A DNA stretch of 64,000 nt from a bacterium EF100-94H03 bin56 (GTDB taxonomy: Bacteria > Pseudomonadota > Alphaproteobacteria > SP197). The DNA is taken from positions 1 to 64,000 of the forward strand of contig MPMV01000006.1 in NCBI GenBank assembly GCA_002238685.1. Direction: 5' to 3'. A program made the position numbers and the translations under genes. This document shows, one piece after another, positions 1 to 64,000 of this stretch. The notes below the pieces were generated by a model that worked only from the letters and a program-made list of their open reading frames with translations, did not search any database and was not told the DNA's origin. Positions within the stretch are counted from its first letter, which is position 1. Every line of letters begins with the position of its first letter.

Positions 1-10
1 CGGTGCTCGG

Positions 11-1992
<1,982 letters not shown>

Positions 1993-2127
1993 GGTCGTTC
2001 TTCGAGTAGTATTCGTCGGTCTCGAAGTAGTGGACCGTCGAGGCGGCTTCACTCAGGCGGGCGACTGCGGCAACCATATTGCGCTCAGAAGTAGCCTCGA
2101 TACTCTATCATCCGCAGAGAAACATCT

Positions 2128-2244
2128 GTGTCCTGATTCTGAAGTTCTTGTGATTTCTTTCTGACGTTCGGCAGTTTCGAAAGTGCGCAGGCAGAAGCGT
2201 TTGATGGTGGCGAGTATGTCATCCGCGAACTTGGCCCATCTGAG
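2128..2244 (-). pseudogene. Possible transposase C-terminal remnant
   Basis: A minus-strand stretch reads LRWAKFADDILATIKRF and then FCLRT, resembling the end of DDE transposases in which a W-x-K-x-AD-I motif precedes a final helix. Nothing upstream in frame continues the catalytic domain, and the frame runs on past the expected end. It lies just outside the group II intron 5' end, and such introns often target insertion sequences. The resemblance is short, so the call is weak. Confidence 0.2.
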
Positions 2245-2451
2245 GGAGCGAAGCGCCGAGGCTGCGGTGGAGACCGCGGCCAAGCGGTTCGGCCACGTGG
2301 GCGGCTGGAAGATGGGGCCGGACGTCGATCAGGAGGTCTTCGCGGCCGACGAGTACCGCAACCACGCGCAGCCGCAGGACTACACGCGGCCGGTAGTCGT
2401 GATAGCGCGCTCGCGCTGAAACCTGCTGTGGGCGGAGAGGAGGAAGGAAAC

Positions 2452-2934
2452 ATGTCCGCATCGCCGGAACGGCAAGGCGGTTGCCAGTGCGGGGCGGTTC
2501 GGTACCGGCTCTTTCGAGCCCCGGTCGCGCTCTACGCCTGCCACTGCCTGCATTGCCAGAAGCAGTCCTCAAGCGCGTTCGGGCTCTCCATGTGGGTGGA
2601 GCGCGACGGGGTCCAGTTCACCGGAGCCGAGCCCCGCATCTACCGCACGAGCGGGGAGTCGGGACGCGAGAAACATTGCGCGTTCTGCGGCGAATGCGGC
2701 ACCCGGCTCTACCACGCTGGCGGGGGCGTGCGCGCTCATGTCAACACGATGCTCAGCATGAAGGCCGGGACCCTGGATGACACCTCCGTCGTCGTGCCCA
2801 CCAGCCACCTCTGGACGAAGCGGGCACAGCCTTGGCTCGTACCGGTGCTGAATAGCGCGGTCTGCTATGAGACCGAACCGGATTCCGAAGATTCGCTGCG
2901 CCGCCAATGGCGGGACGCCGGTGGTGGATGGTAG
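2452..2934 (+). CDS. GFA-family (CENP-V/GFA) zinc protein
   Basis: Protein of 160 residues with the GFA fold seen in glutathione-dependent formaldehyde-activating enzyme and its many uncharacterised relatives. The zinc-ligand pattern is visible in order: GGCQCGAVRY near the N-terminus, CHCLHCQK about 30 residues later, and FCGECGTRLY near residue 80. The start at 2452 is chosen over the longer frame at 2428 because GGAGGAAGG lies just upstream and the conserved region begins within a few residues. Most family members have no proven reaction, so a formaldehyde role is only possible. It sits alone between the intron region and the Gly-Asp repeat locus. Confidence 0.85.
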   Translation: MSASPERQGGCQCGAVRYRLFRAPVALYACHCLHCQKQSSSAFGLSMWVERDGVQFTGAEPRIYRTSGESGREKHCAFCGECGTRLYHAGGGVRAHVNTMLSMKAGTLDDTSVVVPTSHLWTKRAQPWLVPVLNSAVCYETEPDSEDSLRRQWRDAGGGW

Positions 2935-3640
2935 TGACGAGGCAGCTGCCCTGTGCGAGCAGGCGGTCTCCATCGGTCCGGATTGCTAGTGGTGAATGAG
3001 GTCGCTTCTCTCAGACAAAGCCGTCGCGAAGCTTGTCACCACCGTCAACGGAGCGCAGGACAACTGTCGTTTCCTCGAGATGCGTTCCCGGACTCCACAC
3101 CGGTTCCCGACCTCTACCATTGTGCCGAACACCTGAAGTCGGAACTGGATGCGTCCTGCGGTGATGGACATCACCGAGCGCACCTCCGCTGCATGCCTCG
3201 TGCGAAACCCTCCTTGTCGAAGCCGATGGCGTCGAAGGGCGATCTCCTCTCTGGACTGTCTAAGACGATCCTTTGTATCCAACGTAGTCATGGACGCCTT
3301 CTCCTTCGCCGTGGCTGTTACAACACCGCCACATTGGCACATCACGATGCCGTCGGGTGGGGGCGTCCACTCCATCGCTTACGTTCCCAAAGGTAGTCCG
3401 CCTTGCTGGCAGACGTCTCTGTCTTCCCGTCGCAGGCCTCGGTGTTCACACCAACACAAGAATTCGACTCTTTATCGACAAGTCCGATCCGTCTGCTGGC
3501 ACGGATGTCTCGGCAGGGAATGTCGCGGCATGTATAGCAAATCCCATAAGATGCGTGATCTATAGCAAATCTCTGATGTGCCGCTCTGTCCATTCGTGAA
3601 GCTTGTCTTGCCGAGACTGGGGACTTCGCGAGTGGACATC
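2935..3640. other. Intergenic region without an assignable intact gene
   Basis: About 700 bases between the GFA gene and the Gly-Asp repeat gene. Two minus-strand pieces look faintly gene-like. Around 3490-3590 a frame reads HASYGICYTC then DIPCRDIRAS, recalling the zinc finger of DksA/TraR proteins without its distal cysteine pair. A frame starting at 3291 (MTTLDTKDRLRQ) has a good AAGGAG site but turns into unrecognisable sequence. The promoter of the repeat gene must lie near 3600 but no clear -35/-10 pair is seen. Confidence 0.4.
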
Positions 3641-4822
3641 ATGGAGTCGAATCACAAAGGAATGTCGACGTTCGTGCGGCGTGTGGGATTGGCCCTGAGT
3701 AGCCTGCTAGTGGCCGTGTTCCTGCTGATGAGTAATGGAATCCAGCTTGTTGGAGGAAAGGCAACTCTTCTTCACATCCAAGAAGCACGTGCTGACGACG
3801 GTGGCGATGGCGACGGAGACGGCGATGGAGAGGGCGACGGCGATGGAGACGGGGACGGCGATGGAGACGGCGATGGAGACGGCGACGGCGATGGCGACGG
3901 CGATGGAGACGGCGACGGCGATGGCGACGGCGATGGAGACGGGGACGGCGATGGAGACGGCGATGGAGACGGCGATGGCGATGGAGACGGCGACGGCGAT
4001 GGCGACGGCGATGGAGACGGGGACGGCGACGGAGATGGAGACGGAGACGGGGACGGCGATGGAGACGGGGACGGCGACGGAGATGGAGACGGAGACGGGG
4101 ACGGCGATGGAGACGGGGACGGCGACGGCGATGGAGACGGCGACGGGGACGGCGATGGAGACGGGGACGGCGACGGCGATGGAGACGGCGACGGAGATGG
4201 CGACGGCGATGGAGACGGGGACGGCGACGGAGATGGAGACGGAGACGGGGACGGCGATGGAGACGGGGACGGCGACGGCGATGGAGACGGCGACGGAGAT
4301 GGCGACGGCGACGGAGATGGAGACGGAGACGGAGACGGGGACGGCGATGGAGACGGGGACGGCGACGGCGATGGAGACGGCGACGGAGATGGCGACGGCG
4401 ACGGGGACGGCGATGGAGACGGAGACGGGGACGGCGACGGCGACGGAGATGGCGACGGAGACGGGGACGGCGACGGAGATGGAGACGGAGACGGGGACGG
4501 CGATGGAGACGGGGACGGCGACGGCGATGGAGACGGCGACGGAGATGGCGACGGCGATGGCGACGGAGACGGCGATGGCGACGGGGACGGCGACGGCGAT
4601 GGAGACGGGGACGGCGACGGAGATGGAGACGGCGACGGAGATGGCGACGGCGATGGAGACGGGGACGGCGATGGAGACGGAGACGGAGACGGGGACGGCG
4701 ATGGAGACGGGGACGGCGACGGCGATGGCGACGGAGACGGAGACGAAGATGACAATGGGTCGGACAGTGGCGCTATTGGCCGCGACGACTTTGTTGACCG
4801 CTTGCGCGACGGGACCTTCTGA
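3641..4822 (+). CDS. Secreted or membrane-anchored (Gly-Asp)n repeat protein
   Basis: Protein of about 393 residues that I do not recognise as a named family. An N-terminal basic region and hydrophobic stretch (VRRVGLALSSLLVAVFLL, about residues 11-29) form a signal peptide or type II anchor, possibly cut after the Ala of IQEARA. Residues 55-367 are then about 156 Gly-Asp dipeptides with a single Glu substitution near the start. The tail is acidic and then mixed (about 26 residues ending RDGTF). Base changes along the tract fall almost only at third codon positions of this frame, so the Gly-Asp reading is the selected one. Such a chain would be highly anionic and could bind calcium or other cations. 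ATG at 3662 is an alternative start. A beta-hydroxylase-family gene follows. Confidence 0.7.
   Translation: MESNHKGMSTFVRRVGLALSSLLVAVFLLMSNGIQLVGGKATLLHIQEARADDGGDGDGDGDGEGDGDGDGDGDGDGDGDGDGDGDGDGDGDGDGDGDGDGDGDGDGDGDGDGDGDGDGDGDGDGDGDGDGDGDGDGDGDGDGDGDGDGDGDGDGDGDGDGDGDGDGDGDGDGDGDGDGDGDGDGDGDGDGDGDGDGDGDGDGDGDGDGDGDGDGDGDGDGDGDGDGDGDGDGDGDGDGDGDGDGDGDGDGDGDGDGDGDGDGDGDGDGDGDGDGDGDGDGDGDGDGDGDGDGDGDGDGDGDGDGDGDGDGDGDGDGDGDGDGDGDGDGDGDGDGDGDGDGDGDGDGDGDGDGDGDGDGDGDGDGDGDEDDNGSDSGAIGRDDFVDRLRDGTF
3803..4741 (+). repeat. Hexamer tandem repeat GGNGAY, about 156 units
   Basis: Every unit is GG(C/A/G)GA(C/T), apart from one GGAGAG unit early on. Units are arranged in longer repeats: from about 4007 the eight-unit, 48-bp block GGCGAT-GGAGAC-GGGGAC-GGCGAC then GGAGAT-GGAGAC-GGAGAC-GGGGAC occurs twice in a row, and related blocks recur through to 4740. 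This fits growth by slippage or unequal exchange of multi-unit blocks. The tract also stays open in other frames (Met-Glu-Thr-Ala and Ser-Pro readings), which are by-products. Confidence 0.95.
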
Positions 4823-4997
4823 GACCGGCGCAGGCCGCTGTCCCTCCTTGGTCGACTATTCCCTGGAGTTTCAGGAACGGGCAGCGGACGAAGTTGAAGC
4901 GATGCCCGAGGACTCGGCGATTGTCGCCATGCTGATCGACTACACGTTGATGCGGGACCAGACCCGCGCCTGTATCGGTGTACCGACTGGATCCTGA
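4755..4997 (+). CDS. Small lipoprotein, Rz1/o-spanin-like
   Basis: Protein of 80 residues with a lipoprotein signal peptide (TVALLAATTLLTACA) whose lipobox LTAC puts the modified Cys at residue 16. The mature part carries the pattern CPSLVDYS...QERAADEVEAMPEDS...LIDYTLMRDQTRAC, which resembles small outer-membrane lysis lipoproteins of alphaproteobacterial phages and prophages. The gene starts inside the 3' end of the Gly-Asp repeat ORF in another frame and overlaps it by 68 bases, recalling nested Rz/Rz1 pairs. No holin, endolysin or other phage gene is nearby, so it could instead be a cell-envelope partner of the repeat protein. The weak point is family assignment from a short sequence. Confidence 0.6.
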   Translation: MGRTVALLAATTLLTACATGPSETGAGRCPSLVDYSLEFQERAADEVEAMPEDSAIVAMLIDYTLMRDQTRACIGVPTGS

Positions 4998-5021
4998 CGG
5001 CTCTTGTCCAGGAGAAGTTCG

Positions 5022-5651
5022 ATGGCCAAACACAAAGCAGAAAACGCAAGCCTCAACTTCACCAGGATCGCCGGACGCATGGAAATCGCACCGTTGCTGG
5101 AAGAATTGGATGCAGGTTCGGAAATGTGGTCTAAGGATACGAGCCGACAGCGAAAGGTCCGATGTCAGCGCCACACTCGAAACATTTTCCTGCGGGCTCC
5201 CCTAAAGCCGCTTCCGCCGGGCGCGAAAAATGCCAACGATGTTCATGAAAGCCGACTTGCACCGGCAGCCGCCAGGTTTCCGCTGGCATTGGCGCTCTGC
5301 GAGCGAACCGCTGCTGAACTCAAGGCCGAACTCGGGCGGGCGACCCTGGTGGCATTGCTACCGAATTGCCAAGTTTATCCGCATGTCGATGTCGGGGCCT
5401 ATTATCGGGTCCGGGACCGCCTGCACCTAGTTTTGAGAAGCCCGCAGGGAAGCTCCCTCACCGCCGGTGACGAGACGGTCGTGATGCGCGAGGGGGAGCT
5501 CTGGGCATTCGACAACAAGGTCCGACATTTTGCCGAAAATCCCTCCTCCGAACCACGCATTCACCTGATCTTCGATGTCTTGCCAGGTCCCGGCCGCGGC
5601 TTCCACGTCTTGCCCGCCACTCCCGAAAACCCGCTACCGTCATTCCACTGA
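5022..5651 (+). CDS. Aspartyl/asparaginyl beta-hydroxylase-family Fe(II)/2-oxoglutarate oxygenase
   Basis: Protein of 209 residues with the double-stranded beta-helix core of the Asp_Arg_Hydrox family, which hydroxylates Asp or Asn side chains using Fe(II), 2-oxoglutarate and O2. The HxD iron pair is H121-D123 in QVYPHVDVGAYY, followed by RDRLHL. The distal His is H169 in FDNKVRHFAENP, and the 2-oxoglutarate-binding Arg is near R179 in EPRIHLIFD. No signal peptide is present, so it acts in the cytoplasm. The start at 5022 follows AGGAGAA by five bases; the longer frame from 5004 is less likely. It lies 24 bases after the lipoprotein gene and is probably in one transcript with the Gly-Asp repeat protein, whose many Asp residues are an obvious candidate substrate; that link is inference. 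Its 3' end overlaps the convergent gene by 12 bases. Confidence 0.85.
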   Translation: MAKHKAENASLNFTRIAGRMEIAPLLEELDAGSEMWSKDTSRQRKVRCQRHTRNIFLRAPLKPLPPGAKNANDVHESRLAPAAARFPLALALCERTAAELKAELGRATLVALLPNCQVYPHVDVGAYYRVRDRLHLVLRSPQGSSLTAGDETVVMREGELWAFDNKVRHFAENPSSEPRIHLIFDVLPGPGRGFHVLPATPENPLPSFH

Positions 5652-7205
5652 CAGCTGGCGGCCGAAATTCATCGGAACGAGCAACTTGATTGCCGCCAAC
5701 AGGGCATGAGCCGCTGAATCCAACCGCACCGCGTTATCATAAACTTCCGTTCGCAGTGCGCCCTGAACACGCTCCGGCTTGGAGATATAGAACATGTCGT
5801 GCAGCCCTCGAAACTGCAGTTGCCGCAACGATCTCAGCCCGAGATTGATCGTACGCTCGTAGCTTGAGGCTCGGCGTGCTTCTCCGAGCGCACAGGCGAG
5901 TGCCATTGCGTCCGCGAACCCTTCCAGGTACACTCCAGTGGAAGCTGCGTGCGGTGGACCGAATTCGGGGTGAAGCGGATCGTAGAACCTGCCACTCAAA
6001 TCGGGGTCAACGCCGTCCCTCTGCTGCATGGTCTGGAGCCAGTCGTTCAACTCCAGTGCAAAATCGGCGAATTGGCGCAGACCGGTTTGGGCGAACAACG
6101 ATGCACAGGCCTGCGTTTGCCATGGCACGAAGGCAGGATTCCGCTTTCGATAATGCCTCTTGCGGCACAGCTCGAACACCGTAGTACAGCGTTCGAGAGT
6201 GGGTGCATGGGGAATCCCTCTTCGGGATGCCTCGGCCCAGAAAAGCAAAGCCTCCCCTGAATAGAAGTTCCAGTTTTCCCCGTCGCGATCACCGGGAAAG
6301 AAGAAAGTACGGAACCCATGCTCGTCATCGACAAGCGAATTGACGCCCGCTGCAAGCATGGCCAATTCGGCGGTGAATTCATCCCTAGACGGATTTTCCA
6401 TGATTGCCAGCCCGGCGAGCGCAGCGGCACCGAGCTTCGCCCCTGTGTGTTCGACGATAGCCCCTCGACCGTTGCCGATCGGTTGGAAGTACCGTCTCAG
6501 GTTGAAGCGCAAATTGCGTCGTGCTGCATCGCGGATTTCGGCAGAGTCCCTGAGTTCACCCAAACGAGCGAGCGCTATCGTCGCAAGAAAGCGCCGGATG
6601 GCGTTGTCAGCCGGCGACTGCGAACCCCGGCTCGGCCAGTACTTGTAAGGGAGCGAGCCATCAATGGACAGATTGCTAAGCATCCATCCTTCGATTCCGT
6701 CTGCAAGCTCTACCGCGAACTGCCTCTCGAATGTCGGTCCGGTTTCAATCAACGCTCCGCCTCGAAAGAGCTTCGTGAGTTGACACTGGTTACCGGAAAA
6801 CAATAGGTATTGTTCCGCGCAAAATGAGCGGAGACAGCCGTGGGCAGCGAAGTCTTCGCGGCTGACCTCTCGTTCCTCGAGAAACCTCATCAGGGCCCGT
6901 TCGAACCCGAGATTGGCCGCCACCATGCGCGTCGGGGCGAGGCGAAGGAGATCACCACCCAAGGCAATCTCGATACCAATGAGACCACGGGCGCGAGGAT
7001 AGAAAGTCCGCGCGAAACGCCTTGTCGGAATGTGCCGGAAGTTGCTGGCAATGCACACCTCGACCGTCTCATCCGGACGCGCTCCAACAACACGACGCAG
7101 ATCCGAAAGCGAGTCGCCGTGAATCCAGCCCGCACGACGGGCCACTGCGTTTCGACGAATGCAGAACCAGATCGTGTCGGCAGGTGCTTGCCGGGGTTTC
7201 AACAC
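5640..7205 (-). CDS. Unknown 521-residue protein, probable alpha/alpha-toroid C-terminal domain
   Basis: I do not recognise a named family. The N-terminal part (to about residue 150) is mixed alpha/beta (TVEVCIASNFRHIP, RGLIGIEIALGGDLLRLAPT). From about residue 170 to the end it is almost entirely amphipathic helices separated by short loops with aromatic and acidic motifs (DGSLPYKYWPS, GENWNFYSGEALLFW, DGVDPDLSGRFYDP, STGVYLEGFADAMALA). That pattern is typical of six-hairpin toroids such as sugar epimerases, hydrolases and cyclases. No signal peptide is evident. Its ATG overlaps the stop of the upstream LuxR-type regulator by seven bases, indicating translational coupling, and its 3' end converges on the beta-hydroxylase gene. 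A role with the Gly-Asp protein (glycosylation or maturation) would fit the arrangement but is unproven. Confidence 0.75.
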   Translation of the reverse strand: MLKPRQAPADTIWFCIRRNAVARRAGWIHGDSLSDLRRVVGARPDETVEVCIASNFRHIPTRRFARTFYPRARGLIGIEIALGGDLLRLAPTRMVAANLGFERALMRFLEEREVSREDFAAHGCLRSFCAEQYLLFSGNQCQLTKLFRGGALIETGPTFERQFAVELADGIEGWMLSNLSIDGSLPYKYWPSRGSQSPADNAIRRFLATIALARLGELRDSAEIRDAARRNLRFNLRRYFQPIGNGRGAIVEHTGAKLGAAALAGLAIMENPSRDEFTAELAMLAAGVNSLVDDEHGFRTFFFPGDRDGENWNFYSGEALLFWAEASRRGIPHAPTLERCTTVFELCRKRHYRKRNPAFVPWQTQACASLFAQTGLRQFADFALELNDWLQTMQQRDGVDPDLSGRFYDPLHPEFGPPHAASTGVYLEGFADAMALACALGEARRASSYERTINLGLRSLRQLQFRGLHDMFYISKPERVQGALRTEVYDNAVRLDSAAHALLAAIKLLVPMNFGRQLSVE

Positions 7206-7741
7206 ACCTCCAATTTGCTGTCCGTCCGTTCTTCGCGGGTTGGGGTGTCACTCTGAATGGACAGCAGTAGCGGCTGAAGTATCTCGGCGACGAACTCAGC
7301 TCGTCCACTTACACCCGCCTTCGCGTATAGCGAAGTGGCCTGCAACCGTGCAGTACTTTCCTTAACGCTGCGAATTCTGGCGATTTCCGCAAACCGGAAT
7401 CCCTTGATGACCAGCCATGCCACCTCCTTCTCGCTACGCGTCACTCGCCACTCTTCCAGCTGCTCGTCGATGCTCTCACCGAGTGCCGTCGATAGAAACT
7501 TGTTCCGACGTTCCACGCGATTCAGCCGTACACGTAATCGGCGCAGATCCCTAATGCCGAGAATCATCACCACCGATATACCGACAAACACGATGAACTC
7601 GACAACAAAATGGAAGGTACCGTATTCCTCTTCGTACAACCAATCGGCAACGATATCGTAAGCAAAGAACAGTATTGCTCCGCCAAGCACGGCCAGCGCG
7701 AGCATGCGTTGTTGAATGATGGCTCGGGATCTCGCTTTCAT
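7199..7741 (-). CDS. Membrane-anchored LuxR-type transcriptional regulator
   Basis: Protein of about 180 residues with two N-terminal membrane helices (MLALAVLGGAILFFAYDIV and FHFVVEFIVFVGISVVMILG), a short coiled linker (RRLRVRLNRVERRN), and a C-terminal LuxR/GerE helix-turn-helix. The last starts TRSEKEVAWLVIKGF and continues with FAEIARIRSVKESTARLQ and a final helix. It lacks a response-regulator receiver domain, so it probably senses an envelope or membrane signal directly and binds DNA near the membrane. The start is uncertain: ATG at 7741 is preferred because it precedes the first basic segment, but the frame stays open to 7813. It is coupled to the downstream 521-residue gene by a 7-base overlap and is the best candidate regulator for the Gly-Asp locus. 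Confidence 0.75.
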   Translation of the reverse strand: MKARSRAIIQQRMLALAVLGGAILFFAYDIVADWLYEEEYGTFHFVVEFIVFVGISVVMILGIRDLRRLRVRLNRVERRNKFLSTALGESIDEQLEEWRVTRSEKEVAWLVIKGFRFAEIARIRSVKESTARLQATSLYAKAGVSGRAEFVAEILQPLLLSIQSDTPTREERTDSKLEVC

Positions 7742-8454
7742 GTGATCTGTCGCCTGAATTTCGCGATCGGGACCCTCGGTTCCCGCCGATAGCACCATTC
7801 GATTCCGAAGCAAGCGGCACCCTGAAGGTCATTGCTGTTCGATAGGTCCCGACAATAGAGGGACAAGTAATCCCGAATCCGAACCCAAGGAGCAAGGCTG
7901 TCTGAAATTGCCGCGAATGGTTTTGTAGCCTTGAAGCACGTCATGTGCTGGGTCCTGCTGCCGATTTGGTCGTGACCCTTCTCATGGTCGGCTATCACCT
8001 GTTCGCACTCGAGAAAGCGGCGGTGAACAGAGCTGTTCTGGCGATCCAGGCCTCAATCTAGTTTCGGGGCCAATCACCATGGTCGGGACCTTCCATGGCA
8101 AGATCAACGACGACGCGGTTGCCCAAAACAGCACGGTGTTAGGTGATATTCTCGATACGATTCCGCTGCTCTGGCGAACCGGCGTTGTCTTCATCAACGT
8201 TTGCGCCATGATTTCAGCCGCGCAGTCCTTCCGATTTTCCGTGACCGAATCGTACGGTGATCTGTTCTGCTTCACGGTTGCCCTCGACATCGATCGGCTC
8301 GCCTGAGGCGCTTCCTCCCCGTTGAGAGCATCGGCCAAGCACTCAGGCTGAATGCCCTCAACAGCCGACGCAGCTCCGCTCGTCGCCATTGTGAGCGCAT
8401 TCGAGTGTTGAGGCAAATTCGACGCCTTGGGAAACCCGAGAGAGGAGGCGCACC
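7742..8454. other. Intergenic region, nothing recognised
   Basis: About 710 bases. Short frames on both strands (for example a plus-strand frame from 8079 of 75 codons) have no recognisable domain, no good ribosome site and mixed codon use. The sequence is less GC-rich than the flanking operons, in keeping with foreign or decayed DNA. The regulator promoter should lie in the first 200 bases but is not obvious. Confidence 0.4.
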
Positions 8455-8952
8455 ATGTATCCCCCTCTGAAACTCTTCACCGACGCGGATAGTACTCTCA
8501 TGCAAGAGCTAGAAGTCACGCTTCTCCGGCAAGCTCAAGCGATCCATATTATTGAAAGAGCGCGGGTAACAGATCAATCGCACCGGGTGTCGGACGAGAA
8601 TTGGGAACGCATCAAGGCCCGGGCCAACTGCGCCGGCATGACGATCTCGGCCTACCTCGAGGATAGTGCCCTTGCCGTCGATCCGGGGCGTCCTGCCATC
8701 ACCCTTGCGCTGACACACGATGACCAGCAGGTGTTGCTGATGTTGGTCGAGAGCATCCATGCCCAGCATTACCAGAATCGAGGGGAAGATCCGTCGATCC
8801 GGGACAAGATCCACAACAGCACCTCGTTCCTCGCCCGCCAGAAGATGAAGGACATGATCCGGGATGGTCACAGCGAGGAACTGCACACCACCCTGGCGCT
8901 GATGCTCGGTAAGGATGAGGCAGCGAGGATCGTCAAGGCGCTGGTGGTCTGA
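8455..8952 (+). CDS. Hypothetical protein with MobC-like/RHH segment
   Basis: Protein of 165 residues with a strong ribosome site (GAGGAGG seven bases before ATG). The segment HRVSDENWERIKARANCAGM followed by TISAYLEDSAL (about residues 42-72) resembles ribbon-helix-helix segments of plasmid mobilisation proteins such as MobC (RVSxxEWxxIxxxAxxAGxSxSxYLR). The C-terminal half is predicted helical without recognised motifs. No relaxase, transfer origin or replication gene is visible nearby, so a mobilisation role is only suggested by the motif. It stands alone between two non-coding stretches. Confidence 0.55.
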   Translation: MYPPLKLFTDADSTLMQELEVTLLRQAQAIHIIERARVTDQSHRVSDENWERIKARANCAGMTISAYLEDSALAVDPGRPAITLALTHDDQQVLLMLVESIHAQHYQNRGEDPSIRDKIHNSTSFLARQKMKDMIRDGHSEELHTTLALMLGKDEAARIVKALVV

Positions 8953-9682
8953 CGGGTCCGATCACGGCGGGATCAGGGAGATCCTCCCCGCGTCCTGGCG
9001 GCGGCGGCCGCCGTGGAGGCTCGCGTGAAGTGGCTTCACGCCAGGGCCCGGCCATCGGACCGGTGCACAAGCGGCGGGCGGGGGGGGCTCCGTTCCCGGG
9101 GCCCACCACGGGGCGCGCGAGGAGGTGCCGGGTTCGCGCGCAGCGGGCCGCGGCGGGGTCTCGTTCCTGGACGCCAACAGGAGCGCGCAGGAGTTCGCGG
9201 TGTCTGCGGAAGGTCTGCGCGGGACGGACTACAGGAGCAATCCCGCTCTCATCCGCGATGGTTTGCACCTGCTCGCGGCCGCCGAAGGGATTGGAAACTG
9301 TATAGGTGACTGAAACTGAATGATCTACCGCCGCTCCGGCGACTCGCGCATGAGCGCCGCCCCGACCATATCAGCCCACGGGTGGTGTAGAGCCGCATCG
9401 CGCAATTCTCCTGATTCCGGCGTGTGTGCAGGGAACGGTTCTACCATAGCGAGCCTACGCATCCCCGGCGGCGACGGGAACCGTCGAACCAGAGAGGTGT
9501 CTGGCGGGCACAGAACCTTCGTCGACGGGAGATCGCGTGAAAGCTTGGTGCGATTCCGAAGACCCGGGTCTCGGCGTGGGAATGACACTGGGAGGGGCAG
9601 CTGGCATACTGCGGGGTTCGTCGGACCAGAGACCATCAACGGCAGGCCTGCAAATCACCACGGGTCGGGAAGGAGCAGATTC
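8953..9682. other. GC-rich intergenic region with hairpin
   Basis: About 730 bases without a convincing gene. The start is extremely GC-rich and contains a perfect hairpin GCGTGAAG-TGG-CTTCACGC at 9023-9041, a plausible transcription end for the upstream gene although no T-run follows. A plus-strand frame at 9125-9313 (62 codons) has no domain match. The region before 9683 should hold the promoter for the binding-protein gene. Confidence 0.4.
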
Positions 9683-11287
9683 ATGAGCCGAAACGACAAC
9701 AATCAGACAGGCATCCGGTTTTTCGCGCCAGACGCCTTCAACCGCCGGCAGGTCCTGGCGGGAAGCGCTTCGGCAGCAGCTCTTGCCACGGGCATGGGAA
9801 ACCTCGTGGCAACGCCGGGCACGGCCAAGGCCGACACACCGAAGAAGGGCGGTCGCCTGCGCCTCGGCATAACCGATTCCTCGTCCGACGAGACCCTCGA
9901 CATGAACCTGGCCACCACCATCGTTCCAGGCGTCTCGGCCGGCGCCCTCTACAACAACCTCGTGGAGGTTGACGCGAACAACGAGCCGATCCCCGAGCTG
10001 GCTGAAGGTTGGGAGGCATCCGCTGATGCGAAGCGCTGGGTCTTCGCGTTGCGGCGGGGCGTCGAGTTTCACACCGGAAAGACAATGACCGCGGAAGACG
10101 TGGTCTTCTCGCTCAACCGGCATCGTGGGGAGGACAGCCAGTCGGCCAACAAGGCGATGTTTGCCGATGTGACCGACATCACGGCGGATGACGATCACAC
10201 GGTGGCCATTACGCTGGCCAACGGGAACGCCGACTTTCCCTTCATCCTGTCGGATTGGCGGTCGCCGATCTATGCGGCAGGCACCACGGACTTCGACCTG
10301 GGGATCGGAACGGGTGGATACGAACTCGTGAGCTTCGAGCCCGGTATTCGCATCTCGCTGAAGCGAAACCCCAACTACTGGAAGGAGGGGCGTGCGCATT
10401 TCGACGAGGTTGAGGTCCTCGGTGTGAACGACGGAACGGCACGGAACACGGCGCTGATCTCCGGTGAGGTGGACGTCATCAACTCGCCGAACCGCCAGAC
10501 CTTTGCGGACCTGGTCGCGACGCCAGGACTGCAGGGCATCGAGGCGCAGGGCTTCGCGCACTACACGATGCCCATGCGCGCCGATACGGCGCCGTTTGAC
10601 AACAACGACGTAAGGTTGGCGCTAAAGTACGCACTCGATCGCGAGCAACTCTTGCGGATCATTCTGTCGGGTCATGGTGCGGTCGGAAACGATCACCCCA
10701 TCAGCCCGGCCAACCGCTTCTTCGCCAGCGAATTGGAGCAGAGGACCTACGATCCCGACAAGGCGAAGTTCCATGTCAAGCAGGCCGGCCTCGACAGCCT
10801 CAAGGTGCAGTTGAGCGCCTCGCCGAGTTCATGGGGAGGCGCCAGTGCCATTGACGCGGTGGCCATCTTCAGGGAGAGCGCGGCCGAGGCCGGAATTGAC
10901 ATCGAAATCGTGGCTGAGCCGGCGGACGGCTACTGGAGCAATGTCTGGCTCAACAAGCCGTTCTGCACGTCTTACTGGTTCGGTCGTGAGTCCGAAGATG
11001 CCGTCTTCTCGCTGACGTACGCGGCCGGCGCACCGCAGAACGAGAGCTTCTGGGCCGACGATCGGTTCCAGAGCCTGTTGTTTGAAGCACGTGCGGAACT
11101 CGACGTGGCCAAACGCCGCGACATGTACGTCGAGATGCAGCAGATTCTTCACGAGACCGGGGGCTCGATCATTCCGCTGTTTAACAACAACCTGCTCGCG
11201 GCGAATGACAAGGTTCGCTTTGGCAAGGTGGCTGGCAACCGGCAGCTCGACGGGCTGCGACTCATCGAGCGCTGGTGGATGGCCTGA
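9683..11287 (+). CDS. Family 5 extracellular solute-binding protein (Dpp/Opp type), Tat-exported
   Basis: Periplasmic peptide/opine-type ABC binding protein of 534 residues. It has a Tat-like signal (NRRQVLAGSASAAALATGMG, cleavage near TAKADTP) and the SBP_bac_5 fold, with the usual signature NNLVEVDANNEPIPELAEGW, FTLRRGVEFHTG-like block and ALKYALDREQLLRIILSG. The start at 9683 is set by GGAAGGAG upstream; the open frame extends earlier without support. No cognate permease or ATPase genes adjoin it. The next gene, 54 bases on, is an M24 peptidase, which suggests that the ligand is a peptide-like or amidated compound cleaved after uptake, with permeases supplied from elsewhere. Confidence 0.9.
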   Translation: MSRNDNNQTGIRFFAPDAFNRRQVLAGSASAAALATGMGNLVATPGTAKADTPKKGGRLRLGITDSSSDETLDMNLATTIVPGVSAGALYNNLVEVDANNEPIPELAEGWEASADAKRWVFALRRGVEFHTGKTMTAEDVVFSLNRHRGEDSQSANKAMFADVTDITADDDHTVAITLANGNADFPFILSDWRSPIYAAGTTDFDLGIGTGGYELVSFEPGIRISLKRNPNYWKEGRAHFDEVEVLGVNDGTARNTALISGEVDVINSPNRQTFADLVATPGLQGIEAQGFAHYTMPMRADTAPFDNNDVRLALKYALDREQLLRIILSGHGAVGNDHPISPANRFFASELEQRTYDPDKAKFHVKQAGLDSLKVQLSASPSSWGGASAIDAVAIFRESAAEAGIDIEIVAEPADGYWSNVWLNKPFCTSYWFGRESEDAVFSLTYAAGAPQNESFWADDRFQSLLFEARAELDVAKRRDMYVEMQQILHETGGSIIPLFNNNLLAANDKVRFGKVAGNRQLDGLRLIERWWMA

Positions 11288-11341
11288 GAAAACTCGGGCG
11301 ACGGTTCCGCAACCGCGCGGGCCTGCAATTCGGAGAGCGGC

Positions 11342-12544
11342 ATGCACGACCTTGTACGGGAACGGCTTCGGGCCGAATTGGCGGCACGAGGTATTGACGG
11401 CTACCTGCCCCAGACCGAGGCCAACCTTTTCTACGTCACCGGCTACCAGAGCGGCTGGGTTGACCTGAGCTGGCGTTGGATGGGTCTGGAAACTGCCTTC
11501 CTGCCCACCGACCCCGGCCGTGAGCCTTTTCTGCTCGTCAGCGACTACTCGGAAGCGGACGCGCGCTTTCAGTCGGACCTGGCCGACGTCCGGACGTTCA
11601 GCATATGGGTCGAGTGCCGCGCAACCGACCTCGTCATGGATCCGACGCGACCGAGCAGGCTGGTGCGGCCCGAACAGTACGATCCGGCCGAGATTTTCGG
11701 CATGATACGGCAGATCGTCGTGGACAGCGGTCTGTCGCGGTCGGTGATCGGCACGGATCTCGGGGTGATGCGCAAGGAGACCTACGACGGGCTCTGCGAC
11801 GTGCTTCCCGACTGCACCTTCGTCGACGTGTCCGAGCTCCTCTACGACCTGCGCAAGATCAAGCATCCCGAGGAAGTGCGGCGCCTGCGCAACGCGGCCC
11901 GTGTGTTCGACAAGGCCCTCGCCGAGGCCATGGCGCAAGTCGGAGAAGGCACGGCCCTGGCCCATATTCGGGCCAGCTTCGATGCTGCTGCGATTGATCT
12001 CATTCGAAGTCAGCCTGACCTCGGAGACTATCAGGGTACGTTCGGCTTCAACTCGATTGGTCGGGGGGACGTCAACAGGGTCAGGCACGGCGATATCGTC
12101 AAGGTGGATGCCGGCGTCCGTCTGAACGGCTACTGGAGCGATTGCGCACGTGTCTTCAGCTGTGGTCCGCCGTCCAATCTGGCGGCCCAGATCCACGACG
12201 CCCTGCTGAGCGGGTTTGAAGCGGCCGAAGCTGCGATGAAACCGGGTGCGACGATGCGCGAGGTCTACACCGCGGCGACCGAAGCGGTGCGCGACCGTGG
12301 CTTTCCGAACTATTCGCGCGGTCATGTGGGGCACTCCATCGGACTCGACGACCAGATCGAGGAACCGCCCTACATCGGACCCAACGACACGGTCCTGGAA
12401 CCGGGGATGGTCCTGGCCCTGGAGGTGCCCTACTACCCGGCGGGCCTCGGCGGCTTCAACATCGAGGAGGTCCTGCTGATCACCGATGACGGTGTGGAGG
12501 CCTTCAACCAGTCCCGGCGGACACTCACCACGCTGTCTCCTTGA
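11342..12544 (+). CDS. M24-family metallopeptidase (Xaa-Pro dipeptidase/creatinase-like)
   Basis: Protein of 400 residues with an N-terminal creatinase domain (about 1-150) and a C-terminal pita-bread catalytic domain. Metal ligands are visible: Asp pair in VKVDAGVRLNGYWSDCARVF, His in HVGHSIGLDDQIEEPP, Glu in GMVLALEVPYY, and Glu in GGFNIEEVLLIT. The family includes Xaa-Pro peptidases, creatinase and the DMSP lyase DddP; the sequence alone does not choose between them. The start is supported by GGAGAG upstream. It lies directly after a family-5 binding-protein gene, so it probably acts in the cytoplasm on the imported substrate. Confidence 0.85.
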   Translation: MHDLVRERLRAELAARGIDGYLPQTEANLFYVTGYQSGWVDLSWRWMGLETAFLPTDPGREPFLLVSDYSEADARFQSDLADVRTFSIWVECRATDLVMDPTRPSRLVRPEQYDPAEIFGMIRQIVVDSGLSRSVIGTDLGVMRKETYDGLCDVLPDCTFVDVSELLYDLRKIKHPEEVRRLRNAARVFDKALAEAMAQVGEGTALAHIRASFDAAAIDLIRSQPDLGDYQGTFGFNSIGRGDVNRVRHGDIVKVDAGVRLNGYWSDCARVFSCGPPSNLAAQIHDALLSGFEAAEAAMKPGATMREVYTAATEAVRDRGFPNYSRGHVGHSIGLDDQIEEPPYIGPNDTVLEPGMVLALEVPYYPAGLGGFNIEEVLLITDDGVEAFNQSRRTLTTLSP

Positions 12545-12781
12545 CCCTCGACAGGTCGGCGCAACTTCGTTCGTGACGGTTGGGTGGTGGGGTACTTCGT
12601 CAAGGTCGATGGCGAGAGTTCACGTGGTCGGGAACGTGCCCGTCTGTGGAGGCAGGTGCCGACACATGCTGAAGGCGGCGCCAGCGTCTCCAGGCTGCCG
12701 AAGATCAAGATCCTCGATGAGTTCGACTTCGCCTGGCACGCCCTCTTCCCCATCCGCGCGACCGTGGACGAGTGATGCCGG

Positions 12782-13885
12782 TCAGTCGCCCCTGAACAGG
12801 GTCAGGACTCCGGTATAGGCGTAGAGACGGTCAAGCGAGATTTCGCCGTTGGAGAAGAATCCGGCGACCGGCACATCGCCCAGGACATCCCGAACGATCT
12901 CCATCTCCCGGTTGACGGCGCCGAACATGTGGGGCCCGCGGGCAAGGCAGCTGAAGTAGAGCCCACCGAGGGGACGGGGCACCCGGGACTTCAGGGAGTG
13001 AAGCATGCGCCTCAGGTCCGCCTCGGCAGCTTCGTTGTCGCGCACACAGAACATCAGCACGTCACCGCGAGTGACGTCATCTCCCAGCAACATGGCGCGC
13101 TGGTGCGGATCGATGCCGACGATGTTGCGGACCACAAACGCGCCGGCATCCGATCCGGCGATGGGCAACGCCACGTGGAGCGATGCCGGGTCGATGGGCC
13201 GCTGCGAGGCCCGGGCGCCGGTGAATCTCTCCCCGAGCACGTCGAACACCGGCCGGCCATCCAGTTCGAGGACCGCTTTGCCGTCGGCACTGGTGATTTC
13301 GTGGGACCCATCGAGGAGTGAACATCCCTGGGTCAGCGCCGTGGCGACTTGGGCTCCGCTCAGCAGCACACCCGAAAGACCGTCACCGGCTCCACCTCCC
13401 GCATGGGTGGGAGACCGGGACCGCGATGAGGCGAGACCACCGACAAGAAAACTCCCCGTCTCGCGGGCCAGGCGGGCCAGACCGTTCAGGACATCCGCGT
13501 CGCGCGGATCACCATGGACGATGCCGAACCCGGCCGTGTCGCCGGGATCCGTATGCTGCCACCTCTCGACCGCCTCGCCGACACTGCGAAAGACGTGAGC
13601 CCTGACGCCGGGCAGGCGGCACGCAAGCGCGACGATCGCTGGTTCGTCGAAGGATTCGACCGGGTTGGAACAGACGCCGATGCCGACGGTTCCGCACCAT
13701 TGATCGAGCCCGGTCGCCGCGGCAAGAAAACTGACGACATCGTGCAGATGCCCGGCGACATGGTCCGTGACATAGACAAAGCCGATGTCATCGTCATCGA
13801 GGTCGCCAAGCTGTGCGGCCACCGATCGCACCGCTTCCTGCCAGTCAGATGCGACCGCATGACCACTGGCGAAGACTTCCGGCAT
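12782..13885 (-). CDS. FIST N/C-domain sensory protein
   Basis: Protein of about 367 residues with FIST-N (about residues 20-215) and FIST-C (about 220-355) domains. FIST modules are thought to bind small ligands such as amino acids and usually occur with signal transduction domains; here they stand alone. Supporting motifs are the N-terminal ASGHAVASDWQEAV, VGIGVCSNPVESF and GGLASSRSRS, and the C-terminal VAGFFSNGEISLDRLYAYTG near the end. The start at 13885 (MPEVFASG) is chosen because the conserved domain begins there, though the frame is open to 14131. Adjacent operons run on the other strand. Confidence 0.85.
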   Translation of the reverse strand: MPEVFASGHAVASDWQEAVRSVAAQLGDLDDDDIGFVYVTDHVAGHLHDVVSFLAAATGLDQWCGTVGIGVCSNPVESFDEPAIVALACRLPGVRAHVFRSVGEAVERWQHTDPGDTAGFGIVHGDPRDADVLNGLARLARETGSFLVGGLASSRSRSPTHAGGGAGDGLSGVLLSGAQVATALTQGCSLLDGSHEITSADGKAVLELDGRPVFDVLGERFTGARASQRPIDPASLHVALPIAGSDAGAFVVRNIVGIDPHQRAMLLGDDVTRGDVLMFCVRDNEAAEADLRRMLHSLKSRVPRPLGGLYFSCLARGPHMFGAVNREMEIVRDVLGDVPVAGFFSNGEISLDRLYAYTGVLTLFRGD

Positions 13886-14059
13886 CCCTGCTGACAATCC
13901 CCTGACCCGGAACCAGCATAGAGACAGCCGCCAGCGGTGCACATGCAAGAGTGCCCCTTGATCGCCCATTTGCTGTTGAAGAAGCCGTGGCCATGTCGCA
14001 GACTTCGCGCTTGCGGTGCCTTGGGGAGCTTCTGTGCGCGCGTGGATGTCGATTAGGGA

Positions 14060-14911
14060 ATGACTGCGAACGTCCGTGGCACCATGCGGAAACGAGGCCG
14101 TTGGAAGTTCCTCTCCTGGCTGTTGCCCCACAGCATCCTTGTGGTGTTCAGCGCAGTGATCCTGCTTCCCCTTCTGTGGTTGCTCCGGGTCGCCCTGACG
14201 GACAAGTCGACGGCCTACAAGATTCCGCCCGAGTGGGGTCAGGCGAGTCTCGACAACTTCATCGAGATTTTCACCGGCTACCCCTTCTTCAGCTACTTCC
14301 TCAACAGTGTCACGGTCGCCCTTGGCGCCACGGTCATTGCCCTGCCGCTTGCAGTGGGAATGGCATACGCCTTTGCCCGCTACAACACGGGAGGCCTGTC
14401 ATTGCGCCTCTTCGTCCTGTCGAGCCAGATGCTGCCGCCGGTCATCCTTGTCCTGCCGCTCTTCACGCTCTTCCTCAAGGCCTCGCTCATCAACACGCTC
14501 CCCGGCCTCATCCTGGCGCACATGACACTCAGCCTGCCCTTTCTTGCATGGCTCCTTGTCGCCTTCTTCGACGGTGAGGTGGCCACACTCGAGCAGGCCG
14601 CGCGCACTGATGGCGCCACCCGCTTTCAGGCGCTGGTACGCATCACGTTGCCTGTGGCGGCCCCGGGAATACTGGCGGCCGGATTGCTCGCATTCCTGCT
14701 CAGCTGGAACGAGTTTCTCTATGCCCTCATCCTGAGCGGCCCTCACACAAACACATTGCCGGTCGGTCTGTCGTCGTTCCAGACCCACCGGGGTGTCGAT
14801 ATCGCGCTGCTGTCGGCGGCGACGATCTGCGCCATCCTGCCGGCCATGGTCCTGCTGCCCTTCCTGCGCCGCTACCTCATCAGGGGCCTGTCGCTGGGGG
14901 CACTGAAGTAG
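14060..14911 (+). CDS. CUT1 ABC transporter permease, MalG-like
   Basis: Inner-membrane permease of 283 residues with six predicted membrane helices and the BPD_transp_1 domain. The EAA loop that contacts the ATPase is EQAARTDGATRFQALVRITL (about 177-196). It resembles MalG/UgpE components of the carbohydrate uptake CUT1 family. It opens an operon continuing with the binding protein (64 bases on), second permease, ATPase and a TauD-type dioxygenase. Placing the MalG-type permease before the binding protein is an unusual order. The start could be ATG 14060 or 14084; neither has a strong ribosome site. Confidence 0.9.
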   Translation: MTANVRGTMRKRGRWKFLSWLLPHSILVVFSAVILLPLLWLLRVALTDKSTAYKIPPEWGQASLDNFIEIFTGYPFFSYFLNSVTVALGATVIALPLAVGMAYAFARYNTGGLSLRLFVLSSQMLPPVILVLPLFTLFLKASLINTLPGLILAHMTLSLPFLAWLLVAFFDGEVATLEQAARTDGATRFQALVRITLPVAAPGILAAGLLAFLLSWNEFLYALILSGPHTNTLPVGLSSFQTHRGVDIALLSAATICAILPAMVLLPFLRRYLIRGLSLGALK

Positions 14912-14975
14912 GAGTCAGTCGATGAACGGAGTCTTCTTTGCGTCGTTACTGTTCAACAAAAAGTGGAGATAGATC

Positions 14976-16256
14976 ATGAGATTGTTCCTTTCTGTCTTGG
15001 CAGCGCTGGCGCTTGGTATCGGCGCTGCCCAGGCACAGACCATCCGTATCCTCATGGAGACGGTTCCCGATACCCGATACATCCAGGAACTGCTGCCGCA
15101 GTTCGAGGAGGAAACCGGCATCGATGTCGAAATCGAGGCCATCAGTTACATCGACATGCACTCGAAACTGGTGCCGCAGCTGATTGCCCCTGAGGGAAGC
15201 TACGATCTCATCGTGGTCGACTTCTACTGGGTCGGCGAGTTCACCAAGGCCGGCTGGCTGATGCCGCTTGACGACCTTGTCGAACGTGACGGCGTGGATG
15301 TCGACGTCTATGTGCCGAAGCTCATGGATCTCGTCGGAAGGGTCGAAGGCGTCCTCTACATGCTGCCCTTCTACAACTACTCCATGGCGCTCATCTATCG
15401 CCAGGACCTGATTGACGATGCCGACGAGCAGGCGGCTTTCCAGGACGCCTACGGCATGGAACTCAGGGTGCCGCAGACCTGGGACGAGTACTGGAAGCAG
15501 GTCGAGTTCTTCACCCGCGACACCGATGGGGACGGCAACAGGGACTTCTACGGGACGGTCATCCAGGGCCAGCGCGGTGACTGCATTTCGATGCAGTGGG
15601 CCAACTACCTCTATTCACAGGGTGGCCTCTATCACGACGAAAACTGGAACCCGCTGCTCGATTCTCCGGAAGCCATCCGGGCGATGGAGTACTACCGGGA
15701 GGCCGTCGAGAACTACAGCCCGGCCGGCTCCGAGGCATACTGCTTCGACGAGGCCTTCAACGTGATGGCGCAGGGGCGGGCCTACAGCTTCGTCACCTTC
15801 AACATCCTCTATGCCGGTTTCGAGGATCCTGAATCCTCCGAGGTCGCCGGCAAGGTCGGCATCACACCCAATCCGGGTGGCGGCCTGAATGGTGGATGGG
15901 GCTGGGCAATTCCCAATTCCAGCCCGAACAAGGAAGCCGCATGGACCTTCATGAAGTGGGCAGAATCGGCGGCGGTGGCCAAGGAGCGGGCCATGCTCGG
16001 CGGTGCGCCGACCCAGGCCGGGATCTTCACCGATGCCGATGTCGTGGCGGCGCGACCCTACTATCCGATCCTGGGCGAGATCCTTGCCGGAACGAAGGAC
16101 TTCCCGGTGTTCACGTACACCACGGAGTTCGTCGAACAGGTGGGTCTGGAACTCAATCTTGCGGCCACCGGCGAAAAGCCGGTCGCCGAGGCGATGGCGT
16201 CAGCCCAGGAGAGGCTGCACGCGCTGCTCGTCAAGGACGGCAAGATCGAGGAGTAA
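14976..16256 (+). CDS. Family 1 extracellular solute-binding protein (CUT1)
   Basis: Periplasmic receptor of 426 residues for the adjoining ABC transporter. A Sec signal peptide (MRLFLSVLAALALGIGAAQA, cut before QTIRIL) is followed by an SBP_bac_1 fold with typical blocks (LLPQFEEETGIDVEIE, YDLIVVDFYWVGEF, GWAIPNSSPNKEAAWTFMKW). GTGGAGA precedes the start. Sugars, polyols and glycerol-phosphate derivatives are usual ligands of the family, but a dioxygenase at the end of the operon suggests a less common substrate. Confidence 0.92.
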   Translation: MRLFLSVLAALALGIGAAQAQTIRILMETVPDTRYIQELLPQFEEETGIDVEIEAISYIDMHSKLVPQLIAPEGSYDLIVVDFYWVGEFTKAGWLMPLDDLVERDGVDVDVYVPKLMDLVGRVEGVLYMLPFYNYSMALIYRQDLIDDADEQAAFQDAYGMELRVPQTWDEYWKQVEFFTRDTDGDGNRDFYGTVIQGQRGDCISMQWANYLYSQGGLYHDENWNPLLDSPEAIRAMEYYREAVENYSPAGSEAYCFDEAFNVMAQGRAYSFVTFNILYAGFEDPESSEVAGKVGITPNPGGGLNGGWGWAIPNSSPNKEAAWTFMKWAESAAVAKERAMLGGAPTQAGIFTDADVVAARPYYPILGEILAGTKDFPVFTYTTEFVEQVGLELNLAATGEKPVAEAMASAQERLHALLVKDGKIEE

Positions 16257-16274
16257 GTCCAGGGACATTGTATC

Positions 16275-17171
16275 ATGTCCGTGGCCACGGCTGACGGACT
16301 GACACTTGCCGGGAGAGACCGGCGCTTTGGGCTCCTGCTCACAGCGCCGGGTCTCCTGTCCCTTCTCATTGTCATCACGTTTCCGTTGTTTTTCACGCTC
16401 TTCACAAGCGTCCACGACTACACGCTCCTGACCCCCAACTACGACACATTTGTCGGTCTGGAGAACTACGAGGAGGCGCTCGACGAGGAGTATCTGCCAG
16501 GCTCGCTCTGGGTGACGACGAAGTTCGTCCTGGCGTCCATCGTCATCGAATTCATCATCGGCTTTGCGGTGGCCCTGTCACTCCATGCCACCCGGCGCTT
16601 CGGATCGATCTACTACCTCATCCTGCTCGCCCCCCTTCTCATCAATCCCGTCGTCGTCGGCCTTCTCTGGCGCATGCTTCTCCATTCGGAACTCGGCATC
16701 ATCAACTACGCCATCGGTCTCGTCGGAATCTCGCCGGTAAGCTGGCTCGGCGATGCCGATATCGCCTTCTGGACCGTGGTGCTGACCGATATCTGGCACC
16801 AGGTCTCGTTCATGGCCATCCTGCTGGTCGCCGGGCTGGCTGCACTGCCACGGGAACCCTATGAAGCGGCGCGCATGGATGGCGCCTCGACCATCAGCTG
16901 CTTCATCCACATCACCCTGCCCCTGATGAGGCCGGTGATCGCGGTGGCGATCCTGTTGCGGATGATCTTTGCCATCAAGACCTTCGATATCGTCTTCATC
17001 ATGACCAAGGGCGGGCCGGGCACGGCCACCGATCTCATCAGCTACTACATCTATCGTGCCGCTTTTTTCGGGCTCGATATCGGGCGCGCCTCCGCCATGG
17101 CAGCCGGTCTCCTGGTGATCATCGTGGCCCTGACGGCCTATCTCTACCGGTACATGAACTCGTTGAAATAG
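16275..17171 (+). CDS. CUT1 ABC transporter permease, MalF-like
   Basis: Second membrane subunit, 298 residues, six predicted helices, with the BPD_transp_1 EAA loop YEAARMDGASTISCFIHITL (about 196-215). N-terminal features (TAPGLLSLLIVITFPLFFTL) match MalF/UgpA-type permeases. It begins 18 bases after the binding-protein gene and ends 12 bases before the ATPase gene, so the genes are cotranscribed. It pairs with the permease at 14060 to form the heterodimeric channel. Confidence 0.92.
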   Translation: MSVATADGLTLAGRDRRFGLLLTAPGLLSLLIVITFPLFFTLFTSVHDYTLLTPNYDTFVGLENYEEALDEEYLPGSLWVTTKFVLASIVIEFIIGFAVALSLHATRRFGSIYYLILLAPLLINPVVVGLLWRMLLHSELGIINYAIGLVGISPVSWLGDADIAFWTVVLTDIWHQVSFMAILLVAGLAALPREPYEAARMDGASTISCFIHITLPLMRPVIAVAILLRMIFAIKTFDIVFIMTKGGPGTATDLISYYIYRAAFFGLDIGRASAMAAGLLVIIVALTAYLYRYMNSLK

Positions 17172-17183
17172 GAGGGCCCGCGC

Positions 17184-18347
17184 GTGGCCAACATCGTTCT
17201 TGAAGGTGTGACCAAGGTCTACGGCCAGGACATTCTCGCGGTTGACAACATCGACCTCGAAATCCGTGAAGGCGAGTTCATGGTCCTGCTGGGTCCTTCG
17301 GGCTGCGGCAAGTCAACCACGCTGAGGATGATCGCCGGCCTCGAGGAAGTGACCTCGGGCACCCTGAGGATCAGTGACGAGGTCGTCAACGACGTCGATC
17401 CGGCAGACCGCGACCTTGCCGTGGTGTTCCAGAACTACGCGCTCTATCCGCACATGACGGTGGAACGCAACCTTGCCTTTGGCCTGAAGCTGCGCAAGAC
17501 GCCACAGGAGGTCATCGACAGGCGCATCCGCGACACCACGGCCATGCTCGGGATCGACAGCCTGCTGGACCGCCGCCCCAGTGAACTCAGCGGCGGACAG
17601 CAACAGCGGGTCGCACTGGGCAGGGCACTGGTCCGTGACCCCGAAGCCTTCCTTCTCGACGAACCCCTGTCCAACCTCGACGCCAAGCTGCGCGCCGCCA
17701 TGCGCACGGAACTCATCAAGATCCACCGCATGCTCGGCAAGACCGTCGTGCACGTCACCCATGACCAGGTCGAGGCCATGACCATGGGTGAGCGTATCTG
17801 CATCATGCGGGAAGGCCGGATCATCCAGGTCGGCCCGCCCCTCGAAGTCTATCGGCATCCGGCCGACTCTTTCGTCGCCGGATTCCTTGCCAGCCCGCCC
17901 ATGAATCTTCTCAAGGCAAGGCTGTCAGGCCACCACGGTGTCGACGAGGTCGACCTTTCGGCAGTCAACCTGCCCATTCCGCGCCACCGCCAGGCACCCC
18001 TGAGGCGGCATGCCGGTTCCGAGGTCGTTGTCGGCATCCGTCCCGAAGACGTCCACACGCAAGAGCCTTCGGACGGCACCCATCACCGGGTCGATATCAC
18101 CGTGGTGGCTGTCGAAGTCCTTGGTCCGGAGGTCATCCTCGTCGCCGACCTTGGCGGCGGGCAGGAAATCTCGGTGAGGCAGGGGGCAACATTCCACGCG
18201 GTTGCCGGCGCCCGTATACCCCTCTACATCGATCTTGAGCAGCTTCACTTCTTTGAAGTCGACAGCGGTCTCGCCGTCCTCCATGGCGGTGCCAGCGGTC
18301 CGGTCCGCCCGGAACTCGGCAGTTATCTCAAGGAAGGCGGACCCTGA
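17184..18347 (+). CDS. CUT1 ABC transporter ATPase, MalK/UgpC-like
   Basis: Cytoplasmic ATPase of 387 residues. Motifs in order: Walker A GPSGCGKST (about 37-45), Q-loop VVFQNYALYPHMT, signature LSGGQQQRVALGRAL (about 134), Walker B AFLLDEPLSNLDA, and H-loop VVHVTHDQVEAMT. A C-terminal OB/TOBE regulatory domain covers about 240-370. The start codon is GTG at 17184, supported by AGGAGG nine bases upstream. It energises the permeases encoded just before it and lies 14 bases before the dioxygenase gene. Confidence 0.95.
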   Translation: MANIVLEGVTKVYGQDILAVDNIDLEIREGEFMVLLGPSGCGKSTTLRMIAGLEEVTSGTLRISDEVVNDVDPADRDLAVVFQNYALYPHMTVERNLAFGLKLRKTPQEVIDRRIRDTTAMLGIDSLLDRRPSELSGGQQQRVALGRALVRDPEAFLLDEPLSNLDAKLRAAMRTELIKIHRMLGKTVVHVTHDQVEAMTMGERICIMREGRIIQVGPPLEVYRHPADSFVAGFLASPPMNLLKARLSGHHGVDEVDLSAVNLPIPRHRQAPLRRHAGSEVVVGIRPEDVHTQEPSDGTHHRVDITVVAVEVLGPEVILVADLGGGQEISVRQGATFHAVAGARIPLYIDLEQLHFFEVDSGLAVLHGGASGPVRPELGSYLKEGGP

Positions 18348-18361
18348 CAGGGAGCCCCTTT

Positions 18362-19303
18362 GTGACAGGTCCCGAACATCCTGCGCCCGTCCGGCCCGAC
18401 GTTCGCCCCATGACGGCGCATATCGGCGCCGAGATCGCCGGGGTGGACCTTTCCCGGCCGTTACCCGACGACGCGGTGTCGGCAATACGCGAGGCGCTCG
18501 TCACGTGGAAGGTAATTTTCTTCAGGAACCAGTCACTGGATCACGAACAGCACAGCCGGTTTGCCCGACAGTTCGGCGAGCCGACGCCGGCCCACGTGGT
18601 CTTCGGTACCAGGGACGGTCTGCCCCCGGAAATCTACCCCGTCACCAAGTTTCGCGTGGCCATCACCCGGGGAGGCGAAAAACCGCGCCGCGCCTGGAAG
18701 GGCTGGCATGCCGACGTCACGCCGGCGGTCAATCCGCCGTTTGCCACGATCCTGAGGGGCGACATCATTCCTCCCCATGGCGGCGACACCCTGTGGCTCG
18801 ACATGACCCGGGCCTACGAGACCCTGTCACCGGTGCTCCGTGGATTCATCGATCGCTTGAGCTGCATTCACCGGTTCGAGCCGCCATCGGGCGCGGACCG
18901 CAGCCGCGAGTATGATCAGCAGGTCGAGAGTGCCGCACTCATGGCCGAACACCCCATGGTGGTGGTTCATCCGGAGTCCGGCAGACGCGTCCTCTATGTC
19001 AATCCGGAGTTTGTCCGGAATGTGGTCGGGCTGTCACCCTTCGAGAGTGAGCGACTCCTCGAGTTGCTCTACGAACACGCCCTCAGGCCCGAGTTCATGG
19101 TGCGCTTCCGGTGGGAACCGGGCAGCGTGGCCTTCTGGGACAACCGGTCCTGCCTGCATCTCGCGACACCCGATATTTTCGATCTCGATTTCGACCGGCA
19201 ATTGTACCGGGTCACACTGATGGGAGAACCGCGCCGCGGCGTCGACGGCACCCTCTCCAGACTGCTTTCGGGTTCTCCGATTGCCGCCATCGACGCCGGC
19301 TGA
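18362..19303 (+). CDS. TauD/TfdA-family Fe(II)/2-oxoglutarate dioxygenase
   Basis: Cytoplasmic dioxygenase of about 313 residues, last gene of the CUT1 transporter operon. Family features: N-terminal GAEIAGVDLSRPLPDDAV, the HxD iron pair in WKGWHADVTPAVNPP (about 119-121), HPESGRRVLYVN, and distal His in FWDNRSCLHLATPD followed by the 2-oxoglutarate Arg in DRQLYRVTLMGE. TauD relatives hydroxylate taurine, other sulfonates, phenoxyacetates or betaines. Cotranscription with a sugar-type importer suggests it opens or demethylates the imported compound. The start is GTG at 18362. The upstream gene ends 14 bases before it. Confidence 0.88.
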   Translation: MTGPEHPAPVRPDVRPMTAHIGAEIAGVDLSRPLPDDAVSAIREALVTWKVIFFRNQSLDHEQHSRFARQFGEPTPAHVVFGTRDGLPPEIYPVTKFRVAITRGGEKPRRAWKGWHADVTPAVNPPFATILRGDIIPPHGGDTLWLDMTRAYETLSPVLRGFIDRLSCIHRFEPPSGADRSREYDQQVESAALMAEHPMVVVHPESGRRVLYVNPEFVRNVVGLSPFESERLLELLYEHALRPEFMVRFRWEPGSVAFWDNRSCLHLATPDIFDLDFDRQLYRVTLMGEPRRGVDGTLSRLLSGSPIAAIDAG

Positions 19304-19309
19304 ACGGTG

Positions 19310-20833
19310 TCAGGCCGCCGGGAGTCTGCCGACACGAGGGTAGAGGGATTTCAGGCGTTCGTAGAGTTCCCGGTAGAGGCCATAGGCTTCCCGGTAGACG
19401 GATGAGGTTTCACCGTCGGGTTCGAAGACACGGTCCGTCCCGACGTAGGCGTTGATGCCGGCCCAGTCGTCAATGACGCCCACCCCCATGCCGGCGACAA
19501 AGGCGGCGCCGAGGCACGATCCCGGGTGATCGAACAGCCTCTCGATGGGCCGCTCGAGAACGTCGGCCGTGATCTGAACCCACAGATCGCTTGCCGCACC
19601 TCCGTCGCAGGCGACAACCCTGGTGACCTCCAGCCCCATGTCGTCGAACACATCGGCATGGTGCCGGAAGCCGAAGGCCACCGATTCAAGGGCCGCACGC
19701 CATACATGAGCGAGCCCGTGGTGCAGGCCGAGACCGGTCAGGGTGCCACGCGCATGGGGATCGTTGAGAGGTGTCTTCTCGCCCAGAAAGTAGGGAAGCA
19801 GGAGAACGCCGCCGGCCCCCGGGGGCAGATCCGCCGCCATGGCGTCAAGGAAGGCATGGACGGAACGTCCCTCCTGCGCAGCCTGTCCTGCCTCGGCTTT
19901 CGCAAGGTGGGTGGCGATCCAGTTGAGGACGCTGCCACTGGCGGCCATGCAGCCGTTCGAGAAGTGGAGACCGGGGACGATGTGATAATCGATGAACATG
20001 CGGGGGTCGGTCACCGGACTGGTGCATGACAGCAGGATGTCCCCTGCTCCCCCGTACTTGACGACCAGGTCGCCGTCCCGTGATGCGCCCGCCACGAAGG
20101 CGGAGGCGATGTGATCGGCGCACCCGGCCACAACCGGCGTACCGGCGGCCAGTCCCGTCTGTGACGCGGCATCGGATGTCACCTCCCCGACAACGTCATG
20201 GGAGGTGTGAAGTGGCGGCAGACTACCCGGCTCCAGTCCGGCGTGGGCGAGAAGACTGTCGTCAAGGGCGCCGGAGGCAAGATCCATGAATCCCGCTTCC
20301 AGCGCCCAGTTCCGCTCGATGGTCAGGGTCCCGCACAGCCTGGCGGTGATGTAGCTGTAGGAGCCCGTGATGGCGTGCATGCGATCCCGGTTGCCGGGTT
20401 CATGACGTTCCAGCCAGCGCAGTTTGGGTGCAATGATCTGCTGGTTGATGCTGCCGCCGGTAAGGGACAGGAACGCGTCGGCGTCCACGTCCCGCGCCAT
20501 CGCTCCTATCTCGTCGATCGCCCGGGCATCGTTCTGCTGGATCGAATGGCGTATCGCCAGACCGTCTTCATCGAGAAGGATGAGGGTGGGAACCATGCCC
20601 GTGACCCCGACACCGGCGATATCTTCCGCGCGTATGCCGCCGGCGCTGATCAGCTCCGGCACGATGGCGCAGACGTTGGCCCACCACAGGTTCGGGTCCT
20701 CCTCGGCCCAGTTGGGGTGATGCGAGAGAAGTTCGCTGGGCCTCGAGGCGATCGCCTGGACACCGCCCCTGCAGTCGACAAGGATGCCGATGGTTGACGT
20801 CGTGCCGATGTCGAGGCCGAGCAGAAAACTCAT
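19310..20833 (-). CDS. FGGY-family carbohydrate kinase (xylulokinase-like)
   Basis: Sugar kinase of 507 residues, last gene of a three-gene minus-strand operon. The N-terminal ATPase motif LLGLDIGTTSTIGILVD begins at residue 4; the C-terminal FGGY domain carries ACDGGAASDLWVQITADVLE and a further GAAFVAG loop. It phosphorylates a ketose or sugar alcohol; the sequence does not decide which. The start at 20833 shares its A with the TGA of the upstream BtpA-family gene (TGATG), so the two are translationally coupled. The stop lies seven bases from the convergent dioxygenase stop. Longer upstream readings in the same frame are not needed. Confidence 0.88.
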   Translation of the reverse strand: MSFLLGLDIGTTSTIGILVDCRGGVQAIASRPSELLSHHPNWAEEDPNLWWANVCAIVPELISAGGIRAEDIAGVGVTGMVPTLILLDEDGLAIRHSIQQNDARAIDEIGAMARDVDADAFLSLTGGSINQQIIAPKLRWLERHEPGNRDRMHAITGSYSYITARLCGTLTIERNWALEAGFMDLASGALDDSLLAHAGLEPGSLPPLHTSHDVVGEVTSDAASQTGLAAGTPVVAGCADHIASAFVAGASRDGDLVVKYGGAGDILLSCTSPVTDPRMFIDYHIVPGLHFSNGCMAASGSVLNWIATHLAKAEAGQAAQEGRSVHAFLDAMAADLPPGAGGVLLLPYFLGEKTPLNDPHARGTLTGLGLHHGLAHVWRAALESVAFGFRHHADVFDDMGLEVTRVVACDGGAASDLWVQITADVLERPIERLFDHPGSCLGAAFVAGMGVGVIDDWAGINAYVGTDRVFEPDGETSSVYREAYGLYRELYERLKSLYPRVGRLPAA

Positions 20834-21639
20834 CAGGAACGGCTCCTGGAAACGACCTCCATGAATCGGGCAACCCGGTCGCGATCGACCGGATTCCAGG
20901 TGTCGCCGGCGACCTTGAAATAGGTTCCGACGATACAGCCGTCGGCCACGGACAGAATGCCGGCGATGTTCGCCGCCGTGCAGCCCGTGTTGGCAAGGAC
21001 CGGAGTCTCCCCCACAGCGTCCTTGACCCGCGAGAGTTCGGATGCATCCACAGGTTGTCCGGTCATCGGTCCCGAGACCAGGACAGCGTCGGCCAGAGAG
21101 GAGAAGACGGCGCTCTCCGCCCGTGATTCGATCGATCTCGCGCCAACCGGCGACGCGAACTCCGCATTGATGTTGAAGAGAAGTTTCAGGTCGTCCCGCC
21201 CCAGGTCGTGACGCATTCTGAGCGCCCGGGCGGCATCGGGCTGCCACAGGCCCATGTCGGAATCATAGACTCCGGTAAAGATCTCCCGGGCGAAAACGGC
21301 GTCCGTGGCCACGGCGATGGCCACGGTTGCCACCGGGTCCCACAGGTAATCGACACCGAAGGGGACGGTGACACGTTCCTTGACGGCCTCGACGGCGGCG
21401 GTCATGGAGGCGAGCGATTCGGGCGAGGCTTCAAGCAAGTAGGGCCTGTCGCCCTCGTTGCCGAACATGATGCAGTCGACGCCTCCCCCCTGGAGGGCTT
21501 CGATGTCGCGCGACACATGATCGATGATGGCGGACATGCCCCCCACCGCATCATGCAATGGCGATCCCGGCAACGCCGGAAGATGCGCCATGGCGATCAC
21601 CGGTTTCCTGTTTCCCAATCGCTGCGCAAGCCATTCCAT
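20833..21639 (-). CDS. BtpA/SgcQ-family protein
   Basis: TIM-barrel protein of 268 residues of the BtpA/SgcQ family, known from photosystem I biogenesis in cyanobacteria (BtpA) and from sugar-utilisation operons in enterobacteria (SgcQ). Motifs visible: KPVIAMAHLPALPGSPLHD near the N-terminus, GGVDCIMFGNEGDRPY, GVDYLWDPVATVAIA, and VLANTGCTAANIAGIL with a C-terminal phosphate-binding-like DGCIVGTYFK. Being sandwiched between an SDR and an FGGY kinase favours a sugar-phosphate aldolase or isomerase-like role here. It starts 21 bases after the SDR stop. Confidence 0.85.
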   Translation of the reverse strand: MEWLAQRLGNRKPVIAMAHLPALPGSPLHDAVGGMSAIIDHVSRDIEALQGGGVDCIMFGNEGDRPYLLEASPESLASMTAAVEAVKERVTVPFGVDYLWDPVATVAIAVATDAVFAREIFTGVYDSDMGLWQPDAARALRMRHDLGRDDLKLLFNINAEFASPVGARSIESRAESAVFSSLADAVLVSGPMTGQPVDASELSRVKDAVGETPVLANTGCTAANIAGILSVADGCIVGTYFKVAGDTWNPVDRDRVARFMEVVSRSRS

Positions 21640-21660
21640 GCCCTGTTCTCCCGGAGTGGT

Positions 21661-22443
21661 TCAGTCCATCAGCACGCCACCACTGGCGTTGATCGATTCC
21701 CCGGTCAGGAACCGGGAAAGATCACTCGCCAGGAAGACGGCAATCGACGCAACATCGTCGGGCTCCTCGAGACGACCCAGCGGTGTGGCTGCAATGTACT
21801 CGTCGAGCACGGCCGCGGGCGTCATGCCGCGCAGCCTGCCTTCCCACGCGATCTCCCGCTCCTGCATCGATGTCCTGACGTACCCGGGGCACACGGCATT
21901 GACGCGGATGCCGCTGGCAGAGACCTCCCTTGCCAGTGACTGCGTGAACCCGACGACGGCAAACTTGCTGGCGGCGTAGTGGGCAAGGTAGGGCGCGCCG
22001 ATCTTGGCGGCGAGCGAGGCGGTATTGACGATGACACCCTCGATGCCCGCTGCAAGAAAATGCCGGACAGCCTCCCGGTTGGTGAGGAATACGCCCTTGG
22101 CGTTGACGGCCATGTTGGCGTCCCATTCCTCTTCCGTCAGGTCCCTGACGGCATTCATGGTGGAGATGCCGGCATTGGCGGCAACGAGATCGAGCCCTCC
22201 CATCCATTGCGCCGCTTCCTTGAAGACCCGCTCGGTAGCGCCGGCATCGGTGACATCGAGAGCATAGCCGCGAGCCCGTGATCCGAGATCCGCGGCCGCG
22301 GTGACGGCAGCCCCTCCGTCGATGTCGCTCAACGCCACCCGAGCCCCATCGCCATGGAAGGCCCTGGCGATGGCAAGACCGATTCCCCTGGCCGCACCGG
22401 TAACGAGAGCCCGTCTTCCGGCCAGCAGTCCCCTGTTCGTCAT
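21661..22443 (-). CDS. SDR-family NAD(P)-dependent oxidoreductase
   Basis: Classical short-chain dehydrogenase of 260 residues, first gene of the SDR-BtpA-kinase operon. Cofactor motif TGAARGIG (about 14-21), NAGIS, catalytic Ser in NTASLAAKIG and Tyr/Lys in YAASK, and a C-terminal ESINASGGVLMD. The start at 22443 follows GGGAGGAG closely; an in-frame ATG at 22458 is less likely. Likely oxidises a sugar or polyol hydroxyl before phosphorylation by the FGGY kinase. It is divergent from the amidohydrolase gene across about 120 bases. Confidence 0.9.
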   Translation of the reverse strand: MTNRGLLAGRRALVTGAARGIGLAIARAFHGDGARVALSDIDGGAAVTAAADLGSRARGYALDVTDAGATERVFKEAAQWMGGLDLVAANAGISTMNAVRDLTEEEWDANMAVNAKGVFLTNREAVRHFLAAGIEGVIVNTASLAAKIGAPYLAHYAASKFAVVGFTQSLAREVSASGIRVNAVCPGYVRTSMQEREIAWEGRLRGMTPAAVLDEYIAATPLGRLEEPDDVASIAVFLASDLSRFLTGESINASGGVLMD

Positions 22444-22566
22444 GTCTCCTCCCGTCACCGGCTTCGCCGGCCGCCACTATAGTGTCTGGTGGACGGATCG
22501 ACAGTGTTTTACCCGGTGCCGGTCTGATGCAAGAATGGCGGCAACACGCGGAAGGGCAATCTCTTC

Positions 22567-23757
22567 ATGCTCCACGATGTGGTCATTTCGGCCGATGCCC
22601 ACGTGGGTGAGCCCGATGCCATGCGGGCCAGGCTCCCGGAGCGCTATCGCGATCTGTTGCCGCGCCTCGAGAGCGATGTGAACGGCGACTTCAAGGTCAC
22701 GCTGGCTGGTGAGGATCTCCGGAATTCCACCGCCGAATCACTCGGCGAGATCGATCTCATGAAGGAGTTCCGCACCGATCCTTCGCAAGGCACGGACATC
22801 GACAGGCGCCTGCGCGACATGGCGCTGGAGGGTGTCGATGCTGCCGTGATGTTCCCCAACATCGGCCTTTCGCTGTCCGGTGGCAGAGGCCCCACGGCAT
22901 TCCACCACGCCTGGGCAAGGGCATGGAACGACTTCGTGTGGGACACGTTCGGTCCCTGGCAGCACCGCCTCAAGCCCGTCGCCATGATCGCTGTCGACGA
23001 TATCGACGAGATGATGAAGGAAGCCGAACGCGCCATCAGACTCGGATTCTGCACGCTCTTCCTGCCGGCCAATGTTCCCTGGCGGCCCTATCGCATGCCC
23101 GACTACGAGCCCCTGTGGTCCCTGGCCGAGGAAGCGGGCATTCCGCTCAACTTCCACGTCTTCAGCGGCAACCTCGCCCTTCACGCGGATTTCGTCGATC
23201 TCGGCGCCATGGATACGGACCGGTTCGCCGCCTACTCGGGTGTCATGGAACGACAGAGCGACTGGCCCGAAATGCTCAATTCCACGGTGCTGGGCATGGC
23301 CGCGGGCATGGCTCCGATCGTCGAGTTGACGGGTGCCGGCGTCCTCGAGAATCACCCGGACCTCAGGATCGTCGTCACGGAAGCGGAATGCGGCTGGCTG
23401 GCATGGGTTCTCCATGCCATGGACCAGATGCAGCGACAGCGTCACCTCGGCATGAAGAAACTGGACCTGCTCCCCAGTGAGTACTTCCTGCGCCAGGGCG
23501 CCATCACCATCACTGACGATCCCGTGGCCCTCAACAACGTGAAGTTCACGGGCAGCAACATCCTCGTGTGGGGTAACGACTATCCCCACGACGAGGGTTC
23601 CTGGCCGAAAAGCCGGCCCTTCATCAACCGGATTCGCGCGGAACTCGACCCCGAATCGGCACACCGGGTGCTCTGTGCCAACGCCGCGGAACTCTTCGGT
23701 TTCGATCTCGATCGCCTTCACAAGACCCGCGACGAGGTCATGCGCCACGCCGCCTGA
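22567..23757 (+). CDS. Amidohydrolase-2 family metal-dependent hydrolase/decarboxylase
   Basis: Protein of 396 residues of the amidohydro_2 TIM-barrel family, which includes ACMSD-type decarboxylases and lactonases. The N-terminal metal motif SADAHVGEP, a central strand IPLNFHVFSG with a metal-binding His, and a C-terminal WGNDYPHDEG with the catalytic Asp support the fold. The substrate is not evident. GGAAGGG precedes the ATG. Divergent from the SDR operon, so it may share control with it. Confidence 0.85.
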   Translation: MLHDVVISADAHVGEPDAMRARLPERYRDLLPRLESDVNGDFKVTLAGEDLRNSTAESLGEIDLMKEFRTDPSQGTDIDRRLRDMALEGVDAAVMFPNIGLSLSGGRGPTAFHHAWARAWNDFVWDTFGPWQHRLKPVAMIAVDDIDEMMKEAERAIRLGFCTLFLPANVPWRPYRMPDYEPLWSLAEEAGIPLNFHVFSGNLALHADFVDLGAMDTDRFAAYSGVMERQSDWPEMLNSTVLGMAAGMAPIVELTGAGVLENHPDLRIVVTEAECGWLAWVLHAMDQMQRQRHLGMKKLDLLPSEYFLRQGAITITDDPVALNNVKFTGSNILVWGNDYPHDEGSWPKSRPFINRIRAELDPESAHRVLCANAAELFGFDLDRLHKTRDEVMRHAA

Positions 23758-24052
23758 TCGCCGGAGTCACCGTCCTCGCGAACTGTCAGGTCGTTCCATG
23801 TGGCGTCGGCTAGGCCTCGCATGCCCGTGAACGCGTCCTTGCCTGGTCACCGTGGTCACGCATCCAGCCCGGCCATGCGCCACATACTCTCGCGTCGCGC
23901 GGCAGGGGCTGTCACTCGACCGGGCGCAGCGACGCGCCCGAGCGGCGGGGCCCGCCTCGAGGCGGGGCGAAGTGGCGCGCCCGACAGGCAGGACCTCTAC
24001 CTGGATGAGGGGAGACACTGGCGACTGTGGCCAGCGTCTCCACTCGTGATCA

Positions 24053-25192
24053 TCAGAAACCGGCTTTGACCTCGTCGAACTTGACGATCATCTTCTCCCG
24101 GATATCGGCGGGGATCTCGTCGTAGAAGTTGCCCTGGGCCATGAGGGCGACGGGATCGACGATACCAAGTGATTCGAGAACGTCCTGGGGCACCAGATCA
24201 TAGGTCTTCTCGTTCGAGTGACCATAGCCATAGGCTTCGATGAGATACTTGCCGACACGCGGTTCCATGGCGGCATTGAGGTAGTCGTAAATGAGGTCGT
24301 CAGACGACACCCCGCTCGACATGACCGTGAACCCGCAGATCCAGGTCATGATTCCCTCCTTGGGATTCATGAAGACCACCTCGATGTCCTGGTTCTTCAT
24401 CTCGATGATCGAACTGTTCCACGACCATGCTGCCACCACTTCCCCTGCGGCCATGGCCTGCTCGAATTCCGTGGGAGAGGACCAGTAGAACCGCACGTTC
24501 TGGTGAAGGGCACGGACAACTTCGGTGGCGTCGTCGATCTCCTCGTCAGTCATCTCGAAGATGTTTTCGGCACCGGTCAGGAGGCCACCGACCGCAAAGC
24601 TCGAGTCGACCGAGTCGTTCATCGCGATCTTGCCCTTCAGCTCCGGTCTGAGCAGGACACCATACGACTGTTCGTCCTCGCCGAGCGGAAGCAGGTCGGG
24701 CCTGTAGAGAATGGAGCTGTTGCCCCAGTCCCAGGGCAGGAAGTAGTACTCGCCCTCGATCTTGACCCCGCGGATGTCCTTGGTGGTCTGGAAGACGTCG
24801 TCCCAGGCCTCGATGCGTCCGACATCAAGTGGGCGCAGTGTGCCCGCGTCCCTCCAGCGCGCCACCGAACCACTGCACGGATGCGAGATGTCTGTCGGGA
24901 AACCGGAGCGCAGCTTCTGAAGCGCTTCCTCCTCTTCGGCAAAGAGCGTGAAGGCCGGAGGCGCACCGTGCTTGTCGAGGTATCCCGGGTAGAACTCGGG
25001 CAGTTCGTATCCCGCCCACTCGAAGACACTGAGTGCCGCGGGATCCGTGTTGGCCGAGGCACCTGACAACGGCAGGGTTGTCCCTGCGAGGCCGATACCT
25101 GTGGCAGCGAGTGTGCGGTGAAACTCCCGCCTGGAAACCTCGCCGCCAACAAGGTCGTCCACGAGACGTGTGGCCTTGGATTTACGATACAT
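24053..25192 (-). CDS. PotD-like extracellular solute-binding protein, Tat-exported
   Basis: Periplasmic binding protein of 379 residues resembling spermidine/putrescine receptors. The signal has a Tat motif (SRREFHRTLAATGIGLAGTT) with a preceding N-region of about 20 residues. Mature motifs include FEWAGYELPEFYPGYL, AWDDVFQTTKDIRG, YFLPWDWGNSSILYRPD and WICGFTVMSSG. It stands without its own permease or ATPase genes, so the partners lie elsewhere or it feeds a related system. About 300 bases on its 3' side carry no gene but hold GC-rich palindromes such as CGCCTCGAGGCG near 23954. Confidence 0.88.
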   Translation of the reverse strand: MYRKSKATRLVDDLVGGEVSRREFHRTLAATGIGLAGTTLPLSGASANTDPAALSVFEWAGYELPEFYPGYLDKHGAPPAFTLFAEEEEALQKLRSGFPTDISHPCSGSVARWRDAGTLRPLDVGRIEAWDDVFQTTKDIRGVKIEGEYYFLPWDWGNSSILYRPDLLPLGEDEQSYGVLLRPELKGKIAMNDSVDSSFAVGGLLTGAENIFEMTDEEIDDATEVVRALHQNVRFYWSSPTEFEQAMAAGEVVAAWSWNSSIIEMKNQDIEVVFMNPKEGIMTWICGFTVMSSGVSSDDLIYDYLNAAMEPRVGKYLIEAYGYGHSNEKTYDLVPQDVLESLGIVDPVALMAQGNFYDEIPADIREKMIVKFDEVKAGF

Positions 25193-25269
25193 GGTTATGT
25201 TTCTCCCTCGATTTCAGTCAGTGAACATGATCGGACATGGCGCGTGAAGGCAAGCAGCGGGAGACGTGA

Positions 25270-25767
25270 TCATGAATCGCTGCCGCCATCCATGGCACGC
25301 AGCGGCAGTCCGCGTTCGATCCAGCCTGGTCTGTGACCGTTCCCCATCATGCCTTCTGAAACATCGTAGACTTCCACAAATCCGTGCCGCCGCAGGATGT
25401 CGGCTGCCCGTGCCGAACGCACACCGGAGGCGCATATCGTCGCCAGGGGATGCGACAGGTCGCCATCAACCGCTTCAAGCACCGCGTCGACAAAGAAGGC
25501 CGCTCCCTCACCGGCAAGGCTGATGCCGATCGCCATTTCCGGCAAACCGGTGCTCAGCCATTCGTGGTCGGTTCTCACGTCGATGACGAGAAGGGCGTCG
25601 CGGCTCACCAGCGCCCAGGCGCTGTCGGCAGCCAATGTTCCGTCTCCGGCGCGGCCCAGCGCCAGGAAGAGAACAAGAACAGCAAGGGCCGGGCCGGCTG
25701 CGACGCCGATCCGGCCCTTGCCATGGCGCCGCGCGTGGCCGCGACGATGGAGTCTCTTGCCACGCAC
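25270..25767 (-). CDS. Exported rhodanese-domain protein
   Basis: Protein of 165 residues. A basic N-terminus and a hydrophobic stretch (AAGPALAVLVLFLALGRAG) form a signal peptide or anchor. It is followed by a single rhodanese domain: DALLVIDVRTDHEWLSTG and the active-site loop TICASGVRSARAADILRRHG, with the catalytic Cys present. Such domains carry sulfur as a persulfide or handle thiols. The start codon is GTG, 14 bases after the stop of the Cys-rich repeat protein, so both are in one transcript. An extracytoplasmic sulfur-handling protein beside a protein with 31 Cys points to a shared thiol or metal function (inference). Confidence 0.85.
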   Translation of the reverse strand: MRGKRLHRRGHARRHGKGRIGVAAGPALAVLVLFLALGRAGDGTLAADSAWALVSRDALLVIDVRTDHEWLSTGLPEMAIGISLAGEGAAFFVDAVLEAVDGDLSHPLATICASGVRSARAADILRRHGFVEVYDVSEGMMGNGHRPGWIERGLPLRAMDGGSDS

Positions 25768-25781
25768 AAGGCGCTGGATGA

Positions 25782-26555
25782 TCAGGACACCGACAGCGTG
25801 TACCGCCAGTTGCCGCTCGCCGAAACGGTATCGTCCGGAACGAACCGGTCGCCAGGATCCGTGGCGCCCGTGCCAACCGCACCGATTCCCTCACCGGCCA
25901 GGCCGGCAACATGCTCGAAGTCCCCATCGAACGTGGCAGGCACGTCACCCTGGGGCAGCAGTCCGGTACCATAGGCAGCGCTCGGCTCGCCCGTCAGGAC
26001 ATTCCAGGCAACCCTGGTTCCATCATCGGTCTGCCAGAGGCTGGCGCCGCACGGGTCTTCGCACACCGCGCACGGATTGCACGGATCTTCCTCGCACTCG
26101 GATGCGCAAGGATTGCAGGCTCCGCAGCCCGCTCCGCAACCACCGCAAGCACCACAGCCGCCGCACGCTCCACAGCCGGCCGCAAGGCCCGTCGCCGTCT
26201 CAAGGCTGGCGCCGCAGCCGCCGCAGCCCGCTGCGCAACCGCCACACGGGTCTTCACACACCGCACACGGATTGCACGGATCCTCCTCGCACTCGGATGC
26301 GCAAGGATTGCAGGCTCCGCAGCCCGCTCCGCAACCACCGCAGGCACCACAGCCGCCGCACGCTCCACAGCCGGCCGCAAGGCCCGTCGCGGGATCCGCC
26401 TCGGCCTCGGGATTTTCGAGGGCCATAGTGTAGGCGTAGGCAGCCGCCTTGCGCTGGCACATGCAAGCCGAGGCATCGAATGCCATGACGCTCCCGAGAC
26501 CGACCACCGCCGGAATCATGGTGGTCGTCAACAGTTTCCTTCTCAGTTTGCCCAT
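25782..26555 (-). CDS. Secreted cysteine-rich repeat protein (GCGAC/CNPC repeats)
   Basis: Protein of 257 residues, not a family I can name. A basic, hydrophobic N-terminus (LRRKLLTTTMIPAVVGLGSV) is followed by DASACMCQ, so export is likely. The centre has two copies of a block: GCGACGGCGACGGCGAGCGA, then CNPCASECEEDPCNPCAVCEDPC, offset by 65 residues. By my count there are 31 Cys, including four CNPC motifs. The C-terminal 70 residues lack Cys. GGAGGG lies nine bases before the start at 26555. Metal (copper, zinc) binding or thiol chemistry is likely. CNPC partly resembles the CxPxR motif used by formylglycine-generating enzymes, and a SUMF1-fold gene is divergently adjacent. Confidence 0.8.
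   Translation of the reverse strand: MGKLRRKLLTTTMIPAVVGLGSVMAFDASACMCQRKAAAYAYTMALENPEAEADPATGLAAGCGACGGCGACGGCGAGCGACNPCASECEEDPCNPCAVCEDPCGGCAAGCGGCGASLETATGLAAGCGACGGCGACGGCGAGCGACNPCASECEEDPCNPCAVCEDPCGASLWQTDDGTRVAWNVLTGEPSAAYGTGLLPQGDVPATFDGDFEHVAGLAGEGIGAVGTGATDPGDRFVPDDTVSASGNWRYTLSVS
26050..26195 (-). repeat. Internal direct repeat of Cys-rich gene, copy 1
   Basis: A 146-bp segment repeated 195 bp away (26245-26390) with about four mismatches by eye. It encodes the GCGAC and CNPC block. The near identity, including silent positions, indicates a recent duplication or ongoing conversion. Confidence 0.9.
26245..26390 (-). repeat. Internal direct repeat of Cys-rich gene, copy 2
   Basis: Second copy of the 146-bp coding repeat, 195 bp (65 codons) from the first. 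In protein order this copy comes first. The spacing keeps the reading frame. Confidence 0.9.
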
Positions 26556-26662
26556 GGGGTACAGACCCTCCGGTTTCGAGATCTTGAACCGGGTGCGCTC
26601 ATGCAGCACACCGCGCTGGAACTGTCATGATAGACGGACCCCGACAGGATGGGAAACCGGAA

Positions 26663-27580
26663 ATGACGCCATGGCGCTCTCGTGGTATGCGATGCACTAT
26701 GGGTGTTGTCGGGAAGGTTCCTGGTCCATTGCGCACGTTCCTTTGCGTCGCTCTTCTTGTTCTGCCGCATTTCGCCTCACCCATGGCGGGCGATGTGCCT
26801 CACCCCGAGGTCGTCATGATCGACGGGGGACCTTTCCTTGCCGGATCCGACACCGATGAGAGGGAATCGGCCTATCGTCTCGACGAGAAGGCCTATGGTC
26901 ACTCGCGAACCAGGCAATGGGGCTGGTACGACGATGACATGGATCGCCATGTCGTCGATCTCGCCACCTTCTTCATCATGAAGAACCTTGTCACCCAGGC
27001 CGACTATGCCCGGTTTGTCGAGGCCACGGGACACGCCGCGCCCGATGTCGACAGGCAGACATGGGACGGCTACGGACTGATCCATCCCTACCCTCGCACT
27101 CGGCCCTACGCCTGGGATGGCGGCATACCGCCGGCTGACAGGCTCGACCATCCGGTGGTTCTCGTGAGCCATGCCGACGCGACGGCGTATGCCCACTGGT
27201 TGTCAGGAGCAACCGGACGCGCGTGGCGCCTGCCGACAGCACTCGAGTGGGAGAAGGCTGCACGTGGCACGGATGGGCGGATGTTCCCCTGGAGCAACGA
27301 GTGGGACGCCACATTGCTCAACTCCCATGACCTTGGCCCCTTCTCGACGATGCCCGTGGGCTCGTTTCCGGAAGGCAAAAGCCCCTTCGGCATGCTGGAT
27401 GCTGCCGGGCAGGTGTTCGAGTGGACCGCCGATAAGCAGCGCCCGGGGCGATACTGGGTCAAGGGTGGCTCCTGGGATGATCGCGGTTGCGGTGTCTGCC
27501 GTCCGGCTGACCGCCATGGCCGGCCCGAGGACATCCGCCACATCCTCATCGGCTTCAGACTCGTTGCGGAAGATGGATGA
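26663..27580 (+). CDS. Exported SUMF1/FGE-fold protein
   Basis: Protein of about 305 residues with a signal peptide (PLRTFLCVALLVLPHFASPMAG) and a complete SUMF1 (formylglycine-generating enzyme-type) domain. Blocks: VVMIDGGPFLAGSDTDERES, VTQADYARFVEATGH, PVVLVSHADATAYAHWLSGA, WRLPTALEWEKAARG, GMLDAAGQVFEWTAD, and KGGSW...RGCGVCRPADR...IGFRLV. Two Cys in CGVC lie near the place where true FGE holds its copper-binding pair, but the spacing differs, so oxidase activity is uncertain. Start candidates are 26663, 26687 and 26699. The gene is divergent from the Cys-rich protein across about 107 bases, a likely shared promoter region. It is followed 34 bases later by a His-rich protein gene. Confidence 0.85.
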   Translation: MTPWRSRGMRCTMGVVGKVPGPLRTFLCVALLVLPHFASPMAGDVPHPEVVMIDGGPFLAGSDTDERESAYRLDEKAYGHSRTRQWGWYDDDMDRHVVDLATFFIMKNLVTQADYARFVEATGHAAPDVDRQTWDGYGLIHPYPRTRPYAWDGGIPPADRLDHPVVLVSHADATAYAHWLSGATGRAWRLPTALEWEKAARGTDGRMFPWSNEWDATLLNSHDLGPFSTMPVGSFPEGKSPFGMLDAAGQVFEWTADKQRPGRYWVKGGSWDDRGCGVCRPADRHGRPEDIRHILIGFRLVAEDG

Positions 27581-27614
27581 CCTTGCCTCGGACAGTCATC
27601 ACGGAGGGCTCGCC

Positions 27615-28328
27615 ATGACACTGGAACGGACCCGCCTTGAAGACCTCCCTCGCAACGAACTCGAGGCGATGATAGAGGCAGGCAATGACGTTCTGGAGTG
27701 CCATCGCGTCCTGCGCCAGACCAATGACAACATCGTCGGTGAACTGCTGCGGGATGCGGGCAAGTTCTACCAGTGGCGGCACTATCCCAAGGGCGATGTC
27801 TTCGACCGGACGAGCCACAGTCAGTACTACTACCATGCCCATCCCAAGGCGCAGAGGCCTGGAGAGCACGGCCACTTTCACACCTTCATGCGCACCAAGG
27901 GCATGAAACAGGGGGTTGTTCCCGTGGATTACGACGGTGATGCGGAATGGCCGACGGGCAATGATGCGCTCAGTCACCTCATCGCCATCTCGATGGATTC
28001 CAAGGGGTTCGCAATCGGCCTCTTCACCGTCAACCGGTGGGTCACAGGAGAAGCCTGGTACGCGGCCGACGACGTCTGCGACATGGTCGATGACTTCGTG
28101 ATCGATCATGCCCGGCCATCCTGGCCCGTCAACCGCTGGATAACCGGCATGCTGCGCCTGTTCCGGCCGCTCGTGAAGGACCTGGTGCGCGAGCGCGACC
28201 GGGCCGTCGAGGAATGGCGACAGGCTCATCCGGGAGACACCTTCCAGGACAAGAAACTGGAAATCACCTCGCAGGAGGGGATCTCGGTGGAACGCCAGAT
28301 CGCCCGTCTGCGTGCCATCGCGGGCTGA
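27615..28328 (+). CDS. DUF6969-like His-rich protein
   Basis: Protein of 237 residues without signal peptide. The core holds a cluster of possible metal ligands: WRHYPKGDVFDRTSHSQYYY, then HAHPKAQ and EHGHFHTFMR (about residues 55-100). A C-terminal helical region is rich in charge (FRPLVKDLVRERDRAVEEW). It resembles what I recall as the DUF6969 family, for which I know no function. GGAGGG precedes the ATG at 27615; an upstream in-frame ATG at 27573 is possible. Cotranscribed with the SUMF1-fold gene, so it probably takes part in the same cysteine or metal process. Confidence 0.7.
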   Translation: MTLERTRLEDLPRNELEAMIEAGNDVLECHRVLRQTNDNIVGELLRDAGKFYQWRHYPKGDVFDRTSHSQYYYHAHPKAQRPGEHGHFHTFMRTKGMKQGVVPVDYDGDAEWPTGNDALSHLIAISMDSKGFAIGLFTVNRWVTGEAWYAADDVCDMVDDFVIDHARPSWPVNRWITGMLRLFRPLVKDLVRERDRAVEEWRQAHPGDTFQDKKLEITSQEGISVERQIARLRAIAG

Positions 28329-28380
28329 CTCCCGGACAGTTCCGCGTCAGGCCTGGGCGTGTCTGGTCGAAGGTGGTCAT

Positions 28381-28440
28381 GCGTGATTGCGTGATACGGG
28401 ATCCGCCCTCAAGCCGGGGTGGATTCCGCACGCATCACGC
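28381..28440. terminator. Long stem-loop, likely terminator or REP-like element
   Basis: An inner stem GGGATCCGCCC / GGGTGGATTCC (28398-28427, G-T pairs allowed) is flanked by outer arms GCGTGAT...ATCACGC. It lies 50-110 bases after the DUF6969-like gene; CCCTTTTC follows on the plus strand. A transcription end for the SUMF1 operon is the simplest reading. Confidence 0.5.
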
Positions 28441-28541
28441 CCTTTTCGAAACTGCCCTCCGGGGGCGTCTGCGGTGCTACCGTTTACCCGTTAAACGTCT
28501 CTTGAATCCGGTTGTCGGCTAATCTGGAGTCTGTTACCATA

Positions 28542-29780
28542 ATGGCCGCAGCCATGTATCGACAACGCACCCTTTTCCGAACGATTCGCCGGATTTCCGG
28601 CGCCTTCCCGATCCTCATGCTGACCGGGCCCCGTCAGGTAGGAAAGACCACGCTGCTGGAACATTGCGGCGATGAGAGGCGACGCTACGTCACGCTTGAT
28701 GACCTGGAACAGCGCGAGATCGCCCGCAACGATCCGGCCTTGTTCCTGCAGATGCATCCTGCACCGGCCACCATCGACGAAGTGCAATATGCGCCCCAAC
28801 TCTTCAGCCAACTGAAACTCGCCGTGGACAGGGCCAAGCAACCGGGCATGTACTGGCTGACCGGATCACAGAAGTTCCACTTGATGCAGGACATCACCGA
28901 GACGCTCGCCGGTCGCGTGGCGATCATCGACCTGCTGGGTCTTTCCCGGGCGGAGATAGACGGGCAGGCCCATTCCGTTCGTCCGTTCGTGCCAACGGAT
29001 GAGTGGTTGACCAACGCAAAGGCCAACATGGGACCACCCAGGCGCCTGATGGACATCTATCACCAAATCTGGCTCGGTTCCTTTCCCGGTCTGGTCCTTG
29101 GTGATGAAGCGGTCCGCGACGTCTTCTTCAGATCATACATCCAGACCTACATTCAACGGGACGTGCGAGCGCTGTCGCGCGTCGGCGACGAAGTGGCCTT
29201 CTACCGCATGTTGCGCGCTGCGGCGGCACGCACTGGCCAGCTGGTCAACTACGCCGATCTGGCCAGGGACGTGGACGTCGACCAGAAGACCACAAAGGCC
29301 TGGCTGTCGATCCTGGAGACAACGGGCATCATCCACCTGCTGCGCCCCTGTCACACCAACCTCACCAAGAGGCTGCTCAAGACCCCGAAGCTCTACTTTC
29401 TGGATACAGGCCTGTGCTCCTTCCTGACTGGCTGGTCGTCGCCGCAGACACTGGAAGCCGGCGCCATGTCCGGCGCGATCCTGGAAACCTGGATGTTCGC
29501 GGAGATCCTCAAGAGTTACTGGCACAACGGATTGCACGCCCTGTTTCACTTCTACCGTGATCGGGACCATCGGGAAGTGGACCTGCTGATCGAGCGCGAC
29601 AACCGGATTCACCCCGTCGAGTTCAAGAAGACCGCGTCCCCCGGGGTCACCGCCGCACGGAATTTTTCGACTCTGGCCAGACTGGGCAGGCCACTCGGCC
29701 CGGGAGCGGTGGTTTGCCTGAAGGAAACCGACACCAGGCTCACGCGAGACGTCTTCGCCATCCCGGCCAGCCTTCTCTGA
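28542..29780 (+). CDS. AAA ATPase with DUF4143 domain (COG1373)
   Basis: Protein of about 412 residues. The AAA_14 domain carries Walker A GPRQVGKTTLL (about 27-37) and an ATIDEVQYAPQLF Walker B block; a DUF4143 domain follows (about 200-360) with ATTGIIHLLRP-like and KLYFLDTGLCSFLTGW blocks. A nuclease-like EVDLLIERDNRIHPVEFKK motif ends it. These proteins are widespread, often mobile, and have no settled function, though toxin/antitoxin or defence links have been proposed. The start at 28542 is uncertain by a few codons. It is a single-gene unit flanked by short non-coding stretches. Confidence 0.85.
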   Translation: MAAAMYRQRTLFRTIRRISGAFPILMLTGPRQVGKTTLLEHCGDERRRYVTLDDLEQREIARNDPALFLQMHPAPATIDEVQYAPQLFSQLKLAVDRAKQPGMYWLTGSQKFHLMQDITETLAGRVAIIDLLGLSRAEIDGQAHSVRPFVPTDEWLTNAKANMGPPRRLMDIYHQIWLGSFPGLVLGDEAVRDVFFRSYIQTYIQRDVRALSRVGDEVAFYRMLRAAAARTGQLVNYADLARDVDVDQKTTKAWLSILETTGIIHLLRPCHTNLTKRLLKTPKLYFLDTGLCSFLTGWSSPQTLEAGAMSGAILETWMFAEILKSYWHNGLHALFHFYRDRDHREVDLLIERDNRIHPVEFKKTASPGVTAARNFSTLARLGRPLGPGAVVCLKETDTRLTRDVFAIPASLL

Positions 29781-29917
29781 ATCCCCTGGAAAGCCCGAGT
29801 GCGGCGCGATTTCCACCGCAAGAAACAGGATGATCGCACTGAAACGTTCGTGCCAACGTGCCGGAGCCCATCTCGCGGCGGCTCGAACCGAGGTCTGCGG
29901 TGCAAGAACCCAAGGTG

Positions 29918-30838
29918 ATGAACCCCACGGAGTGGGGCCTGCTGGTGCTGCTCTCGGTGCTTTGGGGCGGCGCCTTCTTCTTCGTCGGCGTCGCGGTGGT
30001 CGAACTGCCGCCTCTCACCGTCGTCCTGGCGCGCGTCGGGATCGCAGCAGCGCTGCTCCTGGCTCTCACCCTGGTCCTGGGGCATTCCCTGCCGCGCGGG
30101 CCCGCCGCATGGACGCCCTTTCTCGTCATGGGCCTGCTCAACAATGTGCTGCCATTCAGTTTCCTCAACGCCGGGCAGACCATGGTGGGGGTCGGCCTGG
30201 CAGCGATCATGAACGCCATGACGCCGCTCTTCACCGTCCTGGTGATGGCATCGTTCCGGGAGGAGCGATTGACTGTACTGAGGGTCGTCGGCGTACTGCT
30301 GGGCGTTGCCGGGGTGGTGCTCATCAGCAGGCCGGACGCGGCCGTGGCCGACGCGCGCCTGCTCGGCATCGGCCTTTGTATTTCCGGCGCGCTCAGCTAC
30401 GGATTTGCGGCGCTGTGGGGGCGCCGGCACCTGCAGACGATTCCGCCGCTCAAGTCGGCAACGTGCCAACTTCTGTCGTCCACGGTCGTCATGACCGTGG
30501 TGGTGGCGATCGTCGACCGGCCCTGGACCCTGCCCGCGCCGAGCACGGAAACCTGGCTGTCGCTCGGCGGTCTCGCACTCTTCGGGACAGCCATCGCCTA
30601 CGTCGTGTTCTTCGAGATCCTGTCGCGCGCGGGCGCCAGCAACGTGATGCTGGTGACGCTGCTGATCCCCGTGACCGCGCTGTCGCTCGGGAACCTTGTC
30701 CTGGCCGAGCCGATCCTCGCGCACGAGCTCGCAGGCGCGGCGACTATCGGCGTGGGACTGCTGTTCATCGACGGCCGCCTGCCCAGAAAGGTCATGCGCG
30801 CCGCGTCAACCCGCCTGAGTGCGCATCTCAGACGCTGA
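29918..30838 (+). CDS. EamA/DMT-family transporter
   Basis: Inner-membrane protein of about 306 residues with ten predicted helices in two EamA repeats (first from GLLVLLSVLWGGAFFFVGVA, second from LLGIGLCISGALSYGFAALW). Family members export amino acids or other metabolites; the substrate cannot be read from the sequence. ATG at 29918 is chosen because the first helix starts there; the frame is open from 29858. It is about 46% distant in position from, and not obviously a recent copy of, the second DMT gene at 60445. Confidence 0.85.
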   Translation: MNPTEWGLLVLLSVLWGGAFFFVGVAVVELPPLTVVLARVGIAAALLLALTLVLGHSLPRGPAAWTPFLVMGLLNNVLPFSFLNAGQTMVGVGLAAIMNAMTPLFTVLVMASFREERLTVLRVVGVLLGVAGVVLISRPDAAVADARLLGIGLCISGALSYGFAALWGRRHLQTIPPLKSATCQLLSSTVVMTVVVAIVDRPWTLPAPSTETWLSLGGLALFGTAIAYVVFFEILSRAGASNVMLVTLLIPVTALSLGNLVLAEPILAHELAGAATIGVGLLFIDGRLPRKVMRAASTRLSAHLRR

Positions 30839-31401
30839 TGCGTCTCCGCCGCCCCTGCCAACCGGACGAATCGCGCGATGCACGCGACGATGCTCGGGCG
30901 GGTGGAGAATGCCGGCCCGGCGCCCGTCCGTCGTTGCGCTGGCGAAGGGATCGATGAGCGCCCGGGCCAAGGCGGGAACGAAGGAAACACCCGGCGGTGG
31001 CCCGATGCACCGCCTTTCCACACTCATCGAGGATCTCGCCACCATCACCCGGAACACCATGGCGCCCCGGCTCCCGGGCGCCGAACCCTTCCAAATCATC
31101 ACGCGGCCCACGCCACTCCGCTGGAAGGCCCTCGACCACCTCGACGTGACTCTGCAACGTTCCCGGTAGTGACATGCCCGAACTCTTCGAACGTCAATGC
31201 AGTCAGTGCCTTGCATCTGAGCATGGCTGGTACTTCGGCCGAGGCGGCGCGGCATCCTGAAGCGCAGCACATTTGTGACAAGGGCCCGGGCATTGCGCGC
31301 GAGCGCTGCCGTGAGGTCGGGATGAGTTTCGGACTGTGACGACGACAGGCATGACATGCGAGGGTGTCGCGTGCGGCCATGAACGGTTTGTGGTGGCCGT
31401 G
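30839..31401. other. Intergenic region, nothing recognised
   Basis: About 560 bases with overlapping frames on both strands but no domain, no ribosome site of note and high GC. It ends at a clear sigma70-type promoter for the NYN gene. Confidence 0.4.
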
Positions 31402-31430
31402 TTGACTGTCGACGCCGCAGCATCTATAGA
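31402..31430 (+). promoter_or_regulatory. Sigma70-type promoter of NYN gene
   Basis: TTGACT at 31402-31407 and TATAGA at 31425-31430 are separated by exactly 17 bases. Transcription would start near 31437, just before a strong hairpin and about 60 bases before the NYN start codon. Confidence 0.65.
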
Positions 31431-31446
31431 ATGACCTACAATTGCT

Positions 31447-31488
31447 CCCCGCCGGACTCGCCGATAAGGCCCCGGCGGGGTTATTCTT
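31447..31488 (+). terminator. Terminator-like hairpin in NYN leader (possible attenuator)
   Basis: CCCCGCCGG (31447-31455) pairs with CCGGCGGGG (31472-31480) and is followed by TTATTCTT. It lies between the promoter and the start codon of the NYN gene, so it could end most transcripts early. Alternatively it is only a stable leader structure. Confidence 0.55.
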
Positions 31489-31497
31489 GTGCGAGTC

Positions 31498-32124
31498 ATG
31501 CTGGAAGAGCCAAGAACAAGGCGTGCCATCTCGTTCATCGACGGCCAGAACCTGTTCCGGCATGCCAAGGACGCGTTCGGTCACCATCACCCCAACTATG
31601 ATCCGGTAAGCCTCGCGGCTGCGGTTTGCGCCGCGAACGGTTGGGTGACGGCAGGCGTTCGTTTCTATACCGGCGTTCCGGACGCCGCAAGATCGCGGAT
31701 GTGGCACGGCTACTGGACACGGCGTCTCACCGCAATGCGGCGCGCCGGGGTCGACGTGACCGCCCGTCCACTGCGCTACCGGGTCGAACAGGTCCGGCTC
31801 CCGGACGGCACAGCGCACGAGGTGCCGGTGCAGCGGGAAAAGGGCATCGACCTTCGACTCGGCCTTGACGTGGTCCGAATGGCACGCAACGGTGAATTCG
31901 ATGTAGCGGTGTTGTTCAGTCAGGATCAGGATCTGGCTGAAGTGGCGCGCGAAATCCGGGACATCTCGCGAACCCTTGGGCGCTGGCTCAAGATTGTCTC
32001 GGCATTCCCGCACGGCGGGCGGGCGACCTCGACGCGCGGAATCGACGGCACGGACTGGTTCCGCATGGATCGCGCGTTCTACGATGCCTGTCTTGATCCG
32101 CGGGATTACCGTCCGCCACGTTGA
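31498..32124 (+). CDS. NYN-domain (LabA/DUF88-type) PIN-like ribonuclease
   Basis: Protein of about 208 residues with the NYN fold and the expected acidic residues: AISFIDGQNLFRHAK near the N-terminus, EKGIDLRLGLDVVRMA (about 118-133) and VAVLFSQDQDLAEVAREI (about 141-158). Family members are metal-dependent RNases acting in RNA turnover or, in some cases, phage defence. It stands alone with its own promoter and a terminator-like hairpin in the leader, so expression may be attenuated. The frame also allows a GTG start at 31489. Confidence 0.88.
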   Translation: MLEEPRTRRAISFIDGQNLFRHAKDAFGHHHPNYDPVSLAAAVCAANGWVTAGVRFYTGVPDAARSRMWHGYWTRRLTAMRRAGVDVTARPLRYRVEQVRLPDGTAHEVPVQREKGIDLRLGLDVVRMARNGEFDVAVLFSQDQDLAEVAREIRDISRTLGRWLKIVSAFPHGGRATSTRGIDGTDWFRMDRAFYDACLDPRDYRPPR

Positions 32125-32392
32125 CAGGATGGGCGGAAAGGTCAGTCGGGGAAGCGGACGGAACGCACAAACCCCGGGTGACGAAGATGCCGCTCGGCAC
32201 ACAACGACCTCGATCGGCTGTCGCAGGACCAACCGAACATCGTCGGGGTCACGCGGCATCCCGCTCCAGGAGGGCACCACGTTGCCTCGACAGGACCGAA
32301 TGCACCTGACGAACTCTCTTCGCGAATGGCACTTCGCCGATCAACCATGTTGCATCGTCCGGCAGCATGGACCAGGGGGGGACCAAGGGGCC

Positions 32393-33124
32393 TCAAAGGC
32401 GGCTGCGGACCAGGCCCATGAAGTTGTCGTAGACGATGCGGGCGCTGGCGTTGAACTCCGCCATCGCGGCGGCCGCCTCGGTTTCGAGCCGGGGGAGCGC
32501 ACCGGCGCCAAGGTTGTCTTCGAGGGCATGCTTGTAGGCGGGCACCCTGGCCCACTGGCTCACCGTCTCGGGCGTTATCTCGATGTGATACTGGATACTG
32601 AACGCATGATCGCCGTATCCGAGCGCCTGCGTCGCACAGGCGCCGGACTTCGCCAGCACCCGGGTTGCGGGCGGGATTTCGCGGACTTCCGCGCCATGCC
32701 ACTGCAGGGTGCGATGGACCGCCGGGAGGCCCCGGAAGAGCGGACTCGCGAGCCCTGCCGGTTCAAGTTCCACTTCGAGGATGCCGATTTCCGGCTCGCC
32801 TGCCGGTCCGACCTCGCCGCCGAGCGCCTGGGCGAGGAGCTGATGACCCAGGCAGAACCCCAGGAACGGCATCTTGCGGACCGCAACGGCCTCGCGGATC
32901 GCCTGTCTTTCGGGTTCGAGCCATGGATGAAGATCATCCTGCCAGACATCCATGGGACCACCCATGACCCACAGCACGTCGTAATCCGCCAGGTCCGGGA
33001 TCGCCTCGCCCTCATCGAGCTCCACCGCGGTCCACTCAATGCCATCCTCCGCGAGAAAGTCCCGGAACACGCCGGGATGCTCGATGGCAATGTGCTGGAA
33101 GACCAGGACGCGGGGAGTTGTCAT
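32393..33124 (-). CDS. Class I glutamine amidotransferase-like protein
   Basis: Protein of 243 residues of the stand-alone GATase1 group (GuaA-N-like). The nucleophile elbow FLGFCLGHQLLAQALGG has the catalytic Cys (about 90), and QYHIEITPE holds the His/Glu pair (about 175). Such proteins release ammonia from glutamine or hydrolyse gamma-glutamyl amines such as gamma-glutamyl-putrescine. ATG 33124 is chosen because the fold begins directly there; the earlier open frame is Arg/Ser-rich and unlikely. No synthetase partner is adjacent. Confidence 0.88.
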   Translation of the reverse strand: MTTPRVLVFQHIAIEHPGVFRDFLAEDGIEWTAVELDEGEAIPDLADYDVLWVMGGPMDVWQDDLHPWLEPERQAIREAVAVRKMPFLGFCLGHQLLAQALGGEVGPAGEPEIGILEVELEPAGLASPLFRGLPAVHRTLQWHGAEVREIPPATRVLAKSGACATQALGYGDHAFSIQYHIEITPETVSQWARVPAYKHALEDNLGAGALPRLETEAAAAMAEFNASARIVYDNFMGLVRSRL

Positions 33125-33149
33125 GGCAGCAGCGTTGCCCGGGCGTCGA

Positions 33150-33674
33150 TCAGAGATCGTTCCACGGGGAATTCGACTTGCGCGAATAGTCCGCGTCGCC
33201 ATCGAGGATCTGCTGTTCGACCTCGACCCAGTTCTCGCGGCCTTCGACCACACCGTCCTCGATGCCATTGTCGACCCATTTCTTGCGGACCTTGGCATTC
33301 CAGTTAAGGAACAGCTGGTCGTCGTGGACGGTCCAGGCCTGTTCCGGATCGACCTCGGCCGCGTACTCGCCCTTCGTCAGGGCATAGGCGCACCAGCCGC
33401 CGAACTGCGGAGCGTAGGCTTCGGGATCGCCGGCGAAGAGGTCGCGGTTGGCAGCCGATGTAAAGTGCCAGGTGGCTCCCTGCCAGTCGTGGGAGAATTC
33501 CGCCGATCCCATGACGGCACGATTCTCCGTGAAGTAGGCAACGGTATCCCAGCCACCGATGGCCACCCCCTCAGGAGTGATGTTGACCGATGTCTGCATG
33601 TCTGCCTGCACGTGACCGCCCACGGCGAGGCCGAACACGACCAGGATGGCACCGAGAGTCTTGCAGCGTGTCAT
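33150..33674 (-). CDS. Secreted YHS-domain protein
   Basis: Protein of 174 residues with signal peptide (LGAILVVFGLAVGGHVQA) and a YHS-family domain: IGGWDTVAYFTENRAVMGSAE, HDWQGATWHFTSAANRDLF, and PQFGGWCAYALTKG. YHS domains are linked to metal (often copper) handling, but secreted stand-alone forms are uncharacterised. GGGAG six bases before 33674 fixes the start. It ends 26 bases before the amidotransferase gene begins, so the two may share a transcript. Confidence 0.85.
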   Translation of the reverse strand: MTRCKTLGAILVVFGLAVGGHVQADMQTSVNITPEGVAIGGWDTVAYFTENRAVMGSAEFSHDWQGATWHFTSAANRDLFAGDPEAYAPQFGGWCAYALTKGEYAAEVDPEQAWTVHDDQLFLNWNAKVRKKWVDNGIEDGVVEGRENWVEVEQQILDGDADYSRKSNSPWNDL

Positions 33675-33730
33675 GACCATCTCCCGTTAATTCAGGTCCG
33701 TGGAGTGTAGCAGACCATGCCAGGGATCTT

Positions 33731-34957
33731 TCAATGCCGTGTTGCCACATCTCCGCCCTGAACGGCGGCGTGGAGCGGATTGAACCCCACCTGATAGGCA
33801 AGGGCATTGGGATGGTTGATGTCCCAGATGGCCAGATCCGCCCGCTTGCCCACGCTGAGTGTGCCACGATCACCCAGGAGTCCGAGCGCCCGTGCAGACT
33901 GTCTCGTCACACCGGCGAGAGCCTCTTCGGGAGTCAGACGAAAGAGAGTCGACGCCATGTTGAGCATGAGCAGCAGCGACGTCACCGGGGAACTGCCCGG
34001 ATTGCAGTCGGTAGACACGGCCATGGCAAGGTCGTGGCGGCGCATGAGATCGACCGGCGGCATGGTGTCCGCACGCAGTACATAGGCGGCACCGGGAAGC
34101 AGCACGGCAACGGTTCCGGCGCGCGCCATGGCCTGTGCTCCGTCGGGCGAGAGATACTCCAGATGATCGCATGAGAGCGCGTCATGGCGGGCCGCGATCT
34201 CGGCGGCGCCACATTCCGAGAGCTGTCCGGCGTGGAGCTTCACCGGCAGACCGAGATGGCGGGCGCCGGCAAGGATGCGATCCGTTTCCTCGGCCGTGAA
34301 GGCAATGTGCTCGCAGAAGACGTCGACGGCGTCCGCCAGCCTGCAGGCGACGACCTCAGGCATCACCCTCGCGCAGACAAAATCCACATAGTCGTCCCTT
34401 CTGCCGTCGAACTCGGGCGGCAGGGCATGCGCGCCCAGGAACGTGGTCACGACACTGACCGGGCGCATCGTCGCAAGATGTCTTGCCGCCCGCAGCATGG
34501 TGCATTCGGTATCGAGGTCGAGACCGTAGCCCGACTTGATCTCGACCGTGGTGACACCCTCGGCCAGCAACGCGTCGAGGCGCGGCAGGGCCGCGTCGAC
34601 CAGTGCTTCGAAACCGGCCTTACGGGTGGCGCGGACCGTGGAGAGAATGCCGTGTCCTGCCTTGAGAAGATCCTCGTAGGACACGCCCTCGAGACGGGCC
34701 TCGAATTCGTCGGCCCGGTCGCCGCCGTAGACCAGATGGGTGTGGCAATCGATGAGTCCGGGAGTCATCCAGCGTCCGTCGAGGCGATGCACCTCGCGGG
34801 CGAGCGCTCCGGCGTGACCCGGCAGGGCGTCACGCCTGCCGCAGAACACGATGCGCCCCTCGCTGATGCCGAGCGCGCCGTCATCGATCACGCCATAGGC
34901 GCCACGGCCTTCCTCCATGGTGGCGAGGCGAACGTCCAGCCAGAGCATATCCCACAT
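33731..34957 (-). CDS. hutI: Imidazolonepropionase
   Basis: Histidine catabolism enzyme of about 408 residues that hydrolyses imidazolone-5-propionate to N-formimidoyl-L-glutamate. The amidohydrolase metal site appears in [20 protein letters not shown], with [34 protein letters not shown], and the catalytic Asp in [12 protein letters not shown]. Length and order match HutI. The start was set at 34957 by family length; the frame extends to 35032. It shares the strand with a GNAT gene upstream and is divergent from hutF, the next pathway step. HutH and HutU are not in the window. Confidence 0.92.
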
Positions 34958-35054
34958 GGAAATCACTTTCGCACCTTCGGTGCCTGACGGAAAGTCAACG
35001 CTGAGTTGAAGAGGCACCTGTTCGTCGTGCATGGCGCGACCAACAGGATCCTCT

Positions 35055-35597
35055 TCATGATCGGGCTCTCATGTCCGATACAGAAAAAGTCATGACGTTG
35101 AGTTGGACATTATCTCCACCAGGCCCCGGAACAAGCCGTTCTTCGAAGGCTCCGCCCGAATAGGTATCGATCACCCGCCGCCAGAAGAGTACGGCAGCCC
35201 TGTTTTGAGGGAACTGCACCACCTGCCAGCAGCCCATGAAGCGGTTGAAGGCGGCTTCGGCGGCCCGGCGTCCCACGCCGCGTCCTGCCCAGGGGCCTGA
35301 CACGTAGAACTGGCTCATGTTCCAGTCGACGCCGGGTACAAGGCAGTAGCGATCGATCAGGCAGAAACCCGCGACGTTTCCGTCGACCTCAATTCGAAAC
35401 GGGTGGTTGCCTTCGTTCCACGCGTACGAGAGATCCATGCGCTCGCACCGCCACGCGGCGTTTGCAACCCAATCCTCGTGAGGGCCGATCTGGCGCGCGA
35501 TGTCATAGAGGTAGAAGCGCGCCAGATCCTGCACGAGGGGAATGTCATCGCGTGTCGCTTCGATGAGTTCGACTTTGCCAGTGCGGGTTGCGTCCAT
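35055..35597 (-). CDS. GNAT-family N-acetyltransferase
   Basis: Protein of about 180 residues with the GNAT fold: an N-terminal [20 protein letters not shown] block, a central strand [10 protein letters not shown], and the acetyl-CoA pyrophosphate loop [17 protein letters not shown] (about 98-114), then [10 protein letters not shown]. The acceptor is unknown. It sits between hutI (same strand, about 100 bases on) and divergent hutF; a link to histidine use is only positional. Confidence 0.8.
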
Positions 35598-36017
35598 CAC
35601 GAATGTTCAACTCTCATTGATGCTCCATACGGCATTCTGTTGCGATCAGGCCCCTGATCTTGAGAATTCCCCTTCGATGATTGGCCCGAGCATCCTGAGC
35701 CCCTTGATCCAATGTGCTGATACGCAATGACCCGTCTGAACCGGCTCTGACTGTTTCCGTCCACCCTTGCTTTCGACATGCCGGAAGCGGAGCGCGGGCG
35801 GCGTGTGGTTCTGCGCAGAACTGAGATGCGAGACACACGGCCAGAAACGAGGAGCCTCCGGGAGCCGGGCGTGCGAACTCGTGTGAGATGCCGGGGTGCT
35901 GTTGACGCCTGCATGGTGGTGCACACACTTTCGCCCGGTGACCTGCGGGAGACAAGACTTGCGCACGTCCGACTGTGCCGACTATTGCTGTCTCCTGGTG
36001 TTCGCGGAGCGACCGAC
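35598..36017. other. Divergent intergenic region, no gene seen
   Basis: About 420 bases between the GNAT gene and hutF. Frames run through it on both strands but without recognisable domains. Promoters for both directions, and a possible hut operator, would be expected here; I cannot identify one with confidence. Confidence 0.35.
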
Positions 36018-37388
36018 ATGCCCCATACCGTCTGTCACGCGCCGTCGGCGATGCTGATCGACGGCTGGGCCGATGATGTCCTGATCACCATCGACGCCAA
36101 CGGGATGATCGAGGCTGTGGCCGCCGGCACGCCGGCACCGCCCGGATCGATTCGCCTTGCCGGGCCGGCCCTACCGGGGATGGCCAATCTACACAGCCAT
36201 GCCTTCCAGCGGGCCATGGCAGGACTGGGGGAAAGGGCGGCGCCGGGGACGACGGACAGTTTCTGGAGCTGGCGCGAGGCGATGTATCTCTTCCTCGCGC
36301 GCCTTGGGCCCGACGAGATCGGCGCCATCGCTGCCCTGCTCTACCTCGAGATGCTCAAGACCGGCTACACGGCGGTCGGCGAGTTTCACTACCTGCACCA
36401 CCAGCAGGACGGCACGCCCTACGATGACCCCGCCGAAGTCGCCTGGCGCCTCGTCGACGCCGCGCAACGCACCGGTATCGCGATGACACTGCTCCCGGTC
36501 CTCTACACCTTCGGCGGGTTCGGCGAAGCTCCTGCGGAACCGGGCCAGCGCCGGTTCGTCAATGACAGCGATGCCTACCTGCGGCTCATGCAGGCGCTTG
36601 GCCGAGCCCGCGACGGCGGAGTCAGGCTGGGAATCGCTCCTCATTCCCTGCGCGCCGTCGGCAGGACCGGACTGACGGAGGCGCTCGCCTTTGTTGACGA
36701 CAGCACACCCGTCCACATCCACATCGCCGAACAGCGGCGTGAAGTGGCGGAATGCCTCGCATGGTCGGGACGACGTCCGGTCGACTGGCTCCTTGAGAAT
36801 GTCCCTGTCGACAGGCGATGGTGCCTCGTCCACGCAACCCACGTGACGGCGGACGAGGTCGCGCGGATGGCGGCGAGCGGCGCCGTGGCCGGCCTGTGTC
36901 CGACGACCGAAGCGAACCTGGGCGACGGCATGTTTCCCCTGGGATCCTACATGAAGCGGCGCGGTGTCTTCGGAATAGGCTCCGACAGCCATGTGTCGAC
37001 GAGCCCGGTCGAGGAGTTGCGGTGGCTTGAGTATGTCCAGCGGCTCCGCCGCAGGCGCCGCTGCGTGGTCTCCACGCGGGACGTCCCTCACACAGGCGAG
37101 GCCCTGTGGCGGTCTGGCCTTGCCGGTGGCGCCCGGGCGCTCGGGCAGACGGCCGCCGGATTGCAGCCCGGCGCGCCGGCGGATGTCATTGTCCTGGATG
37201 CCGATCACCCGTCTCTCGTCGCCCGCAGACACGGCCAGGTACTCGACAGCTTCATCCTGTCCGGCAATGGCAACCCGGTTCGGGACGTGTTCGTCCGGGG
37301 CCGTCATGTCATCAACCGGGGCCGCCACGCCATGGAAGACCGGATCACCCGTGACTATGCGGCGGTGATGCGTGCGATGACGGGTTGA
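36018..37388 (+). CDS. hutF: Formimidoylglutamate deiminase
   Basis: Amidohydrolase of 456 residues that converts N-formimidoyl-L-glutamate to N-formyl-L-glutamate and ammonia, following HutI in the five-step histidine pathway. Motifs: ALPGMANLHSHAFQRAMAGL (metal HxH), GEFHYLHHQQDG, HIHIAEQRREVAEC, LVHATHVT, and IGSDSHVSTSPVEELRWLE with the catalytic Asp. GGAG upstream supports ATG 36018; the open frame before it is a leader without homology. Only hutI is nearby; hutH, hutU and hutG must lie elsewhere. Confidence 0.92.
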   Translation: MPHTVCHAPSAMLIDGWADDVLITIDANGMIEAVAAGTPAPPGSIRLAGPALPGMANLHSHAFQRAMAGLGERAAPGTTDSFWSWREAMYLFLARLGPDEIGAIAALLYLEMLKTGYTAVGEFHYLHHQQDGTPYDDPAEVAWRLVDAAQRTGIAMTLLPVLYTFGGFGEAPAEPGQRRFVNDSDAYLRLMQALGRARDGGVRLGIAPHSLRAVGRTGLTEALAFVDDSTPVHIHIAEQRREVAECLAWSGRRPVDWLLENVPVDRRWCLVHATHVTADEVARMAASGAVAGLCPTTEANLGDGMFPLGSYMKRRGVFGIGSDSHVSTSPVEELRWLEYVQRLRRRRRCVVSTRDVPHTGEALWRSGLAGGARALGQTAAGLQPGAPADVIVLDADHPSLVARRHGQVLDSFILSGNGNPVRDVFVRGRHVINRGRHAMEDRITRDYAAVMRAMTG

Positions 37389-37454
37389 GAACTCCGGTTT
37401 GCCCGCAGCCGCCGCATGGCCTATGAGCACAAGGCAGTGATGGGGCCGCGATCA

Positions 37455-38975
37455 ATGGCACGAATGTCACGAAGAGGTCGTCAGCGACGCACAAGGGGCG
37501 CCCGTGATCAGCCGGCCTGGCGCCCGCCGGTCAACCCATTCGCGCCCATGGAGGCGGTGTCCCGGGATGAGATCGCCTTCATCCAGGACCGGTCCCTTGC
37601 CGTTCTCGAGGAGATCGGCATTGAATTCCTGCACGAGCGGGCACGTGCAGTGTTCCATGACGCAGGCGCCGACGTGGACCGCGGCACGTCCAGAGTGCGC
37701 CTGCCCCGGCAGCTTGTCGCGCATGCCATGGCCTCTGCACCCCGCACCTTCAAGCTCCATGCCCGCAACCCGCAACGCTCGCTCACCATCGGAGGCAACC
37801 GGATTGCCTTCACGCCGGTTGCCAGCCCGCCCTTCGCACACGATCTCGAGCGGGGACGCCGCGAAGGCAACTTCAGGGACTTTTGTGATTTCCTGCGCCT
37901 GGCTCAGGGGCTCAACTGCCTGCACTTCTTCGGCGGCTACCCGGTCGAGCCGACCGACCTTCCCCCCGCCACCCGGCATCTCGACTGCCTCGCAGCCTTT
38001 GTCACGCTGACCGACCGGGCCTGGCACGCCTATTCGCTCGGCGCGGAACGAATCGACGATGCCCTCTCCATCATCTGTATCGCCAGAAACCTGTCGCGCC
38101 AGGAACTGAAGGAAGAGCCGAGCATCGTCACCGTGGTCAATGCCAACTCGCCATTGAGGTTCGACACTCCGATGCTCGATGGCATGCTGACCATGGCCGA
38201 ACACAACCAGCCGGTCATCGTCACCCCCTTTACACTGGCAGGCGCCATGGCGCCCGCCAGTGTGGCCGGAGCCGTCACCCAGCAGAATGCCGAGGCCCTT
38301 GCCGGCATGACGCTGGTGCAGCTTGTCAACCCGGGAGCTCCGGTGGTCTACGGTGGTTTCACCAGCAATGTGGACATGAAGACGGGCGCCCCCGCTTTCG
38401 GCACACCCGAATACGCCCGGGCGACGATGATCGGTGGCCAGCTCGCGCGTCTCAATGGCGTTCCCTACCGTTCGAGCAATGCCAACGCCTCCACGTCGGT
38501 CGATGCCCAGGCCGCCTATGAAAGCCAGATTTCCCTGTGGAGTGCCGTGATGAGCCACGCCAACATCGTGCTGCACGGAGCCGGGTGGCTTGAGGGCGGA
38601 CTGGTCGCCAGCTTCGAGAAGATGGTGATCGACGCTGATACCATCGAGATGATCTGCCAGGTTCTGGAGCCTGTGGAGGTGACCGACGAGGAGATCGGCA
38701 TGACGGCCATGGCGGAGGTCGGCCCGGGCGGGCACTTCTTCGGCACCGGCCACACCCTCGAGCGCTACGAGACGGCCTTCCACGAACCGATGGTGTCGGA
38801 CTGGAGGAGTTTCGAGAGCTGGAACGATGCCGGTGGCATCGACGCAACCGGACGCGCCTCAGTCCTTGCCCGCACGCTCATCGACTCCTGGGAAGCGCCT
38901 GCGCTTTGCACCGACATTGCAGCGGAACTCGACGACTTCGTCACCCGCCGCAAGGCCGAGATCCTGCGCGGGTGA
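37455..38975 (+). CDS. MttB-family methyltransferase, non-pyrrolysine (paralog 1)
   Basis: Protein of about 506 residues of the trimethylamine-methyltransferase superfamily (COG5598). Pyrrolysine-containing MttB demethylates trimethylamine; members without it (MtgB type) use glycine betaine or other quaternary amines. The frame crosses the usual pyrrolysine region without a UAG (block YRSSNANASTSVDAQAAYES). Other blocks: NPFAPMEAVSRDEIAFIQDR, FFGGYPVEPTDLP, VYGGFTSNVDMKTGAPAFGT and EVGPGGHFFGTGHTLERYE. ATG 37455 aligns with the start of the next gene; upstream ATGs exist at 37416 and 37440. No corrinoid protein gene lies nearby, so the methyl acceptor is encoded elsewhere. Confidence 0.88.
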   Translation: MARMSRRGRQRRTRGARDQPAWRPPVNPFAPMEAVSRDEIAFIQDRSLAVLEEIGIEFLHERARAVFHDAGADVDRGTSRVRLPRQLVAHAMASAPRTFKLHARNPQRSLTIGGNRIAFTPVASPPFAHDLERGRREGNFRDFCDFLRLAQGLNCLHFFGGYPVEPTDLPPATRHLDCLAAFVTLTDRAWHAYSLGAERIDDALSIICIARNLSRQELKEEPSIVTVVNANSPLRFDTPMLDGMLTMAEHNQPVIVTPFTLAGAMAPASVAGAVTQQNAEALAGMTLVQLVNPGAPVVYGGFTSNVDMKTGAPAFGTPEYARATMIGGQLARLNGVPYRSSNANASTSVDAQAAYESQISLWSAVMSHANIVLHGAGWLEGGLVASFEKMVIDADTIEMICQVLEPVEVTDEEIGMTAMAEVGPGGHFFGTGHTLERYETAFHEPMVSDWRSFESWNDAGGIDATGRASVLARTLIDSWEAPALCTDIAAELDDFVTRRKAEILRG

Positions 38976-39083
38976 CAGGTGACCGACAACCAGGGGCCCC
39001 CTGGCGTCGCGGGTGCCTTGTCACCGGGTGGGGACTGCTTCCATAGTGGGGGCATGAAGGGCTGTTCCTGAGGGGAGCGATTC

Positions 39084-40619
39084 ATGGCACGCCGTACCCG
39101 GTCCCGCCGCAGGAGCAGTGAACGGTCACGCTCGGCCGCACCCCGCCAGCTTCCCTGGCGCGAGGTGCACAATCCCTTTCCCCCTCTCGACATTCTCTCG
39201 GCGGACCAGATCGAACATGTCCACGGCGCTTCCCTCGACGTTCTCGAGGAACTCGGCATGGAGATTCTGGGCGGGGATGCGCGGCAGCTCTACCGCGAGG
39301 CCGGCGCCGATGTCGATGAAAGCTCCATGCGTGTGCGGTTCGACCGCGGTCTCATCGAGGAGGCGATGGCGACGGTGCCGCCTGAGTTCACCCTCCACAG
39401 CCGGATCGCGGAGCGCTCCATCACGCTTGGAGGCAACCATATCGTCACCACGGCGGTGTCGAGCCCTCCGAACGTCTCCGACCTCGACAACGGCCGGCGT
39501 CCCGGCTGCTTTGAGGACTTCCGCAACCTGGTGAGGGTGGCCGCCAGTCTCAACTCCATACACTTCTTCGCCGGCTATCCCGTCGAGCCCATCGATCTGC
39601 CGGTGCCCACCAGGCATCTTGACTGCTACATGACCTTCATCACCGAGACCGACCGTGTCTGGCGTACCTATGCGCTGGGTGCCGAACGCAGCCGTGACGG
39701 CATCGAGATGAACCGCATTGCGCGGGGCATCGACGTGGACGAGATGATCGCCCGGCCGGGCCTCATCACGCTCATCAACACCAATTCGCCATTGCGCCTC
39801 GACGAACCCATGAGCCAGGGCCTCATCGAAATGGCCCGCGCCGGTCAGGCGGTCGCCATCACACCGTTTACACTGCAGGGCGCCATGGCGCCCTCCACCC
39901 TTGCCGGGGCCCTCGTGCAGCAGAATGCCGAGGCCCTGGCCGCCCTGGCGCTGATTCAGATCGTCAGGCCAGGCACACCATCCGTCTATGGCGGATTCAC
40001 CAGCAACGTCGACATGAAGTCGGGAGCACCGGCCTTCGGCACCCCGGAATATGTCAGGGCGACCCTTGCCAGCGGACAGCTGGCGCGCCGCTACAACATG
40101 CCTTTCAGGACCAGCAACGTCAGCGCTTCCAACGCGGTCGACGCCCAGGCCGCCTACGAGAGCGGCATGTCACTGTGGGCGGCCTTCCTCGCTCACGGCA
40201 ACCTCATCCATCACGGCGCCGGCTGGATGGAGGGTGGCCTGGTGGCCAGTTTCGAAAAGATGATCGTTGATGCCGAATTGATCCAGGGCATGTTCGAGAT
40301 CATGGAGCCGATTGTCGTCAACGACGCCGAAATCGGCATGGAGGCGATGGCGGACGTCGGCCCGGGTGGGCACTTCTTCGGTACCGGCCACACCCTGGAG
40401 CGCTACCAGACCGCCTTCTACGCACCGCTTCTCTCGGACTGGCGCAACTTCGAGACCTGGGTCGAGGCGGGAAGCCCCGACGCCAGCCGGCGCGCCAACC
40501 GCATCTGGAAACAGCTTCTGGCGGAATTCCAGGAGCCGCCTCTCGATCCGGCGATCCGCGAGGAACTCGAGGACTATGTCGCCCGCCGCAAGGCCGAAGG
40601 CGGCGTCCACGACAACTGA
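39084..40619 (+). CDS. MttB-family methyltransferase, non-pyrrolysine (paralog 2)
   Basis: Protein of 511 residues, a tandem paralog of the preceding gene with the same blocks throughout (NPFPPLDILSADQIEHVHG, FFAGYPVEPIDLP, VYGGFTSNVDMKSGAPAFGT, FRTSNVSASNAVDAQAAYES, DVGPGGHFFGTGHTLERYQ). Again no in-frame UAG at the pyrrolysine position. GGGGAG six bases before ATG supports the start. The two copies differ at many positions, so the duplication is old and substrates may have diverged. About 108 bases separate the genes. The operon of oxidative enzymes on the other strand converges on it. Confidence 0.88.
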   Translation: MARRTRSRRRSSERSRSAAPRQLPWREVHNPFPPLDILSADQIEHVHGASLDVLEELGMEILGGDARQLYREAGADVDESSMRVRFDRGLIEEAMATVPPEFTLHSRIAERSITLGGNHIVTTAVSSPPNVSDLDNGRRPGCFEDFRNLVRVAASLNSIHFFAGYPVEPIDLPVPTRHLDCYMTFITETDRVWRTYALGAERSRDGIEMNRIARGIDVDEMIARPGLITLINTNSPLRLDEPMSQGLIEMARAGQAVAITPFTLQGAMAPSTLAGALVQQNAEALAALALIQIVRPGTPSVYGGFTSNVDMKSGAPAFGTPEYVRATLASGQLARRYNMPFRTSNVSASNAVDAQAAYESGMSLWAAFLAHGNLIHHGAGWMEGGLVASFEKMIVDAELIQGMFEIMEPIVVNDAEIGMEAMADVGPGGHFFGTGHTLERYQTAFYAPLLSDWRNFETWVEAGSPDASRRANRIWKQLLAEFQEPPLDPAIREELEDYVARRKAEGGVHDN

Positions 40620-40623
40620 ACCG

Positions 40624-41787
40624 TCACGCGCCGCGGAGTTCCCCCGTCGCCCGGGAGGCGGAAAGACCATCGAGGCGGGGTGTCCCGGCCTGCATCATCG
40701 CCTGTCTCAGGTCTGCGTGGATGATGCGGATGGCATGGTCGACGCAGGCCTCTCCGCCGGCCGCAACCGCGTAGGCAAAGGCCCGGCCCATGAGAACGAA
40801 GTTGGCGCCACAGGCGATCATGCGGGCAACATCGATGCCTGAGCGCACACCGCCGTCGGCCAGCAGGGGGTAGTCGGCACCAACGGCCCTGCGGATGGCC
40901 GGCAGCACCTCGACCGGAGTGGGGGCCGCATCGAACTGGCGGCCGCCATGGTTGGAGACGGCCACGGCATCAACGCCCATGTCACGCATCCTCACGGCAT
41001 CATCGGGATCGAGGAGTCCCTTGACGATCATGGGACCCTTCCAGCGTTCGCGCAGGCGTTCGAGCTTTCCGGCGGTCACCCGGCCATCCACCATGCTCGC
41101 CAGGTGCTCTCCCCTTTGCGCCAACGGGAGGCCTTTCGTCATGTAGTTCTCAAGCGTGCGGAATCGGGGGATTCCGGCGCGCAGCATGGCCAGAGCCCAG
41201 GCAGGACGGGCCATGATGTCCATGAGCGTCGTGCGATCGAACCGCGGGGGCACGGAAAGGCCGCTGGCAATGTCGCGTTCGCGCCGGGTGCGGGTGGGGA
41301 CGTCGACCGTCACGACAAGTACCGAGACGCCGGCGGCTTCAGCCCGGTCCACGATGTCGTTCTCGATTGCGGGGTCCGCGGTGCAGTAGAGCTGGAACCA
41401 GAGACTGCTCCCGGCTATGGCGGCGATCTCCTCGACGGACATGGTGGCGAAGCTGCTCAGGCACACGGGCAGGCCATGGCCGGCGGCGGCGCGCGCGATC
41501 AGCGCCGGAGCGTTCGGCCAGATCAGCCCCGTCAACCCCAGCGGGGCGGGGGCAAAGGGAAGCGGCCAGGTGCGGCCGAACAGCGTGACGGAGAGATCCG
41601 GTTCGAATGCCTCGTCAACGATCGCACGAGGTGCGAGAACGACCCTGCGCAGGGCATCCATGTTGGCCGCAAGGCAGACTTCCCTGTCGATTCCTCCCTC
41701 CAGATAGCCAAGGGCAAAGCGCGGCACCCGGCGGGCCGCGCCCTCCTGCATCGCATGAATTGAAGGGAACCGCCTGTTGAGTGTCAT
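40624..41787 (-). CDS. FMN-dependent alpha-hydroxy-acid oxidase/dehydrogenase
   Basis: Protein of 387 residues of the LldD/glycolate-oxidase family, which oxidises 2-hydroxy acids to 2-oxo acids. Motifs: LPFAPAPLGLTGLIWPNAPA (FMN site), LWFQLYCTADPAI, VTVDVPTRTRRERDIASGL, MIVKGLLDPDDA, the active-site His in AVSNHGGRQFDAAPTPVEVL, and LLADGGVRSGIDVARMIACG. It is the last of three coupled genes: its ATG overlaps the GMC gene stop as ATGA. Lactate, glycolate, mandelate or a betaine-derived hydroxy acid are possible substrates. Confidence 0.9.
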   Translation of the reverse strand: MTLNRRFPSIHAMQEGAARRVPRFALGYLEGGIDREVCLAANMDALRRVVLAPRAIVDEAFEPDLSVTLFGRTWPLPFAPAPLGLTGLIWPNAPALIARAAAGHGLPVCLSSFATMSVEEIAAIAGSSLWFQLYCTADPAIENDIVDRAEAAGVSVLVVTVDVPTRTRRERDIASGLSVPPRFDRTTLMDIMARPAWALAMLRAGIPRFRTLENYMTKGLPLAQRGEHLASMVDGRVTAGKLERLRERWKGPMIVKGLLDPDDAVRMRDMGVDAVAVSNHGGRQFDAAPTPVEVLPAIRRAVGADYPLLADGGVRSGIDVARMIACGANFVLMGRAFAYAVAAGGEACVDHAIRIIHADLRQAMMQAGTPRLDGLSASRATGELRGA

Positions 41788-43388
41788 GGGGCGTTGCGCT
41801 CGCCGGTGATGAGATCGCTTGCCTTCTCGCCAATCATGATTGCCGGGGCGTGGGTGTTGCCGCTGGTGACACGAGGCATGATCGAGTTGTCGGCTATGCG
41901 AAGACCGTCGAGTCCCAGCAACCTGAGATCGGGACCGACCACGGAACGCGGATCACCAGGCGCGCCCATGCGGCAGGTGCCGGCGAGATGGTGAGTGATG
42001 CCGATACTCCCGCTCACCCACCGGTCGAGGTCGGCTGGCGACGTCACTGTGGCACCTGGGTCGATCTCGCGTCCCCGCAAGCCGTCGAATGCCGGCTGCG
42101 ACACGATGTCCCGGATCATGCCGGTGCCGGCACGGAATGTTTCGCGATCGCGCTCTTCGGCGAGAAAGTTGAAGCTGAACCGTGGCAGGGCCTGCGGGTC
42201 GGCCGAACGCAACCTCACGGTTCCACGGCTCTTGATGCCTACGAGTTCCGTGTAGACCCCGAAACCGTCGGCCAGCGCGTCGGCATAGGTCATGCCCACC
42301 AGCATGGGCGTGAAGGTCATCTGGATATCGGGCCACGGCGCATCGTTGCCGGATCGCAGGAAGCAGCCGACGTCCATGTGGTTGGTGGAGGCGACACCCT
42401 TGCGGTCGACAAGCCATCGCACGCCTGCCAGCCAATTCTTCGGCGGCCGTGTCCATGACGCCAGTTTTTCCGCTTTCCTGGCGGTGTAGCCGCAGCGGAT
42501 GGTCGGGTGCGTGTGGAGGTTGGCGCCGACACCCGGAAGCTCGTGGCGCACTTCGATTCCGTACGGTGCGAGTGCGCCGGGATCACCGATACCCGAAAGC
42601 ATGAGCAGCTGCGGTGAACCGATGGCTCCGGCACAGAGAAGGATCTCCCTGGTCGCGTGAACCGTCTCGTGGCGTCCGCCACTCCTGACGACCACACCGG
42701 TGACCCGGGCCGCCTCGACGACGAGACGATCGACGGGGGTATCGCAGCGGATGACAAGATTGGGGCGACCGATGCAGGGCCTCAGATACTCTGTCCACAC
42801 ATCGCTCCTCTCGCCACCGCGCGTGTTGCGATGCAGGACGGCGATCCCCTCCTGATCCGGTCCGTTGTAGTTGTCGTTGAAGGCAAGGCCGGCCTCGACC
42901 CCTGCCTCGAGAAAGGCTTCGTTGAACATCGAGGATTGGGGATTGCCGCGCGACACGGCGATGGGACCCGATAGCCCCATGTGGGGATCGGTGGAATCGT
43001 CGAAGCTCTCCACGCGCCGGAAAATGGGCTCGACATCCCGCCATGACCAGCCGACCGCCCCGTCCGCCGCCCAGCTGTCAAAGACACCGGGCGCGCCCCT
43101 CACCCACAGCAAGGCGTTGATCGAGGAGGATCCTCCAAGACCCTTGCCCATCTTGTAGGGATAGGATCTGCCGGCGGCCAACTCTTCCGGTTCGGACCTG
43201 TAGTCCCAGTGGTAGCGGCCCGACTGATAGAGAGACAGGACGCCCGCCGGAACGCGGTGCATCAGGGACCGGCGGCCGGTGCCGGCCTCGAGCACGAGAA
43301 CGCGGACCGCCGGATCTTCCGTCAAACGCGCCGCGAGTACCGAGCCCGCCGTCCCGCCGCCGGCGATGATGTAATCGAAGTCCGTCAT
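41784..43388 (-). CDS. GMC-family FAD oxidoreductase (choline dehydrogenase-like)
   Basis: Protein of 534 residues. N-terminal FAD-binding motif YIIAGGGTAGSVLAARL, the GMC signature YPYKMGKGLGGSSSINALLWVRG (residues about 80-100), GAIGSPQLLMLSGIGDP, and a C-terminal HHLAGTCRMG with catalytic His and NTHAPAIMIGEKASDLI. Best matches would be BetA-like choline and alcohol dehydrogenases. The ATG at 43388 overlaps the TGA of the ThDP enzyme gene (TGATG), and its own stop overlaps the next start, so the three genes form one coupled unit. Confidence 0.9.
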   Translation of the reverse strand: MTDFDYIIAGGGTAGSVLAARLTEDPAVRVLVLEAGTGRRSLMHRVPAGVLSLYQSGRYHWDYRSEPEELAAGRSYPYKMGKGLGGSSSINALLWVRGAPGVFDSWAADGAVGWSWRDVEPIFRRVESFDDSTDPHMGLSGPIAVSRGNPQSSMFNEAFLEAGVEAGLAFNDNYNGPDQEGIAVLHRNTRGGERSDVWTEYLRPCIGRPNLVIRCDTPVDRLVVEAARVTGVVVRSGGRHETVHATREILLCAGAIGSPQLLMLSGIGDPGALAPYGIEVRHELPGVGANLHTHPTIRCGYTARKAEKLASWTRPPKNWLAGVRWLVDRKGVASTNHMDVGCFLRSGNDAPWPDIQMTFTPMLVGMTYADALADGFGVYTELVGIKSRGTVRLRSADPQALPRFSFNFLAEERDRETFRAGTGMIRDIVSQPAFDGLRGREIDPGATVTSPADLDRWVSGSIGITHHLAGTCRMGAPGDPRSVVGPDLRLLGLDGLRIADNSIMPRVTSGNTHAPAIMIGEKASDLITGERNAP

Positions 43389-45025
43389 CAACCTTCCACG
43401 GGGTCATCCGCAAAGTGTTTCTCTTCGGAACTGATGACCTCGATCAGCGCCGGACGGTCGGTCAGGGCCAAAGCCCGTTCGAGAGCCGGCACGAAGTCGC
43501 CAGGCGCGCTCACGCGTTCGGCGTGCGCGCCGAGAGCCGCTGCCACATCCGCATAGTCCCCACCCAGTTGATGAATGCGATAGTCGCGTGCCGCCACGGG
43601 ATGGTGGTCGACGTAGCCACCCATAACCGCGTTCTTCAGAACAATCGTGATCGTGGCGAGGCGGTTGCGCACGGAGGTCTCGAGATCCATGCCCACCATG
43701 CCGATCGCCGCATCGCCCATGATGTTGATGCAGTGATGATGAGGCCGCGCCAGACGCGCGCCCTGCACAAGACCGAGACCGAGGCCGAGCTGTGTCGTCT
43801 TGCCCCAGCCGATGTACCCGTGGGGCACGAGCGTTTCATAGAAGGCCGTCATCTGGTCGCGCGGCGAACCTGCATCATGGGTGACGATGGTCGTTTCGCG
43901 ATCGACCGTCATCATGAGGTCATGAATGATGCGATAGGGACTGATGGGGACCTCGTCGGACTGCAGCCGCGGCTGCCAGGAATCCATGAAGGCCTTGCGG
44001 CGGCCGGCCACCTCGCCGGCCACTGAATCGCGCCGGGCGCCGGGATCCTTTCCGAGAATCTCCACCATGCGCTCCAGGGTCGCACGGGCATCTCCGATGA
44101 TGCCGATGTCGACCGGATAGTCCTTGGATACATCGCCTTCCCAGTTCGTCAGCTGGATGAAGCAGCGATGGCGGGTCGGGAACGGCGTGATGTATTCCGA
44201 CCGCGTGAAGCTCGTGCCGAGACCGAGGACAAGGTCGGACTTTGAAAGGAAATGCGCCGCCTCGCCGCGCCGGGTGCGGCCCGCACATCCCAGGGAAAGC
44301 GGGTGGTTCTCCGGAAAGGCGCTCTTGCCGTTCAGTGTGGTGAGAACCGGAATTCCGGTGCTTTCGGCAAACGCTGTCAACGCCTGCGATGCACCGGCGT
44401 AGAGAATGCCCTGACCCGCCACGATGACAGGTGACGAAGCCTTCCGCAGACAGGCGAGGACTTCGCGGATCTCGGCATCGGCGGCCACGGGCCGCGATGC
44501 CTTCTGGGGGCGGTAGCTCTCCTCGAGACGGGGATCGACCGTCGTGTTGGCCACATCCTTTGGCACCTCGAGAACCACCGGCCCGGGACGGCCGTTGCGC
44601 AGCATGGCAAAGGCGTTCTGCATCATCTGCGGAATACGCTCCACATCCGGCACCATGGCGCACCACTTCGCGACATGCTGCATGCTCTGGCTGGCCTGGA
44701 AGTGGGAATCGAGCGGCTGCCTCATGCGGTCGTATCCGAAGGGGATGTGGAGCACCGGCACGTTGTCGGCATGGCACTGGGCGACGGCGCCGAAGGCATT
44801 CTCCGATCCGGGCCCGTACTGCACGGTTGTGCAGGCGATCCTGCGGCCTCCCGTCACGCGGGCATAGCCGTCGGCAATGTGAAGGGCCTGGCGTTCCTGG
44901 CGCACGATGACGGGCCGGATGCCCACCTTGGCCGCGGAATCGATGAGGTCGCTGTGCGGAAAGGCGGGAAGAATGTCGACTCCTTCCCTGGCGAGGATGC
45001 GGGCAACGAGATCGGCGCCATTCAT
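43388..45025 (-). CDS. Thiamine diphosphate-dependent enzyme, acetolactate synthase-like
   Basis: Protein of 545 residues with the three-domain ThDP fold. The catalytic Glu lies in VIVRQERQALHIADGYAR (about 49), the ThDP motif is GDAAIGMVGMDLETSVRN followed by LKNAVMGGY, and the middle domain has SSPVIVAGQGILYAG. Acetolactate synthase, sulfoacetaldehyde acetyltransferase, oxalyl-CoA decarboxylase and benzoylformate decarboxylase share this plan. It heads a coupled operon with GMC and FMN oxidases, which favours a catabolic carboligase or decarboxylase. GGGAG nine bases upstream of 45025 supports the start. There is no small regulatory subunit. Confidence 0.85.
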   Translation of the reverse strand: MNGADLVARILAREGVDILPAFPHSDLIDSAAKVGIRPVIVRQERQALHIADGYARVTGGRRIACTTVQYGPGSENAFGAVAQCHADNVPVLHIPFGYDRMRQPLDSHFQASQSMQHVAKWCAMVPDVERIPQMMQNAFAMLRNGRPGPVVLEVPKDVANTTVDPRLEESYRPQKASRPVAADAEIREVLACLRKASSPVIVAGQGILYAGASQALTAFAESTGIPVLTTLNGKSAFPENHPLSLGCAGRTRRGEAAHFLSKSDLVLGLGTSFTRSEYITPFPTRHRCFIQLTNWEGDVSKDYPVDIGIIGDARATLERMVEILGKDPGARRDSVAGEVAGRRKAFMDSWQPRLQSDEVPISPYRIIHDLMMTVDRETTIVTHDAGSPRDQMTAFYETLVPHGYIGWGKTTQLGLGLGLVQGARLARPHHHCINIMGDAAIGMVGMDLETSVRNRLATITIVLKNAVMGGYVDHHPVAARDYRIHQLGGDYADVAAALGAHAERVSAPGDFVPALERALALTDRPALIEVISSEEKHFADDPVEG

Positions 45026-45146
45026 CGTGACACACTCCCGGATGAGACGGTTTGCGACCCTACGGGTGTTGCGGGAGGGCCGCAATCAGGTTGCGGTCAT
45101 CATTGACCCTTGCCGGCACTTCGCATAAACATCGATCGAAACCTGA

Positions 45147-45222
45147 TCCGCGATAGCTCAGTTGGTAGAGCAAGTGGCTGTTAACCACTGGGTCGCAGGT
45201 TCGAGTCCTGCTCGCGGAGCCA
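45147..45222 (+). tRNA. tRNA-Asn (GTT), CCA encoded
   Basis: Cloverleaf readable by eye: acceptor TCCGCGA pairs with TCGCGGA, D-arm AGCTCAGTTGGTAGAGC, anticodon loop CTGTTAA with GTT at 45180-45182 on a GTGG/CCAC stem, T-arm GCAGG TTCGAGT CCTGC, discriminator G and encoded CCA at 45220-45222. A 53-bp palindromic repeat begins four bases later. Confidence 0.97.
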
Positions 45223-45225
45223 TTT

Positions 45226-45278
45226 GTCGGGGGGCCGTCAGCCGGCGACCGGGATGTCGCCAGGCGACGGCCCTTCCG
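45226..45278. repeat. 53-bp palindromic repeat, copy 1
   Basis: Identical over 53 bases to 46280-46332. It can fold as an outer stem GGGCCGTC/GACGGCCC with an inner stem GGCGAC/GTCGCC, as in REP-type elements. It follows the tRNA-Asn 3' end by three bases. Confidence 0.9.
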
Positions 45279-45407
45279 GTGTTCATCCCCGCTGCAGCCA
45301 CCGCGCATGGCGTTGGACGGGAGTGTTCAATCGCCTGCAACGGGCCTGCACAAGAGCCATCGTCTTCGATGGGACCCTCCGGGCCGATCCGCACATCGTT
45401 GATCGAA

Positions 45408-45878
45408 TCACTCCAGGTAGTGTTGAAGCGGCATCACGCTGTCCGGATCGTTGGCGATCTCCCTTTGGGCAAAGTCGATGAGGACGACTTCGTGATGGGT
45501 CAACCTCTGCAGCGCAACGAGATCATCCTCGGGCGCCATCTTTTCCAGCGCATGGAAGTTGTCGAGATAGGCGGGATACTCAACCGTGATGTGCGTCATG
45601 AACTGGCGCCAACTGAAATGTCGGTGAGGGCCGGTCAATTCCGCGCCGATAGCCTTGAGCACGGTCTCGTCTCGGGGCACGAGACCGTGCTTGTCGACCA
45701 GGGGACGCACCGTGTCAGCTGCGCGGCGTTCGACTGCGGCGAGAAGGGTGAGTTTCTCGCGTTCGGCCGCGTCGTCGAAACAATCGGCCAGAGCGGAGAA
45801 GTACGCCTCCCCCAAGATTTCCGCCTCGTAGTGGTAGAGGAGAGCCTTCAGATAGGCCGTGTCGTCTGTCTTTGTCAT
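45408..45878 (-). CDS. Predicted ferritin-like/helical-bundle protein
   Basis: Protein of about 156 residues, nearly all helical. Spaced carboxylate and His residues (YHYEAEILGEAYFSALADC, EREKLTLLAAVERRAADTV, FMTHITVEYPAYLDNF, LTHHEVVLIDFAQREI) fit a four-helix di-iron or similar metal-binding bundle of rubrerythrin/ferritin type, but I cannot name a family. ATG 45878 is preferred to the longer frame at 45962. The gene lies between two copies of a 53-bp palindromic repeat beside tRNA-Asn. Confidence 0.65.
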   Translation of the reverse strand: MTKTDDTAYLKALLYHYEAEILGEAYFSALADCFDDAAEREKLTLLAAVERRAADTVRPLVDKHGLVPRDETVLKAIGAELTGPHRHFSWRQFMTHITVEYPAYLDNFHALEKMAPEDDLVALQRLTHHEVVLIDFAQREIANDPDSVMPLQHYLE

Positions 45879-46950
45879 GCCATCATCCCGAAAGCGTCCG
45901 CGGGCAGAAGTGTAAACGCGTTTCACACCGAAGATCGATGCCATCGTGTGGCCGTTCACCAAGGCATGGCGTGCGCGCGACAGCCAGGGGAATGCTGGAC
46001 TCGCTCAGTGTCACCGAGGCCGCTGGGCCTTACGTCCGCATTGGCGCGTGGCGCCTTGTCGCCCGCAGCGATCCTGTGAAGCTGCCGGCGTGGGCCAATC
46101 GCTCAACCGTGCCTCGGGTGGCTGGCGCCAAAGGCCGTCCTGCAACGAGCAGGCTGCGACCAGTCGCGGTGCGGAGATTCTCGCCAACGTGGTGCCAACG
46201 GAGAGTGCCGGCCCATGGGTGAGTGGCTCTTGCAGTTGTTTGTTCCCAAGAAGACCTCCAGGTCGCTGCGGCGCTTCAAGTCGGGGGGCCGTCAGCCGGC
46301 GACCGGGATGTCGCCAGGCGACGGCCCTTCCGATATCCGCAACGTTCACCGAATTTCCTGTCGGGCGGAAAGCGCCAACGGTGCGACAATCACGACCGTC
46401 AGCCAGACACACTGGGCTGAACCGCATGTCGACCCTCGTCCGGCAGAGCCTGTGATGGCGCGGTGTGCAATTGCTTTCTCAGTTGCGGCGGCCGATTGCG
46501 AGAGCGGTCGTCGAGGCACTTGAGTGCGCGGTCCTTCGCCGGAACCCGCGTCCGGTCTCGTGCACTTCGTGGCCAGCGTTCGCCTCGCAAGACCGATTGG
46601 TCCTTCTTCATGCCTTTCTGACAAGCCTGTTCTCCACCAAGGCAACCTCCCTGCTGCATTTCGTCCCTGAGGGCGCAGCCTTACGCAACCGGAGGACACG
46701 CCCTCACTCCGTTGATCGGTGTCCCAATCACGCTCCTTGCGGAATCCGGGCGTGGACCGAGCCTCGTTCGACGCCTGGATGGAGCATGGCTGGTCCGGGC
46801 TCTTCAATGATTGCGTCACTGGAGGGACGTCGAGTTCAGCTAGTCGTACGCGCACCCTGGGAGCACTCGGAAACCGCCGGATGACGGGGTCCGGGGCGTG
46901 GCTCTGAATCATGGTGGGGACGCCCACCGCCGGGGCAACCGGCTCCTGAG
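45879..46950. other. Accessory non-coding region
   Basis: About 1.07 kb with the second 53-bp repeat and no convincing gene. Frames up to about 190 codons occur on both strands (for example minus 46346-46927) but lack domains, have rare-looking composition and no ribosome sites. Likely decayed DNA. Confidence 0.45.
46280..46332. repeat. 53-bp palindromic repeat, copy 2
   Basis: Exact copy of 45226-45278, in the same orientation, 1,054 bp away. The interval contains the helical-bundle gene. Confidence 0.9.
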
Positions 46951-47214
46951 GACGGCGGCGGTGAACTACACCATGGACGTCGGCGGGCGCGATGTCGCGG
47001 GTTCAGCGGCATCCTGAACAGCGACCGCGGGAAGGCACACGGCGTCGAGACAGTGATCTTCTACGACCTCGCGATCTGTCCGAACGGAACCTTCGCGACC
47101 GGCCAATCGGGCACGCGAATCCAGGACGGCTTCCACGGTCAAGGTGACTCCGAGGCGACCGACGTCTCCGAGCAATCCGACATGGTGGGCGCCTTCGGCG
47201 AGAGGCGGCAGTAG
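46951..47214 (+). pseudogene. TbpB-like beta-barrel protein remnant, frameshifted
   Basis: A C-terminal piece reads GFSGILNSDRGKAHGVETVI and ends FHGQGDSEATDVSEQSDMVG then AFGERRQ and stop. This matches the end of transferrin-binding-protein-B-like surface barrels (HGxx..EVxGxxE...VGAFGxxRQ). The preceding strand VNYTMDVGGRDV is in a different frame, so a frameshift near 46995 breaks the gene, and the N-terminal part is missing. Confidence 0.4.
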
Positions 47215-47543
47215 GCAGGCAGCCGCTGCTTCCCGCCTGGCGTCAAGCGGGGGGCCTCGCGCCGTTTCCGCGAACCGGCTTCGATTGCGCTTCGACCAGC
47301 GCCGTGTCGAGAGGTGGACCTTACCGACGCGCGCGCCGGAAAAAATCGGGATCGCCCGGATTCTGCAATGGCGGTGCGCCGCGAGATCACGTCGGATAGT
47401 GGAGTCGATTCAATATTTTTATGTAATTCACATCAAATTAACTTACATTGACACATTACCTTCACACAACACTGACTACAACTTGGTAGAGTTATTGGCT
47501 CGACCCCCGCCGGGTCTGCGCTACCTGCTGGGTGAGATCAGTC
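47215..47543. other. Intergenic with AT-rich island
   Basis: About 330 bases. Positions 47405-47485 are strikingly AT-rich compared with the window and include TTGACA at 47448-47453, a possible promoter element for the GT25 genes, without a clear -10 at the right distance. AT-rich islands of this kind often mark transferred DNA. Confidence 0.4.
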
Positions 47544-47837
47544 ATGGCAGTTCCCTTGCACGTCATCAATTTAGATCGGCGTCCGGCGCTTGCCCTTCCA
47601 GCACATGCGCACACACCCGGTCAGTGCAACGTTGAGATTAATGAGATCGCTGCTGCGTGTGACGTTCGTGCGGCGATCTACGCGATCCATGCTGAAACAC
47701 ATGAGGCTTATCAAGAGGTGGGCGAGAGGTTGCCCACAGATGAACTCATCGACTCTCTCAATGGATCTGCAGATGCCGAAGTCCGGCTCAACAGTGCAGT
47801 GCGCAGTTATGTCCGGTGCGCAGAGCAGGTGCCGTGA
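47544..47837 (+). CDS. Small hypothetical protein upstream of GT25
   Basis: Protein of 97 residues. Its first residues, MAVPLHVINLDRRP, match the N-terminus of GT25 glycosyltransferases, but the rest does not continue that fold, so it may be a truncated and rebuilt GT25 start. The C-terminal 60 residues are helical and acidic without a recognised domain. Its TGA overlaps a GTG start of the following GT25 gene (GTGA), suggesting coupling. Confidence 0.45.
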   Translation: MAVPLHVINLDRRPALALPAHAHTPGQCNVEINEIAAACDVRAAIYAIHAETHEAYQEVGERLPTDELIDSLNGSADAEVRLNSAVRSYVRCAEQVP

Positions 47838-48580
47838 GCGCACGCGACATGAGGATTGTCGTCGTCAGTCTCCGCCATGCGCGTGAGCGTAGGGAACGCA
47901 TTACGCAGCAGTTCTCCGAGATCAATCTACCGTTCGAATTCATGGATGCCATAGACGCGCGAGATCTGACCACTGAGGACATGGCCCAGGTCGACACACG
48001 ATACCGCCGCCGCTGGGGGCTCCGGCCTCTCGCACCGTCCGAACTGGCTTGCTGGCGCTCCCACGTCCACGCGATCGGACAGGCCAGCACCGGCCCTGAT
48101 CCGATGATCGCCATATTCGAGGATGACGCCATCCTTCGACCGGAGCTGCCGGCCGTGCTGTCTGCTCTCGAGAACTGCCCTGTACCCTTCGATATTGTCA
48201 GCCTCGGTCGGCGGCAACCGCAAAGGCCATTGGTCGCCGGGCGACCTCTTGCGGAGGGTCGATCCATGGGGCGGATTCGTTACACTGAGTATGGCGCCTA
48301 CGGCTATGTGGTCAAGAAAGAGTGCGCACTTCACCTCATGAACCGCATGAGCCGGATGCGCCTGCCAGTCGACATGGAACTGCTGTTCTTTTGGGTCCAC
48401 CAGCTCAACCTCTATTTCCTCGACGTGCCGGTGGTCGAACACGACGATGATATCCCCTCGCAGCTCACCGCAGATCGTGCAAGCGTGTTGGCCGGGTGGA
48501 AGACGCCCCGCCTCCGTCAAATCGGCTATCGCCTGCAGATGGGAGTGCGTAAGCGGATCGGGTTTAGGAGGCTGGTCTAG
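47834..48580 (+). CDS. GT25-family glycosyltransferase (LPS biosynthesis type)
   Basis: Protein of about 248 residues of glycosyltransferase family 25, which adds sugars to lipooligosaccharide outer cores or other surface glycans. Blocks: MRIVVVSLRHARERRERIT, LPFEFMDAIDARDL, LAPSELACWRSHVHAIGQ, the nucleotide/metal motif MIAIFEDDAILRPELP, and YGAYGYVVKKECALHLM. Start GTG 47834 (overlapping the previous stop) or ATG 47849. A broken GT25 copy follows directly, so this is the surviving member of a small surface-glycan cluster. Confidence 0.82.
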   Translation: MSARDMRIVVVSLRHARERRERITQQFSEINLPFEFMDAIDARDLTTEDMAQVDTRYRRRWGLRPLAPSELACWRSHVHAIGQASTGPDPMIAIFEDDAILRPELPAVLSALENCPVPFDIVSLGRRQPQRPLVAGRPLAEGRSMGRIRYTEYGAYGYVVKKECALHLMNRMSRMRLPVDMELLFFWVHQLNLYFLDVPVVEHDDDIPSQLTADRASVLAGWKTPRLRQIGYRLQMGVRKRIGFRRLV

Positions 48581-48639
48581 CCAGGCCATGTAATCCCAAA
48601 GTCAAACTGAGGCACCACCCGGTGGCCGGATCGGCTGAA

Positions 48640-49377
48640 GTTCGTGACAAAGCAACTTGACCGGGTTGGTCTAGAGGCTCAGCGCATTGTTGTTGTTGAT
48701 GCTCAAACCGTGAAGATGGAGGATATCCCGAGAGTAGACTTGAAAGGGGAGCCATGGCCTCCCGCCGCCTTGATCAGGGAGCGGCGGCCTCTATCATCAG
48801 TCACTTCACGGCGATGCAGGCCATCGTCGATCGGACGCCGAGGCCGGGCTGATCCTCGAGGATGACGCGGTTCTGTCCAGTGAACTTCCCTTGTTTCTTG
48901 AATCGACCGTTTGGTGGCCCGTTGGCGCCAAGGTCATAAGGTTGGACACCGTCCGACTGCACAACAGAAACCTGCGCTGAAGACCAAGCCGTGGGGCCTC
49001 CGCTCCGATACATCAGAATGGCCTATACCGAATATGCCGCCTATCTGCTTCGCGCATCTGTCGCGGCGGAGTTGCTGGACCGGCGCTTCAAGATCGACAT
49101 TCCAATCGACGTTCTTCTCTATGACTTGCGTGTCTCCTGGGTTGCGCGGGAACTGCGGCCGCTCGTGGTTGTTCCCAGCCTCGTGCAACAAACGTACGAC
49201 GAGTTCGAGAGCGACATAAACCCGTGGCGAAAGGCAATGCAGCGGAAGGGCTTCGTTCACCAGCGCCTGCGGGATGTGCGTGTCACGCCCTACAGGATGC
49301 GGCCACAAATGCAGCGCCTCACGGAGCTTGCCAAGATGGTCCCCGTCGCGGGTGCTGCCCGCAGATTGACGCATTGA
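48640..49377 (+). pseudogene. Second GT25 glycosyltransferase, broken by frameshifts
   Basis: GT25 blocks appear in three different frames: an early part (KQLDRVGLEAQRIVVVDAQT, from about 48645), the motif LILEDDAVLSSELPLFLES at about 48850, and a C-terminal part from 48991 (MAYTEYAAYLLRASVAAELL, then IDIPIDVLLYD). At least two frameshifts separate them. The C-terminal frame at 48991-49377 could still be translated as 128 residues but lacks the catalytic region. Confidence 0.7.
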
Positions 49378-49533
49378 CGGCGCGACGATCGCAACTATCA
49401 GCCAGCTACGTCGGGCCGCTCCTATTGCGGTGGGCGTTTGAACTGGCCGGATTGGCCACGATTGTGTGGATCGTGCCACGCGGCGTGGCGGCGCATCATG
49501 TGGCGCGGCGCGGCTGACCCCGGCAAGGGAATC

Positions 49534-50874
49534 TCATGCGGCAAGCGTCTCCGGCCAGACGGGATCGTGTGAGCCGAGCGGCGCGGAAGGCCGCGTCCAG
49601 TGCGGTGGCGTGCGGGACATCATTGCGACCGGCGCCAGATGCGTCAGTCGGCCGTGCGGCGTGTCGCTCTCCATCGAGATCGCCGCAAGCTCCTCCGGCG
49701 AGAGGTCCGTCGGCGCGTCACGCCAACCTTCGACGGGCCCCTTGGCCTTGATCCATTCCGCCATGCCGGCGAGCGAGAGCTGCACATGCCAGCTTCCCCC
49801 CTCCTCTGCCCGGCGTAGCAGGGCCGTCACGACGCCCCATGCCGCCAGGTAGCCGGCGCAATAGTCGAGCGGCTGCACCGGCAGGTTGCACGGCGCTTCG
49901 GGACTGCCCTGCACCGTGGACATGCCGGAGGCGTTCTGAAGGATGCTGTCGAAGCCCCGACGCGGCGCGAACGGCCCCTCATGCCCGTAGGCGGACAGCG
50001 ATACATAGATCTTGCCGGGTCCGATATCGCGAGGGCCGAAACCACGCGCGGCGAGCGTGCCCGGGCGGTAGCCCTGCACGAATACATCCGCCTCGCTGGC
50101 GAGTGCGCGAAGCTGCGCCCGGCCGCGTTGCTCGCGCAGATCGACGAAAGCCGAGAGCTTGCCGTGACCGGTGTCCATGACGAGCGTCGGCGCGAAGGGC
50201 AGATGCGGCGCAGCAATGCGCATGACATCGGCGCCGTGCTCGGCGAGCGTGCGCCCGCAGGTCGGCCCGGCCAGTACCCGAGTCAGGTCCAGCACACGGA
50301 TGCCCGCCAGCGGCCGGCCCCCGCCGCGCGGCACGGATTTCGGCCCGTCGCCGATGCGTTCAATCGAGACTGGCGGCAGCGCCGCAAGCGCCCGGCCGTG
50401 CGGGTGGGCGACCCATTCCTCGGGCGTACGCGTCAGCGCGCCGCAGAGGCCAGCTGCGGCAATGGCATCCTCGAATTCCTGCCCGCCACGCGCGGCGACG
50501 GCTGCGGCAAACTCCTCCTTGTTGGCCCTGGTGCCCAGCAACGCCAGCATCCCTTCGCGGTGATGAGGGAAATTGCAATGCAGGAAGACATGCCGACCGT
50601 CGCCGGTCGGGTAGAGCCCCGAGAAGGGATCCCACGACGAGGACGGCTCGATACCGTCAATTCTGAGGTAAGTGGCGGAACGCATGGCTGCTGCCGCGTG
50701 GCGGCAATTCACCGCCACCGACTGGCGCTCGCCCGTGCGCAACTCCCAGAAATCAGCTGCGGCCTGTGCGGAAGCGGCGATGGCAACCGCGCCTGCCGCG
50801 CCTATGCGGTAAGGCGTCGGGAAAACTGGATCGGCACCGGTCAACAGAACACTCCGGATGGCTTGATGCATCAT
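49534..50874 (-). CDS. CaiB/BaiF-type family III CoA-transferase
   Basis: Protein of about 446 residues that moves CoA between carboxylic acids. The C-terminal half carries the family core: LAGIRVLDLTRVLAGPTCGR, HGADVMRIAAPHLP, DVFVQGYRPGTLAARGFG, VSLSAYGHEGPFAPRRGFDS and QPLDYCAGYLAAWGVVTALL. The N-terminal half (IGAAGAVAIAASAQAAADFW, QSVAVNCRHAAAAMRS) is a second CoA-transferase-like portion, giving the long, rearranged type. The start is uncertain; ATG 50874 or 50871 is chosen since conservation seems to begin there, although the frame is open to 51288. A fragment of another CaiB-family gene lies just upstream on the other strand. Confidence 0.82.
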   Translation of the reverse strand: MMHQAIRSVLLTGADPVFPTPYRIGAAGAVAIAASAQAAADFWELRTGERQSVAVNCRHAAAAMRSATYLRIDGIEPSSSWDPFSGLYPTGDGRHVFLHCNFPHHREGMLALLGTRANKEEFAAAVAARGGQEFEDAIAAAGLCGALTRTPEEWVAHPHGRALAALPPVSIERIGDGPKSVPRGGGRPLAGIRVLDLTRVLAGPTCGRTLAEHGADVMRIAAPHLPFAPTLVMDTGHGKLSAFVDLREQRGRAQLRALASEADVFVQGYRPGTLAARGFGPRDIGPGKIYVSLSAYGHEGPFAPRRGFDSILQNASGMSTVQGSPEAPCNLPVQPLDYCAGYLAAWGVVTALLRRAEEGGSWHVQLSLAGMAEWIKAKGPVEGWRDAPTDLSPEELAAISMESDTPHGRLTHLAPVAMMSRTPPHWTRPSAPLGSHDPVWPETLAA

Positions 50875-50904
50875 TCCACAAGCATAGCGAGGCGGAGACA
50901 GACG

Positions 50905-51060
50905 AGCGATCCGCCGCTGTGGGGCATTGCAGTTCTCGACCTGGCTCCATTCGAAGCCGGCCCATCCTGTACGGAGGCACTGGATTGACACGGCGTGCAT
51001 GTCATTGAGTTCGGGGAACCCCTCCGCGGCGACCAGGGGCGGCGGATCCTCCAGCGCCAT
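50905..51060 (+). pseudogene. CaiB-family CoA-transferase N-terminal remnant
   Basis: In frame the plus strand reads LWGIAVLDLAPFEAGPSCTE followed by ALD, a stop, then HGVHVIEFGEPLRGDQGRR. This is the typical start of a family III CoA-transferase (RVLDLTRFEAGPSCTEALAxLGADVIKVExPxxGDxGR) with one stop replacing residues in the middle. Nothing of the rest of the gene follows. Confidence 0.55.
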
Positions 51061-51688
51061 ATGACTCTGCCAGGCGACAGACGCGCCAGTGTCTACCTGC
51101 GAAGTCCGCTCCGGCAATGAATCCGAACAAGCCTCGAAGCCGATAGGGATTTCAGGATTGAGGCTACTCTCCACGGAGACGATAACTCTAGTCGCTCCGC
51201 CTTGAACTTCGACTTCGGACCGAAGGGACGCGGCTGTCCGGGCCGACGGTACGGCGGTCATCAACACCGGCGATGACCTCACGACCATGCCTGCTCGAGC
51301 CGAAGTGTTGGCTCGAGACGATCACATCGAGCTTCGCAAAAAGGCCGGCGAACATTTGTGCGACGCCACAGAGCGATTCTGCAACGAGATGCTGGTCAGG
51401 CACCTGTGGGCCAAGGGCGACAGTCGCGCTGTGCTGAGCGACTATAACGACGAGAACCCAAGACAGCTCGAGCCCAAGGTGGAGCCTCTGCTCACCGCCG
51501 ACCCGTCGCACCCCGGAAAACTGCGCATGATCGGAAGCTGAACACCAACCCTATCTCTTGGCCGCACGCTCAAATGGAATCCATCGCTCCCGTGAGCAAC
51601 AGTCTCGCACTCATGTTGCACACCGTGGCAGCCTGACCTGGTCAGAGAAACCCGGCATGCGCTTGATCGAGTCGTGTCGCGGTGATGG
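51061..51688. other. Accessory intergenic region
   Basis: About 630 bases. A plus-strand frame at 51287-51541 (84 codons, with helical segments such as ELRKKAGEHLCDATERF) has no recognised domain and only a weak ribosome site; it could be a gene fragment. Nothing else is assignable. Confidence 0.35.
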
Positions 51689-52423
51689 CTATCGGGGATG
51701 CAGGTGTCGCGAGAAGAGATCGAGCATCCCTTCCCAGCACGCTTCGGCCGCCTCCTCGACATAGGCGTCGCGTTCGGGGAAGGAATAGCCGTGCCGCGTT
51801 CCGGGATAGGTTTCGATGCGGTGGGAGATCGCGTGCCTGGTGAAGGTGTCGCGCAGGGTGGGAATGACATTGTCGGGGACCAGGGGATCGTCCGAGGCGA
51901 AGCCGAGAAACATCTCGGCGCGGATCGCCGCCGCCCCGAGATGCGGTGAATCGGGTTCGTCGGTCACCATGCGCACACCGTGAAACGCGGCGACCGCCGC
52001 GACCCGTTCCGGGAACCGGCACGCGGCAGCGAGCACGTACTGACCGCTCATGCAGTAGCCGACCAGTCCCCGCGGCCCCGCCGCCACGCGGTCGTCGGCG
52101 TCGAGATAATCGAGAATGGCGCGGCAGTCCGCCGCCACTCTCTCGTGATCGAGACTCGCCATGGCCGCACCGAAGGCTGCCGTCATCCTGTCATCCCGGC
52201 GGGAAAGATCGAAGCGCAGGGTGCCAAGCCTGTAGTACATGTCGGGAAGAATGCAGACAAAGCCGGCGGATGCGACACGTCTGGCGAATCGATGAAGTTC
52301 CTCGCGAATTCCCGGAGCATCCATGAGCATGATCACGGCCGGCGCCGGCTCATCCCCTTCCGGCAGGGCAAGGAAGGCCGGTATCGGACCATCGGGTGAA
52401 GGGATTGAAAGACTGTCGTTCAT
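51689..52423 (-). CDS. Dienelactone hydrolase-family protein
   Basis: Alpha/beta hydrolase of 244 residues. The DLH nucleophile is the Cys in LVGYCMSGQYVLAAA (about 124), with Asp in FASDDPLVPDN and His in YPGTRHGYSFPERDAY completing the triad. An oxyanion region lies in PAVIMLMDAPGIREEL. Family members open enol-lactones in chloroaromatic catabolism but many act on other esters. ATG 52423 fits the usual length; the long upstream frame is unsupported. Divergent from the nitrile-hydratase accessory gene. Confidence 0.88.
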   Translation of the reverse strand: MNDSLSIPSPDGPIPAFLALPEGDEPAPAVIMLMDAPGIREELHRFARRVASAGFVCILPDMYYRLGTLRFDLSRRDDRMTAAFGAAMASLDHERVAADCRAILDYLDADDRVAAGPRGLVGYCMSGQYVLAAACRFPERVAAVAAFHGVRMVTDEPDSPHLGAAAIRAEMFLGFASDDPLVPDNVIPTLRDTFTRHAISHRIETYPGTRHGYSFPERDAYVEEAAEACWEGMLDLFSRHLHPR

Positions 52424-52602
52424 GGTTGTGCGCCATACCGCCTTCGGGGTGTTGAGGGTAGGCCGACCGGACCCTCGGGACAATGTCCGCCGGACCGAGC
52501 CGGATTCAGGGGCCGGCTGTCTCCCTTGTCCGCATGAGGAGGACAACGGATTGCACGGCGAATTTGCGTTAGGCTGGCGGTCTGGTCCGCGGAGCATGTC
52601 TG

Positions 52603-52947
52603 GTGGCAGGTGATCACAATGCACCGGTTCGTCCGGGAGAAGAACGCACGTTCGATGAGCCGTGGCAGGCGCGCATCTTCGCCATGGTCAATGCCATGCA
52701 CGGCGCCGGTCACTATGACTGGCGCGCCTTCCAGGAACTGCTGATCGACGAGATCGCAAGTCACGGCTCGGCGGATGGCCACGACTACTATGAACGCTGG
52801 CTTGCGGCTGCCGAGCGCCTCATCATCGCCCGGGGCTTCGGCGACAGGAAGGAACTCGCCATCATCCGCCAGCGCCTGGAAGACCACCCGCCTCCGCGCA
52901 CGACATCGACGGTCGCACCCCTTGCCGTGGAACCGGCGGTGACATGA
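52603..52947 (+). CDS. Nitrile hydratase accessory protein-like, orphan
   Basis: Protein of 114 residues matching the N-terminal domain of the nitrile hydratase beta subunit as found in accessory/activator proteins: FDEPWQARIFAMVNAMHGAG (about 17-36), YDWRAFQELLIDEIA and YYERWLAAAERLI. Such proteins help insert the Fe or Co cofactor or form part of related thiocyanate hydrolases. The start codon is GTG after a GGAG. No alpha or catalytic beta subunit is in the window. Its stop overlaps the start of a DadA-like oxidase (ATGA), and a COG0523 metal GTPase, a family that includes nitrile hydratase activators, is encoded nearby. Confidence 0.8.
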   Translation: MAGDHNAPVRPGEERTFDEPWQARIFAMVNAMHGAGHYDWRAFQELLIDEIASHGSADGHDYYERWLAAAERLIIARGFGDRKELAIIRQRLEDHPPPRTTSTVAPLAVEPAVT

Positions 52948-54326
52948 GAAGTGTCTGGCTGACGCAGGCGATGGCGGCGGATGCCGCTGCCGGTATCACG
53001 TCGCTCGAGGGCGACCTTGCGGTCGATGTCGCCATCGTCGGCGGCGGTTACACGGGCCTTTGGACGGCCATCGAACTTAAGCGGCGTGATCCCTCGCTCG
53101 ATGTCGCCGTCATTGAACGCGATGTGTGCGGTGCCGGAGGAAGCGGCGCCAATGCCGGCTTCGCCTTGCCCATGTGGCTTCAGGTTCCGGCACTGGAACG
53201 TGCCGGAGGGACCGACGCTGCCCTCCATATTGGCCGGGCTTCCATCGATGCAATCGACGACATCCGCGCCCTCGCCGGCAAGGGTGGCAATGACATCTCC
53301 ATGAGCAGCGCGCCGACGGTCTGGGCGGCGACCTGCCAGAAACAGTCGGGTCACTGGGACGACATGCTGGACCTGATGGAATCCCGGCAGATCCACAGCT
53401 TCCGCCGTCTCGGGGCCGACGAAATCCGGTCGCTGACGGGCAGCAACGCGCTTGTTGCCGGTGTTGTCGACACCGCGAGTGCCACCCTCCATCCCGGCCA
53501 TCTGGTACGGGCCCTGAGGCGCGAAGCCCTCTCCCTGGAGGTCCGTGTCCTCGAGAAGACGGCGATGACACGCCTTCGGCGCTCGACCCCGCCCGGCGTC
53601 ATCACCGCCCGTGGCACTGTCACCGCACGCAAGATCGTGCTGGCTCTTTACGGGTGGTCCCTCTCCTTGCCGGAGATCAGGCCGGCCCTCATGGTGATGG
53701 TCACCGATGCGGCGATGACCGTGCCCGTTCCAGGTCTCCTCGACTCCCTCGGTGTTGCCGGTGCGCCGGGATTCACCGATTCGCGCACCTTCATCGAATC
53801 CTGCCGGCCGACGGCGGACGGACGCATTGTCGTCACCAAGTCGGGCGGCGCCCTTCCCTTCGGAGACCGGATCGATGCCTCGCTCAAACGCACGCGCCGC
53901 AGCACCCGGGAACTGCGCGCCATCATGGCAGCCTATCACCCGGCACTCGCCGACGTCGCCATCGAGGGGACCTGGTGCGGTCCCATCGACAGGTCCCGTG
54001 ACGGGCTTCCCCTGTTCGGACACCTCGGATCATCGCCGGACATCGTCTTCGGTTGCGGGTACTCCGGCGCCGGTATCGTGCCGTCGCGGGTCGGAAGCCA
54101 CATCCTCGCCTCGCTGGTCCAGGAGAGGGACGACGCATGGAGCCGTTCGCCCCTGGTGGGGCAGCCGGAACGGGCCTTTCCCCGGGAACCCTTCCGCTGG
54201 ATCGGCGGCCACGCGGTACGTGCCGCCATCGAACGCAAGGACCGTCTCGACCACGAAGGCCGGGAACCGGGACCGCTGACCCGTTTCTGGCTCCGCTTCA
54301 AGCCGGTGAGCTACAAGCCGTCCTGA
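52944..54326 (+). CDS. FAD-dependent amino-acid/amine oxidase (DadA/DAO-like)
   Basis: Protein of 460 residues with the DAO fold. The Rossmann motif VDVAIVGGGYTGLWTAIEL starts near residue 28, followed by VIERDVCGAGGSGANAGFA, VDTASATLHPGHLVRALRR and a C-terminal GLPLFGHLGSSPDIVFGCGYSG, with a tail of about 80 residues. Relatives oxidise N-methyl or D-amino acids, sarcosine or gamma-glutamyl-putrescine. It is coupled to the nitrile hydratase accessory gene by an ATGA overlap. Its 3' end overlaps the convergent COG0523 gene by 29 bases. Confidence 0.88.
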   Translation: MRSVWLTQAMAADAAAGITSLEGDLAVDVAIVGGGYTGLWTAIELKRRDPSLDVAVIERDVCGAGGSGANAGFALPMWLQVPALERAGGTDAALHIGRASIDAIDDIRALAGKGGNDISMSSAPTVWAATCQKQSGHWDDMLDLMESRQIHSFRRLGADEIRSLTGSNALVAGVVDTASATLHPGHLVRALRREALSLEVRVLEKTAMTRLRRSTPPGVITARGTVTARKIVLALYGWSLSLPEIRPALMVMVTDAAMTVPVPGLLDSLGVAGAPGFTDSRTFIESCRPTADGRIVVTKSGGALPFGDRIDASLKRTRRSTRELRAIMAAYHPALADVAIEGTWCGPIDRSRDGLPLFGHLGSSPDIVFGCGYSGAGIVPSRVGSHILASLVQERDDAWSRSPLVGQPERAFPREPFRWIGGHAVRAAIERKDRLDHEGREPGPLTRFWLRFKPVSYKPS

Positions 54327-55263
54327 GCCAGTTCTCGAGTTCCTGGCGCGTTGTCCCTTCGGCGATGGCGACGAGAACCGGCGCCGCCACACCTCCGGGC
54401 CATGTCTCCAGCACCCGCGGCCTGTGAAAGAGGTGCTGCACACCGTCAATCGCCACCGGACCCGCCGCGCCATCGACATCGAGCAGACCCTTGAGCCGCA
54501 ACAGGCGCTCGCCATGGCGTGCCACGAGAGAGCCGACGGCGCCTTCCACCTCGAGCCATGTCAGCGGACGGATGTCCTCCAACGTGACCGAGACGATGGA
54601 TCCGTGGCCGTTCCCACACGGCATGTCATCGAAGTCCATGGCAAGCGGCCGGCGCAGCACGTCCCGGGGATCCGCCCTCCCCATCGGCGCCTCGACAATC
54701 CGGGCACGCCCGTTGCGGCGTCTCGCCTGGTCCATGACATCGCTGGAGGATGCCAGATCACCCTTGGTGATGACGATGGTGTCGGCGAGCGCCAGCTGGC
54801 GTCCGGCGTTCCGGTGGCGGTCGATGGAGAGCGAACCGTTCACGGCATCGAGACAGGTCACCACACCCCCGGGATCAAAGAGGGAGAGTCTCAGGGGATC
54901 GGTGATGAAGGTCTGCAGCAGCGGCACCGGATCGGCCAGGCCCGAGGTTTCGATGACCACCCGCCGGAAGGCCGGCACCTCGCCCCTTTCGCGGCGCTGA
55001 AGGAGATCAAGAAGAGTGGAAACGAGGTCACTTCTCAGACCACAGCACAGACAGCCGTTCTCGAGCAGGAGGATGCTGTCTTCGCTTGTCTCGACGAGCA
55101 CGTGGTCGAGACCGGTCTGGCCGAATTCGTTGATGATCACCGCCGTGTCGGCGAACTCCGGCGCCTGCAGCAGATGCCGCAGCAGGGTGGTCTTGCCACT
55201 TCCCAGGAACCCCGTCACCACGATGACCGGCAGCCTGTCGGCATCGGGCACGATGACGGTCAC
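54298..55263 (-). CDS. CobW/COG0523-family GTPase (metal chaperone)
   Basis: Protein of 321 residues. Walker A GFLGSGKTTLLRHLL (about 18-32), the family metal motif GCLCCGLRSDL (CxCC type, about 69), IETSGLADPVPLL, the NKxD-like TKGD, and a short C-terminal CobW_C domain with VAIDGVQHLFHRPRVLETWP. Family members deliver Zn, Co or Fe to target enzymes, including nitrile hydratases. It is the last gene of a four-gene operon in which each junction is an ATGA overlap (SDR, SDR, M20, GTPase), so the M20 metallo-amidohydrolase is a natural client. Confidence 0.9.
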   Translation of the reverse strand: MTVIVPDADRLPVIVVTGFLGSGKTTLLRHLLQAPEFADTAVIINEFGQTGLDHVLVETSEDSILLLENGCLCCGLRSDLVSTLLDLLQRRERGEVPAFRRVVIETSGLADPVPLLQTFITDPLRLSLFDPGGVVTCLDAVNGSLSIDRHRNAGRQLALADTIVITKGDLASSSDVMDQARRRNGRARIVEAPMGRADPRDVLRRPLAMDFDDMPCGNGHGSIVSVTLEDIRPLTWLEVEGAVGSLVARHGERLLRLKGLLDVDGAAGPVAIDGVQHLFHRPRVLETWPGGVAAPVLVAIAEGTTRQELENWLRTACSSPA

Positions 55264-56666
55264 GGATCGACCCGGTCACGCCCCGACCAGGTGCCATCCC
55301 AGAAGGTTTCGGGGCGCGTCGTCATCACCTCGAACCCGCCGCAGCGCGGTTCGGTGATGACGTATCCTTCGGCCCTGAGGGCCCTCTCCCGCTTCGCGGC
55401 GTCGATCTGCCCGGGTTCTCCAAGCAGGTCGATCGCCGCCATGGCGATCGCCTTCCCGGCAAAGGACGCGCCCCTGAACTGGCTGGCGTGACCCGAAGCC
55501 GAGGTCATCGCCCAATTGTGAAGCAGGACACCCCGGGGACATGACCAGTTGGCCCGCGCCAGGGGAATGGACCAGCTCGCTTCGCCGTCGTCCTGGCCAT
55601 AGGGGTCGCAGCCCTCCGTGTGCAAGGCGATGTCACGGTCCCAGCCGAAGTCCGCTTCCGGACTGCAGGCCGCGGCGAGGGACTGCATGTAGGCCGTGTC
55701 CCCGTCGTCCCACGCCGGCGGTCCGATCTCCTGCATGTGGCGGAACAGGACCTCGCCCAGCGTATGGTTCGCCAGATAGCCCCTGGACGCCGAAATCAGC
55801 ATGTCCACAACCCGGGTGTGCGTATGGCGGGCGCAGTCATCGGCCAGGGGAACGAGTTGACGGGCGACATCCTGGGCCCTCTCGAAGGACTGGTGCCGCA
55901 CGGTGATCCACAGGCGTGCCTCATCGGGCGTGATCGACGGCATGTATCCGGCAAAGCGCAGCACATGGCCGATCACGACATCGCCGAACTGGTGGGCGCG
56001 CAGGCGTTCCATCGACTGCACGAAGAGTTCCGCACCGTCGAGGGCATTTCCCGAACGCCGCGCCCCGCCATGGGAGGCCTGGCCCTCGAACAGGAGTTCG
56101 AACGACACACAGGAAAGGCAGGGTCTGGAAACGGCGCCGTTCTGATAGTCGGCATGGTTGGCAAACAGCATGTCGACGCCCTCGAAGGCGCCACGGCGAA
56201 GCATCGCGATCTTGCCCCAGAGGATTTCCTCGGCCGGGGTGCCAAGGCAGACGATGGTTCCTTCGAGTCCGCACTCTTCCATTGCATGGCGCGCGGCGAT
56301 GGCGCTGCCGGCGCCGGTGCCGGCGATCAGGTTGTGACCGCAGGCATGGCCTGCCCGCTTGCCGTCCGGTGCCCTGAGGGGTTCGAGACGGTTCCCCTGC
56401 CCGGGAAGCGCGTCGTATTCCGCCAGGAAGCCCAGTCGAGGCCCGTCACCGGACGACCATACCGCACGGAAGGCCGTGGGCATGCCGCACACGCCACGCT
56501 CGACATCAAAACCGTGATCGGCGAGCCAGGCCGAGAGCCATGCTTCGGCGTTGTACTCCATCATGCCGAGTTCCGGTTCGCCCCAGATGCGGCGGTACAT
56601 GGACCACACCTCGGGCTCGACCGTCACCCAGGCATCAGCTGCCGCCTGCTGGGCCTTCGTCATCAT
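55260..56666 (-). CDS. M20-family amidohydrolase (AbgB-like)
   Basis: Protein of 468 residues resembling AbgB and IAA-amino-acid hydrolases, which cleave N-acyl amino acids. Metal-site blocks: GFLAEYDALPGQG (Asp), HACGHNLIAGTGAGSAIAA (Cys/His), GTPAEEILWGKIAMLRRGAF (Glu-Glu), MLFANHADYQNG, and a C-terminal HNWAMTSASGHASQFRG with the distal His. Its start overlaps the upstream SDR stop and its stop overlaps the COG0523 start, both as ATGA. It probably needs a di-metal centre, which the neighbouring GTPase may help load. Confidence 0.9.
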   Translation of the reverse strand: MMTKAQQAAADAWVTVEPEVWSMYRRIWGEPELGMMEYNAEAWLSAWLADHGFDVERGVCGMPTAFRAVWSSGDGPRLGFLAEYDALPGQGNRLEPLRAPDGKRAGHACGHNLIAGTGAGSAIAARHAMEECGLEGTIVCLGTPAEEILWGKIAMLRRGAFEGVDMLFANHADYQNGAVSRPCLSCVSFELLFEGQASHGGARRSGNALDGAELFVQSMERLRAHQFGDVVIGHVLRFAGYMPSITPDEARLWITVRHQSFERAQDVARQLVPLADDCARHTHTRVVDMLISASRGYLANHTLGEVLFRHMQEIGPPAWDDGDTAYMQSLAAACSPEADFGWDRDIALHTEGCDPYGQDDGEASWSIPLARANWSCPRGVLLHNWAMTSASGHASQFRGASFAGKAIAMAAIDLLGEPGQIDAAKRERALRAEGYVITEPRCGGFEVMTTRPETFWDGTWSGRDRVDP

Positions 56667-57424
56667 CCTGCCGTATAGCCACCGTCCACAACCATCTCCG
56701 TTCCCGTCACGAATGACGATTCGTCGCTGGCGAGATAGACCACCATGCCGGCGACATCGTCCGCAACGCCCATGCGGCCGACCACGTGCTTGTCGATGAG
56801 TCGCTGGAACTCCTCATCACCCAGGGACTCCCTCACCGAGAGGCCAAGGGGTGTGGCGATGTAGCCCGGGCAGATGGCATTGCAACGGATATTGTACCCC
56901 TGGCGACCGCAATGGACGGCGATCGACTTCGTCAGAAGACGCACCGCGCCCTTGCTGGCACAGTAGGAGAGGGCATCGGCCGAGCCTCTGAGGCCAAGGA
57001 CCGACGAGATGTTGATGAGGGAACCGCCTCCCGCCTGTTTCATGCAGGCGATCGCCTGCTGGCATCCCATGAACGTGCCATGGAGATTGACGGCCATGAG
57101 CCGGTCCCAGCCCTCCTCCTCGAGTGCCGCGATGTTGTCGTTCCGGACACCTATGCCGGCACAGTTGACCAGAATCTGCAGCTTGCCGAATCGCTCCAGC
57201 GCAACGGCAAGGGTGGCGCGCCAGGAGTCCTCGTCGGTGACATCGTGGTGGAGACTGAACCCGCGCCCGGCCAGCAGGGCGAGTGTCCCGGCCAGGCCCT
57301 CGTCATCGATGTCGGTGATGCACACCAGTGCCCCCTCCTCGGCCATGCGGATGGCGCTCTGGCGCCCGATCCCGGAGGCGGCTCCGGTGACAAGCGCCGT
57401 CTTGTGATGGAGCCGTTGTGTCAT
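56663..57424 (-). CDS. SDR-family oxidoreductase
   Basis: Short-chain dehydrogenase of 253 residues. Cofactor motif TGAASGIGRQSAI (about 14-26), NCAGIGV, catalytic Ser in INISSVLGL and Tyr/Lys in YCASKGAVRLL, then CPGYIATPLG and a C-terminal EMVVDGGYTAG. Overlaps the preceding SDR gene and following M20 gene by ATGA junctions. The two SDRs are clear paralogs, possibly acting on successive or stereoisomeric alcohols. Confidence 0.92.
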   Translation of the reverse strand: MTQRLHHKTALVTGAASGIGRQSAIRMAEEGALVCITDIDDEGLAGTLALLAGRGFSLHHDVTDEDSWRATLAVALERFGKLQILVNCAGIGVRNDNIAALEEEGWDRLMAVNLHGTFMGCQQAIACMKQAGGGSLINISSVLGLRGSADALSYCASKGAVRLLTKSIAVHCGRQGYNIRCNAICPGYIATPLGLSVRESLGDEEFQRLIDKHVVGRMGVADDVAGMVVYLASDESSFVTGTEMVVDGGYTAG

Positions 57425-58215
57425 TCCACCGTCCCTCCACCGTCGATGACGAGCTCCGCTCCGTCGACAAGCCGGGATTCGTCACTGACCAGGAAGACGA
57501 TGAGTTGGCCGACATCGTCGGGATGTCCCGTGACACCCGGTGGCGTGTAACTGTCCCACAGGGCGCGCTCGGCCACCGGATCATCGGATTCGGCGATGTA
57601 GTTCGCCACCATGGGCGTTTCGATGACACCGGGATGGACGGAGTTGCAGCGGATGCCGAGGCCATGGCGGGTCGCATGGTCGGCGATCGCCTTGGTCAGC
57701 AGCCTGACACCCCCCTTGCTGGCGTCGTAGGCGCACAGGTCCTGATCGCCGACGATGCCGGAGACCGAAGAGAGATTGACGATGACACCCCCGGTGCCCT
57801 GCATGTGCCGCACCGCTTCCCTGGCGCCAAGCCAGGTGCCCCGGAGATTGACGTCCAGCACCTCATGCCATGTCGCCAGGGTGGTCGTCTCGATGGTACC
57901 CCGGCGCAGGATGCCAGCACAGTTCACCAGAACGTCCCAGCCCCCCAGGCGTGCGATGGTGGAGGCAACGGCGGAGGACCAGGAGTCGGCCCGGCAGACA
58001 TCCAGGAAGGTCGATGAAGCCACCTCGCCGATCGCATCGGCGATGCGGGCGGCACCGGCTTCGTCGCGATCCGCCAGCATGACCCTGGCGCCTTCACCGG
58101 CCAGCAGACGGGCTGTCGCCGCACCGATGCCTGAGGCGGCACCGGTCACGAGCGCCCGCTTGCCGTCACACCGTCCCGACGCACTTGTAGTGCTAAATGA
58201 CTGCTTTAACGCCAA
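57421..58215 (-). CDS. SDR-family oxidoreductase, first gene of operon
   Basis: Short-chain dehydrogenase of about 264 residues with TGAASGIGAATARLL, NCAGILRR, Ser in VNLSSVSGIVG and YDASKGGVRLLTK, and a C-terminal AELVIDGGGTVE. The start is uncertain: no ATG lies just before the conserved GKRALVTG, so TTG at 58215 is offered; the frame also opens at ATG 58296. The AT-rich stretch at 58195-58250 may be the promoter rather than coding sequence. It heads the ATGA-linked operon SDR-SDR-M20-COG0523. Confidence 0.82.
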   Translation of the reverse strand: MALKQSFSTTSASGRCDGKRALVTGAASGIGAATARLLAGEGARVMLADRDEAGAARIADAIGEVASSTFLDVCRADSWSSAVASTIARLGGWDVLVNCAGILRRGTIETTTLATWHEVLDVNLRGTWLGAREAVRHMQGTGGVIVNLSSVSGIVGDQDLCAYDASKGGVRLLTKAIADHATRHGLGIRCNSVHPGVIETPMVANYIAESDDPVAERALWDSYTPPGVTGHPDDVGQLIVFLVSDESRLVDGAELVIDGGGTVE

Positions 58216-58297
58216 TAGTTTTCTCTTTCTTCTGCGATTGCGGGATGATCCTGCAACGGTTTTTCCTGTGGCTGCAACCCAAGGCAAGGGAGAATCC

Positions 58298-58510
58298 ATG
58301 ACCTCGACGCGACTCACTCAAGCGCGCATCGAGGCTCTCCGGCCACGAAAGGCCAGCCGGGATGTCCGCAACGCCAGTCTCAGAGGTTTCGGCGTTCGCG
58401 TCTACCCCGCTGGGCGCAAGTGCTGCTTCCTGCACACCCCGATCGAATGAAAGCGAATCCGGAAAACCTTCGGCGAGCCAGCACTCTGGGCTAAGGTTCG
58501 TTGCCAGCCG
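58298..58510 (+). pseudogene. Tyrosine integrase N-terminal stump (DUF4102 Arm domain)
   Basis: From ATG 58298, with AAGGGAG five bases upstream, the frame reads MTSTRLTQARIEALRPRKAS then a RGFGVRVYPAGRKC block, typical of the N-terminal arm-binding domain of prophage/island integrases. A TGA at 58448-58450 stops it after 50 residues. Past the stop the same frame continues KRIRKTFGEPALWAK, which still fits the family, before homology ends near 58500. The catalytic domain is missing. Confidence 0.75.
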
Positions 58511-58521
58511 GAGGAAATGCA

Positions 58522-59799
58522 ATGAACAAGCATCACACCCGCGGGATCCACACGACGGCGGAAGCGCAAACCACGTGTTCGGCCTACGTGCCGGACTTCC
58601 AGCTGACCCAGGGCCAGCCGCCGCCCATCGCGGCAAACGGCGGTGTTTCCTACATGTCGTTCGACCGGAACGGGGATGCGGGAACCACTGCAGCGATCGA
58701 GGCCGCACTCGACCAGATTGCCGAAGGGCACAGCCAGGCAGTGATCGACCGGATAGAAAACGCTCCGCCCGGGCCCATCGAGACGAAGTGGGGCCCCGGA
58801 TTCCGGGAGTACGAAGAGTGCCTGGACCACATACGGGCCAACGGCATCGAGGCTCCCGAAGGCGGCCTGGCGCTCCCCTTGCGCTACACCGTTTACGAGC
58901 AGCCGACATACTCCATCGTCTCGTCCAACGCGCTCTGGCACGATCCGGCGCGCGAGGCGGAGGCGAAACTGCTGCGCAAGGCCGACGAGGATAGTGAACG
59001 GCGTGGCCTCTACTTCCCGCAGATCATGCGCGACGCGCGACGCATCGGGGAGTACTACCCCGGCCTTTCGGTCACCAGTCCCGAATGCATGGACAGGCTC
59101 GGCGTGTCGCTGGCACACCTGGAATCCGAATGCACGAATTTCTATGATTCGGAGGAAGTGGAACGCGTGTTCTACCCGGAGATCGAGAACCTCCTCCTGG
59201 AGTTCTTTCCGGACGCGACCGATGCGCTCGTCTACAACCATGACGTCTTCGACAAGGACTATCGGGGCGACAGCAGGGAAGACCAGGATGCCAAGAATCC
59301 TGGCGTGAACACCGGATACGCCAACATCGTCCACAACGACCTGAACGACAACAGCGGCCGAGTGCGCTGCCGCGAGCTGCTGACGGCAAACCTGCGAAAC
59401 TTCGGGCGTGAACAGCGCTACACACAAGCCGAGGCCGATGCGAAGATGTCGCGGCGGTTCATGTCGATCAACCTGGCCAAGCCGATGGAAACCGTGGGCC
59501 AGTACCCGTTCGTACTGTGTGCATGGCCGTCCTTCGCGGACCAGCCATACATCACCAGCTACCGCGTCTACGACGACCGGGTGGGCGAAACCACCCGCTT
59601 CACCTATCGGCCGGACCACGAGTGGTACTGGATTCCCCGGCAGGAGCCGACGGAAGTCTCGATGCTCAAGTGCTACGATTCCATCACCGACGGCTCCGTC
59701 TCGCGCTGGTCGTTCCACACGGCCTGCATCGATCCGACCGCTCCGAGCGACGCCCGGTGCCGCAAGAACGTCGTGGTTCGCTCCTACGTCTTCTTCTAG
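58522..59799 (+). CDS. CmcJ/NvfI-family oxidoreductase
   Basis: Protein of 425 residues. The C-terminal 230 residues match the CmcJ/NvfI family of natural-product hydroxylases/oxygenases: NIVHNDLNDNSGRVRC, FMSINLAKPMETVGQYPFVL, HEWYWIPRQEPTEVSMLKCY, RWSFHTACIDP and CRKNVVVRSYVFF. Candidate Fe ligands are the His/Asp of HNDLND and the His of SFHTA. The N-terminal 150 residues form an extension (SYMSFDRNGDAG, ALPLRYTVYEQPTY) also seen in this group. GGAGGAAATGCA precedes ATG 58522. It starts just after an integrase stump, so it was probably brought in by, or landed in, an old island. Confidence 0.78.
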   Translation: MNKHHTRGIHTTAEAQTTCSAYVPDFQLTQGQPPPIAANGGVSYMSFDRNGDAGTTAAIEAALDQIAEGHSQAVIDRIENAPPGPIETKWGPGFREYEECLDHIRANGIEAPEGGLALPLRYTVYEQPTYSIVSSNALWHDPAREAEAKLLRKADEDSERRGLYFPQIMRDARRIGEYYPGLSVTSPECMDRLGVSLAHLESECTNFYDSEEVERVFYPEIENLLLEFFPDATDALVYNHDVFDKDYRGDSREDQDAKNPGVNTGYANIVHNDLNDNSGRVRCRELLTANLRNFGREQRYTQAEADAKMSRRFMSINLAKPMETVGQYPFVLCAWPSFADQPYITSYRVYDDRVGETTRFTYRPDHEWYWIPRQEPTEVSMLKCYDSITDGSVSRWSFHTACIDPTAPSDARCRKNVVVRSYVFF

Positions 59800-60444
59800 C
59801 GCAACGGCGAAGGCGACAGGATCACGCATTGCACCGTTGGCCGGCTTTCGCCGGAAGGCCCCGACTGTCCGCCACGACGAAATCGCCGGGATGTCGCCAA
59901 CCGGCAATCCTCCTCGGCCCTCCGGGCGGTCGAACATCTCGAGGAGCGGCGCACGGTTGCCCTGGCGCAGGGCCGGTAAACATTGCCGGAGATCGATTCA
60001 GCGATCGACCGGCTGCGCGAAGAGGGTCACCTTGTCGAGGCCGTTGCTGCACGTTTCGATCGCGCCTTCGTGACGGACCGGGCCCTTGACAGCGGAACGG
60101 GTCCTCCTGCGCTGAATGAAGAACAGGAACGATGCTCCCGACCGCTTCACGATCGATGCCTGCAGCGCCAGCTACACGCCGCACCCATTCCTGAAACCCG
60201 ATGGCGATGCCCTGGCCACGGATCTCCGTACCCTGCAGGCCGACCTCCGCCGCCACGCGGTGATGCTGTCGTCCTTCCAGCAGGCGCTCGCGGAACTCGA
60301 TGGCCACGAGGCGCGGATAGTGGAGGCCACCGTGATCACACGGGTCCTTGATGACTATCGAACCTGGATAACGCGGGGCATTCGCGAGAGGGAAGGCAGG
60401 GTGCCAGTCGACGGTTGCAGCGGCGTGAGAGCTGATCTCTTGGG
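59800..60444. other. Intergenic region with a doubtful small frame
   Basis: About 645 bases. A plus-strand frame from 60116 (MKNRNDAPDRFTIDA) has a plausible helical middle (LRTLQADLRRHAVMLSSFQQ) but runs into the convergent DMT gene, so it is either a gene with a long antisense overlap or spurious. A frame near 59983 with an acidic helical start overlaps it. No domains are recognised. Confidence 0.35.
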
Positions 60445-61416
60445 TCACACCGTCCGATCAGCCGGTCTCCTGCTCCTGGCGGCCGCCCGCTGGGGCACGG
60501 TGGTTTCAGGTCTTTGCGGCACTGTCCGCCGGTCCTTCTTCAGGGTCGCTTCCCTATGCAGCATGTAGAGACCGCTGGTCACGACCAGCGTTGATCCGGA
60601 AATGATCCAGATGTCCGGCACCGTGTTGAAGACCAGGTATCCGGTGAGCACGGCCCATACCATGCTCGTGTACTTGAACGGTGCGACAAGACCGATTTCG
60701 GCGAGGCGCACGGCCTCGATCATCGCGTACTGGGCACCGGCCAGCAGAACTCCGGCGACGGCGAGCATGGCGACATGCCCCACCGTCATGGGCTGCCATG
60801 CGGCCGCCTTCCAGCCGAGCAGCGGATCCGCCAGGGACGAGGCGAGGGAGGCCCCCATGACCGCCAGGGTCGTGAACATGAGGATCGAGGACGATGAGTC
60901 CGAGACACTGAGCCGGCGTGTCAGGATATCGCGCAAGGCGAGAGTGACCGCACTGCCAAGGGGCAGCAACGCCACGGCGGCGATACCCTCTCCCGTGGGC
61001 CTCAGAACAAGGATGACACCGGCAAGGCCGACGACGACCGCCGACCAGCGGCGCCACCCGACCCGTTCACCGAGAACGGGAACGGCCAGAGCCGTAGCCA
61101 TCAGAGGGGCGGCGAACGTGATGGCAAGGGCGTCGGCGATCGGCATCAAGGTGATGGCTGTCAGAAACAGGAACATCCCCGTCACCACGATTACCGAACG
61201 CAGAATCTGGCCCTTGACGTTGTGCACCCTGAGATTGCTGAGCCTTCCCTCGTGGAGGGCGAAGAGCAGCACCGGCGGAATGACGAACAGCGAGCGCACG
61301 AACATCGCCTGACCCACCGGATACTGTTCGGTCAGCAGCTTGACGATGACATCGTTGAAGACGATGAGGGCACAGCCCGCCACCATGAAGAGAATACCTC
61401 GAACACCGGCGCTCAT
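60445..61416 (-). CDS. EamA/DMT-family transporter
   Basis: Inner-membrane exporter-type protein of 323 residues with ten predicted helices in two EamA repeats (GILFMVAGCALIVFNDVIVK at the start, ALAVPVLGERVGWRRW between). A cytoplasmic basic C-terminal tail follows. Start 61416 is supported by GGAAGGGA; the longer frame is less likely. Solitary gene, divergent from the acyl-CoA synthetase, so metabolite export linked to that pathway is possible but unproven. Confidence 0.88.
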   Translation of the reverse strand: MSAGVRGILFMVAGCALIVFNDVIVKLLTEQYPVGQAMFVRSLFVIPPVLLFALHEGRLSNLRVHNVKGQILRSVIVVTGMFLFLTAITLMPIADALAITFAAPLMATALAVPVLGERVGWRRWSAVVVGLAGVILVLRPTGEGIAAVALLPLGSAVTLALRDILTRRLSVSDSSSSILMFTTLAVMGASLASSLADPLLGWKAAAWQPMTVGHVAMLAVAGVLLAGAQYAMIEAVRLAEIGLVAPFKYTSMVWAVLTGYLVFNTVPDIWIISGSTLVVTSGLYMLHREATLKKDRRTVPQRPETTVPQRAAARSRRPADRTV

Positions 61417-61565
61417 GAGGATCCCTTCCATCGCGGGTGCGGAGTCCGCTCTCCCTCACTCTCGATACTGCATAAATCCGCCGCCGATGGAACCGTGGCT
61501 GATCAGGCATTGACAGAACCGGAACAAGCGGCAAAGAAGACACGGACACTGACAACAGGTGCTTC

Positions 61566-63245
61566 TTGGTCGATCGCGCTCTCCGCACGGGCCGGTTTGA
61601 AACGGATCTCGATGCCAATCCGGCCAATCACGAACCGCTGACCCCGGTCGACTTTCTGCTGCGTTCCGCAACGGCACACCCCTTGCGGACCGCATGGATT
61701 TACGGGTCGCGGCGCGTCACCTACGCCACCATGCACGAACGGTGCCGGCGGCTGGCGAGCGCGCTTCGCCGGCACGGCGTCGAACCGGGCGAGAGCGTTG
61801 CCGTCATGGCGCAGAACGGTCCTGCAATTCTCGAGGCCCATTTTGCGGTGCCCATGGCGGGCGCCGTCCTCAACGCCCTCAACTTCCGCCTCGATGCACC
61901 ATCCATCGCCTTCATGCTGGGTCATGCCGGGACCCGGGTCCTTATCGCCGACCGCGAGTTCCGGGACGTGATCGGTCAGGCTCTCGCCCGCCACTCCGGC
62001 AAGGTCCACGTCATCGCCATCGACGATCCCGATACCGACAATGACCCTTCCTTCGGCGATGTCGCTTACGAGGATTTCGTGGCCCAGGGCCGTGCCGATG
62101 ATGAACCGCTGCTTCCCGCAGACGAGTGGAATGCCATCTCCCTCAACTACACCTCCGGTACCACGGGCAATCCCAAGGGTGTGGTCTACCACCACCGCGG
62201 CGCCTATCTGAACGCCGTCGCCAACGGCATGGCGCTGGGTTTCTCCGGGAGCACCGTCAACCTGTGGACCCTGCCGCTCTTCCACTGCAACGGCTGGTGC
62301 CACGCCTGGGGCGTGACCGCCTGGGCGGGCACCCACGTCCTGCTGCGCCGAATCGACACCAGGGAGATCTTCCGCCTCATCGCCGAACATGGCGTCACCC
62401 ACATGTCCGGTGCCCCCATTGTCCTCAACATGATCCTCAATGCACCGGCGGACCACCGGCGCACCTTCCCCTCCAGGGTCACCATCGCCACCGGCGGCGC
62501 CGCACCGCCGAGCGCGGTCATCGCCGGCATGGAGGAACTCGGCTTCCATGTCATCCATCTCTACGGTCTCACGGAAACCTACGGACCGGCCCTCGTTTCG
62601 CCCTACCAGGACGACTGGATGGCGATGCCGGTGGAAGACCGGGCGGCCGCGATGTCGCGCCAGGGCCTGCGCCACCCCATGCTGGCCGGCTACATGGTCG
62701 CCGACCCCCGGACCTGCGCACCTGTGCCCGCCGACGGCGAGACGATCGGTGAGGTCATGGTGCGTGGCAATACTGTGATGAAGGGATATCTCGACAATCC
62801 GCAGCAGACCGCCCGTGACCTTGCCGGTGGCTGGTTCCACAGCGGTGACCTCGGTGTCATGCATGGCGACGGGTACATCGAGGTCAAGGACCGCTCCAAG
62901 GACATCATCATCTCGGGCGGCGAGAACATCAGTTCCATCGAGGTGGAGAACGCCCTCTACCGTCACCCTGGTGTGCTGGAAGCGGCGGTTGTGGCGAGGA
63001 AGGACGAGACCTGGGGCGAAACACCGTGTGCCTTCGTCACCCTCAAGGACGATTCCGCACAGTCCGTGACGGAGGCCGACATCATCGCCTTTTGCCGTGA
63101 CAACCTCGCCCACTTCAAGGTGCCGCGAACCGTGATCTTCGGGCCCTTGCCCAAGACGGCGACCGGCAAGATCCAGAAATTCGCCCTGCGCGAGAAAGCA
63201 GACGCCATCGCCGGCAGCAGCGGCAAGGCAGCCGTCACGTCATGA
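61566..63245 (+). CDS. AMP-forming acyl-CoA synthetase
   Basis: Protein of about 559 residues of the adenylate-forming family. Motifs: NYTSGTTGNPKGVVYHHRG (phosphate loop, about 197-215), LPLFHCNGWCHAWG, IHLYGLTETYGPAL, GWFHSGDLGVMHGDGYIEVKDRSKDIIISGGENISS and the C-terminal Lys in PKTATGKIQKF. It resembles fatty-acyl and methylmercaptopropionate ligases, and carnitine/crotonobetaine-CoA ligases are relatives. The start is TTG at 61566, about five bases after AGGTG. Its stop overlaps the carnitine dehydrogenase start (ATGA), so both act in one pathway, probably on carnitine-derived or other short-chain acids. Confidence 0.9.
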   Translation: MVDRALRTGRFETDLDANPANHEPLTPVDFLLRSATAHPLRTAWIYGSRRVTYATMHERCRRLASALRRHGVEPGESVAVMAQNGPAILEAHFAVPMAGAVLNALNFRLDAPSIAFMLGHAGTRVLIADREFRDVIGQALARHSGKVHVIAIDDPDTDNDPSFGDVAYEDFVAQGRADDEPLLPADEWNAISLNYTSGTTGNPKGVVYHHRGAYLNAVANGMALGFSGSTVNLWTLPLFHCNGWCHAWGVTAWAGTHVLLRRIDTREIFRLIAEHGVTHMSGAPIVLNMILNAPADHRRTFPSRVTIATGGAAPPSAVIAGMEELGFHVIHLYGLTETYGPALVSPYQDDWMAMPVEDRAAAMSRQGLRHPMLAGYMVADPRTCAPVPADGETIGEVMVRGNTVMKGYLDNPQQTARDLAGGWFHSGDLGVMHGDGYIEVKDRSKDIIISGGENISSIEVENALYRHPGVLEAAVVARKDETWGETPCAFVTLKDDSAQSVTEADIIAFCRDNLAHFKVPRTVIFGPLPKTATGKIQKFALREKADAIAGSSGKAAVTS

Positions 63246-64000
63246 GTTTCAAGCGCCCTGATCCCGGGGACGTCAGGTGCGTCGCCTGTATAGGCGGGGG
63301 CCTCATCGGCTCCGGCTGGGCCACGTGTTTCCTGGCTGCCGGCTATGACGTCATTGTCCACGATCCCGATCCCGGGGCCAGGGAGACACTGCACCGCACC
63401 ATCGAGACGGCCTGGCCCAGTGTCGTGGCCATGGGCGCCAGTGCCGCACCAGCCGGGGAGCCGCGCTTCACCACGAATCTCGAAGAGGCGGTTGCGGACG
63501 CTGACTTTGTCCAGGAAAGCGCGCCCGAACGGCTCGACATCAAGCAGGATCTCTATGCCCGCCTCGACTCGGCGATGGCGAATGACGTGGTCATTGCATC
63601 CTCCACATCCGGTCTGCTCATGAGCGATATCCAGGCCGGCGCTGGCAATGCCGCGCGCATGGTGCTCGGACATCCCTTCAATCCGCCCTACCTCATGCCA
63701 CTGGTCGAAGTGGTGGCCGGCCGGCAGACCGCCCCTGAAGCCGTCGACTGGGCCTGCGCATTCTACCAGGCAGCGGGCAAGCACCCGCTCAAGTTGGATC
63801 GCGAGGTGCCGGGCCATGTCGCTGACAGGCTGCAGCAGGCTATCTGGAACGAAATTCTCCACATGATTGCCGCCGGCGAGGCAACGCCCGAACAGATCGA
63901 CGCCTCGATCGTTCACGGATTCGGCCCGCGCCTCGCCATCATGGGCTATTGCCTGCTCTTCCACATGGCGGGCGGCGAAGGCGGCATGCGGCATTTTCTG
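63242..64000 (+). CDS. lcdH: L-carnitine dehydrogenase (3-hydroxyacyl-CoA dehydrogenase fold), 3' end beyond window
   Basis: The first 253 residues are present, open to the window edge. N-terminal NAD motif CVACIGGGLIGSGWATCF (about 13-30), DADFVQESAPERLDIKQDLY, SSTSGLLMSDIQAG, GHPFNPPYLMPLVEVVAGRQ, EVPGHVADRLQQAIWNEILH, and GGEGGMRHFL match L-carnitine 3-dehydrogenases, which oxidise carnitine to 3-dehydrocarnitine with NAD. The family then normally works with a beta-keto acid cleavage enzyme giving glycine betaine. The ATG overlaps the CoA ligase stop by four bases. Other 3-hydroxyacyl dehydrogenases remain a less likely alternative. Confidence 0.85.
   Translation, partial: MSFKRPDPGDVRCVACIGGGLIGSGWATCFLAAGYDVIVHDPDPGARETLHRTIETAWPSVVAMGASAAPAGEPRFTTNLEEAVADADFVQESAPERLDIKQDLYARLDSAMANDVVIASSTSGLLMSDIQAGAGNAARMVLGHPFNPPYLMPLVEVVAGRQTAPEAVDWACAFYQAAGKHPLKLDREVPGHVADRLQQAIWNEILHMIAAGEATPEQIDASIVHGFGPRLAIMGYCLLFHMAGGEGGMRHFL

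Follow-up and report, generated by a model that had tools for sequence, protein, structure and literature searches.

Two adjacent genes of the MttB family, here called W1 and W2, lie in the 64,000-nucleotide stretch of DNA that we analysed (the window, on contig C25 of the source genome), and they raise the question of which compound they would demethylate and through which corrinoid protein. The two genes are as follows.

37455..38975, + strand: W1, predicted MttB/MtgB-like (PF06253) nonpyrrolysine methyltransferase, in an open frame of 519 aa that opens at 37416
39084..40619, + strand: W2, predicted MttB/MtgB-like (PF06253) nonpyrrolysine methyltransferase, 511 aa

The W1 open frame (37416-38975) has an internal ATG at 37455, its residue 14, and comparison with W2 suggests that this is a likelier start than 37416. 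Both products belong to the MttB superfamily, as PF06253 covers nearly their full length with scores above its cut-off of 25 bits (W1, 643.7 bits, E 1.7e-193; W2, 662.1 bits, E 4.2e-199). Neither is a pyrrolysine enzyme: their scores against the pyrrolysine MttB equivalog TIGR02369 (303 bits for W1 and 310 for W2) are below the cut-off of 525, there are no in-frame TAG codons in either gene, which rules out pyrrolysine decoding, and both genes stop at TGA. The best PDB relatives of both are 4yyc and then 2qne and 9yce (glycine betaine methyltransferase); the pyrrolysine enzyme 7xcl ranks well below these. W1 and W2 share 55% identity, and the closest paralogue of W2 is not W1 but a third copy on contig C40 (57%). 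The clades containing W1 and W2 are sisters with a support of 94 in one tree that includes genome G015, but the same set is supported at only 11 in a larger tree. The original prediction of two tandem, diverged MttB-family paralogues lacking UAG is thus borne out, and its proposal that they are probable quaternary-amine methyltransferases holds at the level of enzyme class, given PF06253, the relationship to 2qne and 9yce, and the retention of the pocket residues N, R and H described below. Assignment of W1 and W2 as nonpyrrolysine quaternary-amine:Co(I)-corrinoid methyltransferases is strongly supported by their sequences, and we consider it highly probable. AlphaFold models were too poor for use (W1, mean pLDDT 62.1 and pTM 0.70 from a 12-row alignment; W2, mean pLDDT 42.1 and pTM 0.46 from an 11-row alignment), and a scan for promoters and terminators gave nothing useful.

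A search of the whole source genome (G000; 4.53 Mb, 102 contigs, 98.45% complete) gave 17 PF06253 loci, of which one matches only partially. By pairwise identity these fall into a set of MtgB-like copies (C18, C48a, C67, C48b, C92 and the partial C53), a six-member subfamily with mutual identities of 42-57% (W1, W2, C40, C64, C76 and C33), a group of four (C19, C91, C42 and C11) and the lone C36. Against these 17 loci there is just one B12-binding_2 protein, a stand-alone protein of the MtgC type on contig C69, which falls short of the cut-offs of the curated NCBIfam models for MtgC (202 of 370 bits and 177 of 310 bits). It belongs to a run of genes coding for MtgC-like, DUF1638 and MetF-like proteins, a short MTHFR C-terminal-domain protein, a second MetF-like protein, and MtgD-like and RamA-like proteins, the MtgD-like protein being one of the two Pterin_bind proteins of the genome. 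MetH was not found in the G000 assembly, in which no protein combines B12-binding_2 with Pterin_bind, and a 410-aa open frame with two matches to the MetE C-terminal domain (PF01717) is present. The source genome therefore has the stand-alone MtgC, MtgD, RamA and DUF1638 components without MetH that characterise an MtgBCD(E) hub. The same disproportion is seen across the 16 genomes of the family, which have 10-18 PF06253 loci each and either one B12-binding_2 match (14 of 16) or two (G009 and G002); in G014, G007 and G006, mtgC is on the same contig as the pair, at distances of about 33, 44 and 57 kb.

That there is no corrinoid or methyl-THF gene adjacent to W1 and W2, as initially noted, is correct, and matches to PF02607 and PF00809 in G000 are confined to C69 and C48, with none on C25. 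However, this absence is the expected arrangement and not a point of interest in itself, because hub-type genomes encode one common MtgC elsewhere, and here a single MtgC hub is present for 17 PF06253 loci. In Ruegeria pomeroyi, MtgB-type proteins are described as using a common MtgC and MtgD, which also serve methionine synthesis (PMC12478193), and in E. limosum the single corrinoid protein MtqC is reported to be methylated by each of MtpB, MtcB and MtyB (PMC12155760). W1 and W2 thus very probably work through the shared MtgC hub.

The genes flanking the pair in the window are as follows.

33150..33680, - strand: YHS-domain protein, slightly under the PF04945 cut-off
33731..35032, - strand: HutI, imidazolonepropionase (TIGR01224, 457 bits; cut-off 298)
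35055..35600, - strand: GNAT acetyltransferase between hutI and hutF, present in G010 and G011 as well
36018..37388, + strand: HutF, formimidoylglutamate deiminase (TIGR02022, 610 bits; cut-off 413), its start chosen by homology
40624..41787, - strand: FMN-dependent alpha-hydroxy-acid dehydrogenase, convergent with W2
41784..43391, - strand: GMC oxidoreductase, choline-dehydrogenase-like, under equivalog cut-offs
43388..45085, - strand: thiamine diphosphate (TPP)-dependent enzyme, PRK06154 type (NF004807, 709 bits; cut-off 607)

The carnitine- and choline-like oxidation genes to which the original prediction drew attention are loosely present, but they score under the enzyme cut-offs: the GMC protein fails both choline-dehydrogenase cut-offs (527 of 605 bits and 495 of 732 bits), and a gene resembling L-carnitine dehydrogenase (315 of 414 bits) lies 22.6 kb past W2, with its start at 63242. 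Nor are they a conserved clue to the substrate, as the FMN, GMC and TPP trio adjoins the pair in only four of the 13 genomes with W1 (G000, G010, G011 and, in part, G009; G012 is uninformative here, its contigs ending at the pair). We therefore rejected a carnitine or choline degradation cluster as the conserved context, and it is the histidine utilisation (hut) cluster, on which the original prediction is silent, that is the conserved neighbour. In the window, hutF is on the same strand as W1 and ends 66 bp before the start at 37455. Relatives too have the YHS-domain protein close to W1 and W2, on the side where the hut genes are.

W1 is present at 60% identity or more in 13 of the 16 family genomes, and W1 and W2 are adjacent in tandem on one contig in 11 of the 16, with a small ORF between the genes in G002 and a gap of 0.8 kb in G014. 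The G012 copies lie on different contigs, each at a contig edge, and only one gene of the W1/W2 type occurs in G015. Across the aligned family rows identities are 73-96% for W2 and 60-94% for W1. At least one of hutH, hutU, hutI and hutF is found in the fetched flank of 12 of the 13 genomes with W1, spanning four genera, and in the thirteenth (G003) only 0.3 kb of contig precedes W1, such that the relevant side is not visible. The flanks contain hutH, F, I and U in G007; hutU, I, F and H in G006 and G002; hutI, F and H in G004 and G012; hutI and F in G000, G010 and G011; hutH in G001 and G015; hutU in G014; and in G009 the end of hutF, at which the contig stops. HutH and hutU are absent from the W1/W2 locus in the window's own subclade, and other copies are on contig C52. 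Outside the family, hutU is 0.75 kb from a W1/W2-type gene in Geminicoccus flavidas (L091), and in a gammaproteobacterial MAG (L094) hutH and hutF are 3.3 kb and 7.4 kb away. Those HutF, HutI, HutH and HutU sequences that were scored against NCBIfam, which come from the window, C52, G007, G002, G015, L091 and L094, pass their cut-offs; the other hut assignments are tblastn matches. Gene order varies, with hutH divergent from W1 in seven genomes (G006, G007, G012, G001, G002, G004 and G015) and hutF upstream in the window's subclade; divergent partner genes are already described for the MttB family in the instance of mthB and mthK (PMC12155760). In G007 an island of about 57 kb contains mtgC, sox genes, an MtgB-like gene, W2, W1 and hutH-F-I-U, and in its sarcosine-oxidase operon soxD and soxA pass their cut-offs and soxG fails.

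The type of the linked hut enzymes bears on which compound might enter this pathway. HutH of G007 scores as an ordinary histidine ammonia-lyase, with 581 bits to the solved enzyme 1gkm of Pseudomonas putida compared with 173 to the ergothionase 6s7j, and HutU of G002 and L091 (712 and 707 bits) fall under the thiourocanate hydratase cut-off of 930 and score as ordinary urocanases. On these lyase and hydratase scores we rejected a pathway through ergothioneine and thiourocanate. As the linked HutH and HutU proteins tested score as the ordinary type, histidine itself should be the joining intermediate, and hercynine (N-alpha-trimethylhistidine) is the obvious quaternary amine that yields histidine upon demethylation. 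The nonpyrrolysine MttB-family enzymes described act on quaternary amines, so further enzymes would be needed to reach free histidine.

Our best reading, which we hold tentatively, is that the pair demethylates a histidine-type betaine, hercynine or a close relative, through the shared hub. In each of W1 and W2 a TIM-barrel pocket would hold the quaternary ammonium compound, and a single methyl group would move from this compound to the Co(I) corrinoid of the separate, common MtgC, from which the MtgD-like protein would transfer it to tetrahydrofolate; the MetF-like proteins would then oxidise the methyl group and the RamA-like protein would re-reduce the cobalt. The remaining methyl groups might be removed by sarcosine-oxidase-like enzymes, a role that the sarcosine oxidase of G007 could fill, to give histidine for HutH, HutU, HutI and HutF, and the two paralogues may correspond to two related substrates. 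Taken as a complete corrinoid route from histidine betaine to histidine, with hercynine and a close analogue as the substrates that the tandem pair would demethylate via a single methionine-synthase corrinoid hub ahead of the ordinary hut pathway, the scheme is on balance unlikely. Both 6-methylhercynine and cyanocobalamin are reported to have been isolated from one deep-sea marine sponge (PMC8779493).

A second explanation, possible although we doubt it, is that the substrates are common betaines (glycine betaine, carnitine, butyrobetaine, proline betaine and others), demethylated by W1 and W2 through the shared hub, and that the nearby hut genes are explained by a common gene order or by common regulation of nitrogen and one-carbon metabolism instead of a shared substrate. 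Characterised nonpyrrolysine relatives are described with glycine betaine, proline betaine, gamma-butyrobetaine, carnitine or phosphocholine as substrates (PMC12478193), and the G007 island, in which hut and MttB-family genes are joined with sox and mtgC, is consistent with such an arrangement. The phylogenetic distribution also bears on this. The hut link requires three parsimony changes on a tree in which 14 of the 89 labelled rows are hut-linked, and the hut-linked genomes are therefore not independent, representing few events and not dozens; more distant orthologues in other Alphaproteobacteria (54-64% identical) have no hut match. The link may thus come in part from shared gene order. However, hut genes are not a general feature of loci of this kind. 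No hut-query match was found in the fetched flanks of the other 15 PF06253 loci of G000, and there was none in 102 other subfamily loci, at least four of which are repeats. The latter comprise 75 of 80 named loci (of the remaining five, three, L089, L090 and L105, had already been counted and two are L091 and L094), seven in-family paralogues, and 20 loci fetched from a sample of 385 Alphaproteobacteria, in which strong W1 matches occur in 15 genomes outside the family; at least four of these 20 repeat named loci and some of their contigs are short. Moreover, the hut link has outlasted the local rearrangements noted above, in which hutH is divergent in some genomes and hutF upstream in others.

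The same class loci point to a third explanation, in which an older cassette coding for a desaturase, an XRE-type protein, a GFA protein and a phosphonate-binding protein (Pfam domains FA_desaturase, HTH, GFA and Phosphonate-bd) sets the substrate and the hut genes are a secondary association. One or more cassette genes are present in 10 of the 20 class loci and two or more in eight, and at least one is near W1/W2-type genes in the family genomes G001, G002, G006, G014 and G015 and in L094. As the cassette is found at distant orthologues that have no hut match, the substrate may predate the hut link, and could be another osmolyte or betaine, oxidation of which might release formaldehyde. To our knowledge no function is known for this cassette in an MttB-family setting. 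In the subclade of the window, the pair has hutI and hutF as neighbours but the cassette was not detected next to it, and we consider this explanation improbable.

Two further explanations concern W1 and W2 themselves, and their pockets bear on both. Docking on an apo structure of MtgB is described as implicating Y94, N199, R309 and H345 in substrate binding (PMC6855144), and alignment with MtgB had been proposed as a check, with loss of the substrate residues from both paralogues as the outcome that would refute the original prediction. The alignment does not show that outcome: three of the four are retained in all 25 W1/W2-clade rows (N199 as N242 in W1 and N232 in W2, R309 as R352 and R342, and H345 as H387 and H377), and Y94 is lost, being replaced by A136 in W1, S126 in W2, and Ala or Ser in all clade rows aligned. 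The MtgB F353 column is glycine in W1 and W2, as it also is in 4yyc, and the MttB Pyl334 column has A356 in W1 and V346 in W2. Fixed differences between W1 and W2 are present at 16 columns (12 rows each, G015 excluded), including F140/N130 and H204/R194. A carboxylate-binding set without the aromatic wall gives a weak hint of a pocket that might suit a bulkier betaine, and without the Y94 aromatic the MtgB pocket model can be carried over to W1 and W2 less securely. It is conceivable that W1 and W2 are unequal halves of a mixed hexamer, one catalytic and the other structural or regulatory, since MttB is described as a hexamer in which the dimer partner contacts the corrinoid protein (PMC9842639) and the tandem is strict in 11 family genomes, but the same pocket residues are kept in both proteins and the single W1/W2-type copy beside hutH in G015 suggests that one gene can suffice, making this very unlikely. 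That they are decayed or inactive paralogues, as loss of Y94 from both might suggest, is barely credible in the face of open frames, strong conservation in the family, and the invariant N, R and H.

Among the open-licence PMC matches listed there is no report linking MttB-family genes with hut genes or hercynine, and the hut-linked subclade thus appears to be unrecorded among those matches, although the MttB family and the hub are already known. The family of the source genome has 10-18 MttB-family genes per genome, mostly without an assigned substrate, and the hut-tied subclade offers a concrete, testable substrate class for some of them. With this many methyltransferase loci per one or two corrinoid-protein matches, the family also shows the reach of the shared-hub design. 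Judging by MAG names, it presumably includes sponge symbionts. If the preferred reading, demethylation of a histidine-type betaine, is correct, hercynine-type compounds would gain an aerobic sink, and the breakdown of host- or fungus-derived betaines would be tied to the one-carbon and methionine metabolism of invertebrate symbionts.

Several known systems resemble this one in part. The Desulfitobacterium hafniense MtgB (2qne and 9yce) is homologous to W1 and W2 over its whole length and shares N199, R309 and H345 with them, although Y94 and F353 are replaced in both. The pyrrolysine MttB trimethylamine methyltransferase (7xcl) is also homologous, but W1 and W2 have no UAG, and have Ala and Val at the Pyl334 column. 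The top PDB match for both, 4yyc, is a putative trimethylamine methyltransferase that clusters with the C18 paralogue and not with W1 and W2. The C18 paralogue itself adjoins an FAD-GcvT protein that by eye is dimethylglycine-dehydrogenase-like. The Eubacterium limosum MtcB and MtyB are described as a paralogue pair with 53% identity, similar to the 55% of W1 and W2, that share one corrinoid protein and provide a precedent for two related substrates, although these are L-carnitine and gamma-butyrobetaine and the host is an anaerobe with 42 family members (PMC8604678). The R. pomeroyi MtgBCD glycine betaine demethylase and MtgCDE split methionine synthase, as reported, have pfam06253 genes located apart from one common corrinoid protein, and R. 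pomeroyi and G000 share MtgD, DUF1638 and RamA parts and the absence of MetH; the source genome differs in having 17 PF06253 loci, compared with up to seven pfam06253 genes in such marine bacteria, and in that W1 and W2 belong to another subfamily and are hut-linked (PMC12478193).

Elsewhere in the genome to which the window belongs (G000), a further MttB-family (PF06253) methyltransferase paralogue lies on contig C67 (L018, 7067-10782), and its neighbours are a proline racemase (PF05544), a PF02574 protein resembling homocysteine S-methyltransferases and, identified by eye, a betaine-type ABC transporter. We therefore regard the C67 gene as a candidate proline-betaine or hydroxyproline-betaine demethylase, predicted to have its own methyl acceptor alongside. 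Across the whole of G000, PF02574 matched 12 loci, which is far more than methionine synthesis apparently requires.

On contig C40 (L017, 3041-6821), a methyltransferase gene of group B, the MttB subfamily with six members in G000, precedes a gene for a Rieske oxygenase subunit, a relative of glycine betaine monooxygenase that scores under the cut-off, and a hydroxyacid-dehydrogenase-like gene recognized by eye. The orthologues of this methyltransferase gene in two family genomes, G008 and G005, have a comparable Rieske-type gene downstream (by eye). A cassette of FA_desaturase, XRE regulator, GFA and phosphonate-binding-like genes (L066, 15417-18433, and relatives) recurs adjoining group-B genes in Alphaproteobacteria.

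Contig C53 of G000 carries a partial MttB-family gene (L029, 9613-12520) whose match covers profile positions 290-495 and which adjoins apparent fragments, seen by eye, of a dimethylglycine-dehydrogenase-like gene; it is perhaps a decayed copy.

L-carnitine-dehydrogenase-like genes were observed in two places. At 61566-64202 (L209, which extends beyond the window end) an acyl-CoA synthetase, with an NF006020 match over the cut-off, precedes one such gene, which itself continues past that end. The other, likewise scoring under the cut-off, is on contig C91 of G000 (L173, 118-7040), together with a BKACE-type gene identified by eye, and both lie close to an aldehyde dehydrogenase and a diverged homologue of aromatic amino acid lyases.

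Two adjoining genes were also noted within the window:

52944-54326, FAD oxidoreductase
54298-55263, CobW-type GTPase-like gene (by eye)

The oxidoreductase resembles the putative aminophosphonate oxidoreductase family, scoring 406 bits against a cut-off of 633.
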